From an uncultured Monoglobus sp. (GTDB lineage Bacteria; Bacillota; Clostridia; Monoglobales; Monoglobaceae), in assembly GCA_947585115.1 (NCBI GenBank), contig CANPWW010000004.1, positions 1-64,000 on the forward strand: a DNA stretch of 64,000 nucleotides. Reading direction: 5' to 3'. The notes beneath the pieces were generated by a model that saw only the letters and a program-made list of their open reading frames with translations, searched no databases and was not told where the DNA came from. Below, piece by piece: positions 1-64,000 of the stretch (position 1 is the first letter of the stretch; the number at the start of each line of letters is the position of its first letter). The position numbers and the translations under genes are program-made.

Positions 1-471
1 ACGAACTGCACCAACAGAACGGTAAACGAGCTACTGCTGCAAGAAATTACCGTCAAGGCCATCAACCGTATCTTGACTGAGCGCGACAGTTTTCTTAAAG
101 TCCTGCAGCAGAACATAACCAAGGCGGTAGTCAGCACCGAAACCCTGTCTCCGGCCGGCATACAGGCAAGGCTGGAGGAACTTCAAAAAGAGCTCATCAA
201 TAAGGCTAATAACAAACAGGACTACGACGCCATCGCCGATGAGATTTTACGGCTCCGCAATCAGAAAGAAAAATCCGAGCTCGACAGCTGCCGGCGGGAA
301 GAAACCATTAACCGGATCAAAGAGCTTCAGGCCTTCATCGCCGATCAGGAAACCGACATAACAGAGTTTGATGAGGATATGGTCAAAAAGCTCATCGAAA
401 ATATCACCGTCTTCACCGACCACTTCACCGTGGAATTCAAGTCCGGACTTAATATTGATATTAAAGCGTAA
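1..471 (+). CDS. Large serine recombinase / resolvase family protein, C-terminal part (truncated by window start)
   Basis: Frame open from base 1 (TNCTNRTVNELLLQEITVKAINRIL...) into the 73..471 ORF; coiled-coil tail (EELQKELINKANNKQDYDAIADEILRLRNQKEKSE ... ENITVFTDHFTVEFKSGLNIDI) typical of transposon-encoded large serine recombinases. Confidence 0.75.
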   Translation, partial: TNCTNRTVNELLLQEITVKAINRILTERDSFLKVLQQNITKAVVSTETLSPAGIQARLEELQKELINKANNKQDYDAIADEILRLRNQKEKSELDSCRREETINRIKELQAFIADQETDITEFDEDMVKKLIENITVFTDHFTVEFKSGLNIDIKA

Positions 472-472
472 A

Positions 473-516
473 AAGGCTCCTCACCACTGGATTTCCAGTG
501 ATGGGGAGCTTTTTTA
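473..516 (+). terminator. Rho-independent terminator after recombinase
   Basis: GCTCC..CCACTGGA-TT-TCCAGTG..GGGGAGC followed by TTTTTTATT. Confidence 0.7.
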
Positions 517-1263
517 TTATGAATTCCACGTTTTTTTATTCTTTAATTTCATAAATTCATCTGCAAAAGCTGCTGCTACTGAATGATTTTTATCAATACT
601 AATATGCTCTTTGTTAAAATTTGCGGCCTTCGTCCAGTTAAAAGTCCCATGTATTGATGTATATAAGTCTATCACACAGAATTTTTCATGCATAATATTC
701 TTATAGTGTGATTGAACCGTTATCCAATAAACTGGGAAATCATTTTCTAACGAAAACTCCGCAGTATGATTTCTATCACAATCATCGAGAGCAATTTCTA
801 TAACCAGTCCTTGCTGTTTTTTCTTGAGTAACTCTTGGTATAAAACCGGATCTGTAAACCAAGCCACAGAAATCCAGATCATATATTTTGCAGCATGGAT
901 CTCCTCAATAATCTGATTCCTGATATTTTCAAATAATATTTCTTGACTAACATCTTCAGTGTCAGACATAGCTCCCGGTTTAATTTTCACTCCACACAGC
1001 TCATAATCATCGTTTGGAGGATAGATTTCATATATCATTTTTTCAAGATAATCGGAATGTTTCTTTAACTCAACCAGCTTTTCTGGAACGATACAAATAT
1101 GAATATACTCTGCACGATGATTCCATAAGTTTCTGGTAAATGTATTAGTCTTTTCAAACCTTAATGAACAAATATTCAGCAATTCAAGCAGTCCATTTTT
1201 TTCGGGATAGTCCCCGGCACGCACCGAATCAATGAGTAGTTTTCTATATCCAATCTCTGTCAA
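517..1263 (-). CDS. Phospholipase D-like (HKD) domain protein
   Basis: HEKFCVID (HxKxxxxD) followed by GTFNWT; N-terminal ~100 aa not recognised. Confidence 0.75.
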   Translation of the reverse strand: MTEIGYRKLLIDSVRAGDYPEKNGLLELLNICSLRFEKTNTFTRNLWNHRAEYIHICIVPEKLVELKKHSDYLEKMIYEIYPPNDDYELCGVKIKPGAMSDTEDVSQEILFENIRNQIIEEIHAAKYMIWISVAWFTDPVLYQELLKKKQQGLVIEIALDDCDRNHTAEFSLENDFPVYWITVQSHYKNIMHEKFCVIDLYTSIHGTFNWTKAANFNKEHISIDKNHSVAAAFADEFMKLKNKKTWNS

Positions 1264-1311
1264 TTATAATCTCTCCTCCATTAATATCTATTCGCTCGGC
1301 CACCAATAAGT

Positions 1312-1395
1312 GACATCTATTCCGAACACTCAACACCCCGACATCTAATCCGCAGCTTCAACCCTATGACATCTATCTCAGCAACTCAACCCTAC
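1312..1395. repeat. Three tandem degenerate 28-bp repeats
   Basis: Copies at 1312, 1340, 1368: gacatctattccgaacactcaacacccc / gacatctaatccgcagcttcaaccctat / gacatctatctcagcaactcaaccctac; a more degenerate copy precedes (atctattcg at 1286). Confidence 0.8.
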
Positions 1396-1512
1396 TTCCT
1401 TTTGAGCAGAGCTACCTTTTGATAAGTTTCCGCGAAGCGATTTGCGCGCTCGATGCGGAATTTTATGCTATAACCCGAAAACTACAGTATTACCGGGCTT
1501 TCGCGGCTATTT

Positions 1513-2853
1513 TTATTTTACGCGTGACATCAAGACTACCGTCTCGACGTGGGGGGTTCTGGGGAACATGTCGACCGGGACGGCTTTTTTCGGTATAAAG
1601 CCGAGGTCGTTCAGTACTTTCATATCACGCGCCAATGTTGACGGCTTGCAGGAAATATAGACGATTTTTTTGAGCGTCGGTATTTCCGAAAGCGCGTTTA
1701 ACAGTTTTATGTCGCAGCCCTTGCGCGGCGGGTCTAGCACAGCTATATCGGGCCTCGCGCCTCTTTTTATTATATCTTGTATAACAAGTTCCGCCTTTCC
1801 GCAATAATATTCCGCGTTTTTAATATTGTTGAGCCCGGCGTTTTCGCGCGCATCGGCAACAGCCTGCGGCGTGTACTCAACACCGATAATTTTTTTCGCT
1901 CCGCGTGACATAAACTGTCCGATCGTTCCTATACCGCAGTACATGTCAAGCAGCGTTTCGTGCCCCTTTAGATCCGCGAATTCCTCGGCGATCGAGTAAA
2001 GCCTCTCGGTCTGCGCGCGGTTCACCTGATAGAAAGACATCGGCGATATCCTGAACTTTACGTAGCCTATATTGTCGATAAGATAAGGACTTCCGTATAT
2101 TGTTTTGTTTTCGCTGCCGAGAATAACATTGGTTTTTTTGGAGTTTATATTCTGCGTAAGCCCCGCCAAATCGGGACACGCGTTTTTCAGTTCATCTACA
2201 AGAGCGTCGGAACCCGGAAGCTCATCTTTTGACGTCACAATTGTGACCACGGTTCCGCTGTCCGCCTGTCTCAGGCAGACATGGCGCACAAGACCTTTGC
2301 CGCTCTGCTCGTCATAGGCGCTGATACCGCGGCTTTTCATCCAGTATTTAACGGCTCTGATAACTGAGCGGCAATTTTCGCCTGCTATCAGACAATCATC
2401 CGATTCGACAAGACGGTGGCTGTGCACCGCGAACATCCCTATACCCTCCGGGGTCACCGGGAACTGCGACTTGTTGCGGTAGCGCTCGGATTTTGGCGAA
2501 GGTATGATATCGTTCGGCTCAAAATTTTTAAATCCGCCGATCCTTTCGATGCAGTCTTTGACCTTGTTTCGCTTAAACTCAAGCTCTTTTTCATAGCTCA
2601 TGTGCATAAGCGCGCATCCGCCGCACTTATAGAACACGGGGCACTCGGGCCTCACGCGGTAAGGCGAGGGTTTAATCACCTCTATCAGCTTGCCGACGGC
2701 ATATGTCTTTGCGAGCTTTATCAACAAAACGCGCACAGTCTCGCCCGCAATGACATACGGCACGAACACAGCCATGCCGTTAACTCTGCCGACTCCTCTT
2801 CCGTCGTCGGTCATCCCGGTTATCTCTATTTCAAAAATATCATTTTTTATCAA
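1513..2853 (-). CDS. rlmD: 23S rRNA (uracil-5-)-methyltransferase, RumA/TrmA family
   Basis: TRAM-like N-terminus, CPVFYKCGGCALMH Fe-S motif, LDMYCGIGTIGQF SAM motif, VLDPPRKGC and YISCKPSTLARD. Confidence 0.9.
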   Translation of the reverse strand: MIKNDIFEIEITGMTDDGRGVGRVNGMAVFVPYVIAGETVRVLLIKLAKTYAVGKLIEVIKPSPYRVRPECPVFYKCGGCALMHMSYEKELEFKRNKVKDCIERIGGFKNFEPNDIIPSPKSERYRNKSQFPVTPEGIGMFAVHSHRLVESDDCLIAGENCRSVIRAVKYWMKSRGISAYDEQSGKGLVRHVCLRQADSGTVVTIVTSKDELPGSDALVDELKNACPDLAGLTQNINSKKTNVILGSENKTIYGSPYLIDNIGYVKFRISPMSFYQVNRAQTERLYSIAEEFADLKGHETLLDMYCGIGTIGQFMSRGAKKIIGVEYTPQAVADARENAGLNNIKNAEYYCGKAELVIQDIIKRGARPDIAVLDPPRKGCDIKLLNALSEIPTLKKIVYISCKPSTLARDMKVLNDLGFIPKKAVPVDMFPRTPHVETVVLMSRVK

Positions 2854-2921
2854 ATCAAACCCGCCTTTACATTTATAAAACTATTTTACAACACAATTCG
2901 TATCGGGTCAAGAAAAAAATA

Positions 2922-2950
2922 TGGACAAAGCATGTTCGGAGTGATATAAT
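2922..2950 (+). promoter_or_regulatory. Putative sigma-A promoter of RNase M5 gene
   Basis: TGGACA - 17 nt - TATAAT, -10 ends 7 nt before the ATG at 2957. Confidence 0.55.
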
Positions 2951-2956
2951 AATAGC

Positions 2957-3550
2957 ATGCTTAATATAAAAGAAACAATAATCGTAGAGGGAAAATTTGA
3001 TAAGGAGCGAGTGAAACGCGTGTGCTCGGCGCCGATAATATGCACCGACGGATTTGAGCTGTTCAGGTCAAAGCGCATGACCGAGACCATTCGGAAGCTG
3101 GCCGAAACCACGGGTATCATCGTGCTGACCGACAGCGACCGCGCCGGCTTTAAAATCAGGAACCATATAAAGAACTGTGTCGGGGGCCGCGGAACGGTCA
3201 AGCACGCGTATATACCGTCGCTCAAAGGAAAAGAAAAACGCAAGGACAAGCCCGGAAAAGAAGGTCTGCTTGGAGTTGAGGGAATGGACGACGAGGTGAT
3301 ACGCCGCGCGATAGAAAAAGCGGCGGCAACCGAGGTTTCCGAGTCGAACAAAACCCTCACAAAATCCGAGATGTACCGAGACGGCGTGAGCGGACGCGAC
3401 GGCAGTTTTGAGCTGAGGCAAAAAATCCTCGCACGCATGAAACTGCCGCTCAGGCTCTCGCCAAACGCTATGGCCGAGCTTATAAACAAAGCCGGACTTT
3501 ACGATGAATATAAAAACGCTCTTGCTGCGGAGGCTGATAAAAATGGTTGA
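2957..3550 (+). CDS. rnmV: Ribonuclease M5 (TOPRIM domain)
   Basis: TIIVEGKFDKERVKRV, FELF, LTDSDRAGFKIRNHI TOPRIM motifs. Confidence 0.85.
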   Translation: MLNIKETIIVEGKFDKERVKRVCSAPIICTDGFELFRSKRMTETIRKLAETTGIIVLTDSDRAGFKIRNHIKNCVGGRGTVKHAYIPSLKGKEKRKDKPGKEGLLGVEGMDDEVIRRAIEKAAATEVSESNKTLTKSEMYRDGVSGRDGSFELRQKILARMKLPLRLSPNAMAELINKAGLYDEYKNALAAEADKNG

Positions 3551-4718
3551 TGAAATCAAAAAAAATATTGCTGAGATCCTGCCCGAAATAATTGATTTGC
3601 GGCATAGAATACATATGCGCCCGGAGCTGTCATTCGAGGAACATGAAACGGCGGCTTTGGTTTGCTCGGTTCTTGACAAATACGGAATAGAATATCGTTC
3701 CGGTATAGCGGGAACAGGAGTTCTCGGTATAATAAAAGGCGAAAAAAGCGGCGCGGGGAAAACTTTGCTAATACGCGCCGATATGGACGCGCTGCCGGTT
3801 TGCGAAAAAGGCGGATGCGCCTTTGCTTCCGAAAAACAAGGCATTATGCACGCGTGCGGACACGATATTCACACATCGATACTTTTATGCTGCGCTGTCG
3901 CGCTTAATAAAATGCGCGGCAAATTCTCGGGTACCGTCAAACTTATGTTCCAGCCGGGCGAGGAAACGGCCGGCGGTGCCGAGCCGATGATAAAGGCCGG
4001 CGTTCTGAAAAACCCGAAGGTTGACTCCTGCGTCGCCCTCCATGTGGAGCCGTCAATGAAAGTCGGCACGGCGGGTTTTAAAACGGGACCGTTTTACGCC
4101 TGCCCCGATGAGTTTGATATTGTGATAAAGGGCAGAGGCGGACACGCGGCCACGCCGCAAAAATGCGCCGACCCCGTTATTGCCGCGGCGCAGCTCATAA
4201 CAGCAATCGAAAATCTGCCGACGAGACTTTTAAGCCCTCTTGATCCCGCGGCTGTCTCGGTCTGCATGTTAAACGGGGGCACCGCGTATAATATTATCCC
4301 CGATTCCGTGCATATCGGCGGCTCGGTCAGGGTATTTTCGGATACGGATCGCGACACGATCGAAAACGCTATAGGAAAAACCGCGGATAATATTTGCGCG
4401 ATATACGGCGCGGAGTGTGAATATGAGTACCGCAGGTTGTTCCTTCCTCTTATAAACGACGAAATTACAACCGAGCTTTTGAAAAAGTCAGCCGAAAAAT
4501 ATCTTGAGACACAAATGTTGTCGGAACCGACCATGGCGGGAGAGGATTTTTCATATCTGACCGACGCTGTCAGATCGTCAGCATTGTTCTGGCTCGGATG
4601 CACCGAGGATGATAGCGAGGGATATCCGCTTCACAGCGAGCGTTTTTTTGCCTCCGACAAATGTATTGAATACGGCGCCGAAATTTTTTGCGATTACGCG
4701 ATCAGTTTTTTGAATTAA
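3543..4718 (+). CDS. M20 family amidohydrolase (hippurate/IAA-amino acid hydrolase-like)
   Basis: LRHRIHMRPELSFEEHET, MHACGHDIHTS, FQPGEE; ATG overlaps RNase M5 stop by 8 nt. Confidence 0.9.
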   Translation: MVDEIKKNIAEILPEIIDLRHRIHMRPELSFEEHETAALVCSVLDKYGIEYRSGIAGTGVLGIIKGEKSGAGKTLLIRADMDALPVCEKGGCAFASEKQGIMHACGHDIHTSILLCCAVALNKMRGKFSGTVKLMFQPGEETAGGAEPMIKAGVLKNPKVDSCVALHVEPSMKVGTAGFKTGPFYACPDEFDIVIKGRGGHAATPQKCADPVIAAAQLITAIENLPTRLLSPLDPAAVSVCMLNGGTAYNIIPDSVHIGGSVRVFSDTDRDTIENAIGKTADNICAIYGAECEYEYRRLFLPLINDEITTELLKKSAEKYLETQMLSEPTMAGEDFSYLTDAVRSSALFWLGCTEDDSEGYPLHSERFFASDKCIEYGAEIFCDYAISFLN

Positions 4719-4723
4719 AAATG

Positions 4724-4861
4724 TCATCCGCCTGCCTGTCCGCTTCGATAATACGGACAGGCGGCCGCCTCTTCGGTTCCCGCCCGCGTTATCATGCAGA
4801 GCGTGCATTTGCCGTCCTTCATAAAATCGCATCCCGATTCGGAACAGTTGATATTTGACAC
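4724..4861 (-). CDS. Small Cys-rich protein (45 aa), not in supplied ORF track
   Basis: GTG start with GGGAGG upstream; translates (M)SNINCSESGCDFMKDGKCTLCMITRAGTEEAAACPYYRSGQAGG*. Confidence 0.6.
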   Translation of the reverse strand: MSNINCSESGCDFMKDGKCTLCMITRAGTEEAAACPYYRSGQAGG

Positions 4862-4950
4862 GATTTTCACCTCCCGTTCTTATTCTAATCAACGCAAAAT
4901 TTATTATTCGAAAAACCTAAAGCATTTATATATTTTGAGGAGTGTTTTTC

Positions 4951-5643
4951 ATGGCCGTCATAATTAACCGAAACTGTCCGAATGAAATAATTGACAGTAT
5001 ATCAAAAAGATTTCCGAGTGAAACTATAGTTAAAAGCATAACTCTCAAAAATGTAACCGGCTCGACCGCGGCTCATCCCGACATGCAGATCCATTTTGTA
5101 AGCGACAACACGGCGATATGCGCTCCTGAGTGCTTTGACTACTATTTATCGGCTCTGAGCGGTGTTAATGTTATCTCGGGCTCAATAACGCCAATGGACA
5201 CGTATCCCAATGACATTGCATATAATGCAGCAAGGCTGGGAAAATATGTTATCGCTAATACGCGGTATACCGAGCCTAAAATTTTAGAATACTATAATAA
5301 GCGCGGCTTTCGTATCTTGAACACAAATCAGGGATACGCCAAATGCAGTCTGGCTGTTATGAGCAGCAGCGCGGTTATAACCGGAGACAACGGGCTCTGC
5401 GCTCTGCTTCAAAAGCTCGATGATATAAAGTGTCTTAAAGCTGACCAATCGCGGATAATACTTGAAGGATACGGCAACGGTTTCATCGGCGGCGCGAGCG
5501 GCCTTATAGGGGAAACAGCCGTGTTTTTCGGAGAGCCCGACACGGCGATAAAAAAGTTTTTAAGCGGCCTGAATATAGAATATTTCTGCGCCTCAAAAGG
5601 CGCGCTCACAGACTACGGAAGTCTGATATACGGAGGTGGTTAA
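4951..5643 (+). CDS. Conserved hypothetical protein (possibly DUF6873-type)
   Basis: 233-aa ORF; ATG at 4951 preceded by GAGGAG; glycine-rich AAR/NAARLGKYVIANTRYTEP motifs; family recalled, not verified. Confidence 0.65.
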   Translation: MAVIINRNCPNEIIDSISKRFPSETIVKSITLKNVTGSTAAHPDMQIHFVSDNTAICAPECFDYYLSALSGVNVISGSITPMDTYPNDIAYNAARLGKYVIANTRYTEPKILEYYNKRGFRILNTNQGYAKCSLAVMSSSAVITGDNGLCALLQKLDDIKCLKADQSRIILEGYGNGFIGGASGLIGETAVFFGEPDTAIKKFLSGLNIEYFCASKGALTDYGSLIYGGG

Positions 5644-5647
5644 AAGT

Positions 5648-6139
5648 ATGAATATAAATGAACTGACAAATGATGAGATCGACCAATCGGACGATTTGGA
5701 TATATCGGATATAAATGACAATTATGACCTGCCGGCAGTGCTCGAAGCGGACGGCGAGATACCCGACAGCGAAACCGCGGGTCTGATTGCGAGATGGCTG
5801 GTAGCTAAATACCGTTCCAAACTGATTTATGACTGCATAGACGACGTTTTCGGAAAACTTGATGCCGAGGACAGAGATGAGGTATACAGAAGCGTGTGCG
5901 ATATAATAAGCTGCAGGTACAAGCTCAGGCATCTTGAATATATTAAAAGCAAACTGCTGGAATTCTTTGAGCATGACAGCAAAATGAACATAGACGGGTT
6001 TATTAACTTCAGACTTAAAGCGTACAAAGACGAGCTCAGAATACTGGTCGAAGAATGCGGCTGCGATATCCTGGGCGATAAAGAATTAAAAGACTATTTT
6101 GAACTACTTGATATTCTTGATTTACTGACACGAATATAG
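5648..6139 (+). CDS. Hypothetical acidic helical protein
   Basis: Open frame directly downstream of the previous gene; no recognised domain. Confidence 0.6.
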   Translation: MNINELTNDEIDQSDDLDISDINDNYDLPAVLEADGEIPDSETAGLIARWLVAKYRSKLIYDCIDDVFGKLDAEDRDEVYRSVCDIISCRYKLRHLEYIKSKLLEFFEHDSKMNIDGFINFRLKAYKDELRILVEECGCDILGDKELKDYFELLDILDLLTRI

Positions 6140-6141
6140 GA

Positions 6142-6636
6142 TCACGGCGTTACCGCGGCGGTCTGCGCGGCCGCCGCTGCGCTTAACGCCGCATCCCAAT
6201 GGCTGTTTGCGTCGGTAATTTTTTCTTTAAACGCTTTCATCGCGTATGCGGCAATTTCAGGATCGGCGCTCGTGCCGGAAGCGCTCATAATATCAAACGC
6301 GCTTGCGTACGCGCTGAGTACTTCTGACAGCACCGGGCAAAGCGCGGCGTCGGCGCTTGAAAGCCGCTCTGCGTCATTTATGGATTTAGCTGCGAGATCC
6401 GCTGCGCTGACATTATCTTTAATTGAATAAAAGGCGTTCCACCAAGAAGGATCTAAAGCGCTGCTTAAAAGTCCGTTCGAGGCGGCCCTGATATCTGTAA
6501 ACTCATAAAAAACATCCCCGAATCCCACATTCGGAGAATAGGTATAGTCAACAGCAGCTTCATCGCCGCACCCGCAAAGAAGAGCCATTGACAATAACAA
6601 AACCGCAAATATATTTAAATATTTTTTCATCTTCAT
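6142..6636 (-). CDS. Putative lipoprotein
   Basis: MKMKKYLNIFAVLLLSMALLCGCGDE signal peptide and lipobox. Confidence 0.7.
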   Translation of the reverse strand: MKMKKYLNIFAVLLLSMALLCGCGDEAAVDYTYSPNVGFGDVFYEFTDIRAASNGLLSSALDPSWWNAFYSIKDNVSAADLAAKSINDAERLSSADAALCPVLSEVLSAYASAFDIMSASGTSADPEIAAYAMKAFKEKITDANSHWDAALSAAAAAQTAAVTP

Positions 6637-6658
6637 ATTTGTTCCTCACAAAGCGCCA

Positions 6659-7294
6659 TCAACGTCTGTCATCGCAAAGCATAACAAGCACGGTGCCGCT
6701 CGAAAACTCAATCCGTGCCTCGTCCGCTTTGTCAAACTCATTGCTGGACGCCTGAACCATATCCGGCCGCAGCGTCATACCGCTCGCTTCATATTTAAGA
6801 CCCTTTATCGAAAAATTATGAACCGCTCCGCCATACGGGAAAAAAGACACATATTTTTTCGCGCACTCGGATCTTTTCAAACAAAACGGAGCGCGTTCCA
6901 TCCAAATCTCATTTATATCATCTATCATTTTAAAACGAACGCCTTGATCAAGCGCGTATTCCATAAGACAAAAATGTGAAAATTCCTGATCGATCCTTCC
7001 GCCAAGGCCGCCTATGAGAATGATATCATCAGCGCCTCTTTGTATCGCGTAGTCAAGAGCGATATTTGTGTCTGTCTTGTCCTTTTCGGGCGGATATATT
7101 ATACGCTTGATGCCTTCGGGTATTTCACGGGCGAACGAATCATTATCGCCAAGCACGATATCTGGTTTAAGTCCCAGTTTTATCGCGTGTTTTAAACCCG
7201 CGTCAGCGCAAATAATCATTTGTCCGCCGAAATCATATTGCTTGAGATATTCGTAATCCGATATTTCAGCGCTGCTGAATATCACTGCTCTCAC
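6659..7294 (-). CDS. thiN: Thiamine diphosphokinase
   Basis: CADAGLKHAIKLGLKPDIVLGDNDS, DKTDTNIALDYA, GGLGGRIDQ. Confidence 0.9.
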   Translation of the reverse strand: MRAVIFSSAEISDYEYLKQYDFGGQMIICADAGLKHAIKLGLKPDIVLGDNDSFAREIPEGIKRIIYPPEKDKTDTNIALDYAIQRGADDIILIGGLGGRIDQEFSHFCLMEYALDQGVRFKMIDDINEIWMERAPFCLKRSECAKKYVSFFPYGGAVHNFSIKGLKYEASGMTLRPDMVQASSNEFDKADEARIEFSSGTVLVMLCDDRR

Positions 7295-7967
7295 GTTTTT
7301 CTACCCCCTGAACAGCTCGGTTTCTGAGATTATGTATAGTGTCTCTGTAATTGTCGGAATGAAAAATTGACGAGCCCGACACGATAACATTTGCGCCAGA
7401 ACGCGTTGCGTCGTCGATATTTTCCTCGGTAATTCCTCCGTCAACTTCAATGTCGACCGCGAGCCCCCGCTTTTTCAGCGTGTTGTAAAGCTCCGTTATT
7501 TTCTCATCTACAGAATACATATACTCCTGACCGCCGAAGCCCGGCTCAACCGTCATGATTAAAACCTGATCCACAAGATCGAGAACATCTGTTATGACGC
7601 TTATGTCCGTCCCGGGCTTAATGCTGACTCCGGCTTTTATCCCCAAACTTTTTATATGCTCAAGCGTCCCCCGAAGGTCTTTTACCGCCTCCTGATGTAT
7701 GGTTATTATGTCAGCTCCCGCCTCCGCGAAATCATCAATGAACTCCTCCGGATCGGTCACCATAAGATGCACATCAAGAACAAGAGCCGTCTTGCCGCGA
7801 AGCGCGCTCACGACCGAAGACGAGTAACTCAGATTAGGTACAAAATGCCCGTCCATAATGTCAATATGAAGATAATCGGCGCCTGCCGCCTCGACTCTCT
7901 TTACGTCCCGCTCAAGATTAGCCGGATCCGCCGCCAGAATTGATGGTGAAATTTTGATGTAAGGCAT
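7266..7967 (-). CDS. rpe: Ribulose-phosphate 3-epimerase
   Basis: ISPSILAAD, HIDIMDGHFVPNLSY, DVHLMV, MTVEPGFGGQ, DGGI. Confidence 0.95.
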   Translation of the reverse strand: MPYIKISPSILAADPANLERDVKRVEAAGADYLHIDIMDGHFVPNLSYSSSVVSALRGKTALVLDVHLMVTDPEEFIDDFAEAGADIITIHQEAVKDLRGTLEHIKSLGIKAGVSIKPGTDISVITDVLDLVDQVLIMTVEPGFGGQEYMYSVDEKITELYNTLKKRGLAVDIEVDGGITEENIDDATRSGANVIVSGSSIFHSDNYRDTIHNLRNRAVQGVEKRESSDIQQR

Positions 7968-8010
7968 ATTTTTTCCTTTCTTTTGAGCTTATCTGTCGAG
8001 TTCGGGTTTT

Positions 8011-8895
8011 CTAATATTGTTTGTTTTCCAAAATTTCTTTATACTGGGCCTTATAGCTTTCATGTCTGGATATGCTTATTTTTCCTTCGCTCAGCGCCTT
8101 TAGAACAGCGCAGTCCTTTTCGACCGTGTGGCTGCAGTCCGTAAATCCGCAGCTGCTTATATAAGGCTCAAATTCCGGGAAAAGCCCGCATAATTGTTTT
8201 TCGTCCATATCCGCGACTGAAAACGAACTGAATCCCGGCGTGTCGATAATATATCCGTCACCGCAGTCAAGCGGCATTAGCTCGCTGTGGCGCGTGGTGT
8301 GCCGACCGCGCTCGACTCTGTCGCTTACTTCGCCCGTTTTAAGCTCGGCATTCCTCAAAATTCTGTTAAGTATACTTGATTTTCCCACACCGGAATTGCC
8401 CGCGAAAACGGTCAATTCTCCGATAAGCATGTCGTTGAGCGTATCAACGTTTTCACCCGTCTCGGCGCTTAGGCATATTGTGTCAAAACCGGCGCGGCTG
8501 TATATGTCGTAATACTCGGCGCCGTCACTGAGGTCTGTCTTATTGATGCAAATTATGGGTTTTACCCCGGCGTACATCGCGGAAGTTACAAGCTTGTCCA
8601 CGGTGAAGAGATTCGGTTTCGGATTTACTACCGAAAACACGATCGCTATCCTTGATACATTTGCGACGGGAGGTCTTATAAGAGAATTTTTTCTTGGCAG
8701 TATCTCGCTTATAAGTCCGCTGTTTGATGCCGAGTCTATGCCGCATCTGACAATATCCCCAACCAAAGGTGTTATGCCGTCCCTGCGGAACCTGCCTCTT
8801 GCGCGGCACTCGTAAACCTTGCCGTCGGAGGATGCTATATAATAGAATCCCCCGACGCCTTTTGTAATTCTGCCTTCAATTTCGATGGTTGCCAT
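8011..8895 (-). CDS. rsgA: Ribosome small subunit-dependent GTPase A
   Basis: Circularly permuted GTPase: GNSGVGKSSILN, DTPGFSSF, C-terminal Zn motif CGFTDCSHTVEKDC. Confidence 0.95.
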   Translation of the reverse strand: MATIEIEGRITKGVGGFYYIASSDGKVYECRARGRFRRDGITPLVGDIVRCGIDSASNSGLISEILPRKNSLIRPPVANVSRIAIVFSVVNPKPNLFTVDKLVTSAMYAGVKPIICINKTDLSDGAEYYDIYSRAGFDTICLSAETGENVDTLNDMLIGELTVFAGNSGVGKSSILNRILRNAELKTGEVSDRVERGRHTTRHSELMPLDCGDGYIIDTPGFSSFSVADMDEKQLCGLFPEFEPYISSCGFTDCSHTVEKDCAVLKALSEGKISISRHESYKAQYKEILENKQY

Positions 8896-10781
8896 TAATC
8901 GATCAAACCGCCGTCAGCGCCTCCGCCGTCTTCGGAACCTCCGCCGCTGTCCAAATCGGCGGAATCCTCGGAGCCTCCTCCGCTGCCTGAATTACCGGAA
9001 TCCTCGGAGCCTCCGCCACTGCCGCTGTCGGAATCTTCGGAACCTCCGCCCGAGCCTCCAGAGCTTTCGCGCTCGGTATAAGAATCCGAATCGGATCTTG
9101 TATCGGATCTGTCGTTATCAATTTTTTCGGATGAAGCTTCCTCGTTTCTGTTATTGTTGGTGGTCGTATCAGATTCTGTTCTGCTGTTATTTTGTTTAAC
9201 TTCCTTTGTAGGCTCGGGAGTCTTTTCCGGACCGGAACTTACTGTCAGAGTTACCATATCGCCCGCCGCAAGCGCGCTGCCCGCTACGGGGGTCTGCTCA
9301 AACACAAGACCTTCCTTAACATCCGCGTTTACCTTTTCTATTTTTCCGCACTCCAGGCCCAGCTTCTCAAGATCGGCCTTTGCCTCGTCGTATGACATGC
9401 CTGAATAACTTTTAAGCGTTATTGACGAACTGCCTGAACTGGTTATTACTCTTATTATAATATTGTCTCTGTTCGCAACGGTCGTTCCGGAGCTCGGAGA
9501 CTGTTCGAGTATGGTTCCGACAGGCTGAGTGCTTTCGGTTTTGCTCTGCTCAAGAATACTGAATGTTTTGCCGTATTCGGACTGAGCATCTTTAAGAGTT
9601 TTACCCACAAGGTTGGGAATCGAAATCGTGTCGGATGATGTCATGAATATTCCGAAACCGTCAGTCACCGCGAAAGCTACCGCTATACCCGCCGCGAGAA
9701 CAGCAAGAGCTGAAATAAAAGCAACAAACGCGATTTTGCGCTCTTTTTTCTTTTTTATTCTTCTCGCTCTTTTCTCGTTAAGTCTCTCCATAGCCTCAAA
9801 CTCCTTGTCCTGCTTGTCGTAATCGTCAAGATCAATACCTGGAATTCTGCTGCCAAGACTGCCGTCACTGTTTATCGACGGCAATTTGACCGTGTTGGAG
9901 CCCGAGGCCGAATTTGCCGAGCGCGGCTTTCTCTTATTATAAACCTGAATATCGGGATCAATAAGAACTTTATTGATATCCGAAATCATATCGGTGATAG
10001 ACGAGTATCTGCTGTTTTGCTCTTTCGTCATAGCTTTCATAACAACAGCCTCGAGAGCCTTTGGGACATCGGGATTGATCTCGGTTATAGGCGTCGGCGT
10101 TTCCTGCAAATGCTTGATGGCGATCGCCACAGCCGTGCTGTCGTCAAACGGGAGCGTTCCCGTGAGCATCTCGTACATAACAACGCCCATGGAATAAATA
10201 TCGGTGCGCTCGTCCGTGTATCCGCCTCTCGCCTGCTCGGGCGAAAGATAATGCGCGGTGCCGATCGTATTGTTGCTCGCCATGGTTGTCGTCGCCTGAG
10301 TTGCGGCGCGCGCGATCCCGAAATCGGTTATTTTGAGAACGCCGTCGGGAGCCATTATTATATTCTGCGGCTTAATATCACGGTGAATAACCGAATTATT
10401 GTGGGCCTCTTCAATACCCTCGCATATCTGAAGCGCGAATTCCGCCGCCTTGCGCCAGGGAATAACTTCCACGCGCTCAATGTAATCCTTTAGAGTCTCG
10501 CCCTCGATATATTCCATAACGATATAGTACATGCCGTCTTCACAGCCGACATCGTAAATTGAAACAATATGGGGATTCGAAAGGCTGGCGGCCGCCTGCG
10601 CCTCGGTGTTAAAGCGTCTAACAAACTCTTTGTCGTCCTTATAGTCGTCTTTCAGAACTTTGACGGCCACATATCGGTTAAGGAGTTTATCTTTGGATTT
10701 GTAAACGCGCGCCATGCCGCCCTTTCCGATTTCCTCGATGATTTCATATCTCCCTGCTATCATTTTACCAATCATATTCAT
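8895..10781 (-). CDS. prkC: Ser/Thr protein kinase with PASTA domains and GGGSED-repeat extracellular tail
   Basis: GKGGMARVYKSKD, HRDIKPQN, DFGIARA, TM helix, two PASTA domains, four GGGSED repeats at C-terminus. Confidence 0.93.
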   Translation of the reverse strand: MNMIGKMIAGRYEIIEEIGKGGMARVYKSKDKLLNRYVAVKVLKDDYKDDKEFVRRFNTEAQAAASLSNPHIVSIYDVGCEDGMYYIVMEYIEGETLKDYIERVEVIPWRKAAEFALQICEGIEEAHNNSVIHRDIKPQNIIMAPDGVLKITDFGIARAATQATTTMASNNTIGTAHYLSPEQARGGYTDERTDIYSMGVVMYEMLTGTLPFDDSTAVAIAIKHLQETPTPITEINPDVPKALEAVVMKAMTKEQNSRYSSITDMISDINKVLIDPDIQVYNKRKPRSANSASGSNTVKLPSINSDGSLGSRIPGIDLDDYDKQDKEFEAMERLNEKRARRIKKKKERKIAFVAFISALAVLAAGIAVAFAVTDGFGIFMTSSDTISIPNLVGKTLKDAQSEYGKTFSILEQSKTESTQPVGTILEQSPSSGTTVANRDNIIIRVITSSGSSSITLKSYSGMSYDEAKADLEKLGLECGKIEKVNADVKEGLVFEQTPVAGSALAAGDMVTLTVSSGPEKTPEPTKEVKQNNSRTESDTTTNNNRNEEASSEKIDNDRSDTRSDSDSYTERESSGGSGGGSEDSDSGSGGGSEDSGNSGSGGGSEDSADLDSGGGSEDGGGADGGLID

Positions 10782-11539
10782 ATAGCACTTTCCTCCTCAA
10801 GAATTCGTATAACGATAACCGTTATATTATCCAGACCGCCGTTCTCTTTTGCCAGGTCCATAAGCTTTTCCGCGGTTTCTCTCGAACTTCCGCCCTGCCT
10901 CACGACGCTCAAAATAACGTTATCTTCAACCATTCCGGATAGTCCGTCGCTGCACATTATGATGCTGTCACCCGGTTTGTATTCATACTCAAAAATATCG
11001 GCCTTCGTTGTCTCGTCGCTTCCCACGGCTCTGGTAATAATATTTTTCTGCGGATGTATTCTTGCCTCTTCTTTTGTGATCGTTCCGCACTCGACCATTT
11101 CCTCAACAACCGAATGATCGACCGTTATTTGATATATCTCGTTATTACGGCAGGCGTAAGCCCTGCTGTCGCCTATGTTCGCGATAAAACCCTCGCCGTC
11201 CGCGAAGGCGCAGACAACCGCCGTTGTGCCCATTCCGCTGCGTGTTATATCCTCACGGGACATTTTATATATGCTTGCGTTGGCGTCCGAGAGCGCGTCA
11301 TTTATATGCCTCGGAACGTCGGACGGCGGACTGTCGGATAAAATGCCGATCAGCGAGTTTGTTATATAATCAACCGCGAGCTTGCTCGCGACCTCGCCGG
11401 CATTATGTCCGCCCATACCGTCAGCCACCACGCAGAAACCGGGCTCCGTGCCGTTTTCAAAGCCGCAGATAATGTAACTGTCCTCGTTCAGTTCTCTGAC
11501 GCAGCCGGTGTCGGTAACACCATAAACATCAAATCTCAA
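10778..11539 (-). CDS. prpC: PP2C-family protein phosphatase
   Basis: GCVRELNEDSY, VADGMGGHNAGEVAS, GDSRAY, CSDGLSGMV; 4-nt overlap with kinase. Confidence 0.93.
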   Translation of the reverse strand: MRFDVYGVTDTGCVRELNEDSYIICGFENGTEPGFCVVADGMGGHNAGEVASKLAVDYITNSLIGILSDSPPSDVPRHINDALSDANASIYKMSREDITRSGMGTTAVVCAFADGEGFIANIGDSRAYACRNNEIYQITVDHSVVEEMVECGTITKEEARIHPQKNIITRAVGSDETTKADIFEYEYKPGDSIIMCSDGLSGMVEDNVILSVVRQGGSSRETAEKLMDLAKENGGLDNITVIVIRILEEESAI

Positions 11540-12588
11540 TGTTCATTACCTCCATTCTGCTCAAGATTATGCGTTGAGCGCAGCTGCCCGCAGGCAGCCG
11601 AAATATCGCTTCCCATCTCGCGCCGCACGGTAGCCGGTATTCCCTTTGACGCGAGAATTTCCGAAAACATCCGAACTGACTCGGAACCGGGCGGCGAAAA
11701 TCCGGTGCCGTCAACACTGTTCACCGGAATTAAATTAACATGGCAAAGCATGCCTTTAAGCAATTTTGCAAGTTCTCTCGCTTTATCGGCGCCGTCGCTG
11801 ACCCCGTCAATCAGGGTATATTCAAAAGTCAGTCGGCGCCCCGTTCTCTCTATGTAATATCGGCAGGCGGGAATAAGCTTCTCAAGATTATATTTCCTGT
11901 TGATCGGCATTATTTTATTTCTCGCCATATCGTTTGCCGCGTGCAACGACACGGCAAGGGTGATCTGAAGCCGCATATCGGCAAGCTCATAAATTTTCGG
12001 AACAATTCCGCACGTCGACACGGTTATATGCCTTTGTCCTATTCCGAGGCCCAAAGGCTCGTTTACGTTTTTTATAAAAGCTGTCACATTTTCAAAATTA
12101 TCAAGCGGCTCGCCGACGCCCATAATGACAATATTCGAGATCCGTTCGCCAAGGTCGCGCTCGACGGTAATTATCTGGTCAATGATCTCGCCGGAGCTTA
12201 AACTGCGAATTTTGCCTCCGATCGTGGAAGCGCAGAATTTGCAGCCCATAGCGCAGCCAACCTGGCTTGAAACGCATAACGAATATCCGTGCTTGTATTT
12301 CATCAGCACCGACTCAATAAAATTTCCGTCACCTAATTTTAACAAATATCTGCGTGTCCCGTCAAGACTTGAGACAAATCTTTTTTGAATAATCATTGTG
12401 TTTATTTCACAAATCTCTTCCAGCTTTTCACGCAGTGCTTTTGGTATATTCGTCATTTCGTCAAAACTTGAAACTTTTTCATATAACCATTTGTATATCT
12501 GTTTTGCTCTGAATTCAGGCTCGCCAAGCGACACAACAAAATTCTCAAGTTCAGAGAGCGAAAAATCTTTGAGTTTGATTTTTTCCAT
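11536..12588 (-). CDS. rlmN: 23S rRNA (adenine2503-C2)-methyltransferase
   Basis: Radical SAM motif GCKFCAST, SSQVGCAMGC, GVGEPLDNFENV, RREMGSDISAACGQL. Confidence 0.95.
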   Translation of the reverse strand: MEKIKLKDFSLSELENFVVSLGEPEFRAKQIYKWLYEKVSSFDEMTNIPKALREKLEEICEINTMIIQKRFVSSLDGTRRYLLKLGDGNFIESVLMKYKHGYSLCVSSQVGCAMGCKFCASTIGGKIRSLSSGEIIDQIITVERDLGERISNIVIMGVGEPLDNFENVTAFIKNVNEPLGLGIGQRHITVSTCGIVPKIYELADMRLQITLAVSLHAANDMARNKIMPINRKYNLEKLIPACRYYIERTGRRLTFEYTLIDGVSDGADKARELAKLLKGMLCHVNLIPVNSVDGTGFSPPGSESVRMFSEILASKGIPATVRREMGSDISAACGQLRSTHNLEQNGGNEH

Positions 12589-12638
12589 ATATTCTCCGTT
12601 CCGCCGCGATAAAATCGGCTTTTAAAACGCTCGGCAGC

Positions 12639-13922
12639 CTATGTTTTGAAAAGTTTCGCGATATAGAATCCGCTGCCTTCGGTTTCGTGGGTGAGCAATG
12701 TTTTTTGTGAAACAAGCTTGAAATCGCTGTGCTTCTCAAGGAACCGCTCAATTTGTCTTTCGTTTTCGGCTTTTAAGATCGTGCATGTGCTGTATACCAT
12801 AATTCCGCCGCTTTTGACGTATTTAGCCGCAGTTTCAAGCAGCCCGCGCTGTATTTTTACAAGCTCCTCAATATCGCCCTCTCTGCGCGTCCACCTGATA
12901 TCGGGTTTTGAATGTATAACTCCGAGCCCCGAACATGGAGCGTCAAGAAGCACGCGATCAGCCTTGCCTATATAATCGGAAACGGGGACGGAAGCGTCGA
13001 GGGCCTCGGCGGTAATGATGTCTATCCCGAGTCTTTCGGCGGCTGCGTTTATAAGTCCTATCTTATGTTTGTGAATATCAAAGGCGCGTATCTCGCCTCG
13101 GTTATCCATAAGCTCGGCGATATGAGTTGTTTTTCCGCCCGGAGCCGCGCACATATCTATCACAAACATTCCGGGTTTCGGTTCAAGCGCGAGAGTCGCC
13201 AGCTGGGAACTTCGGTTCTGTACAGTAAACAATCCGTTTTTGTATGTATCCGACTCGGAAATATTCAGGCCGCCGTGAACCTTGAAACATCCTTCTATCT
13301 CCGAATCCGGCTCGGCGCTTATGCCGTCCGCTTTAATCAGAGCGATAAAATTATCACGCTTTTTAAGTCGGTTTTGCCGAATGTACGGCGGATATGCCTT
13401 ATTTGCTGCGGAAAGTATTTTCTCGCAGGTATCTGTCCCGTAATCGGATATGATATGCTCGACTATCCATTTCGGAAACGAGAGCGTTATCGATAAATAC
13501 TCGGCCTCGTCGTCGGCGCGGTCTGGGTATACGATGTCATTTTTGCCTCTGCACAGGCTCCGCAGCACCCCGTTCACAAAACCGCGGGAGCGCCCCGCGA
13601 ATTTGCGCGCAAGCTTCACGGATTCGTCGCACGCTGCCGAATCGGGAACGCGGTCAAGCATGATTATCTGAAACGCGCCGATTTCGAGTATTGTTCTGAC
13701 CTGAGCCGACATTTTCCTGATTTTTATCTTCGAAAACCGGGAGATCACATAATCAAGCAGAAGTCTGTTTTTAAGGCAGCCGTAGGTCAGCTCCGTGGCG
13801 AACGAGCGCTCAAGCCCGCTGATATCGTTTTGCGAAAACACCTCGTTCAGCGCCATGTTTATATATGTTTTGCCGCGCTCAAACTTGATCAAAGCCAGAA
13901 ACGCGGCCTCTCTTCCGTTCAT
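12639..13922 (-). CDS. rsmB: 16S rRNA (cytosine967-C5)-methyltransferase
   Basis: NusB-like N-terminus, CAAPGGKTTHIAE, DAPCSGLGV, YSTCT. Confidence 0.93.
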   Translation of the reverse strand: MNGREAAFLALIKFERGKTYINMALNEVFSQNDISGLERSFATELTYGCLKNRLLLDYVISRFSKIKIRKMSAQVRTILEIGAFQIIMLDRVPDSAACDESVKLARKFAGRSRGFVNGVLRSLCRGKNDIVYPDRADDEAEYLSITLSFPKWIVEHIISDYGTDTCEKILSAANKAYPPYIRQNRLKKRDNFIALIKADGISAEPDSEIEGCFKVHGGLNISESDTYKNGLFTVQNRSSQLATLALEPKPGMFVIDMCAAPGGKTTHIAELMDNRGEIRAFDIHKHKIGLINAAAERLGIDIITAEALDASVPVSDYIGKADRVLLDAPCSGLGVIHSKPDIRWTRREGDIEELVKIQRGLLETAAKYVKSGGIMVYSTCTILKAENERQIERFLEKHSDFKLVSQKTLLTHETEGSGFYIAKLFKT

Positions 13923-13926
13923 ATTA

Positions 13927-14634
13927 TCAATCCCGTCTTGAGTTGCGCGAGATAAGGATCAGGCGCAGCAGGGTCATCAGCGCGCTGAACGCGGCTGCCA
14001 CATAGGTCATAGCGGCGGCAGACAAAACCTTTTTCGCTCCGCTGAGCTCCTGCGGGCTCAGCATGTTGTAAGATTCAAGTGTTTTGAGCGCCCTGCCGCT
14101 GGCGTTGAACTCAACCGGAAGCGTGATAAGCTGAAAAACGACCGTAGCGCAGTAAAGCAGGATCCCGATATCAATGATGATCGGGGCGATGCCGCCGAAA
14201 GCGGTCAGTATAAATCCGATCAGAATAATCGGCATCGACAGTTTGCTGCATATGTTTACAGCGGGATATATGCCGTTTCTGACGCGTATCGGTCCGTATC
14301 CGGTGGCGTACTGAACAGCGTGTCCGCACTCGTGCGCGGCGACTCCGATAGCGCCGATACTGTTGCTCGCATAAGTCGAATCAGACAGGCTCACAACATT
14401 GGTGCGCGGGTCAAAGTTGTCGGTCAGGTTTCCGGGTATATGCTGAACGCGCACGTTCCTGAGACCGTTGCGGTCGAGTATAAGACGAGCCGCCTCGGCG
14501 CCGGTCATTCCGCGCATGTTGATAACTTTTGAATATTTATTAAATGTGCTTGACACCCTGGCTTGAGCCCACATTGCCAATATGATCGCAGGTATGAGCA
14601 AAATTACCGTAGGGTCAAAATATCCTAAATACAT
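13927..14634 (-). CDS. Neutral zinc metallopeptidase (YugP-like membrane protein)
   Basis: VAAHECGHAVQYA zinc motif plus several TM segments. Confidence 0.88.
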   Translation of the reverse strand: MYLGYFDPTVILLIPAIILAMWAQARVSSTFNKYSKVINMRGMTGAEAARLILDRNGLRNVRVQHIPGNLTDNFDPRTNVVSLSDSTYASNSIGAIGVAAHECGHAVQYATGYGPIRVRNGIYPAVNICSKLSMPIILIGFILTAFGGIAPIIIDIGILLYCATVVFQLITLPVEFNASGRALKTLESYNMLSPQELSGAKKVLSAAAMTYVAAAFSALMTLLRLILISRNSRRD

Positions 14635-14673
14635 AATAATCCTCCTTCGCTTTTGTTTCTATATCGTCACAAT

Positions 14674-15597
14674 TTATTTTAATATCTCGCCGACCTCTAT
14701 GCTGTGTCCGTTTAAATAGCTTTCGGCGGACATCCGCTTGCCGCCTCTCATCTGAAGCTCCTCAATAAGCACGCTTCCGTTTCGGCACGCGATCTCTATC
14801 TTTTTGTCACGAAGTCCTAGAACCACGCCGGGAACGCCGTCACCGTCGGACTCGGCGGCTCTGAATATCTTCATGATCTCGCCCTTATATTCCGAATATG
14901 CTGTCGGCCAAGGGTTGACGCCTCGGATAAGATTTATGATTTCCCCGCTTGTTTTGGTCCAGTCTATATGTCCCGTGGACTTTTCCATCATCGGCGCGTA
15001 GGTTGCAGCCTCATCGTCCTGCTTTATTCTGGGAGCTGTACCGTTTTCCAGAGCTTCGATAGTCTTAACTATAAGCTCTCCGCCGAGCCGCGCGAGACGG
15101 TCAAAAAGCTCTCCCGCAGTCTCTGCCGCGCCTATCTCAACTTCTTCTTTAAGAATAATATCTCCGGTATCAAGTTCTCTGGCCATATGCATTGTGGTGA
15201 CCCCGGTGATCTTATCCCCGTTTATAATGCACCGCTGGATAGGCGCCGCGCCGCGGTATTTCGGAAGCAGCGAGCCGTGAACATTTACGCACCCGTACTT
15301 CGGAAAGTCGAGAATGTACCCGGGCAGGATTTTACCGTACGCGGCCACAACAATTATATCCGGACTCAGCTCTTTGAGCGTATCAAGAAACGCGTGATTT
15401 TTCAGAGTTTCGGGTTGATAGACAGGAACTCCGATTTTCTGCGCCGCGATCTTTATATCGGTCGGCTGCGTTTTGTGGCCCCTGCCTTTCGGCCTGTCTG
15501 GCTGAGAAACCGCGGCCACTATCTCGTGCCCGGCCTCCGCGATCGCTTCAAGCGACGGCACCGCGAAATCCGGTGTTCCCATAAACAATACTCTCAT
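14674..15597 (-). CDS. fmt: Methionyl-tRNA formyltransferase
   Basis: FMGTPDFAVPSLEAI, VNVHGSLLPKYRGAAPIQ. Confidence 0.95.
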   Translation of the reverse strand: MRVLFMGTPDFAVPSLEAIAEAGHEIVAAVSQPDRPKGRGHKTQPTDIKIAAQKIGVPVYQPETLKNHAFLDTLKELSPDIIVVAAYGKILPGYILDFPKYGCVNVHGSLLPKYRGAAPIQRCIINGDKITGVTTMHMARELDTGDIILKEEVEIGAAETAGELFDRLARLGGELIVKTIEALENGTAPRIKQDDEAATYAPMMEKSTGHIDWTKTSGEIINLIRGVNPWPTAYSEYKGEIMKIFRAAESDGDGVPGVVLGLRDKKIEIACRNGSVLIEELQMRGGKRMSAESYLNGHSIEVGEILK

Positions 15598-15699
15598 GTA
15601 TACCTCCGGTATGATTTTTCTGATTTTCTGATATTAATATTCTGATATTAATATATTATACTACATTCAAATAAATTTATCAAGACAATTATACTATTA

Positions 15700-15729
15700 T
15701 TGACAATTTTATTAAAATTGTGGTAGTAT
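15700..15729 (+). promoter_or_regulatory. Putative sigma-A promoter with embedded 19-bp palindrome upstream of hisH
   Basis: TTGACA - 18 nt - TAGTAT; perfect inverted repeat ACAATTTTA-T-TAAAATTGT at 15703-15721. Confidence 0.6.
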
Positions 15730-15747
15730 AGACCTGAGGTGACACAC

Positions 15748-16353
15748 ATGATTGCTATAATTGACTACGGAGCGGGCAACCTGCGCTCCGTTGAAAAGGC
15801 TTTGGAGTATCTCGGATTTAAGGCTAAAATCACATCCGATCCAAAAGAAATATTAAATTCGGACAAAATGATCCTTCCGGGCGTCGGGGCTTTCGGCGTC
15901 TGCATGGAGTCGATAAAAAACGCGCGGCTTGACGACTGCATACGCGAAGCGATCGCGCATAACAAGCCGTTTTTCGGCATCTGTCTGGGGCTCCAGCTGC
16001 TTTTTGACGAGAGCGACGAGTCGCCGGGCGCCGAAGGCTTGTCAATATTCGAGGGCGGAAACAAAAGGATAAGCGCATCGGAAGGGCTAAAGATCCCCCA
16101 TATGGGCTGGAACTCGATAACATATGACAAAAGCTGCCCGGTTTTTGACGGGATCGGCGATGAGCCTTATATGTATTTTGTACATTCATATCACATTGCG
16201 CCGAATGATGAGAGCATAGTTTGCGCGCACACCGAATACGGCGCAAAAATTCCCGTTGCGGTGCATAAAAATAATATTTTCGCCACTCAGTTCCATCCGG
16301 AAAAAAGCGGAGACACCGGACTTGTTATACTCAAAAATTTCGGAAGCCTGTAA
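15748..16353 (+). CDS. hisH: Imidazole glycerol phosphate synthase subunit HisH
   Basis: [31 protein letters not shown]. Confidence 0.94.
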
Positions 16354-16367
16354 AGGAGGTTTGCTTT

Positions 16368-17144
16368 ATGCTTGCAAAACGTATTATCCCCTGTCTTGAC
16401 GTTAAAAACGGACGGGTTGTAAAGGGAGTTAACTTTATAAATCTTATAGACGCCGGAGACCCGGTGGAAGTAGCGAAGGTTTACAACAAAGCGGGCGCGG
16501 ACGAGCTTGTTTTTCTGGATATAACCGCCACGCACGAGGCTCGCGGCACGGTGATAGAAATGGCTAAAAGAGTAGCCGAGACCGTGTTTATCCCGTTTAC
16601 CGTCGGCGGCGGCATAAAAACCGTCGACGACTTTCGGGAACTGCTGCTTCAGGGAGCCGATAAGATCTCGATCAATTCATCGGCGATACGAAATCCGCGG
16701 CTCATATCGGACGCCGCCGAAAAATTCGGCAGTCAGTGCGTTGTTGTCGCGATAGACGCGAAGCGGCGCGAGGACAGTAACGCTGCCGAGCCTCGGTGGA
16801 ACGTATATATAAACGGCGGCAGGATAGACACCGGGCTTGACGCGGTTGAATGGGCAAAGCGCGCCGAATCACTCGGCGCGGGCGAGATATTGCTGACATC
16901 AATGGACTGTGACGGAACAAAGGCCGGCTATGACATTGAACTGACGCGCGCGATTGCCGAAAGCGTGTCGATACCCGTCATAGCGTCGGGCGGAGCGGGA
17001 ACACCGGAGCATTTTAAAGACGCTTTGACCGAAGGAAAAGCGGACGCCGCGCTCGCTGCCTCCCTCTTCCACTTCCGCGAAATTGAAATAGGCGACCTCA
17101 AAGATTATCTCAGATCTGAGGGAGTGCCCGTGAGACGGAGCTGA
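16368..17144 (+). CDS. hisF: Imidazole glycerol phosphate synthase subunit HisF
   Basis: [45 protein letters not shown]. Confidence 0.95.
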
Positions 17145-17148
17145 TATA

Positions 17149-18387
17149 ATGACATACGACCGAGCGATCAAATATATTCACTCAATACCAAAATTCAGCC
17201 GCGTTTTGGGAAATGACCTTCTGCGCGTTCTGCTAAAAAAACTCGGCGACCCGCATAAAAAGCTTAAATTTATTCATGTGGGCGGCACAAACGGCAAAGG
17301 CAGCACCGCGACAATGATCTCCGAAATTTTACAATCGGCGGGGTATAAGACCGGTTTGTTTACATCGCCGTTTCTCGTTCGCTTCAACGAAAGGATCAGG
17401 ATAAACGGCGAACCGATAGGCGACGGCGAGCTTGCTGAAATTGTAACTTACATAAAAGAAATATCAGAAAAATACGACGTCGAGGTATCGGAGTTTGCTT
17501 TTATAACCGCCGTTGCAATGCTTTATTTTCTGCGTGAAAGCTGCGATATTGTCGTGCTTGAGGTCGGACTGGGCGGCAGGCTTGACGCTACAAACGTTAT
17601 CGAAAAATCCGAGGTGACCGTGCTGACCTCTATCGGACTTGACCACTGCCAATATCTGGGCGGCACTCTCGACAGTATTTCACGTGAAAAGCTGGGTATA
17701 GTCAAACGCGGCTCTCCGCTCGTTTTGTACCCAAAACAGGACGATATTGTTTTTAAAAACGCCAAAGATATCTGTATTAAACTGAACTCCGAGTTGATTA
17801 TTCCGGAGCTTCCGACCGGGTATGATCGAAACAGCAGGTCATTCACTTATAAAGACGAAAAATACACTCTCGCAATGAACGGAGAGTTTCAGGCCGTGAA
17901 CGCGGTGACGGCGATCGAAACCGCGATAACGCTGTCCAAAAACAGCTATGATATTAACATAAATCATATAAAACACGGCCTGTCGCGCGCGAGAATCAAC
18001 GGCAGACTTGAGCGGATAGGAAACGTGCTGATCGACGGCGCGCATAATCCTCAAGCGGTCGGAGCCCTGCTTGACGAGCTCGAAGGCCTGCGAGAACCCA
18101 TACATTTTGTCACCGCCGTCATGGATGACAAAGATCACGCCGAAATAACAAGCTTGATCTCGCAATTTTGCGAAAAACATAATTCCGAAGTCACGGTAAC
18201 GCAACTTGATATGCCTCGCTGCCTCAGTTCTAATAAACTTGCGGCCGAATTTACGCGCCGCGGTATTGCCGCGAAAACCACAGAATCACCCGCCGCCGCT
18301 TTGGACAAACTCAAAAATTTTGACGGAACAATATGCGTGTGCGGCTCGCTGTATCTGGCGGGAGAGATAAAAAAGCTTCTCACATAA
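17149..18387 (+). CDS. folC: Folylpolyglutamate synthase / dihydrofolate synthase
   Basis: HVGGTNGKGSTATMISEIL, LTSIGLDHCQYLGGTL, DGAHNPQAV. Confidence 0.93.
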   Translation: MTYDRAIKYIHSIPKFSRVLGNDLLRVLLKKLGDPHKKLKFIHVGGTNGKGSTATMISEILQSAGYKTGLFTSPFLVRFNERIRINGEPIGDGELAEIVTYIKEISEKYDVEVSEFAFITAVAMLYFLRESCDIVVLEVGLGGRLDATNVIEKSEVTVLTSIGLDHCQYLGGTLDSISREKLGIVKRGSPLVLYPKQDDIVFKNAKDICIKLNSELIIPELPTGYDRNSRSFTYKDEKYTLAMNGEFQAVNAVTAIETAITLSKNSYDININHIKHGLSRARINGRLERIGNVLIDGAHNPQAVGALLDELEGLREPIHFVTAVMDDKDHAEITSLISQFCEKHNSEVTVTQLDMPRCLSSNKLAAEFTRRGIAAKTTESPAAALDKLKNFDGTICVCGSLYLAGEIKKLLT

Positions 18388-18389
18388 CA

Positions 18390-18411
18390 AAAGCCGCCCG
18401 AGGGCGGCTTT
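18390..18411. terminator. Bidirectional terminator between convergent genes
   Basis: AAAGCCGCCC-GA-GGGCGGCTTT flanked by A/T runs. Confidence 0.8.
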
Positions 18412-18416
18412 AAAAT

Positions 18417-19037
18417 TTAGTCATTATCAACTTCCCAGGAAACTATTGTTCCGTCGCTTGCCAAAACTTCCGCGGAATATTCAGTCCTGCCAACACGGAA
18501 CTCTATGTCATAAACCTCTCTGCCGTCGTCAAAATCTTTTTTGGCTTCGGTGAATCTCACATCGGCCTCATTGAGGCCGGCTTTTTGAAGCGCTATTTCC
18601 TTCGCCTTGTCAAGCGTTATTCCTGCGGCAGACTGCGCGCCTTGCTGCGTGTTTTGACTGTTCTGCGGAGCCGGCTTCGCAGTGGGAGATGTTCCCGTCA
18701 CGATATTGTCTGCGTCGGTCACCGTGGTCTTTTTGTCGCTGAGTTCAACACGCTTCTGATCCTCGTACCATGTAACTTCCTTGCCCATTATCTCTCCGAT
18801 GGCGCGGATGGGCAGATAGGTCGAGCCGTTATATAAAATCGGGTCAACAACTTCGCCGTTGACGTTCTTGAACGTGCGCTCGGTTCCGTCAATAACGATC
18901 GTAAAATCGGGTCTGAGCTCGGCTTGAATGTTCTGCGCGATCGTAGCCGCGCAGCCTCCGACCGCAACGCATAAAACGCACAACAGAACCGCGGCGGTTA
19001 TCGAGATCTTCTTGTTCATCTTTTTCATAATATACAT
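18417..19037 (-). CDS. Secreted protein with copper-amine-oxidase-like stalk domain and PepSY domain
   Basis: Signal peptide; FTIVIDGTERTFKNVNGEVVDPILYNGSTYLPIRAIGEIMGKEVTWYEDQKRVEL; ITLDKAKEIALQKAGL...YDIEF... Confidence 0.8.
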   Translation of the reverse strand: MYIMKKMNKKISITAAVLLCVLCVAVGGCAATIAQNIQAELRPDFTIVIDGTERTFKNVNGEVVDPILYNGSTYLPIRAIGEIMGKEVTWYEDQKRVELSDKKTTVTDADNIVTGTSPTAKPAPQNSQNTQQGAQSAAGITLDKAKEIALQKAGLNEADVRFTEAKKDFDDGREVYDIEFRVGRTEYSAEVLASDGTIVSWEVDND

Positions 19038-19125
19038 CTCCTATCTATATAGTATTTATTATATTTTAATATAAAATAATTGCAAAAATATAGATAATTT
19101 GTGAATATTTTATAAACTTTGAAAT

Positions 19126-19704
19126 TTATATCTCGTTTAAGAAATCAACTTTTCCGCTGTCAATATTATATATCGCGCCGATTACCGCCAAACCGCTTTC
19201 ATCACCCTCGGATACACCCAAAGCGTCTTTCGTGACGCGGACACTGCGCTCAACATTCAAGCGACACGCCTTGTTCTCGTCCTTCTCATCGCGGATAGCA
19301 AGGCGGATCTCGTCGGTCAAATATTTAACGTATCCGTCAGGCTCGTCATGTATAGCGGCGTGAACAGCGCCGCAATGGGTGTGGCCCAAAACTACAACAA
19401 GCTTGCAGCCCAAATGCGACACGGCGTAGATCACGCTGCCAAGCTGCGTTCGGTCCATAACGTTTCCCGCGACCCTTATCACAAACAGCTCGCCTATTCC
19501 TGCCGAAAAAATGCTCTCGGGTATAACTCTCGAATCCGAGCATGTGATAACAACCGCGTACGGCTTTTGTCCCTCATCACATGTCTTTTGGCGCACGGAC
19601 GGAGAAATATCGCCAATGGGCGACTTTGCGCTTAAATACTCGGCGTTTCCCCGCTTTAATTTTTCAAGCGCGGAGCGCGCCATGATTTCGGAATTAATAT
19701 CCAT
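19126..19704 (-). CDS. Beta-class carbonic anhydrase
   Basis: VITCSDSRVIPESIF, VIRVAGN, VLGHTHCGAV. Confidence 0.93.
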   Translation of the reverse strand: MDINSEIMARSALEKLKRGNAEYLSAKSPIGDISPSVRQKTCDEGQKPYAVVITCSDSRVIPESIFSAGIGELFVIRVAGNVMDRTQLGSVIYAVSHLGCKLVVVLGHTHCGAVHAAIHDEPDGYVKYLTDEIRLAIRDEKDENKACRLNVERSVRVTKDALGVSEGDESGLAVIGAIYNIDSGKVDFLNEI

Positions 19705-19724
19705 AAATAACACTCCCTTTAAAA

Positions 19725-21467
19725 TTATATAAGCGACGGCTCAACGTAAACCGTTCGGTTCTTTTCGTAAATCACAAACCCGGGCTTCGCGCCGTTCGGT
19801 TTTTTAACATTTTTGACCCGAGTATAATCTACAGGGACCTGCGCCGACTCTCTCGCTTTGCTGTAGTACGCCGCGAGGCGGGCGGCCTCCAAAATCGTTT
19901 GGTCGGGCGCCTCTCCGGTGCCTTCGGTTCGGATAAGCACATGCGAGCCGGGTATTTCTTTTGTATGGAGCCAAATATCGGTAGAATACGACATGCGTAT
20001 CGTCAGCTCGTCGTTTTGCTTGTTGTTGCGTCCGACAAGAATTTCATACCCGTCGCTTGAGGTGAATCTCATGGGTTTTGAGGCCGTGTTTTTCGGTTTT
20101 TTCTTTTTGTTTGTCGGACCTGTCGTCTTGATGTATCCCTGCTCCCGAAGCTCCTGCTTTATTTCAGAAAGGTCGCGCGGAGTTTCCGCGTTTCGGATAC
20201 TTTCGAGCACCGTCTCAAGATACGCGAGCTCCTCCTCCGCCTCCGCGATCTGCTCCGAGGCGTACTTCTCGGTCACCTTCGCTTTGTTGTATCTTTTATA
20301 AAATTTTTGCGCGTTCTGCGCGGGCGATATTGTCGGGTCAAGCGTGATCTTGATCTCTTTGTTATCGTCATAGAAATTCTCGACTGTGATGCTGTCCATG
20401 CCGTATTTGACCCTGTGCATGTTCGCGGTAAGCAGATCGCCTTTTATTTTATACTTATCTCTGTTTTTTGACTTTTCGAGGTTCTCTCTGTGCATAGCCA
20501 GCTTTTTCGCGCATCTGTCGATATTGTTGTTGACAAGCTTTAAAATATCGGCACTCCTTTGGCGCATGCTCTCGCGCATTGAGCGGGTCACATAATATTC
20601 GTCGATCGCCTCTGATATCGAATCTTTGGCCTTTAGATCGGCAATATCGCCGTACTGCTCAAGCGATACGCACGAAAACGACATGGGCTTTCCCGTCTGC
20701 TTTTCATAGACAACGCAGGGGGTGAACCGAGCGCTCTTCATATCGTCAATAAATGAGCCTATAAACGTGACAAACTCGGCGTCGCCGACCTCGGATTTTG
20801 TTATCTTAGTATGCCCCGCGAACTTATAAACAAGCTCGCGCGCCACAAGCGGGCTCATACCCATAATATGATCCAGCAGGAACTTGTCAAGCAGCGTGTC
20901 GGGGTCTTGACGCGAGAACTCATTCATGAATCCCACAAGCTCAAAATCGTCGGGCGTCAGCTTGTTCTGCGGCGGTGGCGCCTCGTAAATAAAACCGGGC
21001 AGGATCTGCCGCACCTTGCTGACGGTGAAATCAACATGCTTGGCGCTGTCCAATATCTTGTTGCTGTCGTCAATAAAAATTATGTTGCTGTGGCGCCCCA
21101 TGATCTCGGTGATTATCGACTTTGTCTCAAGATCGCCCAGCTCGCTGAGGCACTCGACGTCAATCCTGACAACGCGGTCGCAGCCCGGCTGGGAAACCGC
21201 TGTTATTCTGCCTCCGCTCAAATGTTTGCGCATAAGCATGCACAGCATAGGCGGCGTCATCGGATTTTCTTTTTTTGTGTTTGTCAGATGCACCCGAGCG
21301 TTTGACGCGCTCGCCGAAAGCAGCAGACGATAATTTCCGTCAAAGGTCCGCACGTTAAGTATTATTTCGTCGCTCTCGGGCTGATATATCTTGTCGATCT
21401 TGCCGCCGAGCAGCTTTTGGTTGAGCTCACAGACGACGCTTCGCGTCACAAATCCGTCATAGGACAT
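19725..21467 (-). CDS. rqcH: NFACT / Rqc2 homolog (fibronectin-binding-like)
   Basis: MSYDGFVTRSVVCELNQKLLGGKIDKIYQP, GRHSNIIFID, C-terminal NFACT-R DIWLHTKEIPGSHVLIRT. Confidence 0.93.
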   Translation of the reverse strand: MSYDGFVTRSVVCELNQKLLGGKIDKIYQPESDEIILNVRTFDGNYRLLLSASASNARVHLTNTKKENPMTPPMLCMLMRKHLSGGRITAVSQPGCDRVVRIDVECLSELGDLETKSIITEIMGRHSNIIFIDDSNKILDSAKHVDFTVSKVRQILPGFIYEAPPPQNKLTPDDFELVGFMNEFSRQDPDTLLDKFLLDHIMGMSPLVARELVYKFAGHTKITKSEVGDAEFVTFIGSFIDDMKSARFTPCVVYEKQTGKPMSFSCVSLEQYGDIADLKAKDSISEAIDEYYVTRSMRESMRQRSADILKLVNNNIDRCAKKLAMHRENLEKSKNRDKYKIKGDLLTANMHRVKYGMDSITVENFYDDNKEIKITLDPTISPAQNAQKFYKRYNKAKVTEKYASEQIAEAEEELAYLETVLESIRNAETPRDLSEIKQELREQGYIKTTGPTNKKKKPKNTASKPMRFTSSDGYEILVGRNNKQNDELTIRMSYSTDIWLHTKEIPGSHVLIRTEGTGEAPDQTILEAARLAAYYSKARESAQVPVDYTRVKNVKKPNGAKPGFVIYEKNRTVYVEPSLI

Positions 21468-21542
21468 AATTTACACCTCAAAAATTTTAATATCTTTTTT
21501 CGAAGATAACTCCCCCGAAACGGGGGAGTCAGTATTTTTTAT

Positions 21543-22685
21543 TTATTTAAGCAGTTCGGCTTTGTCGGTTTTCTCCCACGGAAGATCGAGATCGTTTCTG
21601 CCAAAGTGGCCGTAGGCCGCGGTCTGCTTGTATATCGGGCGCTGCAAATCGAGATTCTTTATAATGCCGCTCGGCGTCAGGTCAAACACCTTTAAAATTC
21701 TTTCGGCGATCTCACTGTCGGGAATAACGCCCGTGCCGCGCGTGTCAACGCGCACCGACACCGGTTTGCTGACGCCGATAGCATAGGCAAGCTGTATCTC
21801 GCATGCCTTTGCGAGCCCCGCCGCTACAACGTTTTTCGCAACGTATCTGGCGGCGTAGGCCGCGCTTCTGTCGACCTTTGTGGGGTCCTTGCCCGAGAAG
21901 GCTCCGCCGCCGTGACACGCGTATCCGCCGTAAGTGTCAACAATTATTTTTCTGCCGGTATGGCCGCTGTCGCCCTGAGGGCCGCCGACCACAAACCTGC
22001 CGGTGGGATTTATATATATGGTCGTGTTCTCGTCTTTCAAATCATCGCCTATAACCTCGTCGATGACATATTTTTTTATATCCCGCTGCAGCCGCTCCTG
22101 GGATACAGCCTCGCTGTGCTGAGTGGACACCACAACGGCGTCGACGCGCTTAAAGCTGCCGTCCTCGTTATACTCGACCGTGACCTGAGCCTTGCCGTCC
22201 GGACGGAGATAGTTTAAAATATTCTTTTTGCGCACCTCGGTCAGACGTTTTGTAAGCTTATGCGCGAGAGATATCGGCAAAGGCATGTATTCCTCGGTCT
22301 CGTCGCAGGCAAAGCCGAACATCATGCCCTGGTCGCCCGCGCCCAAGCCTTCTCCGCCGTCGTCCACGCCGCGGGCAATATCGCCCGACTGCTCGTCTAT
22401 AGCCAAAAGCACGGCGCAGGTGTCGCAGTCGAAGCCGTATTTCGCTCTGTCGTAACCCACCTCGCGTATCGTCTCGCGGGCGATGGTTTTCATATCGACA
22501 TATGTGGTCGTGGTGATCTCGCCGACAATCAGAACAAGACCGGTCGTCACGGTCACCTCGACCGCCACTCTCGCTTTCGGATCATTCTCTAAGATCGCGT
22601 CTAAGATCGCGTCGGAAATAAGGTCAGAAATTTTGTCGGGATGACCTTCTGTCACCGATTCGGATGTAAATAATCTTTTATACAT
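21543..22685 (-). CDS. metK: S-adenosylmethionine synthetase
   Basis: [42 protein letters not shown]. Confidence 0.96.
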
Positions 22686-23295
22686 AGCTTAATATCTCCT
22701 TTGAAATAGCATCAATGTCTCGACCGCCGTCTATAATCACAATATTGTGTCCGCAGTTATTTTTAAGATCATCTAAAACGGTCATAAAACCTTCTCTTAT
22801 TCCGCTGAGCTGTGCCGCGCTCTGCTCGTACAGCTCTATATTATCCCGGCCCGAGTCGATCCTGTTCTTGCACACTTCCGGCATAACGTCAAGAAATATG
22901 CACAAGTCGGGCTTGAGCAGTTTTGAGCAGCCCAGATTCATGTTTCTGACCCACTCATAATCGCACTCGGGATCGGTCCCCTGATAAGCGAGAGATGAGT
23001 AGTAATATCTGTCGCAAATCACGGTATATCCCTCGTCCAAGTATTTTTTTATGCCGAACTCGGGATTTGTCACATGCTCGATCCTGTCGGCCAGAAACAG
23101 CGCTGCCTGCAGATGTATGTCCTTATCAGCGCTCTCGGCTAAAATACGATTCAGATAAGCGCCCGTCTCGTAAGAGGTCGGCTCGTGCGTTATATGTACT
23201 TTCTCGCCTCTGCTCTCGAGGTTTTGTTTGAGGAGCTCGATCTGCGACGACTTTCCGCTGCCGTCAAGTCCCTCAACCACAATAAACCTACCCAT
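22678..23295 (-). CDS. tmk: dTMP kinase
   Basis: [27 protein letters not shown]; start set at MGRFIVVE, overlapping araD stop. Confidence 0.9.
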
Positions 23296-23998
23296 TGGCT
23301 CCACCCTGCCCGTAATACGCGTTTTTTCCGTGTTTGCGGTTATAATGCTTGTCCAGCACATAGGCGGGCATAACCGGAATTTCGGGATTTATAATTTCAC
23401 ACATAAACGCCACCTTCGCGACTTCCTCAAGAACCACCGCGTTATGTACCGCGTTCTTCGCGTCGGTCCCCCAAGAAAACGGCGCGTGGTTCGACACCAG
23501 AACTCCGGGAACAGCGTCGGGATCAATTTCTTTATTTTCGAAAGTCTCGGCGATTACCCTGCCGGTATTCAGCTCATAAGCCTCCTCAACCTCTGGTTTC
23601 GTGAGCGCTCTTGTGCAGAGGATCGGGCCGTAGAAGTAATCGGCATGGGTCGTGCCGTACGCGGGCAGATCTCTTCCCGCCTGCGCCCAAGCCGTGCCAT
23701 GGGCAGAGTGAGTGTGAACAACTCCGCCTATATTCGGGAAACGCTTGTAAAGCTCAAGATGAGTCGGAGTGTCGGAGGACGGATTCAGCTTGCCGTCGAC
23801 GATATCGCCGCTGTCCAAATCAAGCACAACTATATGCTCCGGTTTCAGCTTGTCATATTCAACGCCGGAGGGCTTTATCGCCACAACTCCCGACTTTCTG
23901 TCGATTTCCGAGGCGTTTCCCCAGGTGAACGTCACAAGTCCGTGCTTCGGGAGCAGCATGTTCGCCTCGTATACTCTTTTTTTCAGTTCATCATACAT
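23288..23998 (-). CDS. araD: L-ribulose-5-phosphate 4-epimerase
   Basis: [45 protein letters not shown]. Confidence 0.93.
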
Positions 23999-24025
23999 AA
24001 TTTATCCTCATTTATACTAACGTGT

Positions 24026-25699
24026 TTATTCTCTTACAGACTTTTTTATATTCTTGAGACGCTTCATGACATCGTTTGCGCCTCTGCCGAAATAGTCATG
24101 AAGCTGTTTATACTCGGCGTAAAGCTCATTGTATATCTCAACGTTTTCGGGAATCGGCTTATAATATCTCGTCATTACTCTGCCCATTTTCTTGGCGCAG
24201 TCTTTGATGCTGTCGTAGCCGCCCGCGGCAGAGCCCGCCGCGACCGCTCCGAACATAGCCGAGCCGAGAGCTCCGGCCTGTTTCGATTCGGCGATCTTTA
24301 TATTCATGTTCATGACATCGGCGTAGATCTGCATCATAAACGAATCCTTCTGCGCTATTCCGCCCGCCGCGTACAGTTCGGTGATAGGCACTCCGTTTTC
24401 ACGGAATGTTTCAACGATCATTCGCGTGCCGTATGCCGTGGCCTCGATAAGCGCGCGGTATATATCCTCGGGGCGCGTCAGAAGCGTCATGCCGAGGATC
24501 ATTCCGGTCAGGTCAACATCCACGAGCACGCTGCGGTTGCCGTTCCACCAGTCAAGCGCGACAAGTCCCGTCTCGCCGGGCTTTTTCTTTCCGGCCTTGG
24601 TTCTCAGCAGCTGATGTATATTCATGTCAAGAGCCTTTGCCTCGCGGTAGTAGCTCTCGGGAACCGAGGTTTTAACGAACCAGTCAAAGTGATCGCCGAC
24701 GCAGGACTGCCCGGCCTCATATCCCTGAAATCCGGGGATAACGCCGTCCTCGACAACTCCGCACATGCCGGGCACGATCTTTTCCTCATTGCCCAAAAGT
24801 ATATCGCAGGTCGATGTTCCGATTATCATAAGCATTTTCCCCGCCTCTGTAACTCCGACAGCAGGGAGCGCCACGTGCGCGTCAACATTCGCGACAGCGA
24901 CCGCGGTGCCTTCTTTGAGCCCCGTCAGCTTCGCCATTTCGCGAGTTATCTCTCCCGCCTTTGAGCCGATAGGCGTGATCTCGCAGCCGATTTTTTCATC
25001 GACAAAGTTTTCAAGCTTCGGATGGAGCGACCTAAAAAAGCTGTTCGGCGGAAATCCCTCAGATTTGCTCCAGAGCGCCTTGTATCCCGCGGTGCAGCTG
25101 TTTCTGGTCTCGCGGCCGGTAAGCTGCCATACAACCCAGTCGCCCGCCTCGATGAACTTATCCATCGCGTCGTATATCTCGGGGGCTTCCTCGGCGATCT
25201 GCCATGCTTTGGGGATCATCCATTCTGATGAGATCTTGCCGCCGTATCTTGAGAGAAAATTCTCATCGGATTTTTTTGCGATCTCGTTCAATTTATTGGC
25301 GTACTTCTGCGCCGCGTGATGTTTCCAGAGCTTCACATAGGCATGCGGATTCGACTTGTACTCATCCATAAAACAGAGCGGCGTTCCGTCGGATTTTACC
25401 GGAAGCACGGTGCAGGCGGTAAAGTCGATGCCGAGGCCGATAATATCGCTTTTGTCGACTTCGGACTGTTTGATGACATCGGGAACTGTGTGTTTGAGCA
25501 CGTCAAGATAATCCTGCGGATGCTGAAGCGCCCAGTCGTCGCCAAGCTTTGTTGTGCCGTCGGGCAGATATTCATACATTACCTCATGAGGATACTCATA
25601 TACCGACGAGGCAAGCTCCGCCCCGTTTTCGACGTCAACAAGAACGGCTCTGCCCGACAGTGAGCCGTAATCAATACCGATCGCGTATTTCTTACCCAT
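24026..25699 (-). CDS. araB: Ribulokinase
   Basis: [51 protein letters not shown]. Confidence 0.93.
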
Positions 25700-25788
25700 A
25701 GGTATCACTCCTTCAAATGAAATTATTAATTATATTATATATAAAAAATATACATAAATCAAGTATAATTAATAATTATTAACTATGT

Positions 25789-27162
25789 TTACAAATAATT
25801 TTTGTTTATATACTCAATTATTGATTCTCGATCGTTGCTCAGTTTTTCGGATATTACCTTATCAAGCGCATCATCGAGGATCATGCCTATATCGGGGCCC
25901 GAAAATCCAAGACACATAATGTCTCTGCCGTTTACGGCCAAGTCCTTAAGACTTAAGCAATCTTTTTCGGCTATGATCTCATCGGCCAGCTCCGCGGTCT
26001 TGTTAAGCTCTTCAATGCGGCTCTGTCTGACATGCTCAGCCTGTGCCGAAACATCTGCAAGCTTGATTTTTATAAGCATGTCGAATATCGCCTTGCCGTC
26101 TTTGAACTCGGCGTCGAGCTTTACCAGTCTGCGCCTCACGCTTTTTTTGGTCGGCACGGTCATATCGCCGTGATGAGCGGCCAGGTACACCGCCGTATCT
26201 TTTGTAAGATTATCGGCCTTTAGCCTTGAGAGGGCCGTTTCCGCAAGCCTTCCCGAGAGCGCGCCGTGATTATAAAAATGGTCGATCATTTCGCCGTCCT
26301 GCAAGATCTGCGAGCTGTGCGTTCCGGGCTTTCCGCTGTCGTGAAACAGCGCCGCTAAGCGCAGCGCCGCATCGGGTTGAACATTCTCAACGGCATGTAT
26401 CGTGTGCTCCCACACATCATAGCAATGATAGGGATTTCGCTGCGGAAAATCAAACATAGGCTCGATCTCCGGGATCACGCGCGCGAAAATATCTCTGTAT
26501 TCCCTCAAAACAGGGCCGATACGCTCTCCGCATATTATCATTTTAAGCTCGGCGTAAATTCTTTCATATGAAACATTTTTGAGCAGATTGGCGTGTTTTT
26601 TCATTGAAACGGACGTGCTTTCCACTATATCAAAACCGAGGACCGAGGCGAACCTGAGCCCCCGCAGTATGCGCAGGGAATCTTCGGTAAAACGCTTGTC
26701 CGGCTCGCCGACGCAGCGGATTATCCCGGTTTCAATATCGCGCCTACCGTCAAATGGGTCGATTATCCGATCCGCAGCGCAGTCGTAGGCTATGGCGTTG
26801 ATCGTAAAATCGCGCCTTGAGAGATCATCTCTTATGTCGGACACGAACTCCACCGAGTCGGGCCTCCTGTTGTCGGTATAGCTGCCGTCGGTCCTGAACG
26901 TGGTGATCTCATACGGCGCGCCGTCCGCGATAACGGTCACGGTGCCGTGTTTGATACCCGTGTCGATTATTTTGTAATTCAGTTTACCGAGAGCCTGCTT
27001 GACCTGCTCGGGCTTTGCCGAAACAGCGGCGTCCCAATCCTTCGGAATTTTTTCCATGAGACTGTCGCGCACGCAGCCGCCCACCGGATACGCCTCATAT
27101 CCCGCGTCATTGAGCTCGGCGATAATACGCCCGAGCGCTTCGGAAACGCTGATGAGGCTCAC
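25789..27162 (-). CDS. cca: CCA tRNA nucleotidyltransferase / poly(A) polymerase family with HD domain
   Basis: YPVGGCVRDSLM, DWDAAVSA, RRDFTINAIAYD, LAALFHDSGKP. Confidence 0.9.
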   Translation of the reverse strand: MSLISVSEALGRIIAELNDAGYEAYPVGGCVRDSLMEKIPKDWDAAVSAKPEQVKQALGKLNYKIIDTGIKHGTVTVIADGAPYEITTFRTDGSYTDNRRPDSVEFVSDIRDDLSRRDFTINAIAYDCAADRIIDPFDGRRDIETGIIRCVGEPDKRFTEDSLRILRGLRFASVLGFDIVESTSVSMKKHANLLKNVSYERIYAELKMIICGERIGPVLREYRDIFARVIPEIEPMFDFPQRNPYHCYDVWEHTIHAVENVQPDAALRLAALFHDSGKPGTHSSQILQDGEMIDHFYNHGALSGRLAETALSRLKADNLTKDTAVYLAAHHGDMTVPTKKSVRRRLVKLDAEFKDGKAIFDMLIKIKLADVSAQAEHVRQSRIEELNKTAELADEIIAEKDCLSLKDLAVNGRDIMCLGFSGPDIGMILDDALDKVISEKLSNDRESIIEYINKNYL

Positions 27163-27659
27163 TGCTCCGCGATATAGGCGCGGCTTATAACAATAGGCTC
27201 GGTGGGTGTTCCGCCCTCGGGGCCGACCCTGCGAACACTCAGAAAACCGTCGACCACATCCATGCCGTCGATAACCTTTCCGAACGCGGCGTATTGGCCG
27301 TCAAGAAAATCGGCGTTGTCGTAGCAGATAAAAAACTGACTGCTGGCCGAATTCGGGTTCATGGCGCGCGCCATCGAGACAACGCCTCGGGTATGGCTGA
27401 GAGTGTTGTCAGAAAAGCCGTTCATCGCGAACTCACCGGGAATATTCTCGCCGCTGCCGCCCGTGCCGTTTCCGTTGGGGCAGCCGCCCTGAGCCATAAA
27501 TCCGTCAATCACGCGGTGGAACGTCAGTCCGTCATAAAACCCGTTTGACACAAGATTAATAAAATTTTCCACAGTCTTGGGGGCGTACTCGGAATACAGC
27601 TCTATCGTGAACTCACCGCCGTTTTCCATCTCGAACTTTACAATGTTTTTTTCACTCAT
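27159..27659 (-). CDS. Cyclophilin-type peptidyl-prolyl isomerase
   Basis: NGFYDGLTFHRVIDGFMAQGGCPNGNGTGG. Confidence 0.95.
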   Translation of the reverse strand: MSEKNIVKFEMENGGEFTIELYSEYAPKTVENFINLVSNGFYDGLTFHRVIDGFMAQGGCPNGNGTGGSGENIPGEFAMNGFSDNTLSHTRGVVSMARAMNPNSASSQFFICYDNADFLDGQYAAFGKVIDGMDVVDGFLSVRRVGPEGGTPTEPIVISRAYIAEQ

Positions 27660-27678
27660 AATGATTACCTCACTTTTT

Positions 27679-28755
27679 TTATTGTTCGGCGGACTCGGCC
27701 GCCTCTTTTGCCATATTTATCACGCTGTCGAAGTTGAGCATCTCGGCCGCGTTTTCCGCGATTTTTATGTCCGACTGCGCTTTCCAGTAATTTCTGAGCT
27801 CATACGCGCCGCATACACGCTTGATTGTGTGATAGCCGTAATCCGACTTGACTATATCGCTTATTTGGTCTATGCCGAGCGCGAACGCCGCATCCTCAAA
27901 TGAGCTTACCATTTCTCCTCGCGTAAAAGTATAGACATAATTCTTATCTTTCTGCGAATCCTCGTTATACTCGCTCATAAGCGCGGTGAAATCCTCTCCG
28001 CTTTTGGCTCTCTGATTTACCTCGGCCGCGATCGTCATCGCGTCGCCCTTTGAGGTATCGTTTAATATCAGTATCTGGCGCACCGACGCGCCTCTGTCGT
28101 CCGCGTATTCGGAAAGGACCGACGGGTCGGATAAATATCTTGTCGGATTTTTCTGAAAGTCCTCGGCAACGTCGTCAAAAACAGCGATATCGGTATATAC
28201 TTTTTTATACTGTTCCGCGCCGCTGATTCCCAGCGCGTTGGCGGTTTTCTTAAATCCGTCCTCGCCGCTTCTTTCAATCGCGTCGTCAACAAGGCCCGAG
28301 GCTGTCTTTTCGGCCTCCGAGACAGAATAACCCGCCTCCTGCGCCTTTTGCCTGAACGCCGTGTCCGCAACCGCGTCGGCTATGGCGGTTTCAGTTACCT
28401 TCTCGGAAATCGGTTTGCCGCCCGATTCGCTGCTCCAGTCAAATGTTGAAAAATCCGCGTTAGGGTCCGAGGCGTACATCTGAACGACCGCCTCGTTATA
28501 GATATAGTATCCGAAGTCCTCGGGCTTAAGTTCCTCGCCGTTCACGACCGCGGCGACTCCGTTTGGAAGATCGGCGCTGTTTTCGATGCTCTCAGCCGCC
28601 GAAACAGACGGAACGGACGCTTCGCTGTGCTCGGACGCTGTTTGCGTTTTGCCTCGCTCGGTAAAAGCGCCGCTGTCGGTGGCGGTTTTTCCGCAGCCCG
28701 CGAGAGCGAGACACATACAGACCACAAATACGGAAATTATTGTTTTAAATCGCAT
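27679..28755 (-). CDS. PrsA/SurA-like lipoprotein with parvulin PPIase domain
   Basis: Lipobox LALAGCGK; VRQILILND...DFTALMSEYNEDSQ...GEMVSSFEDAAFALGIDQISDIVKSDYGYHTIKR. Confidence 0.85.
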   Translation of the reverse strand: MRFKTIISVFVVCMCLALAGCGKTATDSGAFTERGKTQTASEHSEASVPSVSAAESIENSADLPNGVAAVVNGEELKPEDFGYYIYNEAVVQMYASDPNADFSTFDWSSESGGKPISEKVTETAIADAVADTAFRQKAQEAGYSVSEAEKTASGLVDDAIERSGEDGFKKTANALGISGAEQYKKVYTDIAVFDDVAEDFQKNPTRYLSDPSVLSEYADDRGASVRQILILNDTSKGDAMTIAAEVNQRAKSGEDFTALMSEYNEDSQKDKNYVYTFTRGEMVSSFEDAAFALGIDQISDIVKSDYGYHTIKRVCGAYELRNYWKAQSDIKIAENAAEMLNFDSVINMAKEAAESAEQ

Positions 28756-28776
28756 TTGATCACCTCAAATTATTTG

Positions 28777-30171
28777 CTATTTGCTTTGAGCAAATCCATT
28801 GAATTCGTTAAACAGCGTTTCCTCGGTTTTTCTCATAAACACCGTGACCTCGCTGCCGCTGAACGAAAGCTCAATAAATATTTTTCCCGCGCACTCGCCA
28901 ATTAGGTTGGCTTTTATAATAAGAATATTCTCACCGCACCAGCCCGCCGATGCCGCGTACGGGCAGTTATATTTTACAAATCCGCCGAATCTCAGCTCGC
29001 CGAATCCGAATCCGATGCTTTGAATACCGTCGGAAAACTCAAGATTGATCGAGCCGCTGTCCGAATTCGCGGCTATGCGCATGGCTTTGAGCCCGGGCTT
29101 GTTGTCGGCAAATTCGTATATTTTATCAATATCGTATGTATCTCTATTCTCAAGGGGCATGACAGCGAGGTCTTTTTCAAGCGATGAGAGGTCAGCGCGC
29201 TCAAAGCCGCCGTCCAAGGTGTCATACACCTCGTCGAAAAACGCGTCGAATATGCGCTGGATTCCGCCTTTTCTATCGGTCAGATCGGCCGTTGTGACAA
29301 AAATCAGGTCTTTTTCGGGGAAGCAGACCGCGAGCTGACCCGCGAGACCGTACATCATAAAGCCGCCGCGCTGTGTGCGCCATATCTGATAGCCGTAGCC
29401 CTGCTGCTCGGCGGGAAAATATCCCTTGGCATGGTTCGGCACTTGAAACGAAGTCATCTCCTGCACGTATCCGGCGGTCAAAAGCCGCTTTTCGCCCGAG
29501 ACGCCGCCCCGCATCAGCATATCGGCAATAATAAGCAGATCATAGGGAAGCGCCAGCAGTCCGGAACCGCCCTGGCTCACGCCCTCGCCGTCAGGAATAA
29601 AATACGCCTCATCCGAGATCATCAGCCCCTTATCGCGCACATAGTCGATAAGACGCTTTCCTGTCCGTTTTTCAACCAGAGCTGCCAAAACGTGAGAGGC
29701 GCTTGTGTCATATGAAAAAATCGTGCCGGGCTTATGCGACGGAGTTTTTGTGAAAAAGCTCTTGACCCAGCCTTTGCCGCTGTATTTGTCATAGGTCGTG
29801 CCGTCGTGGGGCGTCGTCATAGTAAGCATGTGGCGGATCGTCGTTTCTCGAAGATACGGATGGGCGCCGTCCTCGGGCATAAACTCGGGGAAATAATCGC
29901 AGATCTTGTCGTCAAGCCCGATATCCCTGTCAAATATCATCATTCCTATCGCGATCGCCGTAAGGCTCTTGCTTATGGAAAACATGCGGTGGAGCGAGTT
30001 TTTGCCGTAAGGCTCGTAATATCCCTCAAAAACCAGCTTTCCGCCGCGCATTATCAGAACGCTGTGCATATCGAGCTCGTCTTTTTCAAGCCTTTTTATA
30101 AATCCCTCTATGCCCTTCGGGCTGATGCCGACGCTTTCCGGCGCCGCCTTTTCAAACTTCATTTTAATCAC
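28777..30171 (-). CDS. Beta-lactamase-family serine hydrolase
   Basis: MFSISKSLTAIAIG (SxxK), YDTSASHVLAALVEKRTGK (YxN-like region). Confidence 0.88.
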   Translation of the reverse strand: MIKMKFEKAAPESVGISPKGIEGFIKRLEKDELDMHSVLIMRGGKLVFEGYYEPYGKNSLHRMFSISKSLTAIAIGMMIFDRDIGLDDKICDYFPEFMPEDGAHPYLRETTIRHMLTMTTPHDGTTYDKYSGKGWVKSFFTKTPSHKPGTIFSYDTSASHVLAALVEKRTGKRLIDYVRDKGLMISDEAYFIPDGEGVSQGGSGLLALPYDLLIIADMLMRGGVSGEKRLLTAGYVQEMTSFQVPNHAKGYFPAEQQGYGYQIWRTQRGGFMMYGLAGQLAVCFPEKDLIFVTTADLTDRKGGIQRIFDAFFDEVYDTLDGGFERADLSSLEKDLAVMPLENRDTYDIDKIYEFADNKPGLKAMRIAANSDSGSINLEFSDGIQSIGFGFGELRFGGFVKYNCPYAASAGWCGENILIIKANLIGECAGKIFIELSFSGSEVTVFMRKTEETLFNEFNGFAQSK

Positions 30172-30311
30172 TTTTATCCCTGTCCTTTACTTAAATTTGC
30201 AATTAATAAATATTAACATAAAGAACAGATGTTGTCAATAAAAAATGTTCATAAAAACACACGGCCAAACCATGGAAATTTCAGCTTGCCCGATAGGTCG
30301 GCAATTTTTAA

Positions 30312-30345
30312 AACCTCCCTCTTTTTCATAGAGGGAGGCAAGAGT
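30312..30345 (-). terminator. Terminator of the 855-aa stalk protein gene
   Basis: Minus strand CCTCCCTCT-ATGAAAA-AGAGGGAGG followed by TTTTAAAAATT. Confidence 0.65.
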
Positions 30346-30357
30346 ATATATCCCCGT

Positions 30358-32925
30358 TTACCGGGGGATTGCAATAGGGAGGTTGGCTTTTATGATCATC
30401 GAGGCGTTATTGCTGATAGTGCCGAAATTTTCCTCGAAAAGCACCCAGCTGTTTGTTTCCTCGTCAAGATAATATTTCTTGTCGTTCAAAACCTGAGAAT
30501 TGCCGCCTTCTATCGTTGCCGCTCCGTCCCATATAAGGCGCGGCTCGGAAACGTTTGTGTCAAACATGACAACCTCAACTCGGTCGTCTCTGTAGCCTTC
30601 TCTGTAAATAACATAATATTTTGAACCGTTTTCGGGAAGCTTCGGATAGTCGTCAATATACGCGCATCTTGAGGCATCGTCCCAGCTTACCCTGTATCCG
30701 AGCGTCTCGCTCAAGAATCTGAGCGGTATCATTGTACGGTCGCCGCACAGCTCGGGAGCGGCATCAAGTGTAAAGTCTTTTCCATTTATAACTGCGGTAT
30801 CGCTGCCCAAAGTAAACGAAATCATGCGGTTCTCGTCATATGCCGTCGCTGTCTGTGTAAAGTTGTTCCAGTTTACATTTAAATTCAGAGCCTCAAAAAT
30901 TTTTCGCATCGGAACAAGTGTGCGGTCGCTCACCAATATGGGGTCAACGTCAAATTCCAAGAATTCTCCGTTTAATGATACCAGTATTTTATCGAGAGTC
31001 TCGTCTGTATCGGCGGCCCAAAGCGGCTCGTGCCAAGTTTTTTCATCGGCGCTGAACAGACGCTTGCCGCTTTGCAGAGTTACAGTACATTTACCGTCGC
31101 TCTCAACAGCTTTCAGCGGAAACTCGTCAAAGTGGCTTTTTCCGGTGTAACAAAAATTATTGTCCAGGAAATATATGTCGCTGCCGACCGTTTTAAAGTT
31201 TCCCTGAAAATTCGGGTTCGCGTCCCACGCTTTGAAGCGCAGCATATAACCTCTGTTGGTCTTTGTCACCTCGAAATTATCGAGATTGCCTGACAGTAAT
31301 TCCTTTGTCGCCTCGTCCGCCTTTTCGCTGTACTCGTCAAAATATTTGTTGTATATGGTGTCATAATCCGGGAGCATGGTTCTGTTGCTCGTCAAAAATA
31401 TCATATCCGGCTTTGCGTCGGAAATTCTGAAAGCGTTTGTCACTCCGCCTAAGTAATTTACAGGAAGCAGCGTTTCGAGCGTGAACTCGGTCGTGCTTCG
31501 CGGCGGCAGCTCGGCATAAGCGCAGATATCGGTCACAATATTTGTGCCGTGGCCGCCTTTGGCTATGATCGGGCGTTCGCCGCGGAGACTGCCGTCTTTA
31601 TTTTTCATAGTTACAATAATATCGGCCGAGGTCGACGCGTCATAATTAAAATATCTCGTCTTTTCTCCGTTATTTGTGATTTTGAGATTATACCTTGTGG
31701 TGACGCCGTAGTTTCCCATACTGCACCCGAAGCCCTGATTGTCCTTTTCGGGTGACAGCTCATAATTCGGGATATAATTTTCCTTTGAGAAACCAGACTC
31801 CGCTACATATTCGCGGGTGTCGCTGTGCCGAGTGTCAAATATCCATGTGTCGCTTTTCTTATTCTTAGGCACGCTTGAGCCGTAAAACTCAAGCTTTGAC
31901 GGGTCGTAATACTTAAAAGCCAGCATGTCGGACTCGGCGGTTGTATACTTTGCCCATATGTCATCCTGCGGATTTAAATTCGTGACCCAAGAGTTTAAAA
32001 CAACATCATCGGGCGTGTATTGGTTTTTAAATTTAACGGGAAGATACTCTCCATTGGCAATTGTGTCGTCTATCTCGTATTCAAGATCGGTCTCGACCTC
32101 GGGCAGGCTGTCGGCCACGCCCTTTAAGCATCTGTCTCTGAGATATGAGCCGAACGCGACATTATCTCTTTTAAAATCAGAGCGATCTCCGATTTTTCCG
32201 TCCTTTGAGCGGAGCTCTGCAACGTTCATATCGACTTTTCCCGAAAGCAGCTCGGTGTCGGCTGTCATAAAGACCGGCAGTATCATGGCGCATGCCGAAT
32301 AGTTGTCGATAAACTTGCTGAGCCAAACCGTCTCACCCTTTTTGATGCTGACGGTTTTGGGTGAGTATCCGCTGTTTTTAAACACAACGTCGGAATTCAG
32401 CATATAAATATCGTGGTCTGTCATGGTAGCGACCGCGTTTTCCGCGCCCCATGTGGGAAAAACATATTTCATATTTCCGCTTTCGTCAATGTACCTTTTG
32501 ACCTTGGGGGTCTCAAACGCGGCTCTGTTTATTCTGAGGACCGAGTCCTCCTTTGCGGTTATCTCAAGATCAAGCTCGACGTCAAACCCGAGACCGCGGG
32601 GATTATAGCTCTCGTCGTAGCCGTAGGTGTAGTTGATATGCGACAAATATATGTAATACCTGTCGGGCGTTAAATCAAGGTTTGACATGGTGTATCTCGG
32701 ATTCGGATTCGACGAGTCGGCGAGATACTCTCTGAATATGCCCTCCGTGTTGTTGCAATATATAAACTTTCCGCCACCGACAGGCTCGAAATATAATTCC
32801 GCGGGTTTTATTTCTTCCGCGCAGCATATACTTGACAAGCCCGGCATAAACAGTATAATAGATAGTATAAAGGCTGCGAACACGGCCGCTTTGGGAAACG
32901 GGATCTTAATAGATTTTGTTCTCAT
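30358..32925 (-). CDS. Large secreted protein with C-terminal copper-amine-oxidase-like stalk domain
   Basis: N-terminal signal peptide; C-terminal LVPMRKIFEALNLNVNW ... DRTMIPLRFLSETLGYRVSWDDASRCAYID; central ~600 aa unassigned. Confidence 0.8.
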   Translation of the reverse strand: MRTKSIKIPFPKAAVFAAFILSIILFMPGLSSICCAEEIKPAELYFEPVGGGKFIYCNNTEGIFREYLADSSNPNPRYTMSNLDLTPDRYYIYLSHINYTYGYDESYNPRGLGFDVELDLEITAKEDSVLRINRAAFETPKVKRYIDESGNMKYVFPTWGAENAVATMTDHDIYMLNSDVVFKNSGYSPKTVSIKKGETVWLSKFIDNYSACAMILPVFMTADTELLSGKVDMNVAELRSKDGKIGDRSDFKRDNVAFGSYLRDRCLKGVADSLPEVETDLEYEIDDTIANGEYLPVKFKNQYTPDDVVLNSWVTNLNPQDDIWAKYTTAESDMLAFKYYDPSKLEFYGSSVPKNKKSDTWIFDTRHSDTREYVAESGFSKENYIPNYELSPEKDNQGFGCSMGNYGVTTRYNLKITNNGEKTRYFNYDASTSADIIVTMKNKDGSLRGERPIIAKGGHGTNIVTDICAYAELPPRSTTEFTLETLLPVNYLGGVTNAFRISDAKPDMIFLTSNRTMLPDYDTIYNKYFDEYSEKADEATKELLSGNLDNFEVTKTNRGYMLRFKAWDANPNFQGNFKTVGSDIYFLDNNFCYTGKSHFDEFPLKAVESDGKCTVTLQSGKRLFSADEKTWHEPLWAADTDETLDKILVSLNGEFLEFDVDPILVSDRTLVPMRKIFEALNLNVNWNNFTQTATAYDENRMISFTLGSDTAVINGKDFTLDAAPELCGDRTMIPLRFLSETLGYRVSWDDASRCAYIDDYPKLPENGSKYYVIYREGYRDDRVEVVMFDTNVSEPRLIWDGAATIEGGNSQVLNDKKYYLDEETNSWVLFEENFGTISNNASMIIKANLPIAIPR

Positions 32926-33027
32926 ATAATTCAGTCCTTTCGGATTTTGTCCTTATGTTTTATATGACGACAAAACACAAGATTTTGTTCCCAAAATTTC
33001 AAAAAAATTTTTACACGGAGAAATATT

Positions 33028-35031
33028 ATGGCTGTGACTATTGCTCTCGCGGGGAATCCGAACTGCGGAAAAACCACGATATTTAACGCTCTGACGGGCT
33101 CCGACCAGTATGTGGGAAACTGGCCGGGCGTTACCGTTGAGAAAAAAGAGGGACGGCTGATCTATAACCCCGAGATCACGATCGCCGATCTGCCCGGTAT
33201 CTACTCGCTCTCGCCTTACACTCCCGAGGAGGTCGTGGCGCGCAACTATCTTATAAAATCACCGCCGGACGTTATTTTAAACATACTGGACGGCACAAAC
33301 ATTGAGCGAAATCTATATCTGACGACCCAGATACTGGAGCTCGGAATACCGGTCGTGGTGGTTATAAACATGGCGGACGTTATAGAAAAACGCGGCGATG
33401 TCATTGACCTTAAAAAATTTTCAAAGGCGTTGGGCGGATGCCCGGTATTTGAGACATCGGCGCTCAAAGGCGGCGGCCTCAGACGCGCGATAGACGCCGC
33501 GGCGGATCTGGCGGGAAAACCGTCGAACGTGAGGCCTCTCGGCTTTTCGGCTCCGGTCGAGGAGGCGGTTCTCGCTATAAAAAACCTGATATCCGACGCG
33601 CCTAAGGCGCAGAGGCGTTTTTTTGCGGTTAAAATTTTTGAGCGCGACGAGCGGCTCAGCGAGCTTATAGGCAATGTTCCGCAAAACGACAAAATAGAAA
33701 ACATAATCAAAAAGACCGAAAATAAAATGGGCGACGACAGCGAGAGCATAATCATAACCGAGAGATACGCGAAAATCTCGTCGATCATCAAGCAGTGTTA
33801 TGTTAAGCGCAGGATAGGCGACAAGGTATCGGAGCGTATCGACAGCGTGCTAACAAACAGATTTGCCGCTCTGCCCGTTTTCGCGGTTGTTATGTTTCTG
33901 ATGTATTACGTCTCAGTGACATCGCTGGGCGCGATGTTTTCGGGCATAATCGAGGATAATATTTTCGGCGAATCGGGAATCGTTCCGGTGGCCCTCCGCG
34001 CTTTTTTGACAAATATCGGCACTCACGAAGCGCTGATCTCGCTTATAATCGACGGAATTATCGCGGGCGTAGGCTCGGTTTTGAGCTTTGTTCCGCAGAT
34101 CATGCTGCTGTTTATCTTTATGGCGTTTCTTGAGGACTGCGGATATATGTCCCGCGTGGCCTTCATAATGGACGGAATATTCAGAAAAATCGGACTTTCG
34201 GGCAAGTCGTTCATTCCCATCATAATCGGAACCGGCTGCGGCGTGCCGGGAATTATGGCATCGCGCACTATTGAAAACACAGCCGAGCGGCGGCTCACAA
34301 TAATCACCACAACATTTATACCGTGCAGCGCGAAGCTGCCGATGATCGCGCTGTTTTCGGGCGTGTTCCTCGGCGGCGCGTGGTGGGCGGCTCCGCTTTC
34401 GTATCTGATCGGCGCGCTGGCTATCATAGTCTCGGGCCTGATACTCAAGAGAACAAAGCTGTTCTCGGGTGACTCTACTCCGTTTATTATGGAGCTTCCG
34501 CCCTATCATCTGCCGATCCCGAAAAACGTGTTCAAAAGTATGTGGAACCGCGTTTCATCGTTCGTGAAAAAGGCAGGCACAGTTATACTTCTCTCAGCCG
34601 TTGTGATCTGGCTTTTGTCAAATCTCGGATTCAGCGGCGGTAGGTTCGGCTTTACCGATGATTTCTCAAAGTCGATCCTGTCATACATCGGTCAGGGTTT
34701 TTCTTGGTTCTTTGTTCCGCTGGGTTTCGGGAACAGAGAAGCAGCGGTGGCCGTGCTCTCGGGGCTTATCGCTAAAGAAAACGTTGTCAGCACCCTTGCC
34801 GTGCTGTACTCCGGCACCGATCTGAGCGCGGCGCTGAGCAGCGCTTTCACGCCCGTTTCGGCCTTCGCGTTCCTGATATTCAATCTGCTGTGCGCGCCCT
34901 GCGTCGCGGCAATGGCGGCTATCGCCAGAGAAATGTCAAGCAAAAAATGGACGGCATTCGCGCTGGCCTATCAGACAGGCTTCGCCTACATAATCGCATT
35001 TCTGATCTACCAAATAGGCTCTCTATTCTGA
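33028..35031 (+). CDS. feoB: Ferrous iron transport protein B
   Basis: ALAGNPNCGKTTIFNALTGSDQYVGNWPGVTVEKKEG, DLPGIYSLSPYTPEE, GCGVPGIMASRTI. Confidence 0.95.
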   Translation: MAVTIALAGNPNCGKTTIFNALTGSDQYVGNWPGVTVEKKEGRLIYNPEITIADLPGIYSLSPYTPEEVVARNYLIKSPPDVILNILDGTNIERNLYLTTQILELGIPVVVVINMADVIEKRGDVIDLKKFSKALGGCPVFETSALKGGGLRRAIDAAADLAGKPSNVRPLGFSAPVEEAVLAIKNLISDAPKAQRRFFAVKIFERDERLSELIGNVPQNDKIENIIKKTENKMGDDSESIIITERYAKISSIIKQCYVKRRIGDKVSERIDSVLTNRFAALPVFAVVMFLMYYVSVTSLGAMFSGIIEDNIFGESGIVPVALRAFLTNIGTHEALISLIIDGIIAGVGSVLSFVPQIMLLFIFMAFLEDCGYMSRVAFIMDGIFRKIGLSGKSFIPIIIGTGCGVPGIMASRTIENTAERRLTIITTTFIPCSAKLPMIALFSGVFLGGAWWAAPLSYLIGALAIIVSGLILKRTKLFSGDSTPFIMELPPYHLPIPKNVFKSMWNRVSSFVKKAGTVILLSAVVIWLLSNLGFSGGRFGFTDDFSKSILSYIGQGFSWFFVPLGFGNREAAVAVLSGLIAKENVVSTLAVLYSGTDLSAALSSAFTPVSAFAFLIFNLLCAPCVAAMAAIAREMSSKKWTAFALAYQTGFAYIIAFLIYQIGSLF

Positions 35032-35074
35032 ATATAATTTAATTTAAAATAAATAAAGACAGGAGGTAATTTTT

Positions 35075-37168
35075 ATGGCAATCTACAAATGCGCGGTATG
35101 CGGCGCGATTTTCGACGAGGAAAAAGAAGGCAAATCAATATCCGAAATATCGGTCTGCCCGGTTTGCAAACAGCCCGCGTCAAATTTTGTTTTGGCCGAG
35201 GAGACAAAGCCCGCGCCCGCTGCCGCGTTTGAGGGCGATCTCGCCTACGATCCCGCATATCTCCGCACCGGAACCGACAGCCGCTATATGGACGCGATCC
35301 ACCAAATGGCAGTCAGCGGCAAGTATATCAGCGCCGCGATGGGTACCCTTCTTCCGCTGCCGTCGTGGGACGATATTTTATTGCTCGGCGCTCAGCTGGA
35401 TCCGCCGCCCATGAATGACGGAGACGATATTGACACAAAGACCGTTATCGGCAAGCACGCCAAACATCCGATGGTTCTTGAAAGCCCGGTCTATATTTCA
35501 CACATGTCGTTCGGCGCGCTCTCAAAAGAGGTAAAAATAGCGCTGGCGAAGGGCTCCGCCGCGGCGAAAACAGCCATGTGCAGCGGCGAGGGCGGAATCC
35601 TGCCCGAAGAAAAGGCCGCGGCATATAAGTACATATTTGAGTACATACCCAACAAATACAGCGTGACCGACGAGAATCTCAGAACATCAGACGCGATAGA
35701 GATCAAGATCGGGCAGGGCACCAAGCCCGGCATGGGCGGACACCTTCCCGGAGAAAAGGTGACGCCCGAGGTCGCAAAGATTCGCGGCAAGAAAACCGGC
35801 GAGGACATTCAAAGCCCGAGCAAATTCCCCGAGATCAATTCAAAAGAAGATCTCAGGGCAATGGTTGACATGCTGCGCGAACGCTCGGGCGGCAGACCGA
35901 TAGGCATAAAGATCGCGGCAGGCAGGATCGAACGCGACCTTGAGCACTGCGTATACGCGAACCCAGATTTTATCACGATAGACGGGCGCGGAGGCGCCAC
36001 CGGCTCAAGCCCCCTGATGCTCCGTGATTCGACGAGCGTGCCCACGATATACGCGCTGAGCCGCGCGAGAAAATATCTTGACTCGGTCGGCTCGGATATA
36101 GCGTTGGTTATAACTGGCGGGCTGAGAGTATCGTCCGACTTCGCGAAGGCTCTGGCTATGGGAGCCGACGCCGTGGCTATAGCAAGCGCGGGACTTATCG
36201 CGGCGGCATGTCAGCAGTACAGAATATGCGGCAGCGGAAACTGCCCCGTGGGCGTCGCCACTCAGGACCCCGAGCTGCGCAAGAGGCTCAATGTAGACCC
36301 TGCGGCGCAGAGGGTCGCGAATTTCCTGAACGTATCGCTGGAGGAGCTTAAAACCTTCGCGAGGGTTACCGGACATAAGTCCGTGCACGATCTGTCGCTT
36401 GACGATCTTATCACGATCAACGAGGATATCGCCAAATATACCGGCATCGCACACGGCGGTCTGCCGACCGGAACAGAGAATATAAAGAAAACAAAGGAGG
36501 CAAAATCAATGAAAAAATATAAATGCAAGGTATGCGGAGAAATTTTTGAGGTCCCCGAGGGAACCGAGCCCGTCTGCCCGCTCTGTAAATCAACGGGAGA
36601 CAAGCTTGAGGAGATCAAAGACACACCCAAAGCGGGAAAATACGCGGGAACTCAGACCGAGAAGAATCTGCACGAGGCGTTCGCGGGCGAGTCGATGGCG
36701 CGAAACAAGTACACTTATTTCGCCTCAATAGCCAAAAAAGAGGGCTACGAGCAGATGGCGGCGCTGTTTTTAAAGACCGCCGAAAATGAGAAAGAGCACG
36801 CCAAGCTGTGGTTTAAAGAGCTTGACGGTATCGGAAACACTCCCGAAAATCTTAAAGCTGCGGCCGACGGCGAAAACTACGAGTGGACCGATATGTACGA
36901 TGGGTTCGCTGTTACCGCCGACAAGGAGGGTTTTCCGGAGCTCGCCAAAAAATTCAGAATGGTCGCGGCGATAGAAAAGCACCACGAGGAACGCTACAGA
37001 GCCTTACTCAAAAATATCGAAACCGCGCAGGTATTTGAAAAGAGCGAGGTCAAGGTGTGGGAGTGCAGAAACTGCGGACATATCATTGTCGGCACAAAGG
37101 CGCCCGAGCTGTGCCCCGTATGCCTCCATCCGCAAAGCTTTTTTGAGATCAACTGTGAAAATTATTAA
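35075..37168 (+). CDS. Fusion: rubredoxin - GltB-type FMN/Fe-S glutamate synthase-like domain - rubredoxin - rubrerythrin - rubredoxin
   Basis: Single uninterrupted frame: [34 protein letters not shown]-like region, [84 protein letters not shown]. Confidence 0.93.
36493..36511 (+). promoter_or_regulatory. Internal Shine-Dalgarno and in-frame ATG within fusion ORF
   Basis: AAAGGAGG caaaatca ATG AAA AAA; ATG at 36509 is in frame (codon 479) and begins the [11 protein letters not shown] rubredoxin-rubrerythrin half. Confidence 0.75.
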
Positions 37169-37180
37169 TACTTCATATTT

Positions 37181-37210
37181 AAAAGCTCCGCCGATCGAGC
37201 GGAGCTTTTT
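37181..37210 (+). terminator. Rho-independent terminator
   Basis: AAAAGCTCCGC-cgatcga-GCGGAGCTTTTT. Confidence 0.85.
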
Positions 37211-37213
37211 GCT

Positions 37214-37495
37214 TTATCTTTTGGCGCTTATCTCATGCAGACAATATTTGCAAACATATTTTTTTCTGTATTTTACGGCTATGTCATCCTCGGTGCCGCA
37301 AAAGGCGCAGGCGGGATTTTTTCTCTCTATTATCAATCGGTCGCCGTCCATATACATGTTTACCTCAACGGCTCCCGTGTCCTTGTCGAGATTGATCGTA
37401 TCCTCAAGCTTGCGCAGCATCAGCTCTCTGCGCATCTCTTTCGGAACGACAAGCCTGCCGTTTATATCCATATCTCTGCTGATAGCTTTTTTCAT
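37214..37495 (-). CDS. AbrB/SpoVT-family DNA-binding protein with C-terminal zinc ribbon
   Basis: MDINGRLVVPKEMRREL; CAFCGTEDD...YVCKYCLHEI. Confidence 0.85.
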   Translation of the reverse strand: MKKAISRDMDINGRLVVPKEMRRELMLRKLEDTINLDKDTGAVEVNMYMDGDRLIIERKNPACAFCGTEDDIAVKYRKKYVCKYCLHEISAKR

Positions 37496-37551
37496 ATATT
37501 GATCCTCCGAAAAATAAATTTCTCAAAGTATATCACAGTTTAAATATTTTG

Positions 37552-39516
37552 TCAATTTATAGTGTAAAATTTTATTTCGGGATTTTCTATAAAAACGTCG
37601 GGCGAGGTTCCGATAAAATCATTGTATTGTGTCTCGGTCGAGAAATTCATTTTCGCGCACTTTCTGAGCTCGAATATATCGGCGCCTTCTGCGTACAGGC
37701 GTTTTATTATCTCTCTGAGACTTTCTTCAAAATGCACGCGTCCGCTTTGCGAGATATTTCCCGAGGCGTCCCTCGGGCTGGCAAGGCGCAGACTTATACT
37801 TCCGTATATGCAGCCGTTTTCGATGTTAGAGCGCGCTTTTGCTCCGCACTTTCCTCTAACATAGTACGGTTCGCCGTCCGCGGTTTCGAAAAATATCGGC
37901 TCATCGGTTTTTCCGAACGCGGTGTTTAACAGACTGCATTCATCGCCGCCGAGATATAACGGAGACGCGCCGACAGGAAAAAGCAGGCCTCCGTTCAGTC
38001 CGCTTTTATTCACCTCCGCCATACAAGCGGAACCGTCTGTTGCGGTCACAAACTCCAGCAGATTTGTTTCAAAGCTGACAACTGCCGACTTCTCGGAAAA
38101 TAACAGCTCGTAATATCTGGCGGGGCTTTCCTCCATCGCGGGCTCGACCGATGTCAAATATTCTCTTGAATTTTCCGCGGCGCACAGCTTTGTCTCGGGC
38201 CTCACCTCATTGGCGCTCAAGAAACTTTTGCATATTTCCTCCGCCTCTGCCGAACCGACGCCCAGCAAATCATTCGAGATCACCAGAAGTTTCATGTGTG
38301 ACAAAGCCGCCGACTTGCCGAGATATGACTTTGATTTTTCAAGCGCCTCAAAAATATTACGCGCTCCGACGGTTATATTGCTGACCGCCTTTTTTTCTGA
38401 GCCGCTTTCTCCGCTTTCATCATCGGTCTCATCCGATGTTTCCGCGCTTGTGTCGGAGCCGTTTTTAAGGGGATTTGAAAACTGGAGCGTAAACTCATAT
38501 CCTGCTTCGGTATCAGCGGGATCTACGCCTGCCGCTATGATATATGCGGTGTTTTCCACGTCGCGCGCATCTCCGCAGCCCGCGAGCGGAGTTATAATTA
38601 AGGCGCAGAGCAAAACCGTCGCGGCGCTTTTCCCGAATGTCTTGCTGCGGAATCCTAAGCTTGCCAGTAGTTTTTTGACCGCTGTCAAAAGAGCCGATAT
38701 ATAAAGTATCGCCGACGCTGTCTTTATAATTATATAAAGCGCGTCAAGGCGCATGTTGAGGCGGCTCATTCCGGAGAACCCCGCCATGACGCGCGTAAGG
38801 TCAGCGCCGCTGAGCGCGGCGTATTCCGCGTTTATCGACAAAAACAGAACGATATAATATAAAGCGTAAAGAGACGCTCCGATAACAGCAACTATTAAAA
38901 TATGCTTTGATTTTCGCTCTTCCTCAAACAAAAGCAGATACGCCGCAGGCAATATAATTCCCGAAAACGCGAAAAGATTTCTTAAAGCAGATAAAGCGAC
39001 TGTTCCGGCTCCGTTTCCCAGGAGCGGCGCCGCGTTGTACACGTCGCAGCGAGGCAGGGCGTTTATGATGATAAAAATCAGACCCGCGGCAATAACGGGT
39101 ACGCACAGGCCGTGCAGCTTAAACATCGCTCCCTTGCCTCCCCGCGTAATTATAAACACAGCCGCGGCGAGCACAATAAGTATCAGTATCCACGTTGTGT
39201 TTAAATACTCGCTTCGGCCGAGATCGTTTATCAACGAGTATGAATAATAGATCGCCTCGCAAATAAAATACGCCGCCAAAACAGCGAATAAAGGTTTTTT
39301 AACCGCGCGGCGCTCAATTAATTCGATTATCGCGCCTCGAAGCGGATATATCACTAATGCGATGATCGAAAAAAGCAAAGCGGATATTGCCGCCGCAAGC
39401 GCGGCGGCGCTGCCGTTTTCAATGAGCAGAAATCCCGAATAATCGAGAAACAGCTTCGCCGTAACGCAGTTCAGTGTCAGACAGCTCAGATTAAAATTAA
39501 ATCTCCTCATAAACAT
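37552..39516 (-). CDS. Fused GerB-type permease + Ger(x)C-type germination protein
   Basis: N-terminal ~330 aa multi-TM (GerAB/APC-like) continuing into lipobox-like LLCALIITPLAGCGDARDVENTAYIIAAGVD and a GerAC-like domain; TGATG overlap with upstream gerA-type gene. Confidence 0.8.
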   Translation of the reverse strand: MFMRRFNFNLSCLTLNCVTAKLFLDYSGFLLIENGSAAALAAAISALLFSIIALVIYPLRGAIIELIERRAVKKPLFAVLAAYFICEAIYYSYSLINDLGRSEYLNTTWILILIVLAAAVFIITRGGKGAMFKLHGLCVPVIAAGLIFIIINALPRCDVYNAAPLLGNGAGTVALSALRNLFAFSGIILPAAYLLLFEEERKSKHILIVAVIGASLYALYYIVLFLSINAEYAALSGADLTRVMAGFSGMSRLNMRLDALYIIIKTASAILYISALLTAVKKLLASLGFRSKTFGKSAATVLLCALIITPLAGCGDARDVENTAYIIAAGVDPADTEAGYEFTLQFSNPLKNGSDTSAETSDETDDESGESGSEKKAVSNITVGARNIFEALEKSKSYLGKSAALSHMKLLVISNDLLGVGSAEAEEICKSFLSANEVRPETKLCAAENSREYLTSVEPAMEESPARYYELLFSEKSAVVSFETNLLEFVTATDGSACMAEVNKSGLNGGLLFPVGASPLYLGGDECSLLNTAFGKTDEPIFFETADGEPYYVRGKCGAKARSNIENGCIYGSISLRLASPRDASGNISQSGRVHFEESLREIIKRLYAEGADIFELRKCAKMNFSTETQYNDFIGTSPDVFIENPEIKFYTIN

Positions 39517-41069
39517 CAATCCTTATCGCGGGGCTTATTATTTTTGTCATACTTCCACTTTCGGCTGATCTCGGGCTGCTTGATCTCGTCCTGCGGCATC
39601 AGCTCGGGCGGACGCTTTTCCTTTTTCCAGATCGGCTTTACCAGCACCGACTCGGAGCTGTGCCCGCCCGCCCTGTAGCGGCTGAGGAACGGCACCCCGA
39701 AGGTCGTGGTGGACGCGAGCAGGCTGAGCGTGGCTATGACTGCGGCCGTGAGACCCGGCAATCCGAAAAAGTACGCGGCGAAAATATATATGAATTTAAG
39801 CACGCTGAGCGAGCGCGACAGCGACAGCGTCGGAGTCGAAAAAGAGCCGATCCCTCCCAGCGAGACGATAATTATCAGCAGCGGGCTGACTATGCTTGCC
39901 TCGACCGCGGCTTGTCCCAAAATAAGACCGCCGATTATACCGAGCGTGCTGCCTATGGGATTCGGCACCCTGACCGACGCCTCTTTGATAAGCTCAAACG
40001 ACAGCTCCATAAGCAAAAGCTCGAGTATCAGAGGGAACGGAACCTTTTCGCGTGTGGCGGATATGGCTATCAGCAGATCTGTTGGCAGCACTTCCTGATG
40101 ATAGAGCATAACCGCGATAAACAGCGCGGACAGCAGCACAGAAACGGCCATGCCGAACAGACGCACCAGACGCATAAGATTCGCCTCGGGAACCCTGACA
40201 TAGTTGTCTTCGGTGGCCTCGATAAGATCCATTGTCGTGGTTGGCAATATGAGCGCGAACGGGCTGCCCTGCACCACAACGGCGACTTTTCCGTCCGCGA
40301 GCATAGCGGCAACTCTGTCGGGGCGCTCGGTCTTGAGCGTGCGCGTCATCGGGAAATATGTCGAGTCCTCGATCATCATCTCAACGTCGCTTGACGAAAA
40401 AATATACTCGGTGTCGATACCCTTCAGCCGCCGCGCAACCTCCGCCACAATATCGGGATTTGCTATATTGCGAAGATACATCACGGCACACGGGACCTTG
40501 TTGCTGTTGCCGACCGGTATGTTGACGGCTGTAGTATTCGGCGAGCGCAGTATCTTGCGCACAAGCGCAATATTTGTCATTATCGACTCCGAGAACGCCT
40601 CCTGGGGCCCGGCGAGGCTGACTTCCTGCGTCGGCGCGTCTACGCCTCGGTTATCCCAGCCCTTGACATCAGCAGAAAAGCAGCAGGCGCAGCCGTCAAT
40701 AAACACCGCGCAGTCGCCGAACGACACCTTTTGGCCCACCTCGTCGTAGTCGTTGAGTATCGAAAGCGGCGCCACCGAAATTATCCTCTCTGTCACAATC
40801 GCGCGGCGCCCGCGCTCGGGCGCGTCAAACTTATCGCAGGTCAAAAGCGAGCGCAAAATATCGCGGTTTAAGTAGTTCTGGTTCGTCATGCCGTCGTAGT
40901 ATATCAAAAAGCCGTCGGCCGTCTCGTTTTTGAACCCGATCTTAAACTCGCGCAGATTAAAATCCATGTTGTTGTCGGGGTCAAACATCTCTTTAATTAT
41001 TCTTTTGTTTTCGGATATTGACGCGTTGATCACTTGTATCACCGAATATATTTTTGCCTTCGCTCCCAT
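39516..41069 (-). CDS. GerA-family spore germination protein
   Basis: DGMTNQNYLNRDILRSL, DCAVFIDGCACCFSADVKGWDNRGVDAPTQEVSLAGPQEAFSE, VPNPIGSTLGIIGGLILGQAAVEA; start set at MGAKAKIYS. Confidence 0.92.
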   Translation of the reverse strand: MGAKAKIYSVIQVINASISENKRIIKEMFDPDNNMDFNLREFKIGFKNETADGFLIYYDGMTNQNYLNRDILRSLLTCDKFDAPERGRRAIVTERIISVAPLSILNDYDEVGQKVSFGDCAVFIDGCACCFSADVKGWDNRGVDAPTQEVSLAGPQEAFSESIMTNIALVRKILRSPNTTAVNIPVGNSNKVPCAVMYLRNIANPDIVAEVARRLKGIDTEYIFSSSDVEMMIEDSTYFPMTRTLKTERPDRVAAMLADGKVAVVVQGSPFALILPTTTMDLIEATEDNYVRVPEANLMRLVRLFGMAVSVLLSALFIAVMLYHQEVLPTDLLIAISATREKVPFPLILELLLMELSFELIKEASVRVPNPIGSTLGIIGGLILGQAAVEASIVSPLLIIIVSLGGIGSFSTPTLSLSRSLSVLKFIYIFAAYFFGLPGLTAAVIATLSLLASTTTFGVPFLSRYRAGGHSSESVLVKPIWKKEKRPPELMPQDEIKQPEISRKWKYDKNNKPRDKD

Positions 41070-41084
41070 AATTATACATTTAGG

Positions 41085-41113
41085 TTGACTAATCCAAAAG
41101 TTTTGTATATAAT
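41085..41113 (+). promoter_or_regulatory. Sigma-A promoter of flavodoxin-family gene
   Basis: TTGACT - 17 nt - TATAAT. Confidence 0.75.
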
Positions 41114-41151
41114 AAATATGTACAAAATTTGTTATTGAAAGGAAGATATAC

Positions 41152-41775
41152 ATGAAGGTTTTATTGATCAACGGAAGCCCCCACGCGAAGGGCTGCACAT
41201 ACACCGCGCTCACGATCGCGGCCGAAGAGCTCAACAAAAACGGCGTTGAGACCGAGATAATCCAGGTCGGCGCGAAACCTATCGTTGGCTGTATCGGCTG
41301 CGGCGCTTGCGCCAAGCTCGGCAAATGTCAATTCGACAGCGACCCGGTCAACGAGACCGCCGCGAAGTGCGCCGATGCCGACGGAATAATCATCGGAACG
41401 CCCGTGCATTACGCGGCGTCATCTGGCGCGATAAAGTCTTTCACCGACAGACTTTTCTACTCGGCGGGAAGCAAGCTTACATATAAGCCCGGCGCGGTTG
41501 TTGCCAGCTGCCGCAGAGGCGGCGCTTCGGCGGCTCTCGATCAGATGAGCAAGTATTTCACGATCAACCAGATGCCTGTTGTCAGCTCGAACTACTGGAA
41601 CATGGTCCACGGCAACACGCCCGACGAGGTAATGCAGGACGCCGAGGGCGTTCAGACAATGCGGCTGCTCGGCAGAAATATGGCATGGCTCCTCAAAGCG
41701 ATAGACGCCGCCAAGCAAAGCGGCATAAACCACACCGAACCAGAGCCGAAAGAAAAAACCAACTTTATCAGATAG
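41152..41775 (+). CDS. NADPH-dependent FMN reductase / flavodoxin family protein
   Basis: MKVLLINGSPHAKGCTYTAL, GCIGCGACAKLGKCQFD, GTPVHYAASSGAIKSFTDRLFY. Confidence 0.9.
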   Translation: MKVLLINGSPHAKGCTYTALTIAAEELNKNGVETEIIQVGAKPIVGCIGCGACAKLGKCQFDSDPVNETAAKCADADGIIIGTPVHYAASSGAIKSFTDRLFYSAGSKLTYKPGAVVASCRRGGASAALDQMSKYFTINQMPVVSSNYWNMVHGNTPDEVMQDAEGVQTMRLLGRNMAWLLKAIDAAKQSGINHTEPEPKEKTNFIR

Positions 41776-41790
41776 TAGCAACATATTGTC

Positions 41791-41815
41791 AAAGACCCGC
41801 AATCGGGTCTTTTTT
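41791..41815 (+). terminator. Rho-independent terminator
   Basis: AAAGACCC-gcaatc-GGGTCTTTTTT. Confidence 0.85.
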
Positions 41816-41824
41816 ATTTTATGC

Positions 41825-41853
41825 TTGACAAACAAATTCTTATAAAATATAAT
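41825..41853 (+). promoter_or_regulatory. Perfect consensus sigma-A promoter of the hydrolase/condensation operon
   Basis: TTGACA - 17 nt - TATAAT. Confidence 0.85.
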
Positions 41854-41933
41854 ATATATTAACAGATATTGTAAACAGTCGGATAATATCGAATGTTGTT
41901 GTATCTGTCAAATAATTCGGCAGTGGTGAAATT

Positions 41934-42872
41934 ATGTTATATATTTTTTTGGCAATTATTCTGATCGCTCTCGGTTTTATGATCGGGGCGGGAGTGCTGT
42001 TTATAAAAACCATACCGCGCAGCGGCAGCAGCGCGTCGGCGACAAAAATGTCGGGCGGCTCATGGGACAAGCACAGGGTTTTGCTTAAAGAGAGCCGCGA
42101 ATGGCTGGACGCGGCCAAGTGTGAGAATATGAGCATTTCGAGCTTTGACGGGATAAAGCTCGCGGGGTTTTACTATCCCGCAGCTAGACCGAACGGCTGT
42201 CTGATAGCGGCTTTTAACGGCTATCGCTCGGATTCGAGGAGCCAATTCAGCCATATAACGCGATACTTAAACGGGCTCGGCTTTGACGTTGCTTTGATCG
42301 ACGACAGGGCCCACGGCGAAAGCGGCGGAAAATATGTGGGCTTCGGAGCTCTCGACAGATATGACTGTCAAAAATGGGCCGAATATCTTGACGAAAAATT
42401 CGGCGGCAAACGAAAGATATACTTATACGGCGTTTCCATGGGAGCGGCGACAGTGCTGATGGTGAGCGGCCTGAAACTCCCCGATTCGGTCAAGGGCATC
42501 ATTGCCGACTGCGGCTACACATCGGCATACGATGTGTTCAAGCATGTTTTAAACAAATGGTACCACCTGCCGTCGTTTCCGCTATTGCAGATATCCAATC
42601 TATACTGCCGCGTTTTCGCGAAGTACGGCTACAAGGACGCGAGCTCGCTTGAGGCGGTCAAAAGCTCTGCCCTTCCTCTGCTCGTTATACACGGCGAGAA
42701 CGACACGTTTGTACCGTCTTATATGGCGCCCGAGATCTATGATGCGTCCGGCTCAAAATACAAAAAACTATTGATAATAAAAAACGCGGCTCACGCGGAA
42801 AGCTATTTTATCGACACCGAAAGCTACAGAAAAACCGTTGCGGAATTCATTGACAAGACAAAAAATTTATAA
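41934..42872 (+). CDS. Membrane-anchored alpha/beta hydrolase
   Basis: N-terminal TM helix; DDRAHGESGGKYVGFGALDRYD, YGVSMGAATVLM (GxSxG), IHGENDTFVP. Confidence 0.88.
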   Translation: MLYIFLAIILIALGFMIGAGVLFIKTIPRSGSSASATKMSGGSWDKHRVLLKESREWLDAAKCENMSISSFDGIKLAGFYYPAARPNGCLIAAFNGYRSDSRSQFSHITRYLNGLGFDVALIDDRAHGESGGKYVGFGALDRYDCQKWAEYLDEKFGGKRKIYLYGVSMGAATVLMVSGLKLPDSVKGIIADCGYTSAYDVFKHVLNKWYHLPSFPLLQISNLYCRVFAKYGYKDASSLEAVKSSALPLLVIHGENDTFVPSYMAPEIYDASGSKYKKLLIIKNAAHAESYFIDTESYRKTVAEFIDKTKNL

Positions 42873-42896
42873 TTTTAATAAGGCAAGGTGATTATT

Positions 42897-44294
42897 TTGG
42901 CTGAGAAAACAAAAACTTATCCCTTAACTCCGGCTCAAAAAATGCACTTTTACACACAGCTGCAATGCTCGGGACATCCCGAGGTACTCAACATAGGAAC
43001 AAGCATTTTTATGAACGGCGAAATGGATTTTGAGGCGCTGCGCGACGCGTTTCTGAAATCATACGACAGGTACGAGGCCGCGCATATAAGGTTCCGCAAG
43101 GACAAAAACGGCGATATATGCCAATATCTCTCGAGTGAGCCCATGAACGAGGCTGGATTTCTTGACTTCGCCGCATGGGGAAAAACCCAGGAGGAAGCCG
43201 AGACGGAGCTCAAGCGCCTGACGACAATACCGATGGAGCGCTTTGACTCCCAGATGTTCAGACTCTACTACGTGAGAATGCCCAATGGCTACACCGGCGT
43301 GTTCTTTTTGGTCGACCACATGGCGTGGGATTCGTCGTCTATCATCGTGTTTATAAGCGACGTTATCGAGATATACTGCAATGCTCTGTATGATACGCCG
43401 TACCCCAAGGACCTGCGCTCGTATATACAGTCTCTCGAAAAGGACTTAAAATACGCGGGCAGCAAAGCCGAGGAGCGCGACAGGCAGTTCTGGGAGGAGA
43501 CCGTGCTGTCGGACGAGCCGATATTCACCGATATTCTCGGCCCGTCAAGGCTGGACAACGCGCGCAAGGAAAGCGGCGATCCCGACAAACGCAGCGCGAA
43601 GGTCACGTCTCAGACCGTTGTGGCGGACATATGCAACTTCTCGCTCGAGGAGGAGCCTTCAAACAGACTGATGGAATACTGCAAACAAAAGAACGTTCCT
43701 ATGGTCTGTCTGCTGATCTCGGCGCTTCGTACTTATCTCTCAAAATTCAACAGATACGCGGAGGACATAAGCATAAAGACGACCGTGTCGCGGCGCGGCA
43801 CAGTGCTTGAGAAAAAGAGCGGCGGCACAAGGATACACTTCTTCCCGTTTAGAATGAAGTTCAGCAACAGCATAAAATATATCGACTCGATCAGAAAGAT
43901 ACAGGAGATGCAGAACAAAATCTTCAGGCACGCCAACTACGACCCGATAAAGCTTAACGGCGAGATCTGCAAGAGGTTCGGGAACCAGTCCGGAGAGAGC
44001 TACGATTCGGTTTCGCTCACGTATCAGCCCATGTCATTCCGCGAGAGCAACGACATGCTCAAGGACATAGATTATGAGGCCAAGTGGCTTTCAAACGGAG
44101 TCGCTGCGCAGCCGTACTATCTGACGGTCATGCATAACCCCGAGACCCGCGGTCTTGACTTTTTCTGGGAATATCAAAAAGGCGCGGTAACGCCCGAGCA
44201 GCTGGAGTACATCTACTATTACCTCTGCAAGATACTATTCGAGGTGATCGAGGATGACGAGCGCACCATCAACGAAATAATAGAAACGGTATAA
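42897..44294 (+). CDS. Stand-alone condensation (NRPS C-like) domain protein
   Basis: YPLTPAQKMHFY; degenerate HHxxxDG motif as VDHMAWDSS; TTG start at 42897 with AAGGTG upstream (GTG at 42888 is an alternative). Confidence 0.8.
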   Translation: MAEKTKTYPLTPAQKMHFYTQLQCSGHPEVLNIGTSIFMNGEMDFEALRDAFLKSYDRYEAAHIRFRKDKNGDICQYLSSEPMNEAGFLDFAAWGKTQEEAETELKRLTTIPMERFDSQMFRLYYVRMPNGYTGVFFLVDHMAWDSSSIIVFISDVIEIYCNALYDTPYPKDLRSYIQSLEKDLKYAGSKAEERDRQFWEETVLSDEPIFTDILGPSRLDNARKESGDPDKRSAKVTSQTVVADICNFSLEEEPSNRLMEYCKQKNVPMVCLLISALRTYLSKFNRYAEDISIKTTVSRRGTVLEKKSGGTRIHFFPFRMKFSNSIKYIDSIRKIQEMQNKIFRHANYDPIKLNGEICKRFGNQSGESYDSVSLTYQPMSFRESNDMLKDIDYEAKWLSNGVAAQPYYLTVMHNPETRGLDFFWEYQKGAVTPEQLEYIYYYLCKILFEVIEDDERTINEIIETV

Positions 44295-44319
44295 TTTTAT
44301 ATAAGAAAGGTTGATAGAA

Positions 44320-44547
44320 ATGTTTGACGAAATCAAAGAAATAATTCTGGAGTACACCGAAACGGAACCCGACGAGATCACAGAAGAATCAAAATTCATT
44401 GAGGACTTGGGCATGAACTCGTACAACATCATGTGCGCGGTCGGCGACCTTGAGGACGCTTTTGACATTGAGGTAAACGAGAGCGACGTCGCGGGCATGC
44501 GGACCCTGGGCGACGTTGTTGAGTACGTCAAGTCGAAGCAAGGCTGA
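44320..44547 (+). CDS. Acyl/peptidyl carrier protein
   Basis: 75 aa; FIEDLGMNSYNIMCAVGDLEDAFDIEV with candidate phosphopantetheine Ser. Confidence 0.88.
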   Translation: MFDEIKEIILEYTETEPDEITEESKFIEDLGMNSYNIMCAVGDLEDAFDIEVNESDVAGMRTLGDVVEYVKSKQG

Positions 44548-44561
44548 TTGGAGGGATAGTT

Positions 44562-46058
44562 TTGGACGGGATCAATTCGATAAAGGATATCGTGTACGAC
44601 GCCGCAGAAAAATACGGCGACAACCCCTATCTCAGATACAAATCGGGCAGAGAGATCATTGACAAGTCGTTTAACCGCACCAAAAGGGACAGCGACGCTT
44701 TCGGCGCCGCGCTGCTGAAAAAGTTCGGAGACAAGCCGGTCCATGTGGCGGTGATCGGCGGAACGAGCTATGAGTGGATAATCACATTCCTGGGAACCGC
44801 GATAAGCGGCAACGTTATAGTGCCTCTCGACAAGGAATCGGAAAGCATAGACGACATGATGCAGAGAGCGGACGTGAATGTTCTGGTATATGACGACGCA
44901 TTCAAAGAAAAGGCGCTGAGCGCCGCGGTCAAATGTCCTAAAATCGAGCTTACTCTCAACATGAGAGACGAGCTGTATAATTTTATAAAGACCTTTGACG
45001 GGAAAGCCCCGAACAAGGACATCGACTGCGACAATATGTGCGCCATTCTTTACACATCGGGAACCACCGGAAAGAGCAAGGGCGTTATGCTGACGCAAAG
45101 AAACATCGCCGACAACGCGACCTGCATTGACGCGGGCGAACAGCCCGGCGATCGCATGATGACCGTGCTGCCCATACACCACGCGTTTTGCTTCACCTGT
45201 GACATACTTCTCGGCATGCACGGCGGAATGTGCGTATGCGTCAACGACTCGATCATGAGGGTTGCGCGGAACCTGCTGCTGTTTAAGCCGCACATCATGC
45301 TGGCAGTGCCTATGATCTTCGCGTCAATGCTCAAGGGCGTTCAAGCGGCGGCAGAACAAAAGCCTGAAACACCCAAACCCGACATTGCCAAGGCCGCGTT
45401 CGGAGGCTGCCTCAGAACGCTGTACAGCGGCGGCGCGTATCTGAATCCCAACATCGTCACAGGATTTAACGAATTCGGCATAAAAGTGCTCCAAGGTTAC
45501 GGCATGAGCGAGTGCTCGCCAAGGATCAGCTTCAACTCAAAATTTGAGTCAAAGCCCAACTCGCTGGGAAAAGTGGTTCCCAACTGCGAGGCAAGGATCA
45601 AAGACGGAGAGATACAGGTGCGCGGCTCCAGCGTGATGCTCGGATATTACAAGGACGAGGAGCGGACCCGCGAGGCGTTCACCGAGGACGGCTGGCTCAG
45701 AACAGGCGATCTTGGAACTTTAGATGACGATAACTTCCTGTTCATGACGGGCAGGGCCAAAAATCTGATTATTCTGTCTAACGGTGAGAATGTTTCCGCC
45801 GAGGAGCTTGAGAACATGTTCGACGGATTTCCCGAGGTGGCGGAGATTGTAGTTTACGGAAATGACGACGTGATAACCGCGGAAATTTATCTTAACCCCG
45901 ACATGGATAAAGATGAGGCCAAACTCAGCACAGACAGAAAAATAACGGAAATAAACAGGGGTATCCCGATGTACAAGCGGATAAACGCGGTCGTATACCG
46001 AGACGAGCCGTTTCCCAAAACATCGTCGCACAAAATTATACGCCCGAACTTGAAGTAA
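44562..46058 (+). CDS. AMP-binding (acyl/aminoacyl-adenylate forming) ligase
   Basis: ILYTSGTTGKSKGVMLTQRN, GYGMSECSP, GWLRTGDLG, PKTSSHKIIR; TTG start behind GGAGGG. Confidence 0.92.
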   Translation: MDGINSIKDIVYDAAEKYGDNPYLRYKSGREIIDKSFNRTKRDSDAFGAALLKKFGDKPVHVAVIGGTSYEWIITFLGTAISGNVIVPLDKESESIDDMMQRADVNVLVYDDAFKEKALSAAVKCPKIELTLNMRDELYNFIKTFDGKAPNKDIDCDNMCAILYTSGTTGKSKGVMLTQRNIADNATCIDAGEQPGDRMMTVLPIHHAFCFTCDILLGMHGGMCVCVNDSIMRVARNLLLFKPHIMLAVPMIFASMLKGVQAAAEQKPETPKPDIAKAAFGGCLRTLYSGGAYLNPNIVTGFNEFGIKVLQGYGMSECSPRISFNSKFESKPNSLGKVVPNCEARIKDGEIQVRGSSVMLGYYKDEERTREAFTEDGWLRTGDLGTLDDDNFLFMTGRAKNLIILSNGENVSAEELENMFDGFPEVAEIVVYGNDDVITAEIYLNPDMDKDEAKLSTDRKITEINRGIPMYKRINAVVYRDEPFPKTSSHKIIRPNLK

Positions 46059-46076
46059 AAGTTAATATAATTTAGT

Positions 46077-46110
46077 AAGGCCCGCCCATTTAGGCGAGCC
46101 TTTATTTATT
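46077..46110. terminator. Terminator between convergent operons
   Basis: AAGGCCCGCC-cattta-GGCGAGCCTTTATTT. Confidence 0.65.
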
Positions 46111-46929
46111 AATTATTTTGCCGGCTGCGGCAAAAATCAGGAACACCGCTATATTCAGGACGACTACGGTGGCTCCGGTTGGAGTGGATGCGATATACGA
46201 TATAATCAAACCAACGACAAAACACAGGACCGACACGACCGCCGAGACGAATATCACCGACTTGAATTTTTTGCACACCCGCATGGCTGTGAGGGACGGA
46301 AAAATTATAAGGCTTGATATGAGCAGCGCGCCCATCATTCTCATTCCGAGCACTACCGTCACCGAGGTCAGCACGGCGATAAGCATGTTGTATGCCTTAA
46401 CATTTGTTCCGGTCGCCGCAGCGAAATTTTCATCAAAAGTCACGGCGAATATTTTGTTATAAAACACGATAAACAGAATAATGACAACAACCGAGAGTAC
46501 CGCGCTTAAAACAACGTCTTCTTTCGTCATCGCAAGGATGCTGCCGAACAGATAGCTGTTTATATCGGTGTTCATTCCGGTAGTCATCGACGCGGCCAAG
46601 ATTCCGACCGCCAGCGCGCCGGTTGAGATCATTGCTATCGCGCTGTCGCCTTTGATCTTGCTGCTCTCGCTTACTCTGAGCAGCAGAACGGCCGCGACGA
46701 TAACGACGGGCACCGTGAACTTCATGGGCGCGAAATTCAGAGCCGTGGCGAGCGCGATGGCGCCGAATCCCACATGGCTCAGTCCGTCGCCTATCATAGA
46801 ATATTTTTTGAGCACCAGACTGACGCCCAGAAGCGCGGCGCACAGCGAAACCAGCGCGCCCGCGATAAGTGCGCGGAGAATAAATGTGTATGAAAACATC
46901 ACGCTTATGTATTCAAACAAATCAGTCAT
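46102..46929 (-). CDS. znuB: Metal ABC transporter permease (ZnuB family)
   Basis: ALLGVSLVLKKYSMIGDGLSHVGFGAIALA, GALLISSLIIFPSLTAM. Confidence 0.9.
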   Translation of the reverse strand: MTDLFEYISVMFSYTFILRALIAGALVSLCAALLGVSLVLKKYSMIGDGLSHVGFGAIALATALNFAPMKFTVPVVIVAAVLLLRVSESSKIKGDSAIAMISTGALAVGILAASMTTGMNTDINSYLFGSILAMTKEDVVLSAVLSVVVIILFIVFYNKIFAVTFDENFAAATGTNVKAYNMLIAVLTSVTVVLGMRMMGALLISSLIIFPSLTAMRVCKKFKSVIFVSAVVSVLCFVVGLIISYIASTPTGATVVVLNIAVFLIFAAAGKIINK

Positions 46930-47629
46930 GCCTGTGCCCTCCGATAAATTCCGCGCCTATTTTTGATTTTTTATACTCGTCGACCGTGCCGTCAAACAAA
47001 ATTCCGCCGTCCATATGGATTATCCTGCCGGAATATTTGACCGCGCAGTGTATGTCGTGAGAGACCATAACTATCGTCATGCCGTTTTTGTGCATCTCGT
47101 TTATGATATTAAAAAACTCGGTCGTGACGACGGGATCAAGCCCGGTCACAGGCTCGTCGAGAAACAGTATTTTCTCGGCGGCGCACATGGCTCTCGCCAA
47201 AAGCGCGCGCTGCTGCTGACCGCCGCTGAGCTCGCGGAAGCATCTTTCTTTGAGATTTGTTATGCCCAGAAGTTCCATTTTGTCAAGCGCCTGCTTTTTG
47301 TCGGCTTTTGAGTAAAAAGGCATCAGTCCTCTTTTGGGGGCTCGTCCCGACAGGACAACCTCGAAAACCGAAGCGGGAAAGTCTTTCTGCACGGGCGTTT
47401 GCTGCGCCAGACAGCCGATCTCGGACTGCTTGAGGCCGTCGCCGTACACAACTCTGCCGCGCTCGGGATTTTTGATTCGGAGAAGCGCTTTAAGCAGCGT
47501 GCTTTTGCCGCTGCCGTTTCTGCCGATCACGCTCAGGTAATCGCCTTGATCAATCGAAAAACTGATGTCTTTGGCGACGGTCAATCCCTCGTAGCCTAAA
47601 GACACGTTCTCGCAAGTAATAAGCGCCAT
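46922..47629 (-). CDS. znuC: Metal ABC transporter ATP-binding protein (ZnuC family)
   Basis: GRNGSGKSTLLKALL, LSGGQQQRALLARAM, LFLDEPVTGLDP. Confidence 0.92.
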   Translation of the reverse strand: MALITCENVSLGYEGLTVAKDISFSIDQGDYLSVIGRNGSGKSTLLKALLRIKNPERGRVVYGDGLKQSEIGCLAQQTPVQKDFPASVFEVVLSGRAPKRGLMPFYSKADKKQALDKMELLGITNLKERCFRELSGGQQQRALLARAMCAAEKILFLDEPVTGLDPVVTTEFFNIINEMHKNGMTIVMVSHDIHCAVKYSGRIIHMDGGILFDGTVDEYKKSKIGAEFIGGHRHD

Positions 47630-47644
47630 ATTTTCAACTCCTTA

Positions 47645-47672
47645 TAAAAAGCTCCCCTGCTTTGCGGGGAGC
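47645..47672 (-). terminator. Intrinsic terminator directly upstream of znuC
   Basis: Minus strand GCTCCCC-gcaaagca-GGGGAGC-TTTTTAT. Confidence 0.85.
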
Positions 47673-47795
47673 AGACGGGACGCCATACAATTGTCCTCTT
47701 GCGCTAATGATTTGTGGCCTCGTTTATTTTTGCAATCGGAATACCTTAGTGGCACGAACCCGCTTCGCGGCTCCGGCCGCAGTCATCCCCAACAA
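47645..47795 (-). promoter_or_regulatory. Candidate structured leader RNA / attenuator upstream of znuC
   Basis: Hand-folded pairings on minus strand: GGGGA/UCCCC outer, GCGGC-cgga-GCCGC hairpin, GCGGG/CCCGU + GUGCCA/UGGCGU, CGAUUG/CAAUUG, terminator hairpin 17-40 nt from znuC ATG. Confidence 0.45.
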
Positions 47796-47809
47796 ATTAA
47801 ATTAAAACT

Positions 47810-49081
47810 TTAAGCCGTTTTTGATTTCGTTCTGTAAACTATCAGCGGAGCGGTCTTTTTTTCAACGCACTCCCGGGTTATGATAACCTTTTCGGCTCCG
47901 GCCGCCGAGGGTATCTCGTACATGATATCAAGCATAATATCCTCGACTACCGTCCTGAGTCCCCGGGCGCCCGTTTCGCGCGCCGCGGCTTTCTCGGCGA
48001 TCAGCTGCACCGCGTCCTCCTCAAACTCAAGTTCCACGCCGTCCATTTTAAGCAGCGCTTTGTACTGCTTTAAAAGAGCGTTTTTGGGCTCGCTGAATAT
48101 CTGCTTGAGCGCCTCAACATTCAAGGTGTCAAGCGTGGTGACGATCGGCAGTCTGCCGATCAGCTCGGGTATCAGACCGAACTTTATCAAATCATCGGGC
48201 GTGACCTGTTTAAGCATGTCGCCCCTGTTTCTGTCTTTCTTGCTTTCAACTTTGGCACCGAAGCCCAGCGTTTTGGACGCAACGCGGGATTCGATTATCT
48301 TGTCAAGCCCCTCAAAGGCGCCGCCGCAGATAAACAGAATATTTGTCGTGTCTATCTGAATGAAGTCCTGCTGCGGGTGCTTGCGTCCGCCGTTTGGCGG
48401 AACGTTGGCGACTGTTCCCTCAAGTATCTTGAGCAGCGTCTGCTGCACGCCCTCGCCGCTCACGTCGCGCGTGATGGACGGATTCTCGGACCTGCGCGAG
48501 ATCTTGTCAACCTCGTCGATATAGATAATGCCCTTCTCGGCAAGCTCAACATCATAGTTCGCGGCCTGTATCAGCTTTAGAAGAATGTTCTCAACATCCT
48601 CTCCTACATATCCCGCCTCGGTCAAAGAGGTGGCGTCCGCTATAACAAACGGAGCGTTAAGCCGCTTTGCCATTGTCTGAGCCAAAAACGTTTTGCCCGA
48701 GCCTGTCGGACCTATCATCAGTATGTTGCTCTTTTGAAGCTCCACATCGCCCGCCGAGCGGCCGGCTTCCTGTTCGATTCTTTTATAATGATTGTATATC
48801 GCGACCGAAAGTGCCTTTTTTGCCTCATCCTGCCCGATAATATACTCGTCAAGAAACGCGTGCAGTTCCTTCGGCTTGGGCAGCTCGCTGAGCTTTTCGA
48901 GCTCGATCGGGCCATCATCCATTTCCGGGCCCGCGAAATCAATATTTAAAATATCAATGCAAAGCTCAACGCACGCGTCGCAAATATTCGCGACCGGGCC
49001 GTGAACCATTTTGCGAACCTGAGATTCGGCTTTTCCGCAAAAGGCGCATCTTTCCTCGTTTTCCGATTTCTTACCTGCCAT
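47810..49081 (-). CDS. clpX: ATP-dependent Clp protease ATP-binding subunit ClpX
   Basis: Zn finger [11 protein letters not shown]...[31 protein letters not shown]. Confidence 0.96.
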
Positions 49082-49099
49082 TTGTTACCTCCGGAATAA

Positions 49100-49702
49100 T
49101 CAGCGTTTGGTTACTATATTATCAATAAGGCCATATTTGAGCGCTTCCTCGGCGTCCATGAAGTTATCTCTCTCGGTGTCTCTCTTTACTATGTCGAGGG
49201 GCTGGCCGGTATTTTCGCTTAGAATTCTGTTCAGGTTTTCCTTGATTTTTATCATTCTGTCCACGTGGATCTTCATGTCGGTCGCCTGACCCTGAACGCC
49301 GCCTAAGGGCTGATGTATCATGATCTCACTATTGGGCAGGGCGAAACGCTTGCCCTTAGCGCCCGACGAGAGCAGGAACGCGCCCATAGAGGCCGCCATG
49401 CCGACGCAGATCGTGGAAACGTCCGCCTTGGTGTACTGCATTGTGTCGTAGATAGCCATGCCCGCCGTGACGGAGCCGCCGGGGCTGTTGATGTACAGAT
49501 TGATGTCCTTGTCGGGGTCCTCGCTGTCTAGGAACAGGAGCTGAGCCACAACAAGGCTGGCGGTCGCGTCGTTTACCTCGTCGGATAAAAATATGATCCT
49601 GTCTTTTAAAAGTCTTGAAAAAATGTCGTATGAACGCTCGCCTCTGCCTGTCTGCTCAATAACGTAGGGCACAAGACTGTTTGTGATAATTTTGCTGTCC
49701 AT
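49100..49702 (-). CDS. clpP: ATP-dependent Clp protease proteolytic subunit
   Basis: [51 protein letters not shown]. Confidence 0.96.
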
Positions 49703-49790
49703 AATACTACCTCCAATTTATTATAAAATGTTAAGGTTGATTTGACAATTCAAACCAACCTTATTGTAAAATAGCCAAAAATTGTGTTGA

Positions 49791-51068
49791 TTATTCAAAA
49801 TCAGCGTTTTCTACAAGAAGCGCAATAGCTTTCTGCGCCTTGAGACGCTCGGTTATCTCGTTTTTGGGAATATATTTCTCAATATCCTCGACCTTCATGC
49901 CGTTGTCCTTGCTTATGTTCTCATACTCGGCCTTGATATCATCGTCCGTGACCTCGACCTTTTCGACCTCCGCTACTTTTTCGAGCACCAAAGTGGTCTT
50001 TACGCGCTTCTCGGCCTCGGGCTTATACTGAGCGCGGATGGCGTCCATGGTCTGGCCGGTGTACTTCATGTATGTCTGAAGGTCGATTCCCTGATAGCGC
50101 ATCTGCATATCCATGTCTCTGATCATGTTGTCGATCTGGCTGTTTATCATCTCGTCGGGAATGTCGATCTCGGTGCCCTCGCAAACCGCGTCTACCACGT
50201 TCTGCTCGGTCTCATGCTTCGCTTTGTCCTCGTTGGTCTTTTCAAGCTTCTCGCGGATGTCGGCCTTGTACTCGTCAAGGGTGTCAAACTCGCTGACATC
50301 CATCGCGAAGTCGTCGTCAACCTCGGGCAGTTCCTTATACTTGAGCGAATTGATCTTTACTTTAAAGACCGCGTCCTTGCCCGCGAGCTCCTCGGCGTGG
50401 TACTCCTCGGGGAATGTTACATTAACGTCGACCTCGTCGCCAACGTTTTTGCCGAGCAGCTGATCCTCAAAGCCGGGAATAAACTGTCCCGAGCCAATCG
50501 TCAGATCAAAGTTCTCGCCCTTGCCGCCCTCGAACGGAACGCCGTCAACCGAGCCGTCAAAGTCAATATTGGCGATATCGTCGGCCTGAACGGGTCTGTC
50601 CTCAACGGGGACAAGTCTTGAGTTTCTTTCTCTTATCTTCTCGATCTCGTCCTCAACGTCCGCGTCGGTCACGGGATATTCGGGCTTTTCGGCCTTGACG
50701 CCCTTATACTTGCCGAGCTCAAACTCGGGCTTTACAACGACCTTGGCCGTGAAAACTATGTCCTTTTCGGGGTCGATCGAATCCTCTTTGATGTCAATCT
50801 CGGGCTGAGCCACGGGATACACGCCGTTTTCGTCCACCGCTTTATCATACGCGTCGGGCAGCACAAAGTTCACGGCGTCCTCATAAAATATTTCCTTGCC
50901 GTAGGTTTTTTCAATCAGAAATCTGGGAGCCTTGCCCTTTCTGAAACCGGGCAGATTGATCTTCTTTACGTTTTTTCTGTATGACCTCTCAAGCGCTTTT
51001 TCGAATTCCTCGGGCGTTACCGAGAACTCAAAGGTCACAGTGTTGTTCTCTCTTGTTACATTAGCCAT
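49791..51068 (-). CDS. tig: Trigger factor
   Basis: LPGFRKGKAPRFLIEKTYGKEIFYEDAVN, FKBP domain, C-terminal SurA-like domain. Confidence 0.95.
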   Translation of the reverse strand: MANVTRENNTVTFEFSVTPEEFEKALERSYRKNVKKINLPGFRKGKAPRFLIEKTYGKEIFYEDAVNFVLPDAYDKAVDENGVYPVAQPEIDIKEDSIDPEKDIVFTAKVVVKPEFELGKYKGVKAEKPEYPVTDADVEDEIEKIRERNSRLVPVEDRPVQADDIANIDFDGSVDGVPFEGGKGENFDLTIGSGQFIPGFEDQLLGKNVGDEVDVNVTFPEEYHAEELAGKDAVFKVKINSLKYKELPEVDDDFAMDVSEFDTLDEYKADIREKLEKTNEDKAKHETEQNVVDAVCEGTEIDIPDEMINSQIDNMIRDMDMQMRYQGIDLQTYMKYTGQTMDAIRAQYKPEAEKRVKTTLVLEKVAEVEKVEVTDDDIKAEYENISKDNGMKVEDIEKYIPKNEITERLKAQKAIALLVENADFE

Positions 51069-51208
51069 TAATAATTACCTCACTAATTTAAATCTATTGT
51101 TTACATGTTTTTTAATTATAACACAGGTATTCCCGTTAGACAAGGGTTTTTATAAAAAATATTAACAAATTTTACCTTGCATATATCGGAATTTTATTGT
51201 AAATTTGA

Positions 51209-51922
51209 TTATCCGCAAATCAGCTTCGGCACAAACTTGAGATAGTCGCTGGCGACAAGTATAAGCTTAACGCCGTCAACATCGCCCTGCACCGCGAAAT
51301 CCTGAGCCGCGGCGTGAAGGTGTCCGTAGACGCAGGTCTTGACGCCGTACTCCTTAAAAATTTGAATAAAGTCGCGGTTCAGGCCGTTTTTCTCAACGGG
51401 CGGATAGTGCATGGCGGCGATTATCTCGTCGGGCTTGGCGGACGCCGCGCTCTCGAGAGACAGGATCATGCGCTCCTTTTCTCTGAGAAACAGGCGCTTG
51501 TCCTCGTCGGTCGAGTTTTCTTTCGCGATGTTCCAACCTCTTGTGCCGCAGATCGCCAGCTTTTTCCCGTCAGATTCGTGTATATAGCAATTGTTGTGAA
51601 CGAACTTTATCGTGTCGAAGCCGTTTTTTTCGGCAAAGACATTGAGCTTGTTCATCGTCGTCCACCAATAATCGTGATTGCCCTTTAGTATTATCTTAAC
51701 GCCGTTGAGCGCGCTCAGATACTCAAAATCTTTGAGCGAATCATCAAGATATGTCGCCCATGAAATATCGCCGGGCATGATGACAACGTCGTTTTCACCG
51801 ACAATTTTCTGCCAGTTCTCTCTCAGTCTGTCAACATAATTTTCCCACCGCGGGCCGAACACGTTCATCGGTTTGTCGATCCCCAGCGGCAAATGCAGGT
51901 CAGAAATTGCAAATACCGACAT
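51209..51922 (-). CDS. Metallophosphoesterase
   Basis: FAISDLHLPLG, MPGDISWA, LKGNHDYWW, YGHLHA. Confidence 0.92.
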   Translation of the reverse strand: MSVFAISDLHLPLGIDKPMNVFGPRWENYVDRLRENWQKIVGENDVVIMPGDISWATYLDDSLKDFEYLSALNGVKIILKGNHDYWWTTMNKLNVFAEKNGFDTIKFVHNNCYIHESDGKKLAICGTRGWNIAKENSTDEDKRLFLREKERMILSLESAASAKPDEIIAAMHYPPVEKNGLNRDFIQIFKEYGVKTCVYGHLHAAAQDFAVQGDVDGVKLILVASDYLKFVPKLICG

Positions 51923-52032
51923 GTTAATACCTCTGTTCCAAATTCTAAAATTATATTTAAATCCGTATACAAACGCGCTTTTTGGTTAAAATATACCCGT
52001 ACCGAAATAAAATTTCAAGGAGGTTTTTAACC

Positions 52033-52194
52033 ATGGACGGACACAACAACAAAATCGTATGCAGAGTCAGCGACTGCGAGTATCACACCTCGGACGACGT
52101 ATGCAGCGCGAACTGCGTCGAGGTCAGCTGCACGGAAAATTGCTGCAGCTCCTGCGATACCGAGTGCGTGACATTCAAGCAGCGCGGCGAGTAA
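52033..52194 (+). CDS. Small Cys-rich protein, DUF1540-like (53 aa)
   Basis: AAGGAGG upstream; MDGHNNKIVCRVSDCEYHTSDDVCSANCVEVSCTENCCSSCDTECVTFKQRGE. Confidence 0.8.
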   Translation: MDGHNNKIVCRVSDCEYHTSDDVCSANCVEVSCTENCCSSCDTECVTFKQRGE

Positions 52195-52214
52195 TTCCTC
52201 TCAAATTTATCCGC

Positions 52215-52246
52215 AAGCTCTCCCGTGATTTGGGGAGAGCTTTTGT
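52215..52246 (+). terminator. Rho-independent terminator
   Basis: AAGCTCTCCC-gtgattt-GGGGAGAGCTTTTGTTTT. Confidence 0.8.
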
Positions 52247-52264
52247 TTTGCGCGCCATAGCGAT

Positions 52265-53764
52265 TTATTTATTAATACCCAGCGATTTTTTTATCGCGCC
52301 GTACATATCGGCCGACTCTATAACCTCGCCGAAGCGTATCTTCTTTCCCTTGAGGCCGCGGAGCGACTTGGGTATATCCATATCGCTCTTCTCTTTTAAA
52401 AGGTCGAGCTGCTCAAAATCATTCTTTCCGTACGGCTCAACGCCCAGCGCCGACAGCACAGAGCCGCCGAATTTGAACGGGCTCGCGGTCGAGGCTATGA
52501 CGGTCTTTGTCATGTCTCCGGTCTGCTCCACATACTGCTTGTATACGTCGATCGCCACGGCCGTGTGAGTGTCGGGCGTGTAGCCGTCCTCGGCGAATGT
52601 TTTCCAGATGCGCACCTTTGTGAAATAATCGTCGCAGCAGCCCGCCCAGAACTGCTTGCCTATCCTGTTGTGCATCGTCTTTGTAACGGCGTATTTTCCG
52701 TCTTTGGCGAGCTTTTCCATAAGCTCGGATATTTTCTTGTCGTCTTTTCCCGACACATCGAACAGCAGGCGCTCGAGATTGCTTGAGATCAGAATATCCA
52801 TCGACGGCGAAATGCTCTGATAGAATTCTCTGTTCCTGTCATACTCGCCGCTCCTGATAAAGTCGGTCAAAACGTCGTTTTTGTTCGAGGCGCAGATGAA
52901 GATGTTAACCGGCAGACCCATTTTCTTGGCGTAGTAGGCCGCGAGAATGTTGCCGAAGTTTCCGGTGGGCACGCAGATGTTGATCTTTTCGCCGTTTTCG
53001 ATCTCGCCGCCCGATATCATGTCGCAGTAGGCCGAGATATAGTACACGATCTGCGGAACGAGGCGTCCCCAGTTTATCGAGTTCGCCGACGAGAAAACAA
53101 AGCCCTTGTCGTCAAGCTCTTTTATTATCTTGTCGTCGGTGAATATTTTCTTAACTCCGTTTTGAGCATCGTCAAAATTGCCGCGTATTCCGTATGCGGC
53201 GACATTGCCGCCTTCCTGGGTTATCATCTGGAGCTTCTGCATATCGCTGACGCCGTCGCTTGGATAGAACACGATAATGTTTGTGCCGTCAACATTTTTA
53301 AAGCCCTCAAGAGCGGCCTTTCCCGTGTCTCCCGAAGTGGCGACCAGAACCACGACAGTCTTGTTTTCGCCGGTCTTTTTCATTGACGTCGTCATAAAAT
53401 AGGGCAGGATCTGGAGCGCCATGTCTTTAAAAGCGCAGGTGGGGCCGTGCCACAGCTCCAATATATACTCGCTGTCGTTTATCTTGATAAGCGGCGCAAC
53501 CTTGTCGCTGCCGAAGCTGCCCGTGCCGTAGGCGCCCTCAACGCAGGCGCTGATCTCCTTGTCGGTAAAGTCGGTCAAGAATTTCTTTAAAATAAACTTG
53601 GCTCTCTCAATGTACGTTTTCTCAGACAGAGCGGCAAAATCGGACTTTTTAAGCCTTGGGAACTGCTCGGGCACAAACAGGCCGCCGTCGTCGGACAGAC
53701 CTTTTTTTATCGCCTCGGCGGACGTCAGCTTGAGATCTTTGTTTCTCGTGCTTATATACTTCAA
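52265..53764 (-). CDS. thrC: Threonine synthase
   Basis: YISTRNKDLKLTSAEAIKKGLSDDGGLFVPE, WHGPTCAFKDMALQ, ATSGDTGKAALEGF. Confidence 0.94.
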   Translation of the reverse strand: MKYISTRNKDLKLTSAEAIKKGLSDDGGLFVPEQFPRLKKSDFAALSEKTYIERAKFILKKFLTDFTDKEISACVEGAYGTGSFGSDKVAPLIKINDSEYILELWHGPTCAFKDMALQILPYFMTTSMKKTGENKTVVVLVATSGDTGKAALEGFKNVDGTNIIVFYPSDGVSDMQKLQMITQEGGNVAAYGIRGNFDDAQNGVKKIFTDDKIIKELDDKGFVFSSANSINWGRLVPQIVYYISAYCDMISGGEIENGEKINICVPTGNFGNILAAYYAKKMGLPVNIFICASNKNDVLTDFIRSGEYDRNREFYQSISPSMDILISSNLERLLFDVSGKDDKKISELMEKLAKDGKYAVTKTMHNRIGKQFWAGCCDDYFTKVRIWKTFAEDGYTPDTHTAVAIDVYKQYVEQTGDMTKTVIASTASPFKFGGSVLSALGVEPYGKNDFEQLDLLKEKSDMDIPKSLRGLKGKKIRFGEVIESADMYGAIKKSLGINK

Positions 53765-53802
53765 ATTTCATCAAACCTTTCAAATAATTTTTGTTTTCTC
53801 AT

Positions 53803-53833
53803 AAAAACAGAGGCCGTATATTCTACGACCTCT
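53803..53833 (-). terminator. Terminator between P-loop gene and thrC
   Basis: Minus strand AGAGGTCGTA-GAATA-TACGGCCTCT-GTTTTTAT. Confidence 0.7.
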
Positions 53834-53882
53834 ATACAATACCACAAAAAACAAATTAAGTCAACAAATATATCGCTTAAAT

Positions 53883-54299
53883 TTACTCGACGGCGTACTT
53901 CTTAACGTTCTCGCCCGCTTCGGAAGCCTTGGCGCTTACCATCATCGTGAACGACACGTTAAACTTCTGCTCGAATTTCTCAAGATCGCCGACAAATTTG
54001 TCAAGCGTCTCCATTGTGCCGCTCTTAACGTTTTTGAATATGCTGTCGATAAAAATATGCGTAACATCATAATCCTGAGCTAAGATTCCGCAGATAAGGC
54101 CCTCGAACATGTCAAAGTTGCGGATATTAAAGTCCTCGGTGTCTATCATTCTTGCCTTTCTCGAGAGATCGTGCATAAGGCGGTTGCCGTCGGTTATGCA
54201 CACAACGTTGCCGTGCTCGGTGTTTACGGCCTCGTTTACATCCTGAATTATCCTCTTGGTCTTTCCGCTTCCCTTAAGACCGATATGTATTTTTATCAT
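53883..54299 (-). CDS. Small P-loop protein of unknown function
   Basis: Walker A GLKGSGKTK; 138 aa. Confidence 0.7.
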   Translation of the reverse strand: MIKIHIGLKGSGKTKRIIQDVNEAVNTEHGNVVCITDGNRLMHDLSRKARMIDTEDFNIRNFDMFEGLICGILAQDYDVTHIFIDSIFKNVKSGTMETLDKFVGDLEKFEQKFNVSFTMMVSAKASEAGENVKKYAVE

Positions 54300-54395
54300 G
54301 TTGATTTACCCCTTTCCGGTTATTTAATTAGATTATAGTCACATTCTAACACATATATTCATAGAATGCAAGCGCAATTTGCAGAATCCTAAAAA

Positions 54396-55733
54396 CTATT
54401 TAAGTCTCGCTTCCAGAGCCTCTTTGTCGGCCTCGTATCCGGGCTTGCCGAGAAGCGCGAACATGTTCTTCTTGTAGCTCTCAACTCCGGGCTGATTGAA
54501 CGGGTTAACGCCAAGCAGATAGCCGCTTATGCCGCAGGCCTTCTCAAAGAAGTATACAAGCTGACCGAAGGTGTACTCGTCAAGCGTCTCAAGCTCAACT
54601 ATGAGATTGGGGACTCCTCCGTCGGTGTGAGCCAGCAGCGTGCCCTCAAACGCCTTTTTGTTAACGAAGTCCATGGTCTTGCCGGCCAGGAAGTTCAAGC
54701 CGTCCACGTTGTCCTTATCGGTCGTCATCTCTATGTCGGTCTTTGAGCTCTTTACGTACAGAACGGTCTCAAACAGCTGACGTCTGCCGTCCTGGATATA
54801 CTGACCCATTGAGTGCAGATCGGTTGAGAACGACGCGCCCGCGGGGAATACGCCCTTCTTGTCCTTGCCCTCGCTCTCGCCGTAGAGCTGCTTCCACCAC
54901 TCGATGAAATACTGAAGCTCGGGCTCATAGTTGACGAGCATCTCAATCGTCTTGCCCTTCTGGAGCAGGATATTTCTGATAGCCGCGTACTGATAGCACT
55001 CGTTTTCTTTGAGGTCAGCGCTCATGTACATCTCTCTGGCGTCCGCCGCGCCCTGCATCATGGCGTCGATATCGGCGCCCGAAACAGCGATAGGCAGCAG
55101 GCCGACAGCCGTCAAAACGGAATATCTTCCGCCAACGTCATCGGGAACAACGAAGGTCTCATAGCCTTCCTCGTCAGCCAGATTCTTGAGCGCGCCGCGG
55201 GCCTTATCTGTCGTGGCGTAAATTCTGGACTTTGCCTCCTCCTTGCCGTACTTCTCCTCAACATAATTCTTGAGGATACGGAAAGCGATGGCGGGCTCGG
55301 TGGTCGTGCCGGACTTTGAAATAATGTTTACCGAAACGTCCTTGCCCTCGATGGTCTTTAAAACTGCGTTCAGGTAGTTGGGGCTGATGTTGTTGCCGCA
55401 GAATATGATCTGAGGTTTCTCGGTCATATTATAAAACGGACCGCCCAAAAAGTCGCAGGCAGCCTTCGCACCGAGATATGAGCCGCCTATGCCGACAACC
55501 AGAAGCACGTCGCTGTCCTTTCTGATCTTCTCTGCGGCTTTTTTGATTCTGGCAAACTCTTCCTTGTCGTAATCAACCGGAAGGTCGATCCAGCCGAGGA
55601 AGTCGTTGCCCGCTCCGCTCTTGTCCATCAGGACTTTGTCCACCGCGCTGATCTGCGCCTGCATGTTGTCGATCTCGTCCTGAGAGAAGAAGCCGAGAGC
55701 TCTGCGATAGTTGAAAGTTACATTCTTTTTCAT
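54396..55733 (-). CDS. pgi: Glucose-6-phosphate isomerase
   Basis: [56 protein letters not shown]. Confidence 0.95.
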
Positions 55734-55876
55734 AGCTTTATCTCCTTAAAATTAAATTAAATAATTTGACTAAAAATATTTTACCATAATTGAAAAATTT
55801 GTGCAATACCTATTATAAAAATTTTTTAAAAATTTTATACGGATTAAGGGACAATAAAAATTTGAAAAAATTGCTT

Positions 55877-55906
55877 GTATATATCGGGCGCAAGTTTCAC
55901 AAAATA
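55877..55906 (+). promoter_or_regulatory. Putative sigma-G-type promoter of SASP gene
   Basis: GTATA - 18 nt - CAAAATA (compare sigma-G GHATR / CATNHTA, spacing 17-18). Confidence 0.5.
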
Positions 55907-55979
55907 CTATTGCGCACATGAGATTTAAATATTTAATATTTAAAAAAATGTGATTTATGAAAAAGGAGTGAAAAATAAA

Positions 55980-56195
55980 ATGGCTAATTCAAACAGTTCT
56001 AACAATCTGGTTGTACCTCAGGCAAAGGCCGCTATGGATCAGTTTAAGATGGAAGCGGCTTCCGAGGTTGGCGTAACTCTGAACAAGGGCTACAACGGCG
56101 ACCTGACATCGAGACAGGCCGGAAGCATCGGCGGTCAGATGGTCAAGAAGATGATTGAGAAGTATGAGAAGGACGCGGCGAACCAGCAGGGCTAA
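55980..56195 (+). CDS. Alpha/beta-type small acid-soluble spore protein
   Basis: MEAASEVGVTLNKGYNGDLTSRQAGSIGGQMVKKMIEKYE; AAAAGGAG RBS. Confidence 0.93.
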   Translation: MANSNSSNNLVVPQAKAAMDQFKMEAASEVGVTLNKGYNGDLTSRQAGSIGGQMVKKMIEKYEKDAANQQG

Positions 56196-56284
56196 CAAGC
56201 CGAAAAAAGTGGTAAACCCGCTTTACTGGAAGTTTATATCACTTGACGAGTATCCATTCAGATAAAATTTGATTTGGATAAAAC

Positions 56285-56315
56285 GGGAGACGGTTTTCGC
56301 CGTCTCCTATTTTTA
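56285..56315 (+). terminator. Rho-independent terminator of SASP gene
   Basis: GGGAGACGG-ttttcg-CCGTCTCC-TATTTTTA. Confidence 0.8.
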
Positions 56316-56330
56316 TATATAGCCGCTCAT

Positions 56331-57350
56331 TTATCTGTTTGAGTACATTTTATCGTAGTAGTCCATGTATTCGCCGCTGATTATTTCCTCCCACCATGAG
56401 CGGTTCTCAAGGTACCACTTGATGGTCTTTTTTATGCCGTCGGCAAATTTTGTCTCCGGGAGCCAGCCCAGCTCGGTGTGTATCTTGGTCGGGTCTATGG
56501 CGTAGCGCAGGTCGTGGCCCTTTCTGTCGGTGACAAAAGTTATCAGGCTCTCGGGCTTGCCGAGCTCTTTTAATATGATTTTCACGATGTCTATGTTGCG
56601 CATCTCGTTATGGCCGCCTATGTTGTACACCTCGCCGACGCGGCCCTTTTGAAGTATCAGATCTATCGCCTTGCAGTGGTCCTCAACGTACAGCCAGTCG
56701 CGAATGTTTTCGCCCTTGCCGTAGACGGGCAGAGGCTTGTCGTTCAGAGCGTTGGCGATCATCAGCGGTATCAGCTTTTCGGGGAAGTGATACGGGCCGT
56801 AGTTGTTCGAGCAACGGCTTATCGTGACCGGAAGGCCGTAGGTCCTGTGATACGCCAGCGCCAGCAGATCGGCGGACGCCTTGGAGCTGCTGTAGGGGCT
56901 CGAGGTGTGCAGCGGCGTTTCCTCGGTGAAAAACAGGTCGGGTCGGTCGATAGGAAGATCGCCGTAGACCTCGTCGGTCGAGACCTGGTGAAAACGCTCT
57001 ATCCCGTACTTGCGGCAGGCGTCCATCAGGACAGAAGTGCCAATGATGTTTGTTCTGAGAAACACATCCGGGCTCTCGATCGAGCGGTCGACGTGGGATT
57101 CGGCCGCGAAGTTCACGACAACGTCGGGCTTTTCGCTCTCGAACAGGCGGTATACCGCCTCTCGGTCACAGATGTCGACCTTGACGAATTTGAAATTCGG
57201 CTTGTCCATAACGTCTTTCAGCGTCGAAAGATTGCCCGCGTAGGTCAATTTGTCGAGGCAAATCACCCGATATTTGGGGTGATTCTTGAGCGTGTAAAAT
57301 ATAAAGTTGCTGCCTATAAATCCGGCTCCGCCGGTTACTATGATCGTCAT
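56331..57350 (-). CDS. rfbB: dTDP-glucose 4,6-dehydratase
   Basis: [52 protein letters not shown]. Confidence 0.96.
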
Positions 57351-57352
57351 AA

Positions 57353-58225
57353 TTAATCCTCCAGTAAGGATAGCAGATACTGCCCGTAGTCCGTCATACT
57401 GAGTTCATCGCCTATCTCTCTGAGGCGTTTATCATCGATAAAGCCTCTGCGCCATGCGATCTCCTCGATGCAGGAAATATAGAAGCCCTGCATCTCCTGG
57501 ACGGTTTTGACAAAACCGGCCGCCTTGTGCATGCCCTTGGGTGTTCCGGTGTCGAGCCACGCCATGCCGCGGCCCATAAGCGTCACCTTGAGCCTGCCGC
57601 GCTTTAAATACTCGTTGTTGACCGAAGTGATCTCGATCTCGCCGCGCTCCGAAGGCTTGACATTTTTCGCGATCTCCACGACATCGTTATTGTAAAAGTA
57701 AAGCCCCGGCACCGCGTAGCCCGACTTGGGCTTTTTCGGCTTTTCCTCGATCGAGATAACATTGTTGTCCTCGTCGAACTCGACCACGCCGAACTGCTTG
57801 GGGTTCCTGACGGGGTATCCGAATATGGCGGCGCCGACAGTCTCAGCCTGTTTTTTCGCTCGGCTGAGTATGTTAGAAAAAGCCTGACCGTAGAATACGT
57901 TGTCGCCGAGCACCAGACACACGCTGTCATTTCCTATAAAGTCGGCGCCCAGTATAAACGCGTCTGCGAGGCCTCTGGGCTCGTCCTGCACCGCGTACTC
58001 AAAGCGCACGCCTATCCGCGAGCCGTCGCCCAACAGATTTTTATAGTTGTCGATATCCTGAGGCGTCGAGATAATAAGTATATCCCTGATGCGCGCAAGC
58101 AGCAGCACCGACAGCGGATAGTATATCAGCGGCTTGTCGTATATCGGAAGCAGCTGCTTTGACACGGTGAGCGTCATGGGATAAAGCCGCGTCCCGCGCC
58201 CGCCCGCCAAGATTATGCCTTTCAT
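57353..58225 (-). CDS. rfbA: Glucose-1-phosphate thymidylyltransferase
   Basis: [39 protein letters not shown]. Confidence 0.97.
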
Positions 58226-58227
58226 AA

Positions 58228-59325
58228 TTATTCCTCCGTAATTCTCTTAATTTTCGCTATTTTAGTATCATACCATTTATCATACAATTTGAAAAAAGGT
58301 TTTTCCAAGAATTTTCTTCTCAGCATATCTATAATCGTGCATATAACATATATGCCGAGCACCGAACATATCGCGTGAACCGGCAGCCACGGCGAATTAT
58401 ACATTCCGACGTTGTTCAGCGTGTCCTTCCACAGCCATTTTCTCATCGAGTCGCTGTTTGCGTGTATAAGCAGCACGCCGTAAGCCGAGGCCGCGACAGT
58501 ATTGATAAACCTGCTGTATCCGATATTCAGGTTCTTAAAGAACATAAAAGCGCACACCGCCGTCGCCACAGCAAGTATCTTGTTTGAGTCTGACACAAAG
58601 TAGTAACTCGAAATTTTGGGGAATATGTGCTCGAGTGCAATAATGCTCGCCCAAGACAGCGCCAGCGATATCAGCGCGGCGAAACCCCATACTTTTTTGC
58701 TGTCGAACCATTTCTCGGGATACAGTCTTATGTATGAGCCGATTATGTAAATCACGCAGAACCATGTCACATAGTTAAACACAACCTTAATATTTAAGGT
58801 GGCAAGGACCGTGTAAACAAACAGGCACAACATCATCAGCAAAATATGCTGTCTTTTATTCATCGCGTTTATCAGGAGGTTTAGAAACGGGATAAACAAG
58901 TAAAACGCAAGATACGCCGATCCAAATCCGTCAGATATCGAATTGATCGGAAGCAGCGTCATAACAATACCCCTTATCGTGAAACTCTGATAGCCGGATA
59001 TAGTGAATATCAGGAATAACAGTATTCTATAAAACTCCATCCAAAGAACAAGCTTTAAAAACTTTTTAAGCGTTATTTTGGACTTGCACATAAAATAGCC
59101 TGTGATAAGCACAAAGCAGTTTATTCCCGTTTTTCCGCCCCAGCCGAACAACAAAAGAAATATCGCGTTTCCAGTCAATTCGGGGCTTTGATTTACTAAT
59201 CCGGATAATCCGGAATTAACATAGTAATGATGAGCCACGATAACAAGCATGGTTATAATTCTGAATAACTCAATGCTCGAATCGCGTACCCCCCCCCGAT
59301 CGGTTTTTAAGGCGGTATTACTCAT
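58228..59325 (-). CDS. Acyltransferase family 3 membrane protein
   Basis: [23 protein letters not shown], ~10 TM segments; G9 tract in codons 10-13. Confidence 0.88.
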
Positions 59326-59337
59326 ATATTTATCTCC

Positions 59338-60431
59338 TTATCTCAATATTATATCACAGATCACGTCAACTTCATCCGGCGTCAGGTCCGCGTAGAGCGG
59401 CAGCGTGAGAATATTCTCGGCAGCGTGTTTGGCGATCGGCGTCGGCTGTATCTCAAATTTGCCATTGTAGCACTCTAGCCCGGTTGTTATGGGATAGAAA
59501 TACTTTCTGGCGAAAATATTGTTTTCGGCGAGCTCCGCCGCGACCTCGTCCCGGCTCTTGCCGAACTTGTCCTTGTCAAATACGACAGGGAAATAGGCGT
59601 AATTGGGCTTAACGCCTTCCTGCGGCCGCCACGTCTTTATACCGTCAACATGTCCGAGGCGCTCTATATAGCGTTTTACCGCTTTGCCGCGTTTCTCTAT
59701 CTCGGCGTCAACATGTCGCAGATTGCAGAGGCCCATAGCCGCGCGGAACTCGTCGAGCTTTGCGTTGCCTCCTACCTCGGGATAGCTGTCCTGCGTATCC
59801 ATTCCGAAGTTCTTTTGAAACCTCAGCTTGTCGGTCAGCGAATCATCGCGATACGCCACGGCGCCGCCTTCTATTGTGTTAAACACCTTGGTTGCGTGGA
59901 AGCTGAGCATCGACGCGTCGCCGAAATCGGCCGCCCCTTTTTCTCCGACGCGAACTCCGAAAGCGTGGGCCGCGTCGTATATGACCTTCAGATTATGCTT
60001 TTTGGCGATATTCTCGATTTTTCTACCTCACAGATATTGCCGTAGACATGCACCGGGATTATCGCCGAAGTCCTTTCGGTTATCAGCGCTTCTATCCTGT
60101 CGGGATCGAGTGTGAAATCATCCGGCTTTATATCGCAGAACACAGGCGTCATGCCGCGGCGCACGATAGCCTGCGTTGTTGAAGCGAATGTGAAAGGCGT
60201 GGTTATCGCCTCACCCGAAAGCTTCATCGCGGCAATGGCGCTCTCAAGCGCCAGATGTCCGTTGGTAAACAGCGAGATATTTTCAACCGACAAATACTCG
60301 CGAAGCTTTTTTTCAAGCTCGTTATGCTTAACCCCCATATTGGTGAGCCATCTGCTCTCCCAAAGGGGCTCTATTTCTTTTATATATTCCTCAATCGGCG
60401 CCATAGACGAGCGCGTAACATTAATTCGCAA
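59338..60431 (-). pseudogene. DegT/DnrJ/EryC1/StrS aminotransferase (dTDP-amino-sugar type), interrupted by a -1 frameshift
   Basis: ORFs 59988..60431 (N-terminal half) and 59338..59910 (C-terminal half, LSFHATKVFNTIEGGAV) join if one A is added to the minus-strand A5 run at 60018-60022: ...VEK[I]ENIAKKHNLKVIYDAAHAFGVRV... Confidence 0.85.
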
Positions 60432-60460
60432 AATTTTTCACACCTTTATTTATTGTTTAA

Positions 60461-62053
60461 TCAGCCATGCAGTACCGGCAGAGCCCACGCTATCATAAAG
60501 AACAAAAATACGATAACGCCGAATGCTATATAATAATAACCAGTTCTTTCGGTTTTGATTATCTCGCTCTTTTCAAGCTCGTTCTCGGGTATTACAAAAA
60601 GCTTTTCACGCTCATTTTTCTCTTGTTCGGTCACAGGCTTTATTATGCTTCCTATAACCATGCCGATTATGCCCATAATTATGCCGATTATAAATGAGTC
60701 AAGATAAATCGGCCAGTCTCCGGAATACAGACCGCTGACAATTTTGACGATCACACATCCCAGAAAGCCGAGAAGCATTCCCATAAAAGCTCCCGTTTTT
60801 GACAGCTTTTTGCTCCAAATGCTTGCCAGCGCGACCGGACCCCACGACGATGCGATAACCGTTCCGCCGAAATACATTATTATAAATATCTGCGGAGGAT
60901 TTATATACGCTATCGCCAATATAACAAGACTGGCAATCAGCATTCCGAGCCTTGATACTCTTAAACGTTTTTTATCATCATCGACTGTGTGCCTCATAAA
61001 ATCATTTGTCAGAGAAAAGCCGATCAGCGAGAGAAATGTTGAGGCTGACGATACTCCGGCTGCCAAAATTCCCGCGAGGAGAACAACTCCGACTATAGTA
61101 GGCATAAGATTTTGAGCAGCCCAGATCATACACTCCGCCGCGACCAGATCCGGATTTATCGACTGAACAAACGCAGCCGAGAAGTATAAAAGTATAGTGG
61201 TGAGCATAACACCCATTGAAGCCCAAACAGCCGAGCGCATAACGGTATGCTCGTTTTTCGCCATCAAATATCTGCTGGTCTGCCACGGACTTACCATAAC
61301 GACGATCGCCCAAACAACACCGTATATCAATGCCCAAGAAATATTTCCCGCGCCCGTGGGATACATATAATCAAGATTCGAGTGCCAAGAAATAATACCG
61401 GGCGAGGTGACCGAATTTGCCAGATTATGTACGGCGTTAAACCATCCGCCGGCGTTATGCGCTATAAACGGGACGGCGATTACCGCCGCGCACAGAAACA
61501 GCAAAAACATAATTGTGTCCGTTAAAAGAACTCCCATCGAACCCGAGTATATCGTGAACAATGTGAAGGACACCCACGCGATGAGAACGCACGCACGATA
61601 GCTGAGACCGGTGATATTCGTCATAAGCGTGCTTATTCCCTGCATCGCCGAAAGCATATAGGCGCACACGGCGATTATCGTGGTAAATGCGGCAAGCTTT
61701 CTGATCTTATCCGACTTAAAGCGTTTTCCGAAATATTCGGGCACCGTCAGAACCTCGCTTCGTCTCACATATCTGCCGAACAGACATGAGCCCCAAAGAT
61801 AGCCCGTCGCCTGCATAACGCCGACGATCACTATCGGAACAAAGAAGCCCGAATATACTTCGCCCGTATCGCCCAGAAAGGCTCCGGTACTCAGAAAAGA
61901 TGCAACAAGCGAGCCTACTATCAAAATCGTCGGCGCGTTTCTTCCCGCCACATAGTAGTCGTTAACATTTTTTATCTTTCTGCCGACAAATATACCGACA
62001 AGCAAATATACCAGCAGAGAGATGACCACTCCGATAAAATATATGTTTATCAT
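60461..62053 (-). CDS. Sodium:solute symporter family protein
   Basis: ~13 TM; GRKIKNVNDYYVAGRNAPTILIVGSLVASFLSTGAFLGDTG. Confidence 0.9.
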   Translation of the reverse strand: MINIYFIGVVISLLVYLLVGIFVGRKIKNVNDYYVAGRNAPTILIVGSLVASFLSTGAFLGDTGEVYSGFFVPIVIVGVMQATGYLWGSCLFGRYVRRSEVLTVPEYFGKRFKSDKIRKLAAFTTIIAVCAYMLSAMQGISTLMTNITGLSYRACVLIAWVSFTLFTIYSGSMGVLLTDTIMFLLFLCAAVIAVPFIAHNAGGWFNAVHNLANSVTSPGIISWHSNLDYMYPTGAGNISWALIYGVVWAIVVMVSPWQTSRYLMAKNEHTVMRSAVWASMGVMLTTILLYFSAAFVQSINPDLVAAECMIWAAQNLMPTIVGVVLLAGILAAGVSSASTFLSLIGFSLTNDFMRHTVDDDKKRLRVSRLGMLIASLVILAIAYINPPQIFIIMYFGGTVIASSWGPVALASIWSKKLSKTGAFMGMLLGFLGCVIVKIVSGLYSGDWPIYLDSFIIGIIMGIIGMVIGSIIKPVTEQEKNEREKLFVIPENELEKSEIIKTERTGYYYIAFGVIVFLFFMIAWALPVLHG

Positions 62054-62172
62054 TTTTTGATTTTCTCCTTTCCGGAGATTTTTTTGCCGAACTCATTTTT
62101 TACAAAAAGAGTGTAAAAACACCCGGATGAAAAAACAATACCGGCAATTAAAACACATATCGCCATTTCCAT
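62050..62172 (-). CDS. Small membrane peptide (40 aa) overlapping symporter start; not in supplied ORF track
   Basis: AGGAGG-7 nt-ATG; MEMAICVLIAGIVFSSGCFYTLFVKNEFGKKISGKEKIKK*; ATGA overlap with symporter ATG. Confidence 0.65.
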   Translation of the reverse strand: MEMAICVLIAGIVFSSGCFYTLFVKNEFGKKISGKEKIKK

Positions 62173-62188
62173 ATAAATGCCTCCTGTT

Positions 62189-63319
62189 TTATTCCCACCA
62201 AAATGTTTTATCGGGTTTCCAGCCTATAAGCTTTTCAAACTCGTCTTTTGTGCCTTTTTTGTAGGTCAGCTGCCATGTCGCCTCGCCGGCGTAATTGCCT
62301 TCCATAACACACCAGCCTCTTTTTGATAGCACAAAATCCCAGCCGATATAGCGCAGGTTTTCAAAATGCCTTCCAAGCTCATCTGCCATTTGCAAAAGCT
62401 CGTCCCATTTGGGGATCTTAAAACCGCGGATCCTTACTCCGGTCGTGGGATGATATTCAAATGACTCAAGGCTCTCGCTTTCACCATTTGTGTCCACAAT
62501 TCCGGTCTCGGGGTCGATCCCGGCGTCAAAGCCGCCGATGGCTGCGCTTGCCATAAACTCACCGTTTACGCCCATCTTGATCCACGGATGGTATATATGG
62601 ACCTTATCATCCACTCTGACGGTTGTGCATCTTATGCCGTTTACAGAAGCGGGATGAAGCCTCGCGAGCGCCTCGTCCTGATCGATCTCCTCTTCAAGAA
62701 CGACTTTGTTTTCCGACTTGATCCCGCCCAAATTAGGTGAAAAATCTCTGCCGTCTTTTGATTTGTGGACTAAAATTTTATCAAAAACCTTTCTTACATC
62801 TTTGCCGCGCACCGCGGTTTCTTTGTAGACGCCCATGCCAAGCCCCATGTTGAGCGGTTTAACGACAAAAGTCGGGTGTTCTTTCACGAAATCGCAAAAT
62901 AATTCATAATCCTCTTCTCCCGATATGAGAATAACATCTCTCTTGAAATATTTTTTTAACTCCAAGTAAGTATCATATTTATTATTTAAATAGTGTGCGT
63001 CATTTATATCATTTAAATGGTTGATATACATCAACCGGTTTTTTGCGGTAAAATAATTGCTCTTTTCCGAGTGGGGCTTATTGTAGAAACCGAAATACAA
63101 TTCCTCATCAATAATACTCCCGTAAACCCAGTAATCGTATATTGATTTATAAAACATATCATTCGGAGAAACATCTTTATAAATCCTATATATTTTTTCA
63201 CACCCGCGCTTAATGACCTTTTTGAGCGGCTCGGTGTATAGCTCGGGTTTGGAAGCTACAATTTCTTTTCCGATCTCCGTCATTTCCGAAATGTTGTCAG
63301 TAATCTTGATTTTCTGCAT
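62189..63319 (-). CDS. Sugar-transfer-associated ATP-grasp-like protein
   Basis: TFVVKPLNMGLGMGVYKE, NGIRCTTVRVDDKVHIYHPWIKMGVNGEFMASAAIGGFDAGIDPETG, YIGWDFVLSKRGWCVMEGNYAGE. Confidence 0.82.
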   Translation of the reverse strand: MQKIKITDNISEMTEIGKEIVASKPELYTEPLKKVIKRGCEKIYRIYKDVSPNDMFYKSIYDYWVYGSIIDEELYFGFYNKPHSEKSNYFTAKNRLMYINHLNDINDAHYLNNKYDTYLELKKYFKRDVILISGEEDYELFCDFVKEHPTFVVKPLNMGLGMGVYKETAVRGKDVRKVFDKILVHKSKDGRDFSPNLGGIKSENKVVLEEEIDQDEALARLHPASVNGIRCTTVRVDDKVHIYHPWIKMGVNGEFMASAAIGGFDAGIDPETGIVDTNGESESLESFEYHPTTGVRIRGFKIPKWDELLQMADELGRHFENLRYIGWDFVLSKRGWCVMEGNYAGEATWQLTYKKGTKDEFEKLIGWKPDKTFWWE

Positions 63320-63346
63320 TTTTCCTCCAAATTTATTATATATAAT

Positions 63347-64000
63347 TTACTTTAAATTTTCACTTAATAAATCAAACAGATTTTCTTCTTTTAAACTCCA
63401 ATCCGTGTTGTTTCGGGTTTTCGCGATTTTATTATAAAAACTCAGTGCGACGGAAATATCAATAAACGACAGCCCGACGGAATCAAAATATATGAATTCT
63501 CCATCGTTTTCTCTGCCGGGTTTGGTTCCGTCTATTATATCAACAATATCGGAGTATATATCATCATCGGTAAGTCTGCCCATTTTGTAAAGTCTGCTTA
63601 TGGTCTGAGTGCGGTGCTTTACCGATTCCCATTGGTCACAGACGATCTTGTCAGCCATGAGCGCAACCTCATACTCGTCCTCCCAGCCGCCGACATGGCA
63701 ATAATAAGCGCCTTTCTTTATCGAATCAGCTTTTAAAAGAGGTTCCTGACAGCTCACGGCCGTCACGATTATATCGGCATCGGCTGCCGCCTTTCTGTAA
63801 TCGGCGCCGCAAACAACAAATTCAACATCCGGATATATGCGTTTCATGCAGTCAGCAAAAACTTCCTCGCCGTCTTTCGCGGCAATTTTGCACACTTTGA
63901 TCGAAGGCATGATATGCTTTATAGCCATAAAGTGCATTTTCGCCTGTTCTCCGCTGCCTATACTGCCGTAAACCTCGCAGTCTTTGCGCGCCAAATATTT
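63347..64000 (-). CDS. Ornithine cyclodeaminase / mu-crystallin family protein (N-terminus beyond window)
   Basis: KYLARKDCEVYGSIGSGEQAKMHFMAI; AAADADIIVTAVSCQEPLL; frame open to window end. Confidence 0.82.
   Translation of the reverse strand, partial: KYLARKDCEVYGSIGSGEQAKMHFMAIKHIMPSIKVCKIAAKDGEEVFADCMKRIYPDVEFVVCGADYRKAAADADIIVTAVSCQEPLLKADSIKKGAYYCHVGGWEDEYEVALMADKIVCDQWESVKHRTQTISRLYKMGRLTDDDIYSDIVDIIDGTKPGRENDGEFIYFDSVGLSFIDISVALSFYNKIAKTRNNTDWSLKEENLFDLLSENLK

Follow-up and report, generated by a model that had tools for sequence, protein, structure and literature searches.

A probable fatty acid amide biosynthetic operon in Monoglobus begins with a predicted membrane-anchored hydrolase gene

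Introduction

Fatty acid amide (FAA) clusters encode a discrete adenylating enzyme, an acyl carrier protein (ACP) and a condensation (C) domain that takes free amines (PMC13142362). FAA clusters of gut Clostridia were the subject of Chang et al. (2021, Nat Microbiol, doi 10.1038/s41564-021-00887-y, as cited in PMC13142362). The known family joins fatty acids to small amines, giving signalling lipids that resemble human ones, and human G protein-coupled receptors are targets of the FAAs made by gut Clostridia (PMC13142362). In Coprococcus eutactus, the OaaA-OaaACP-OaaC system makes oleoyl aminovaleric acid, with OaaC as the reconstituted FAA-forming enzyme (PMC13142362). The crystal structure of OaaC, the stand-alone C domain of the C. 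eutactus FAA pathway, is available as PDB entry 12KH; the protein has an insertion of 17 residues that includes a helix (Gln214-His224), and the motif of FAA C domains is (D/H)HxxxDS (PMC13142362). In these systems the acyl group is passed to a free amine instead of an amino acid held on a carrier, and product release comes with the condensation step (PMC13142362), which makes a thioesterase unnecessary. Among C domains, the class nearest to the FAA enzymes is that of the NRPS starter condensation domains (CStarter; PMC13142362). Our literature search, which did not take in the cluster maps in Chang et al. 2021, found nothing further on clusters of this type, and the 2026 preprint PMC13142362 does not contain the word 'hydrolase' in its main text.

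Here we compare these systems with a locus from an uncultured Monoglobus sp. that had been read, in a preliminary description, as a minimal NRPS-like operon made of discrete proteins.

Results

The window, the 64,000-nucleotide stretch of DNA that was analysed, contains four intact open reading frames, all on the + strand, that make up one predicted transcription unit in the order hydrolase, C domain, carrier, ligase. The features of the locus, in window coordinates, are the following:

41791..41812, + strand: terminator-like hairpin of the upstream flavodoxin-type gene (9-pair stem, then a T-run)
41825..41853, + strand: predicted sigma-70 type promoter, TTGACA-N17-TATAAT (12/12 consensus positions, by consensus match alone)
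41934..42872, + strand: predicted membrane-anchored alpha/beta hydrolase, 312 aa, esterase/monoglyceride-lipase-like (Pfam Hydrolase_4, 1.6e-18)
42897..44294, + strand: free-standing FAA-type condensation domain, motif DHMAWDS, TTG start (Pfam Condensation, 1.2e-38)
44320..44547, + strand: acyl carrier protein, 75 aa, phosphopantetheine site LGMNSYN (PP-binding, 1.5e-10)
44562..46058, + strand: stand-alone fatty-acyl-AMP ligase / adenylation enzyme, 498 aa, TTG start, C-terminal PKTSSHKIIR (AMP-binding, 2.6e-58)

This layout agrees with the preliminary description, which had reported four co-directional genes spaced by 15–26 nt: the four frames, each uninterrupted, span 41934 to 46058, and the gaps between them, measured from the assigned starts, are 24, 25 and 14 nt, essentially the same. 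The three motifs that it had named, DHMAWDS, LGMNSYN and PKTSSHKIIR, are all present, and the TTG starts that it had proposed for two of the genes are borne out for the C gene (42897) and the ligase gene (44562), both of which are preceded by a Shine-Dalgarno-like sequence and have ATG at the matching codons in four relatives (L009–L012). The hairpin ahead of the operon also occurs in the closest relatives (L005–L008). Eight relatives keep the promoter, and because it persists although the adjoining upstream DNA is unrelated in four of them (L009–L012), the four genes look like a unit separate from the flavodoxin-type gene. The proteins of the window and of L009 are 74–88% identical, and the differences between their genes amount to 0.38–0.47 at third codon positions versus 0.06–0.21 at positions 1 and 2, a third-position bias indicating that the operon genes are maintained as protein-coding.

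Elsewhere in the window, positions 35075–37168 (+) encode a 697-aa fusion of a glutamate-synthase FMN domain with rubrerythrin and rubredoxin-like domains, which is probably a redox or oxygen-stress protein. The region 37552–41324 (−), just before the operon, holds two open reading frames that by eye resemble spore germination (GerA/GerK-type) proteins.

The C domain had a sole sequence match in the PDB, chain 12kh_A, which extended over its full length (459 residues, E = 1.5e-95). Identity to OaaC is only ~35%, so the substrates of the two enzymes may differ. The DHMAWDS motif had been flagged as a variant; it indeed departs from HHxxxDG, but it is not an oddity, as it fits the FAA signature (D/H)HxxxDS. 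Motifs among relatives of the window protein include DHMIMDS, DHMVCDS and DHMTMDA. A degenerate or dead active site was considered and ruled out by the match to the published class motif (PMC13142362).

Phylogeny places the window protein on the same side as OaaC. In a tree of 32 C-domain sequences, comprising 19 FAA-like rows (OaaC included) and 13 ordinary C domains but no annotated CStarter set, the FAA-like rows split from the ordinary ones with support of 100/99, and a nested group of 18 rows again unites the window protein with OaaC (97/94). Some long branches in this tree, such as L032, are less certainly placed. The insertion segment is present in the window protein, OaaC and 17 further FAA-like rows, and it is absent from the 13 ordinary NRPS C domains. 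At 47 FAA-diagnostic positions, which were defined without the Monoglobus rows, the window protein has the FAA residue in 40 cases, compared with 0–6 for ordinary C domains. A new kind of minimal NRPS was ruled out by the OaaC match, the tree and the insertion. We also observed a distinct branch of the family in which the FAA-like C domains carry an HHxxxDA motif (L028, L029 and L031).

Curated models class the carrier as an ACP rather than a peptidyl carrier: it scores 69.7 bits against the ACP model NF002150, above the cut-off of 66. The top NCBIfam model for the ligase is PRK06187 (long-chain-fatty-acid--CoA ligase) at 222.8 bits, below the cut-off of 476, and the amino-acid adenylation model gives 123 bits against a cut-off of 317.4. 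A fatty-acid substrate class of the ligase is supported by these family models.

FAA-cluster membership of the window operon is well supported by sequence comparison, and we place at roughly 90% the probability that it is an FAA biosynthetic cluster like those of human-gut Clostridia with respect to ACP priming, ACP loading and amide formation. In this pathway, a cellular PPTase would attach phosphopantetheine to the ACP serine (step 1), the ligase would adenylate a free fatty acid and load it onto the ACP (step 2), and the C domain would pass the ACP-bound acyl group to a small amine that diffuses freely, giving an N-acyl amide (step 3). These three steps have been shown biochemically for the C. 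eutactus homologue (PMC13142362). An N-acylated, lipid-like product of a fatty-acyl ligase had been guessed in the preliminary description, and homology to FAA clusters supports that guess. Its term 'NRPS-like' is apt only as the FAA literature uses it, for systems whose acceptor is a free amine instead of an amino acid on a carrier.

Cellular partners for the proposed steps were sought in the genome that the window comes from (2.34 Mb, 90% complete). It encodes a PPTase of the same superfamily as the Sfp-type enzymes of three related loci (L055–L057), together with an AcpS fusion. At L057, the Sfp-type PPTase gene (3933–4493) lies within the FAA operon, between the ACP and ligase genes, and at L055 and L056 a PPTase gene immediately precedes the hydrolase gene; this linkage fits the need for a phosphopantetheinylated carrier. 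For the amine, the 90%-complete genome gave no match to decarboxylase family PF00282 and two matches to the Orn/Lys/Arg decarboxylase family PF01276, which decide nothing because amines can come from outside. Two short contigs of the same genome (C67 and C105; loci L001, L002 and L004) carry NRPS-type frames of 1427 and 2634 aa with HHxxxDG motifs.

Most of the nearest named relatives are Monoglobus metagenome assemblies whose isolate names contain 'Lapin', and these closest matches are probably from rabbit gut. The cluster occurs in seven of the eight genus members sampled, the genome of the window included; the single-contig genome G152, the eighth, has none. Across the class, an FAA-like C domain was found in 20/391 sampled genomes, and the other 12 of 32 C-domain matches are weaker and lie mostly within long multidomain proteins. 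The gene order C-ACP-ligase is conserved in nearly all relatives; the contig of L031 stops within the C gene.

The hydrolase gene lies directly upstream of the C gene at every Monoglobus-type locus and at five loci (L020–L024) that belong to three other families. It is not adjacent to the C gene in the OaaC-like loci (L025–L027 and L030), nor in L028, L029 and L032, with the absence less sure at L028, where upstream sequence is short, and at L029, where the start of the C gene is apparently incomplete. The hydrolase-bearing C domains formed one group in 38% of bootstrap trees and are not shown to be a single clade. In one FAA operon, we observed an SCP2 sterol/lipid-transfer-like protein encoded directly upstream of the hydrolase gene (L059:10220–10708).

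The earlier call of a membrane-anchored hydrolase is upheld by the Hydrolase_4 match, a hydrophobic helix predicted at residues 4–22 of the N-terminus, and a conserved Ser-Asp-His set (Ser168, Asp257 and His287), which is invariant across 13 family members. In a fold search with the AF2 model (mean pLDDT 90), the best match was the archaeal esterase Pf2001 of P. furiosus (TM-score 0.70/0.79), followed by monoglyceride lipases; the thioesterase DcsB also appeared among the matches, lower down. The charges that flank the membrane helix do not decide its orientation; for this protein they lean to a cytoplasmic catalytic domain, which would be a poorer fit with a lipase acting on exogenous lipid. 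Members of the hydrolase family are found in 123/391 Clostridia genomes (E ≤ 1e-20), and in a tree the cluster-linked copies do not form one clade, which suggests that the gene was recruited more than once, or was lost or moved in places. With the family this common in Clostridia and its cluster-linked copies scattered, we ruled out an FAA-specific hydrolase family.

We hypothesize a fourth step, in which the membrane-anchored hydrolase, as an esterase or lipase at the membrane, would free fatty acid from glycerides or other esters for use by the ligase. Judged from fold and gene order, we give about even odds to the hydrolase supplying the fatty acid by lipolysis. The fuller reading, a four-gene FAA cluster with its own membrane-anchored lipase that would turn fatty acids from diet or host lipids, or from the cell's own membrane, directly into N-acyl amide signals, is tentative, and we hold it to be somewhat short of an even chance.

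Other roles for the hydrolase within an FAA cluster must be weighed against the lipase proposal. It could be a proofreading (type II) thioesterase that clears misacylated carrier, as its operon position beside a carrier system, its alpha/beta hydrolase fold with conserved Ser-Asp-His, the charge pattern leaning to a cytoplasmic catalytic domain and the DcsB fold match would all allow. We nonetheless consider this role unlikely: an esterase and monoglyceride lipases match the protein best in both sequence and fold, no hydrolase gene adjoins the C gene in the OaaC-like branch, and the window protein has a membrane anchor, which typical type II thioesterases lack. An amidase that degrades or tunes N-acyl amides, or an unrelated role in the envelope, is more doubtful still. 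A membrane-anchored serine hydrolase co-transcribed with amide-forming genes would suit such a function, and family members do occur without the cluster, but co-expression of a synthase with the enzyme that degrades its product would be futile, and the fold matches are esterases and lipases. A true minimal NRPS, in which an acyl starter would be joined to an amino acid and the hydrolase would release the product, accords with the Pfam labels (C, carrier and AMP-binding) but is highly improbable given a single carrier that scores as an ACP, a ligase that scores best as a long-chain fatty-acid ligase and a C domain that the tree places with the FAA enzymes and not with those of NRPSs.

Discussion

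Our analysis extends the FAA family to Monoglobus-type bacteria and indicates a form of the cluster with a fixed hydrolase gene. The roles assigned earlier to the four genes, namely activation, tethering, condensation and hydrolysis, stand by homology, but the novelty implied for them does not: homologous clusters, the FAA clusters of gut Clostridia, are already linked to a known product. The FAA system is thus a known one, and the novelty here is modest, consisting in the less-described hydrolase that some members of the family encode as the first gene of the operon. If this enzyme supplies the acyl group, a source of fatty acids for FAA signals would be identified, and if the lipase reading is true, lipolysis and amide synthesis would be united in a single operon.

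Compared with canonical NRPS systems, the window locus lacks the HHxxxDG motif and an amino-acid-specific adenylation domain, having instead DHMAWDS and a ligase that scores with fatty-acid ligases; it also has no multidomain protein with an acceptor carrier, consisting of single stand-alone domains with one carrier. CStarter domains typically use acyl-CoA and act on carrier-bound amino acids. They share an acyl donor with FAA C domains, whereas the window C domain is a stand-alone protein paired with an ACP. The closest counterparts of the hydrolase by both sequence and fold are Pf2001 and the monoglyceride lipases (5g59 and 6eic), from which the window protein differs in its N-terminal membrane helix and in overall sequence (~14–22% identity).

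As far as the FAA clusters of Chang et al. (2021) are presented in PMC13142362, the window locus shares with them an origin in gut Clostridia, the use of discrete enzymes and the logic of joining a fatty acyl group to an amine. The likeness to the C. eutactus FAA cluster extends to stand-alone ligase, ACP and C domain, the DHxxxDS motif, the FAA-specific insertion and homology over the full length of the C domain. Whereas PMC13142362 describes three proteins for C. eutactus, the Monoglobus cluster adds a predicted membrane-anchored hydrolase as its first gene.
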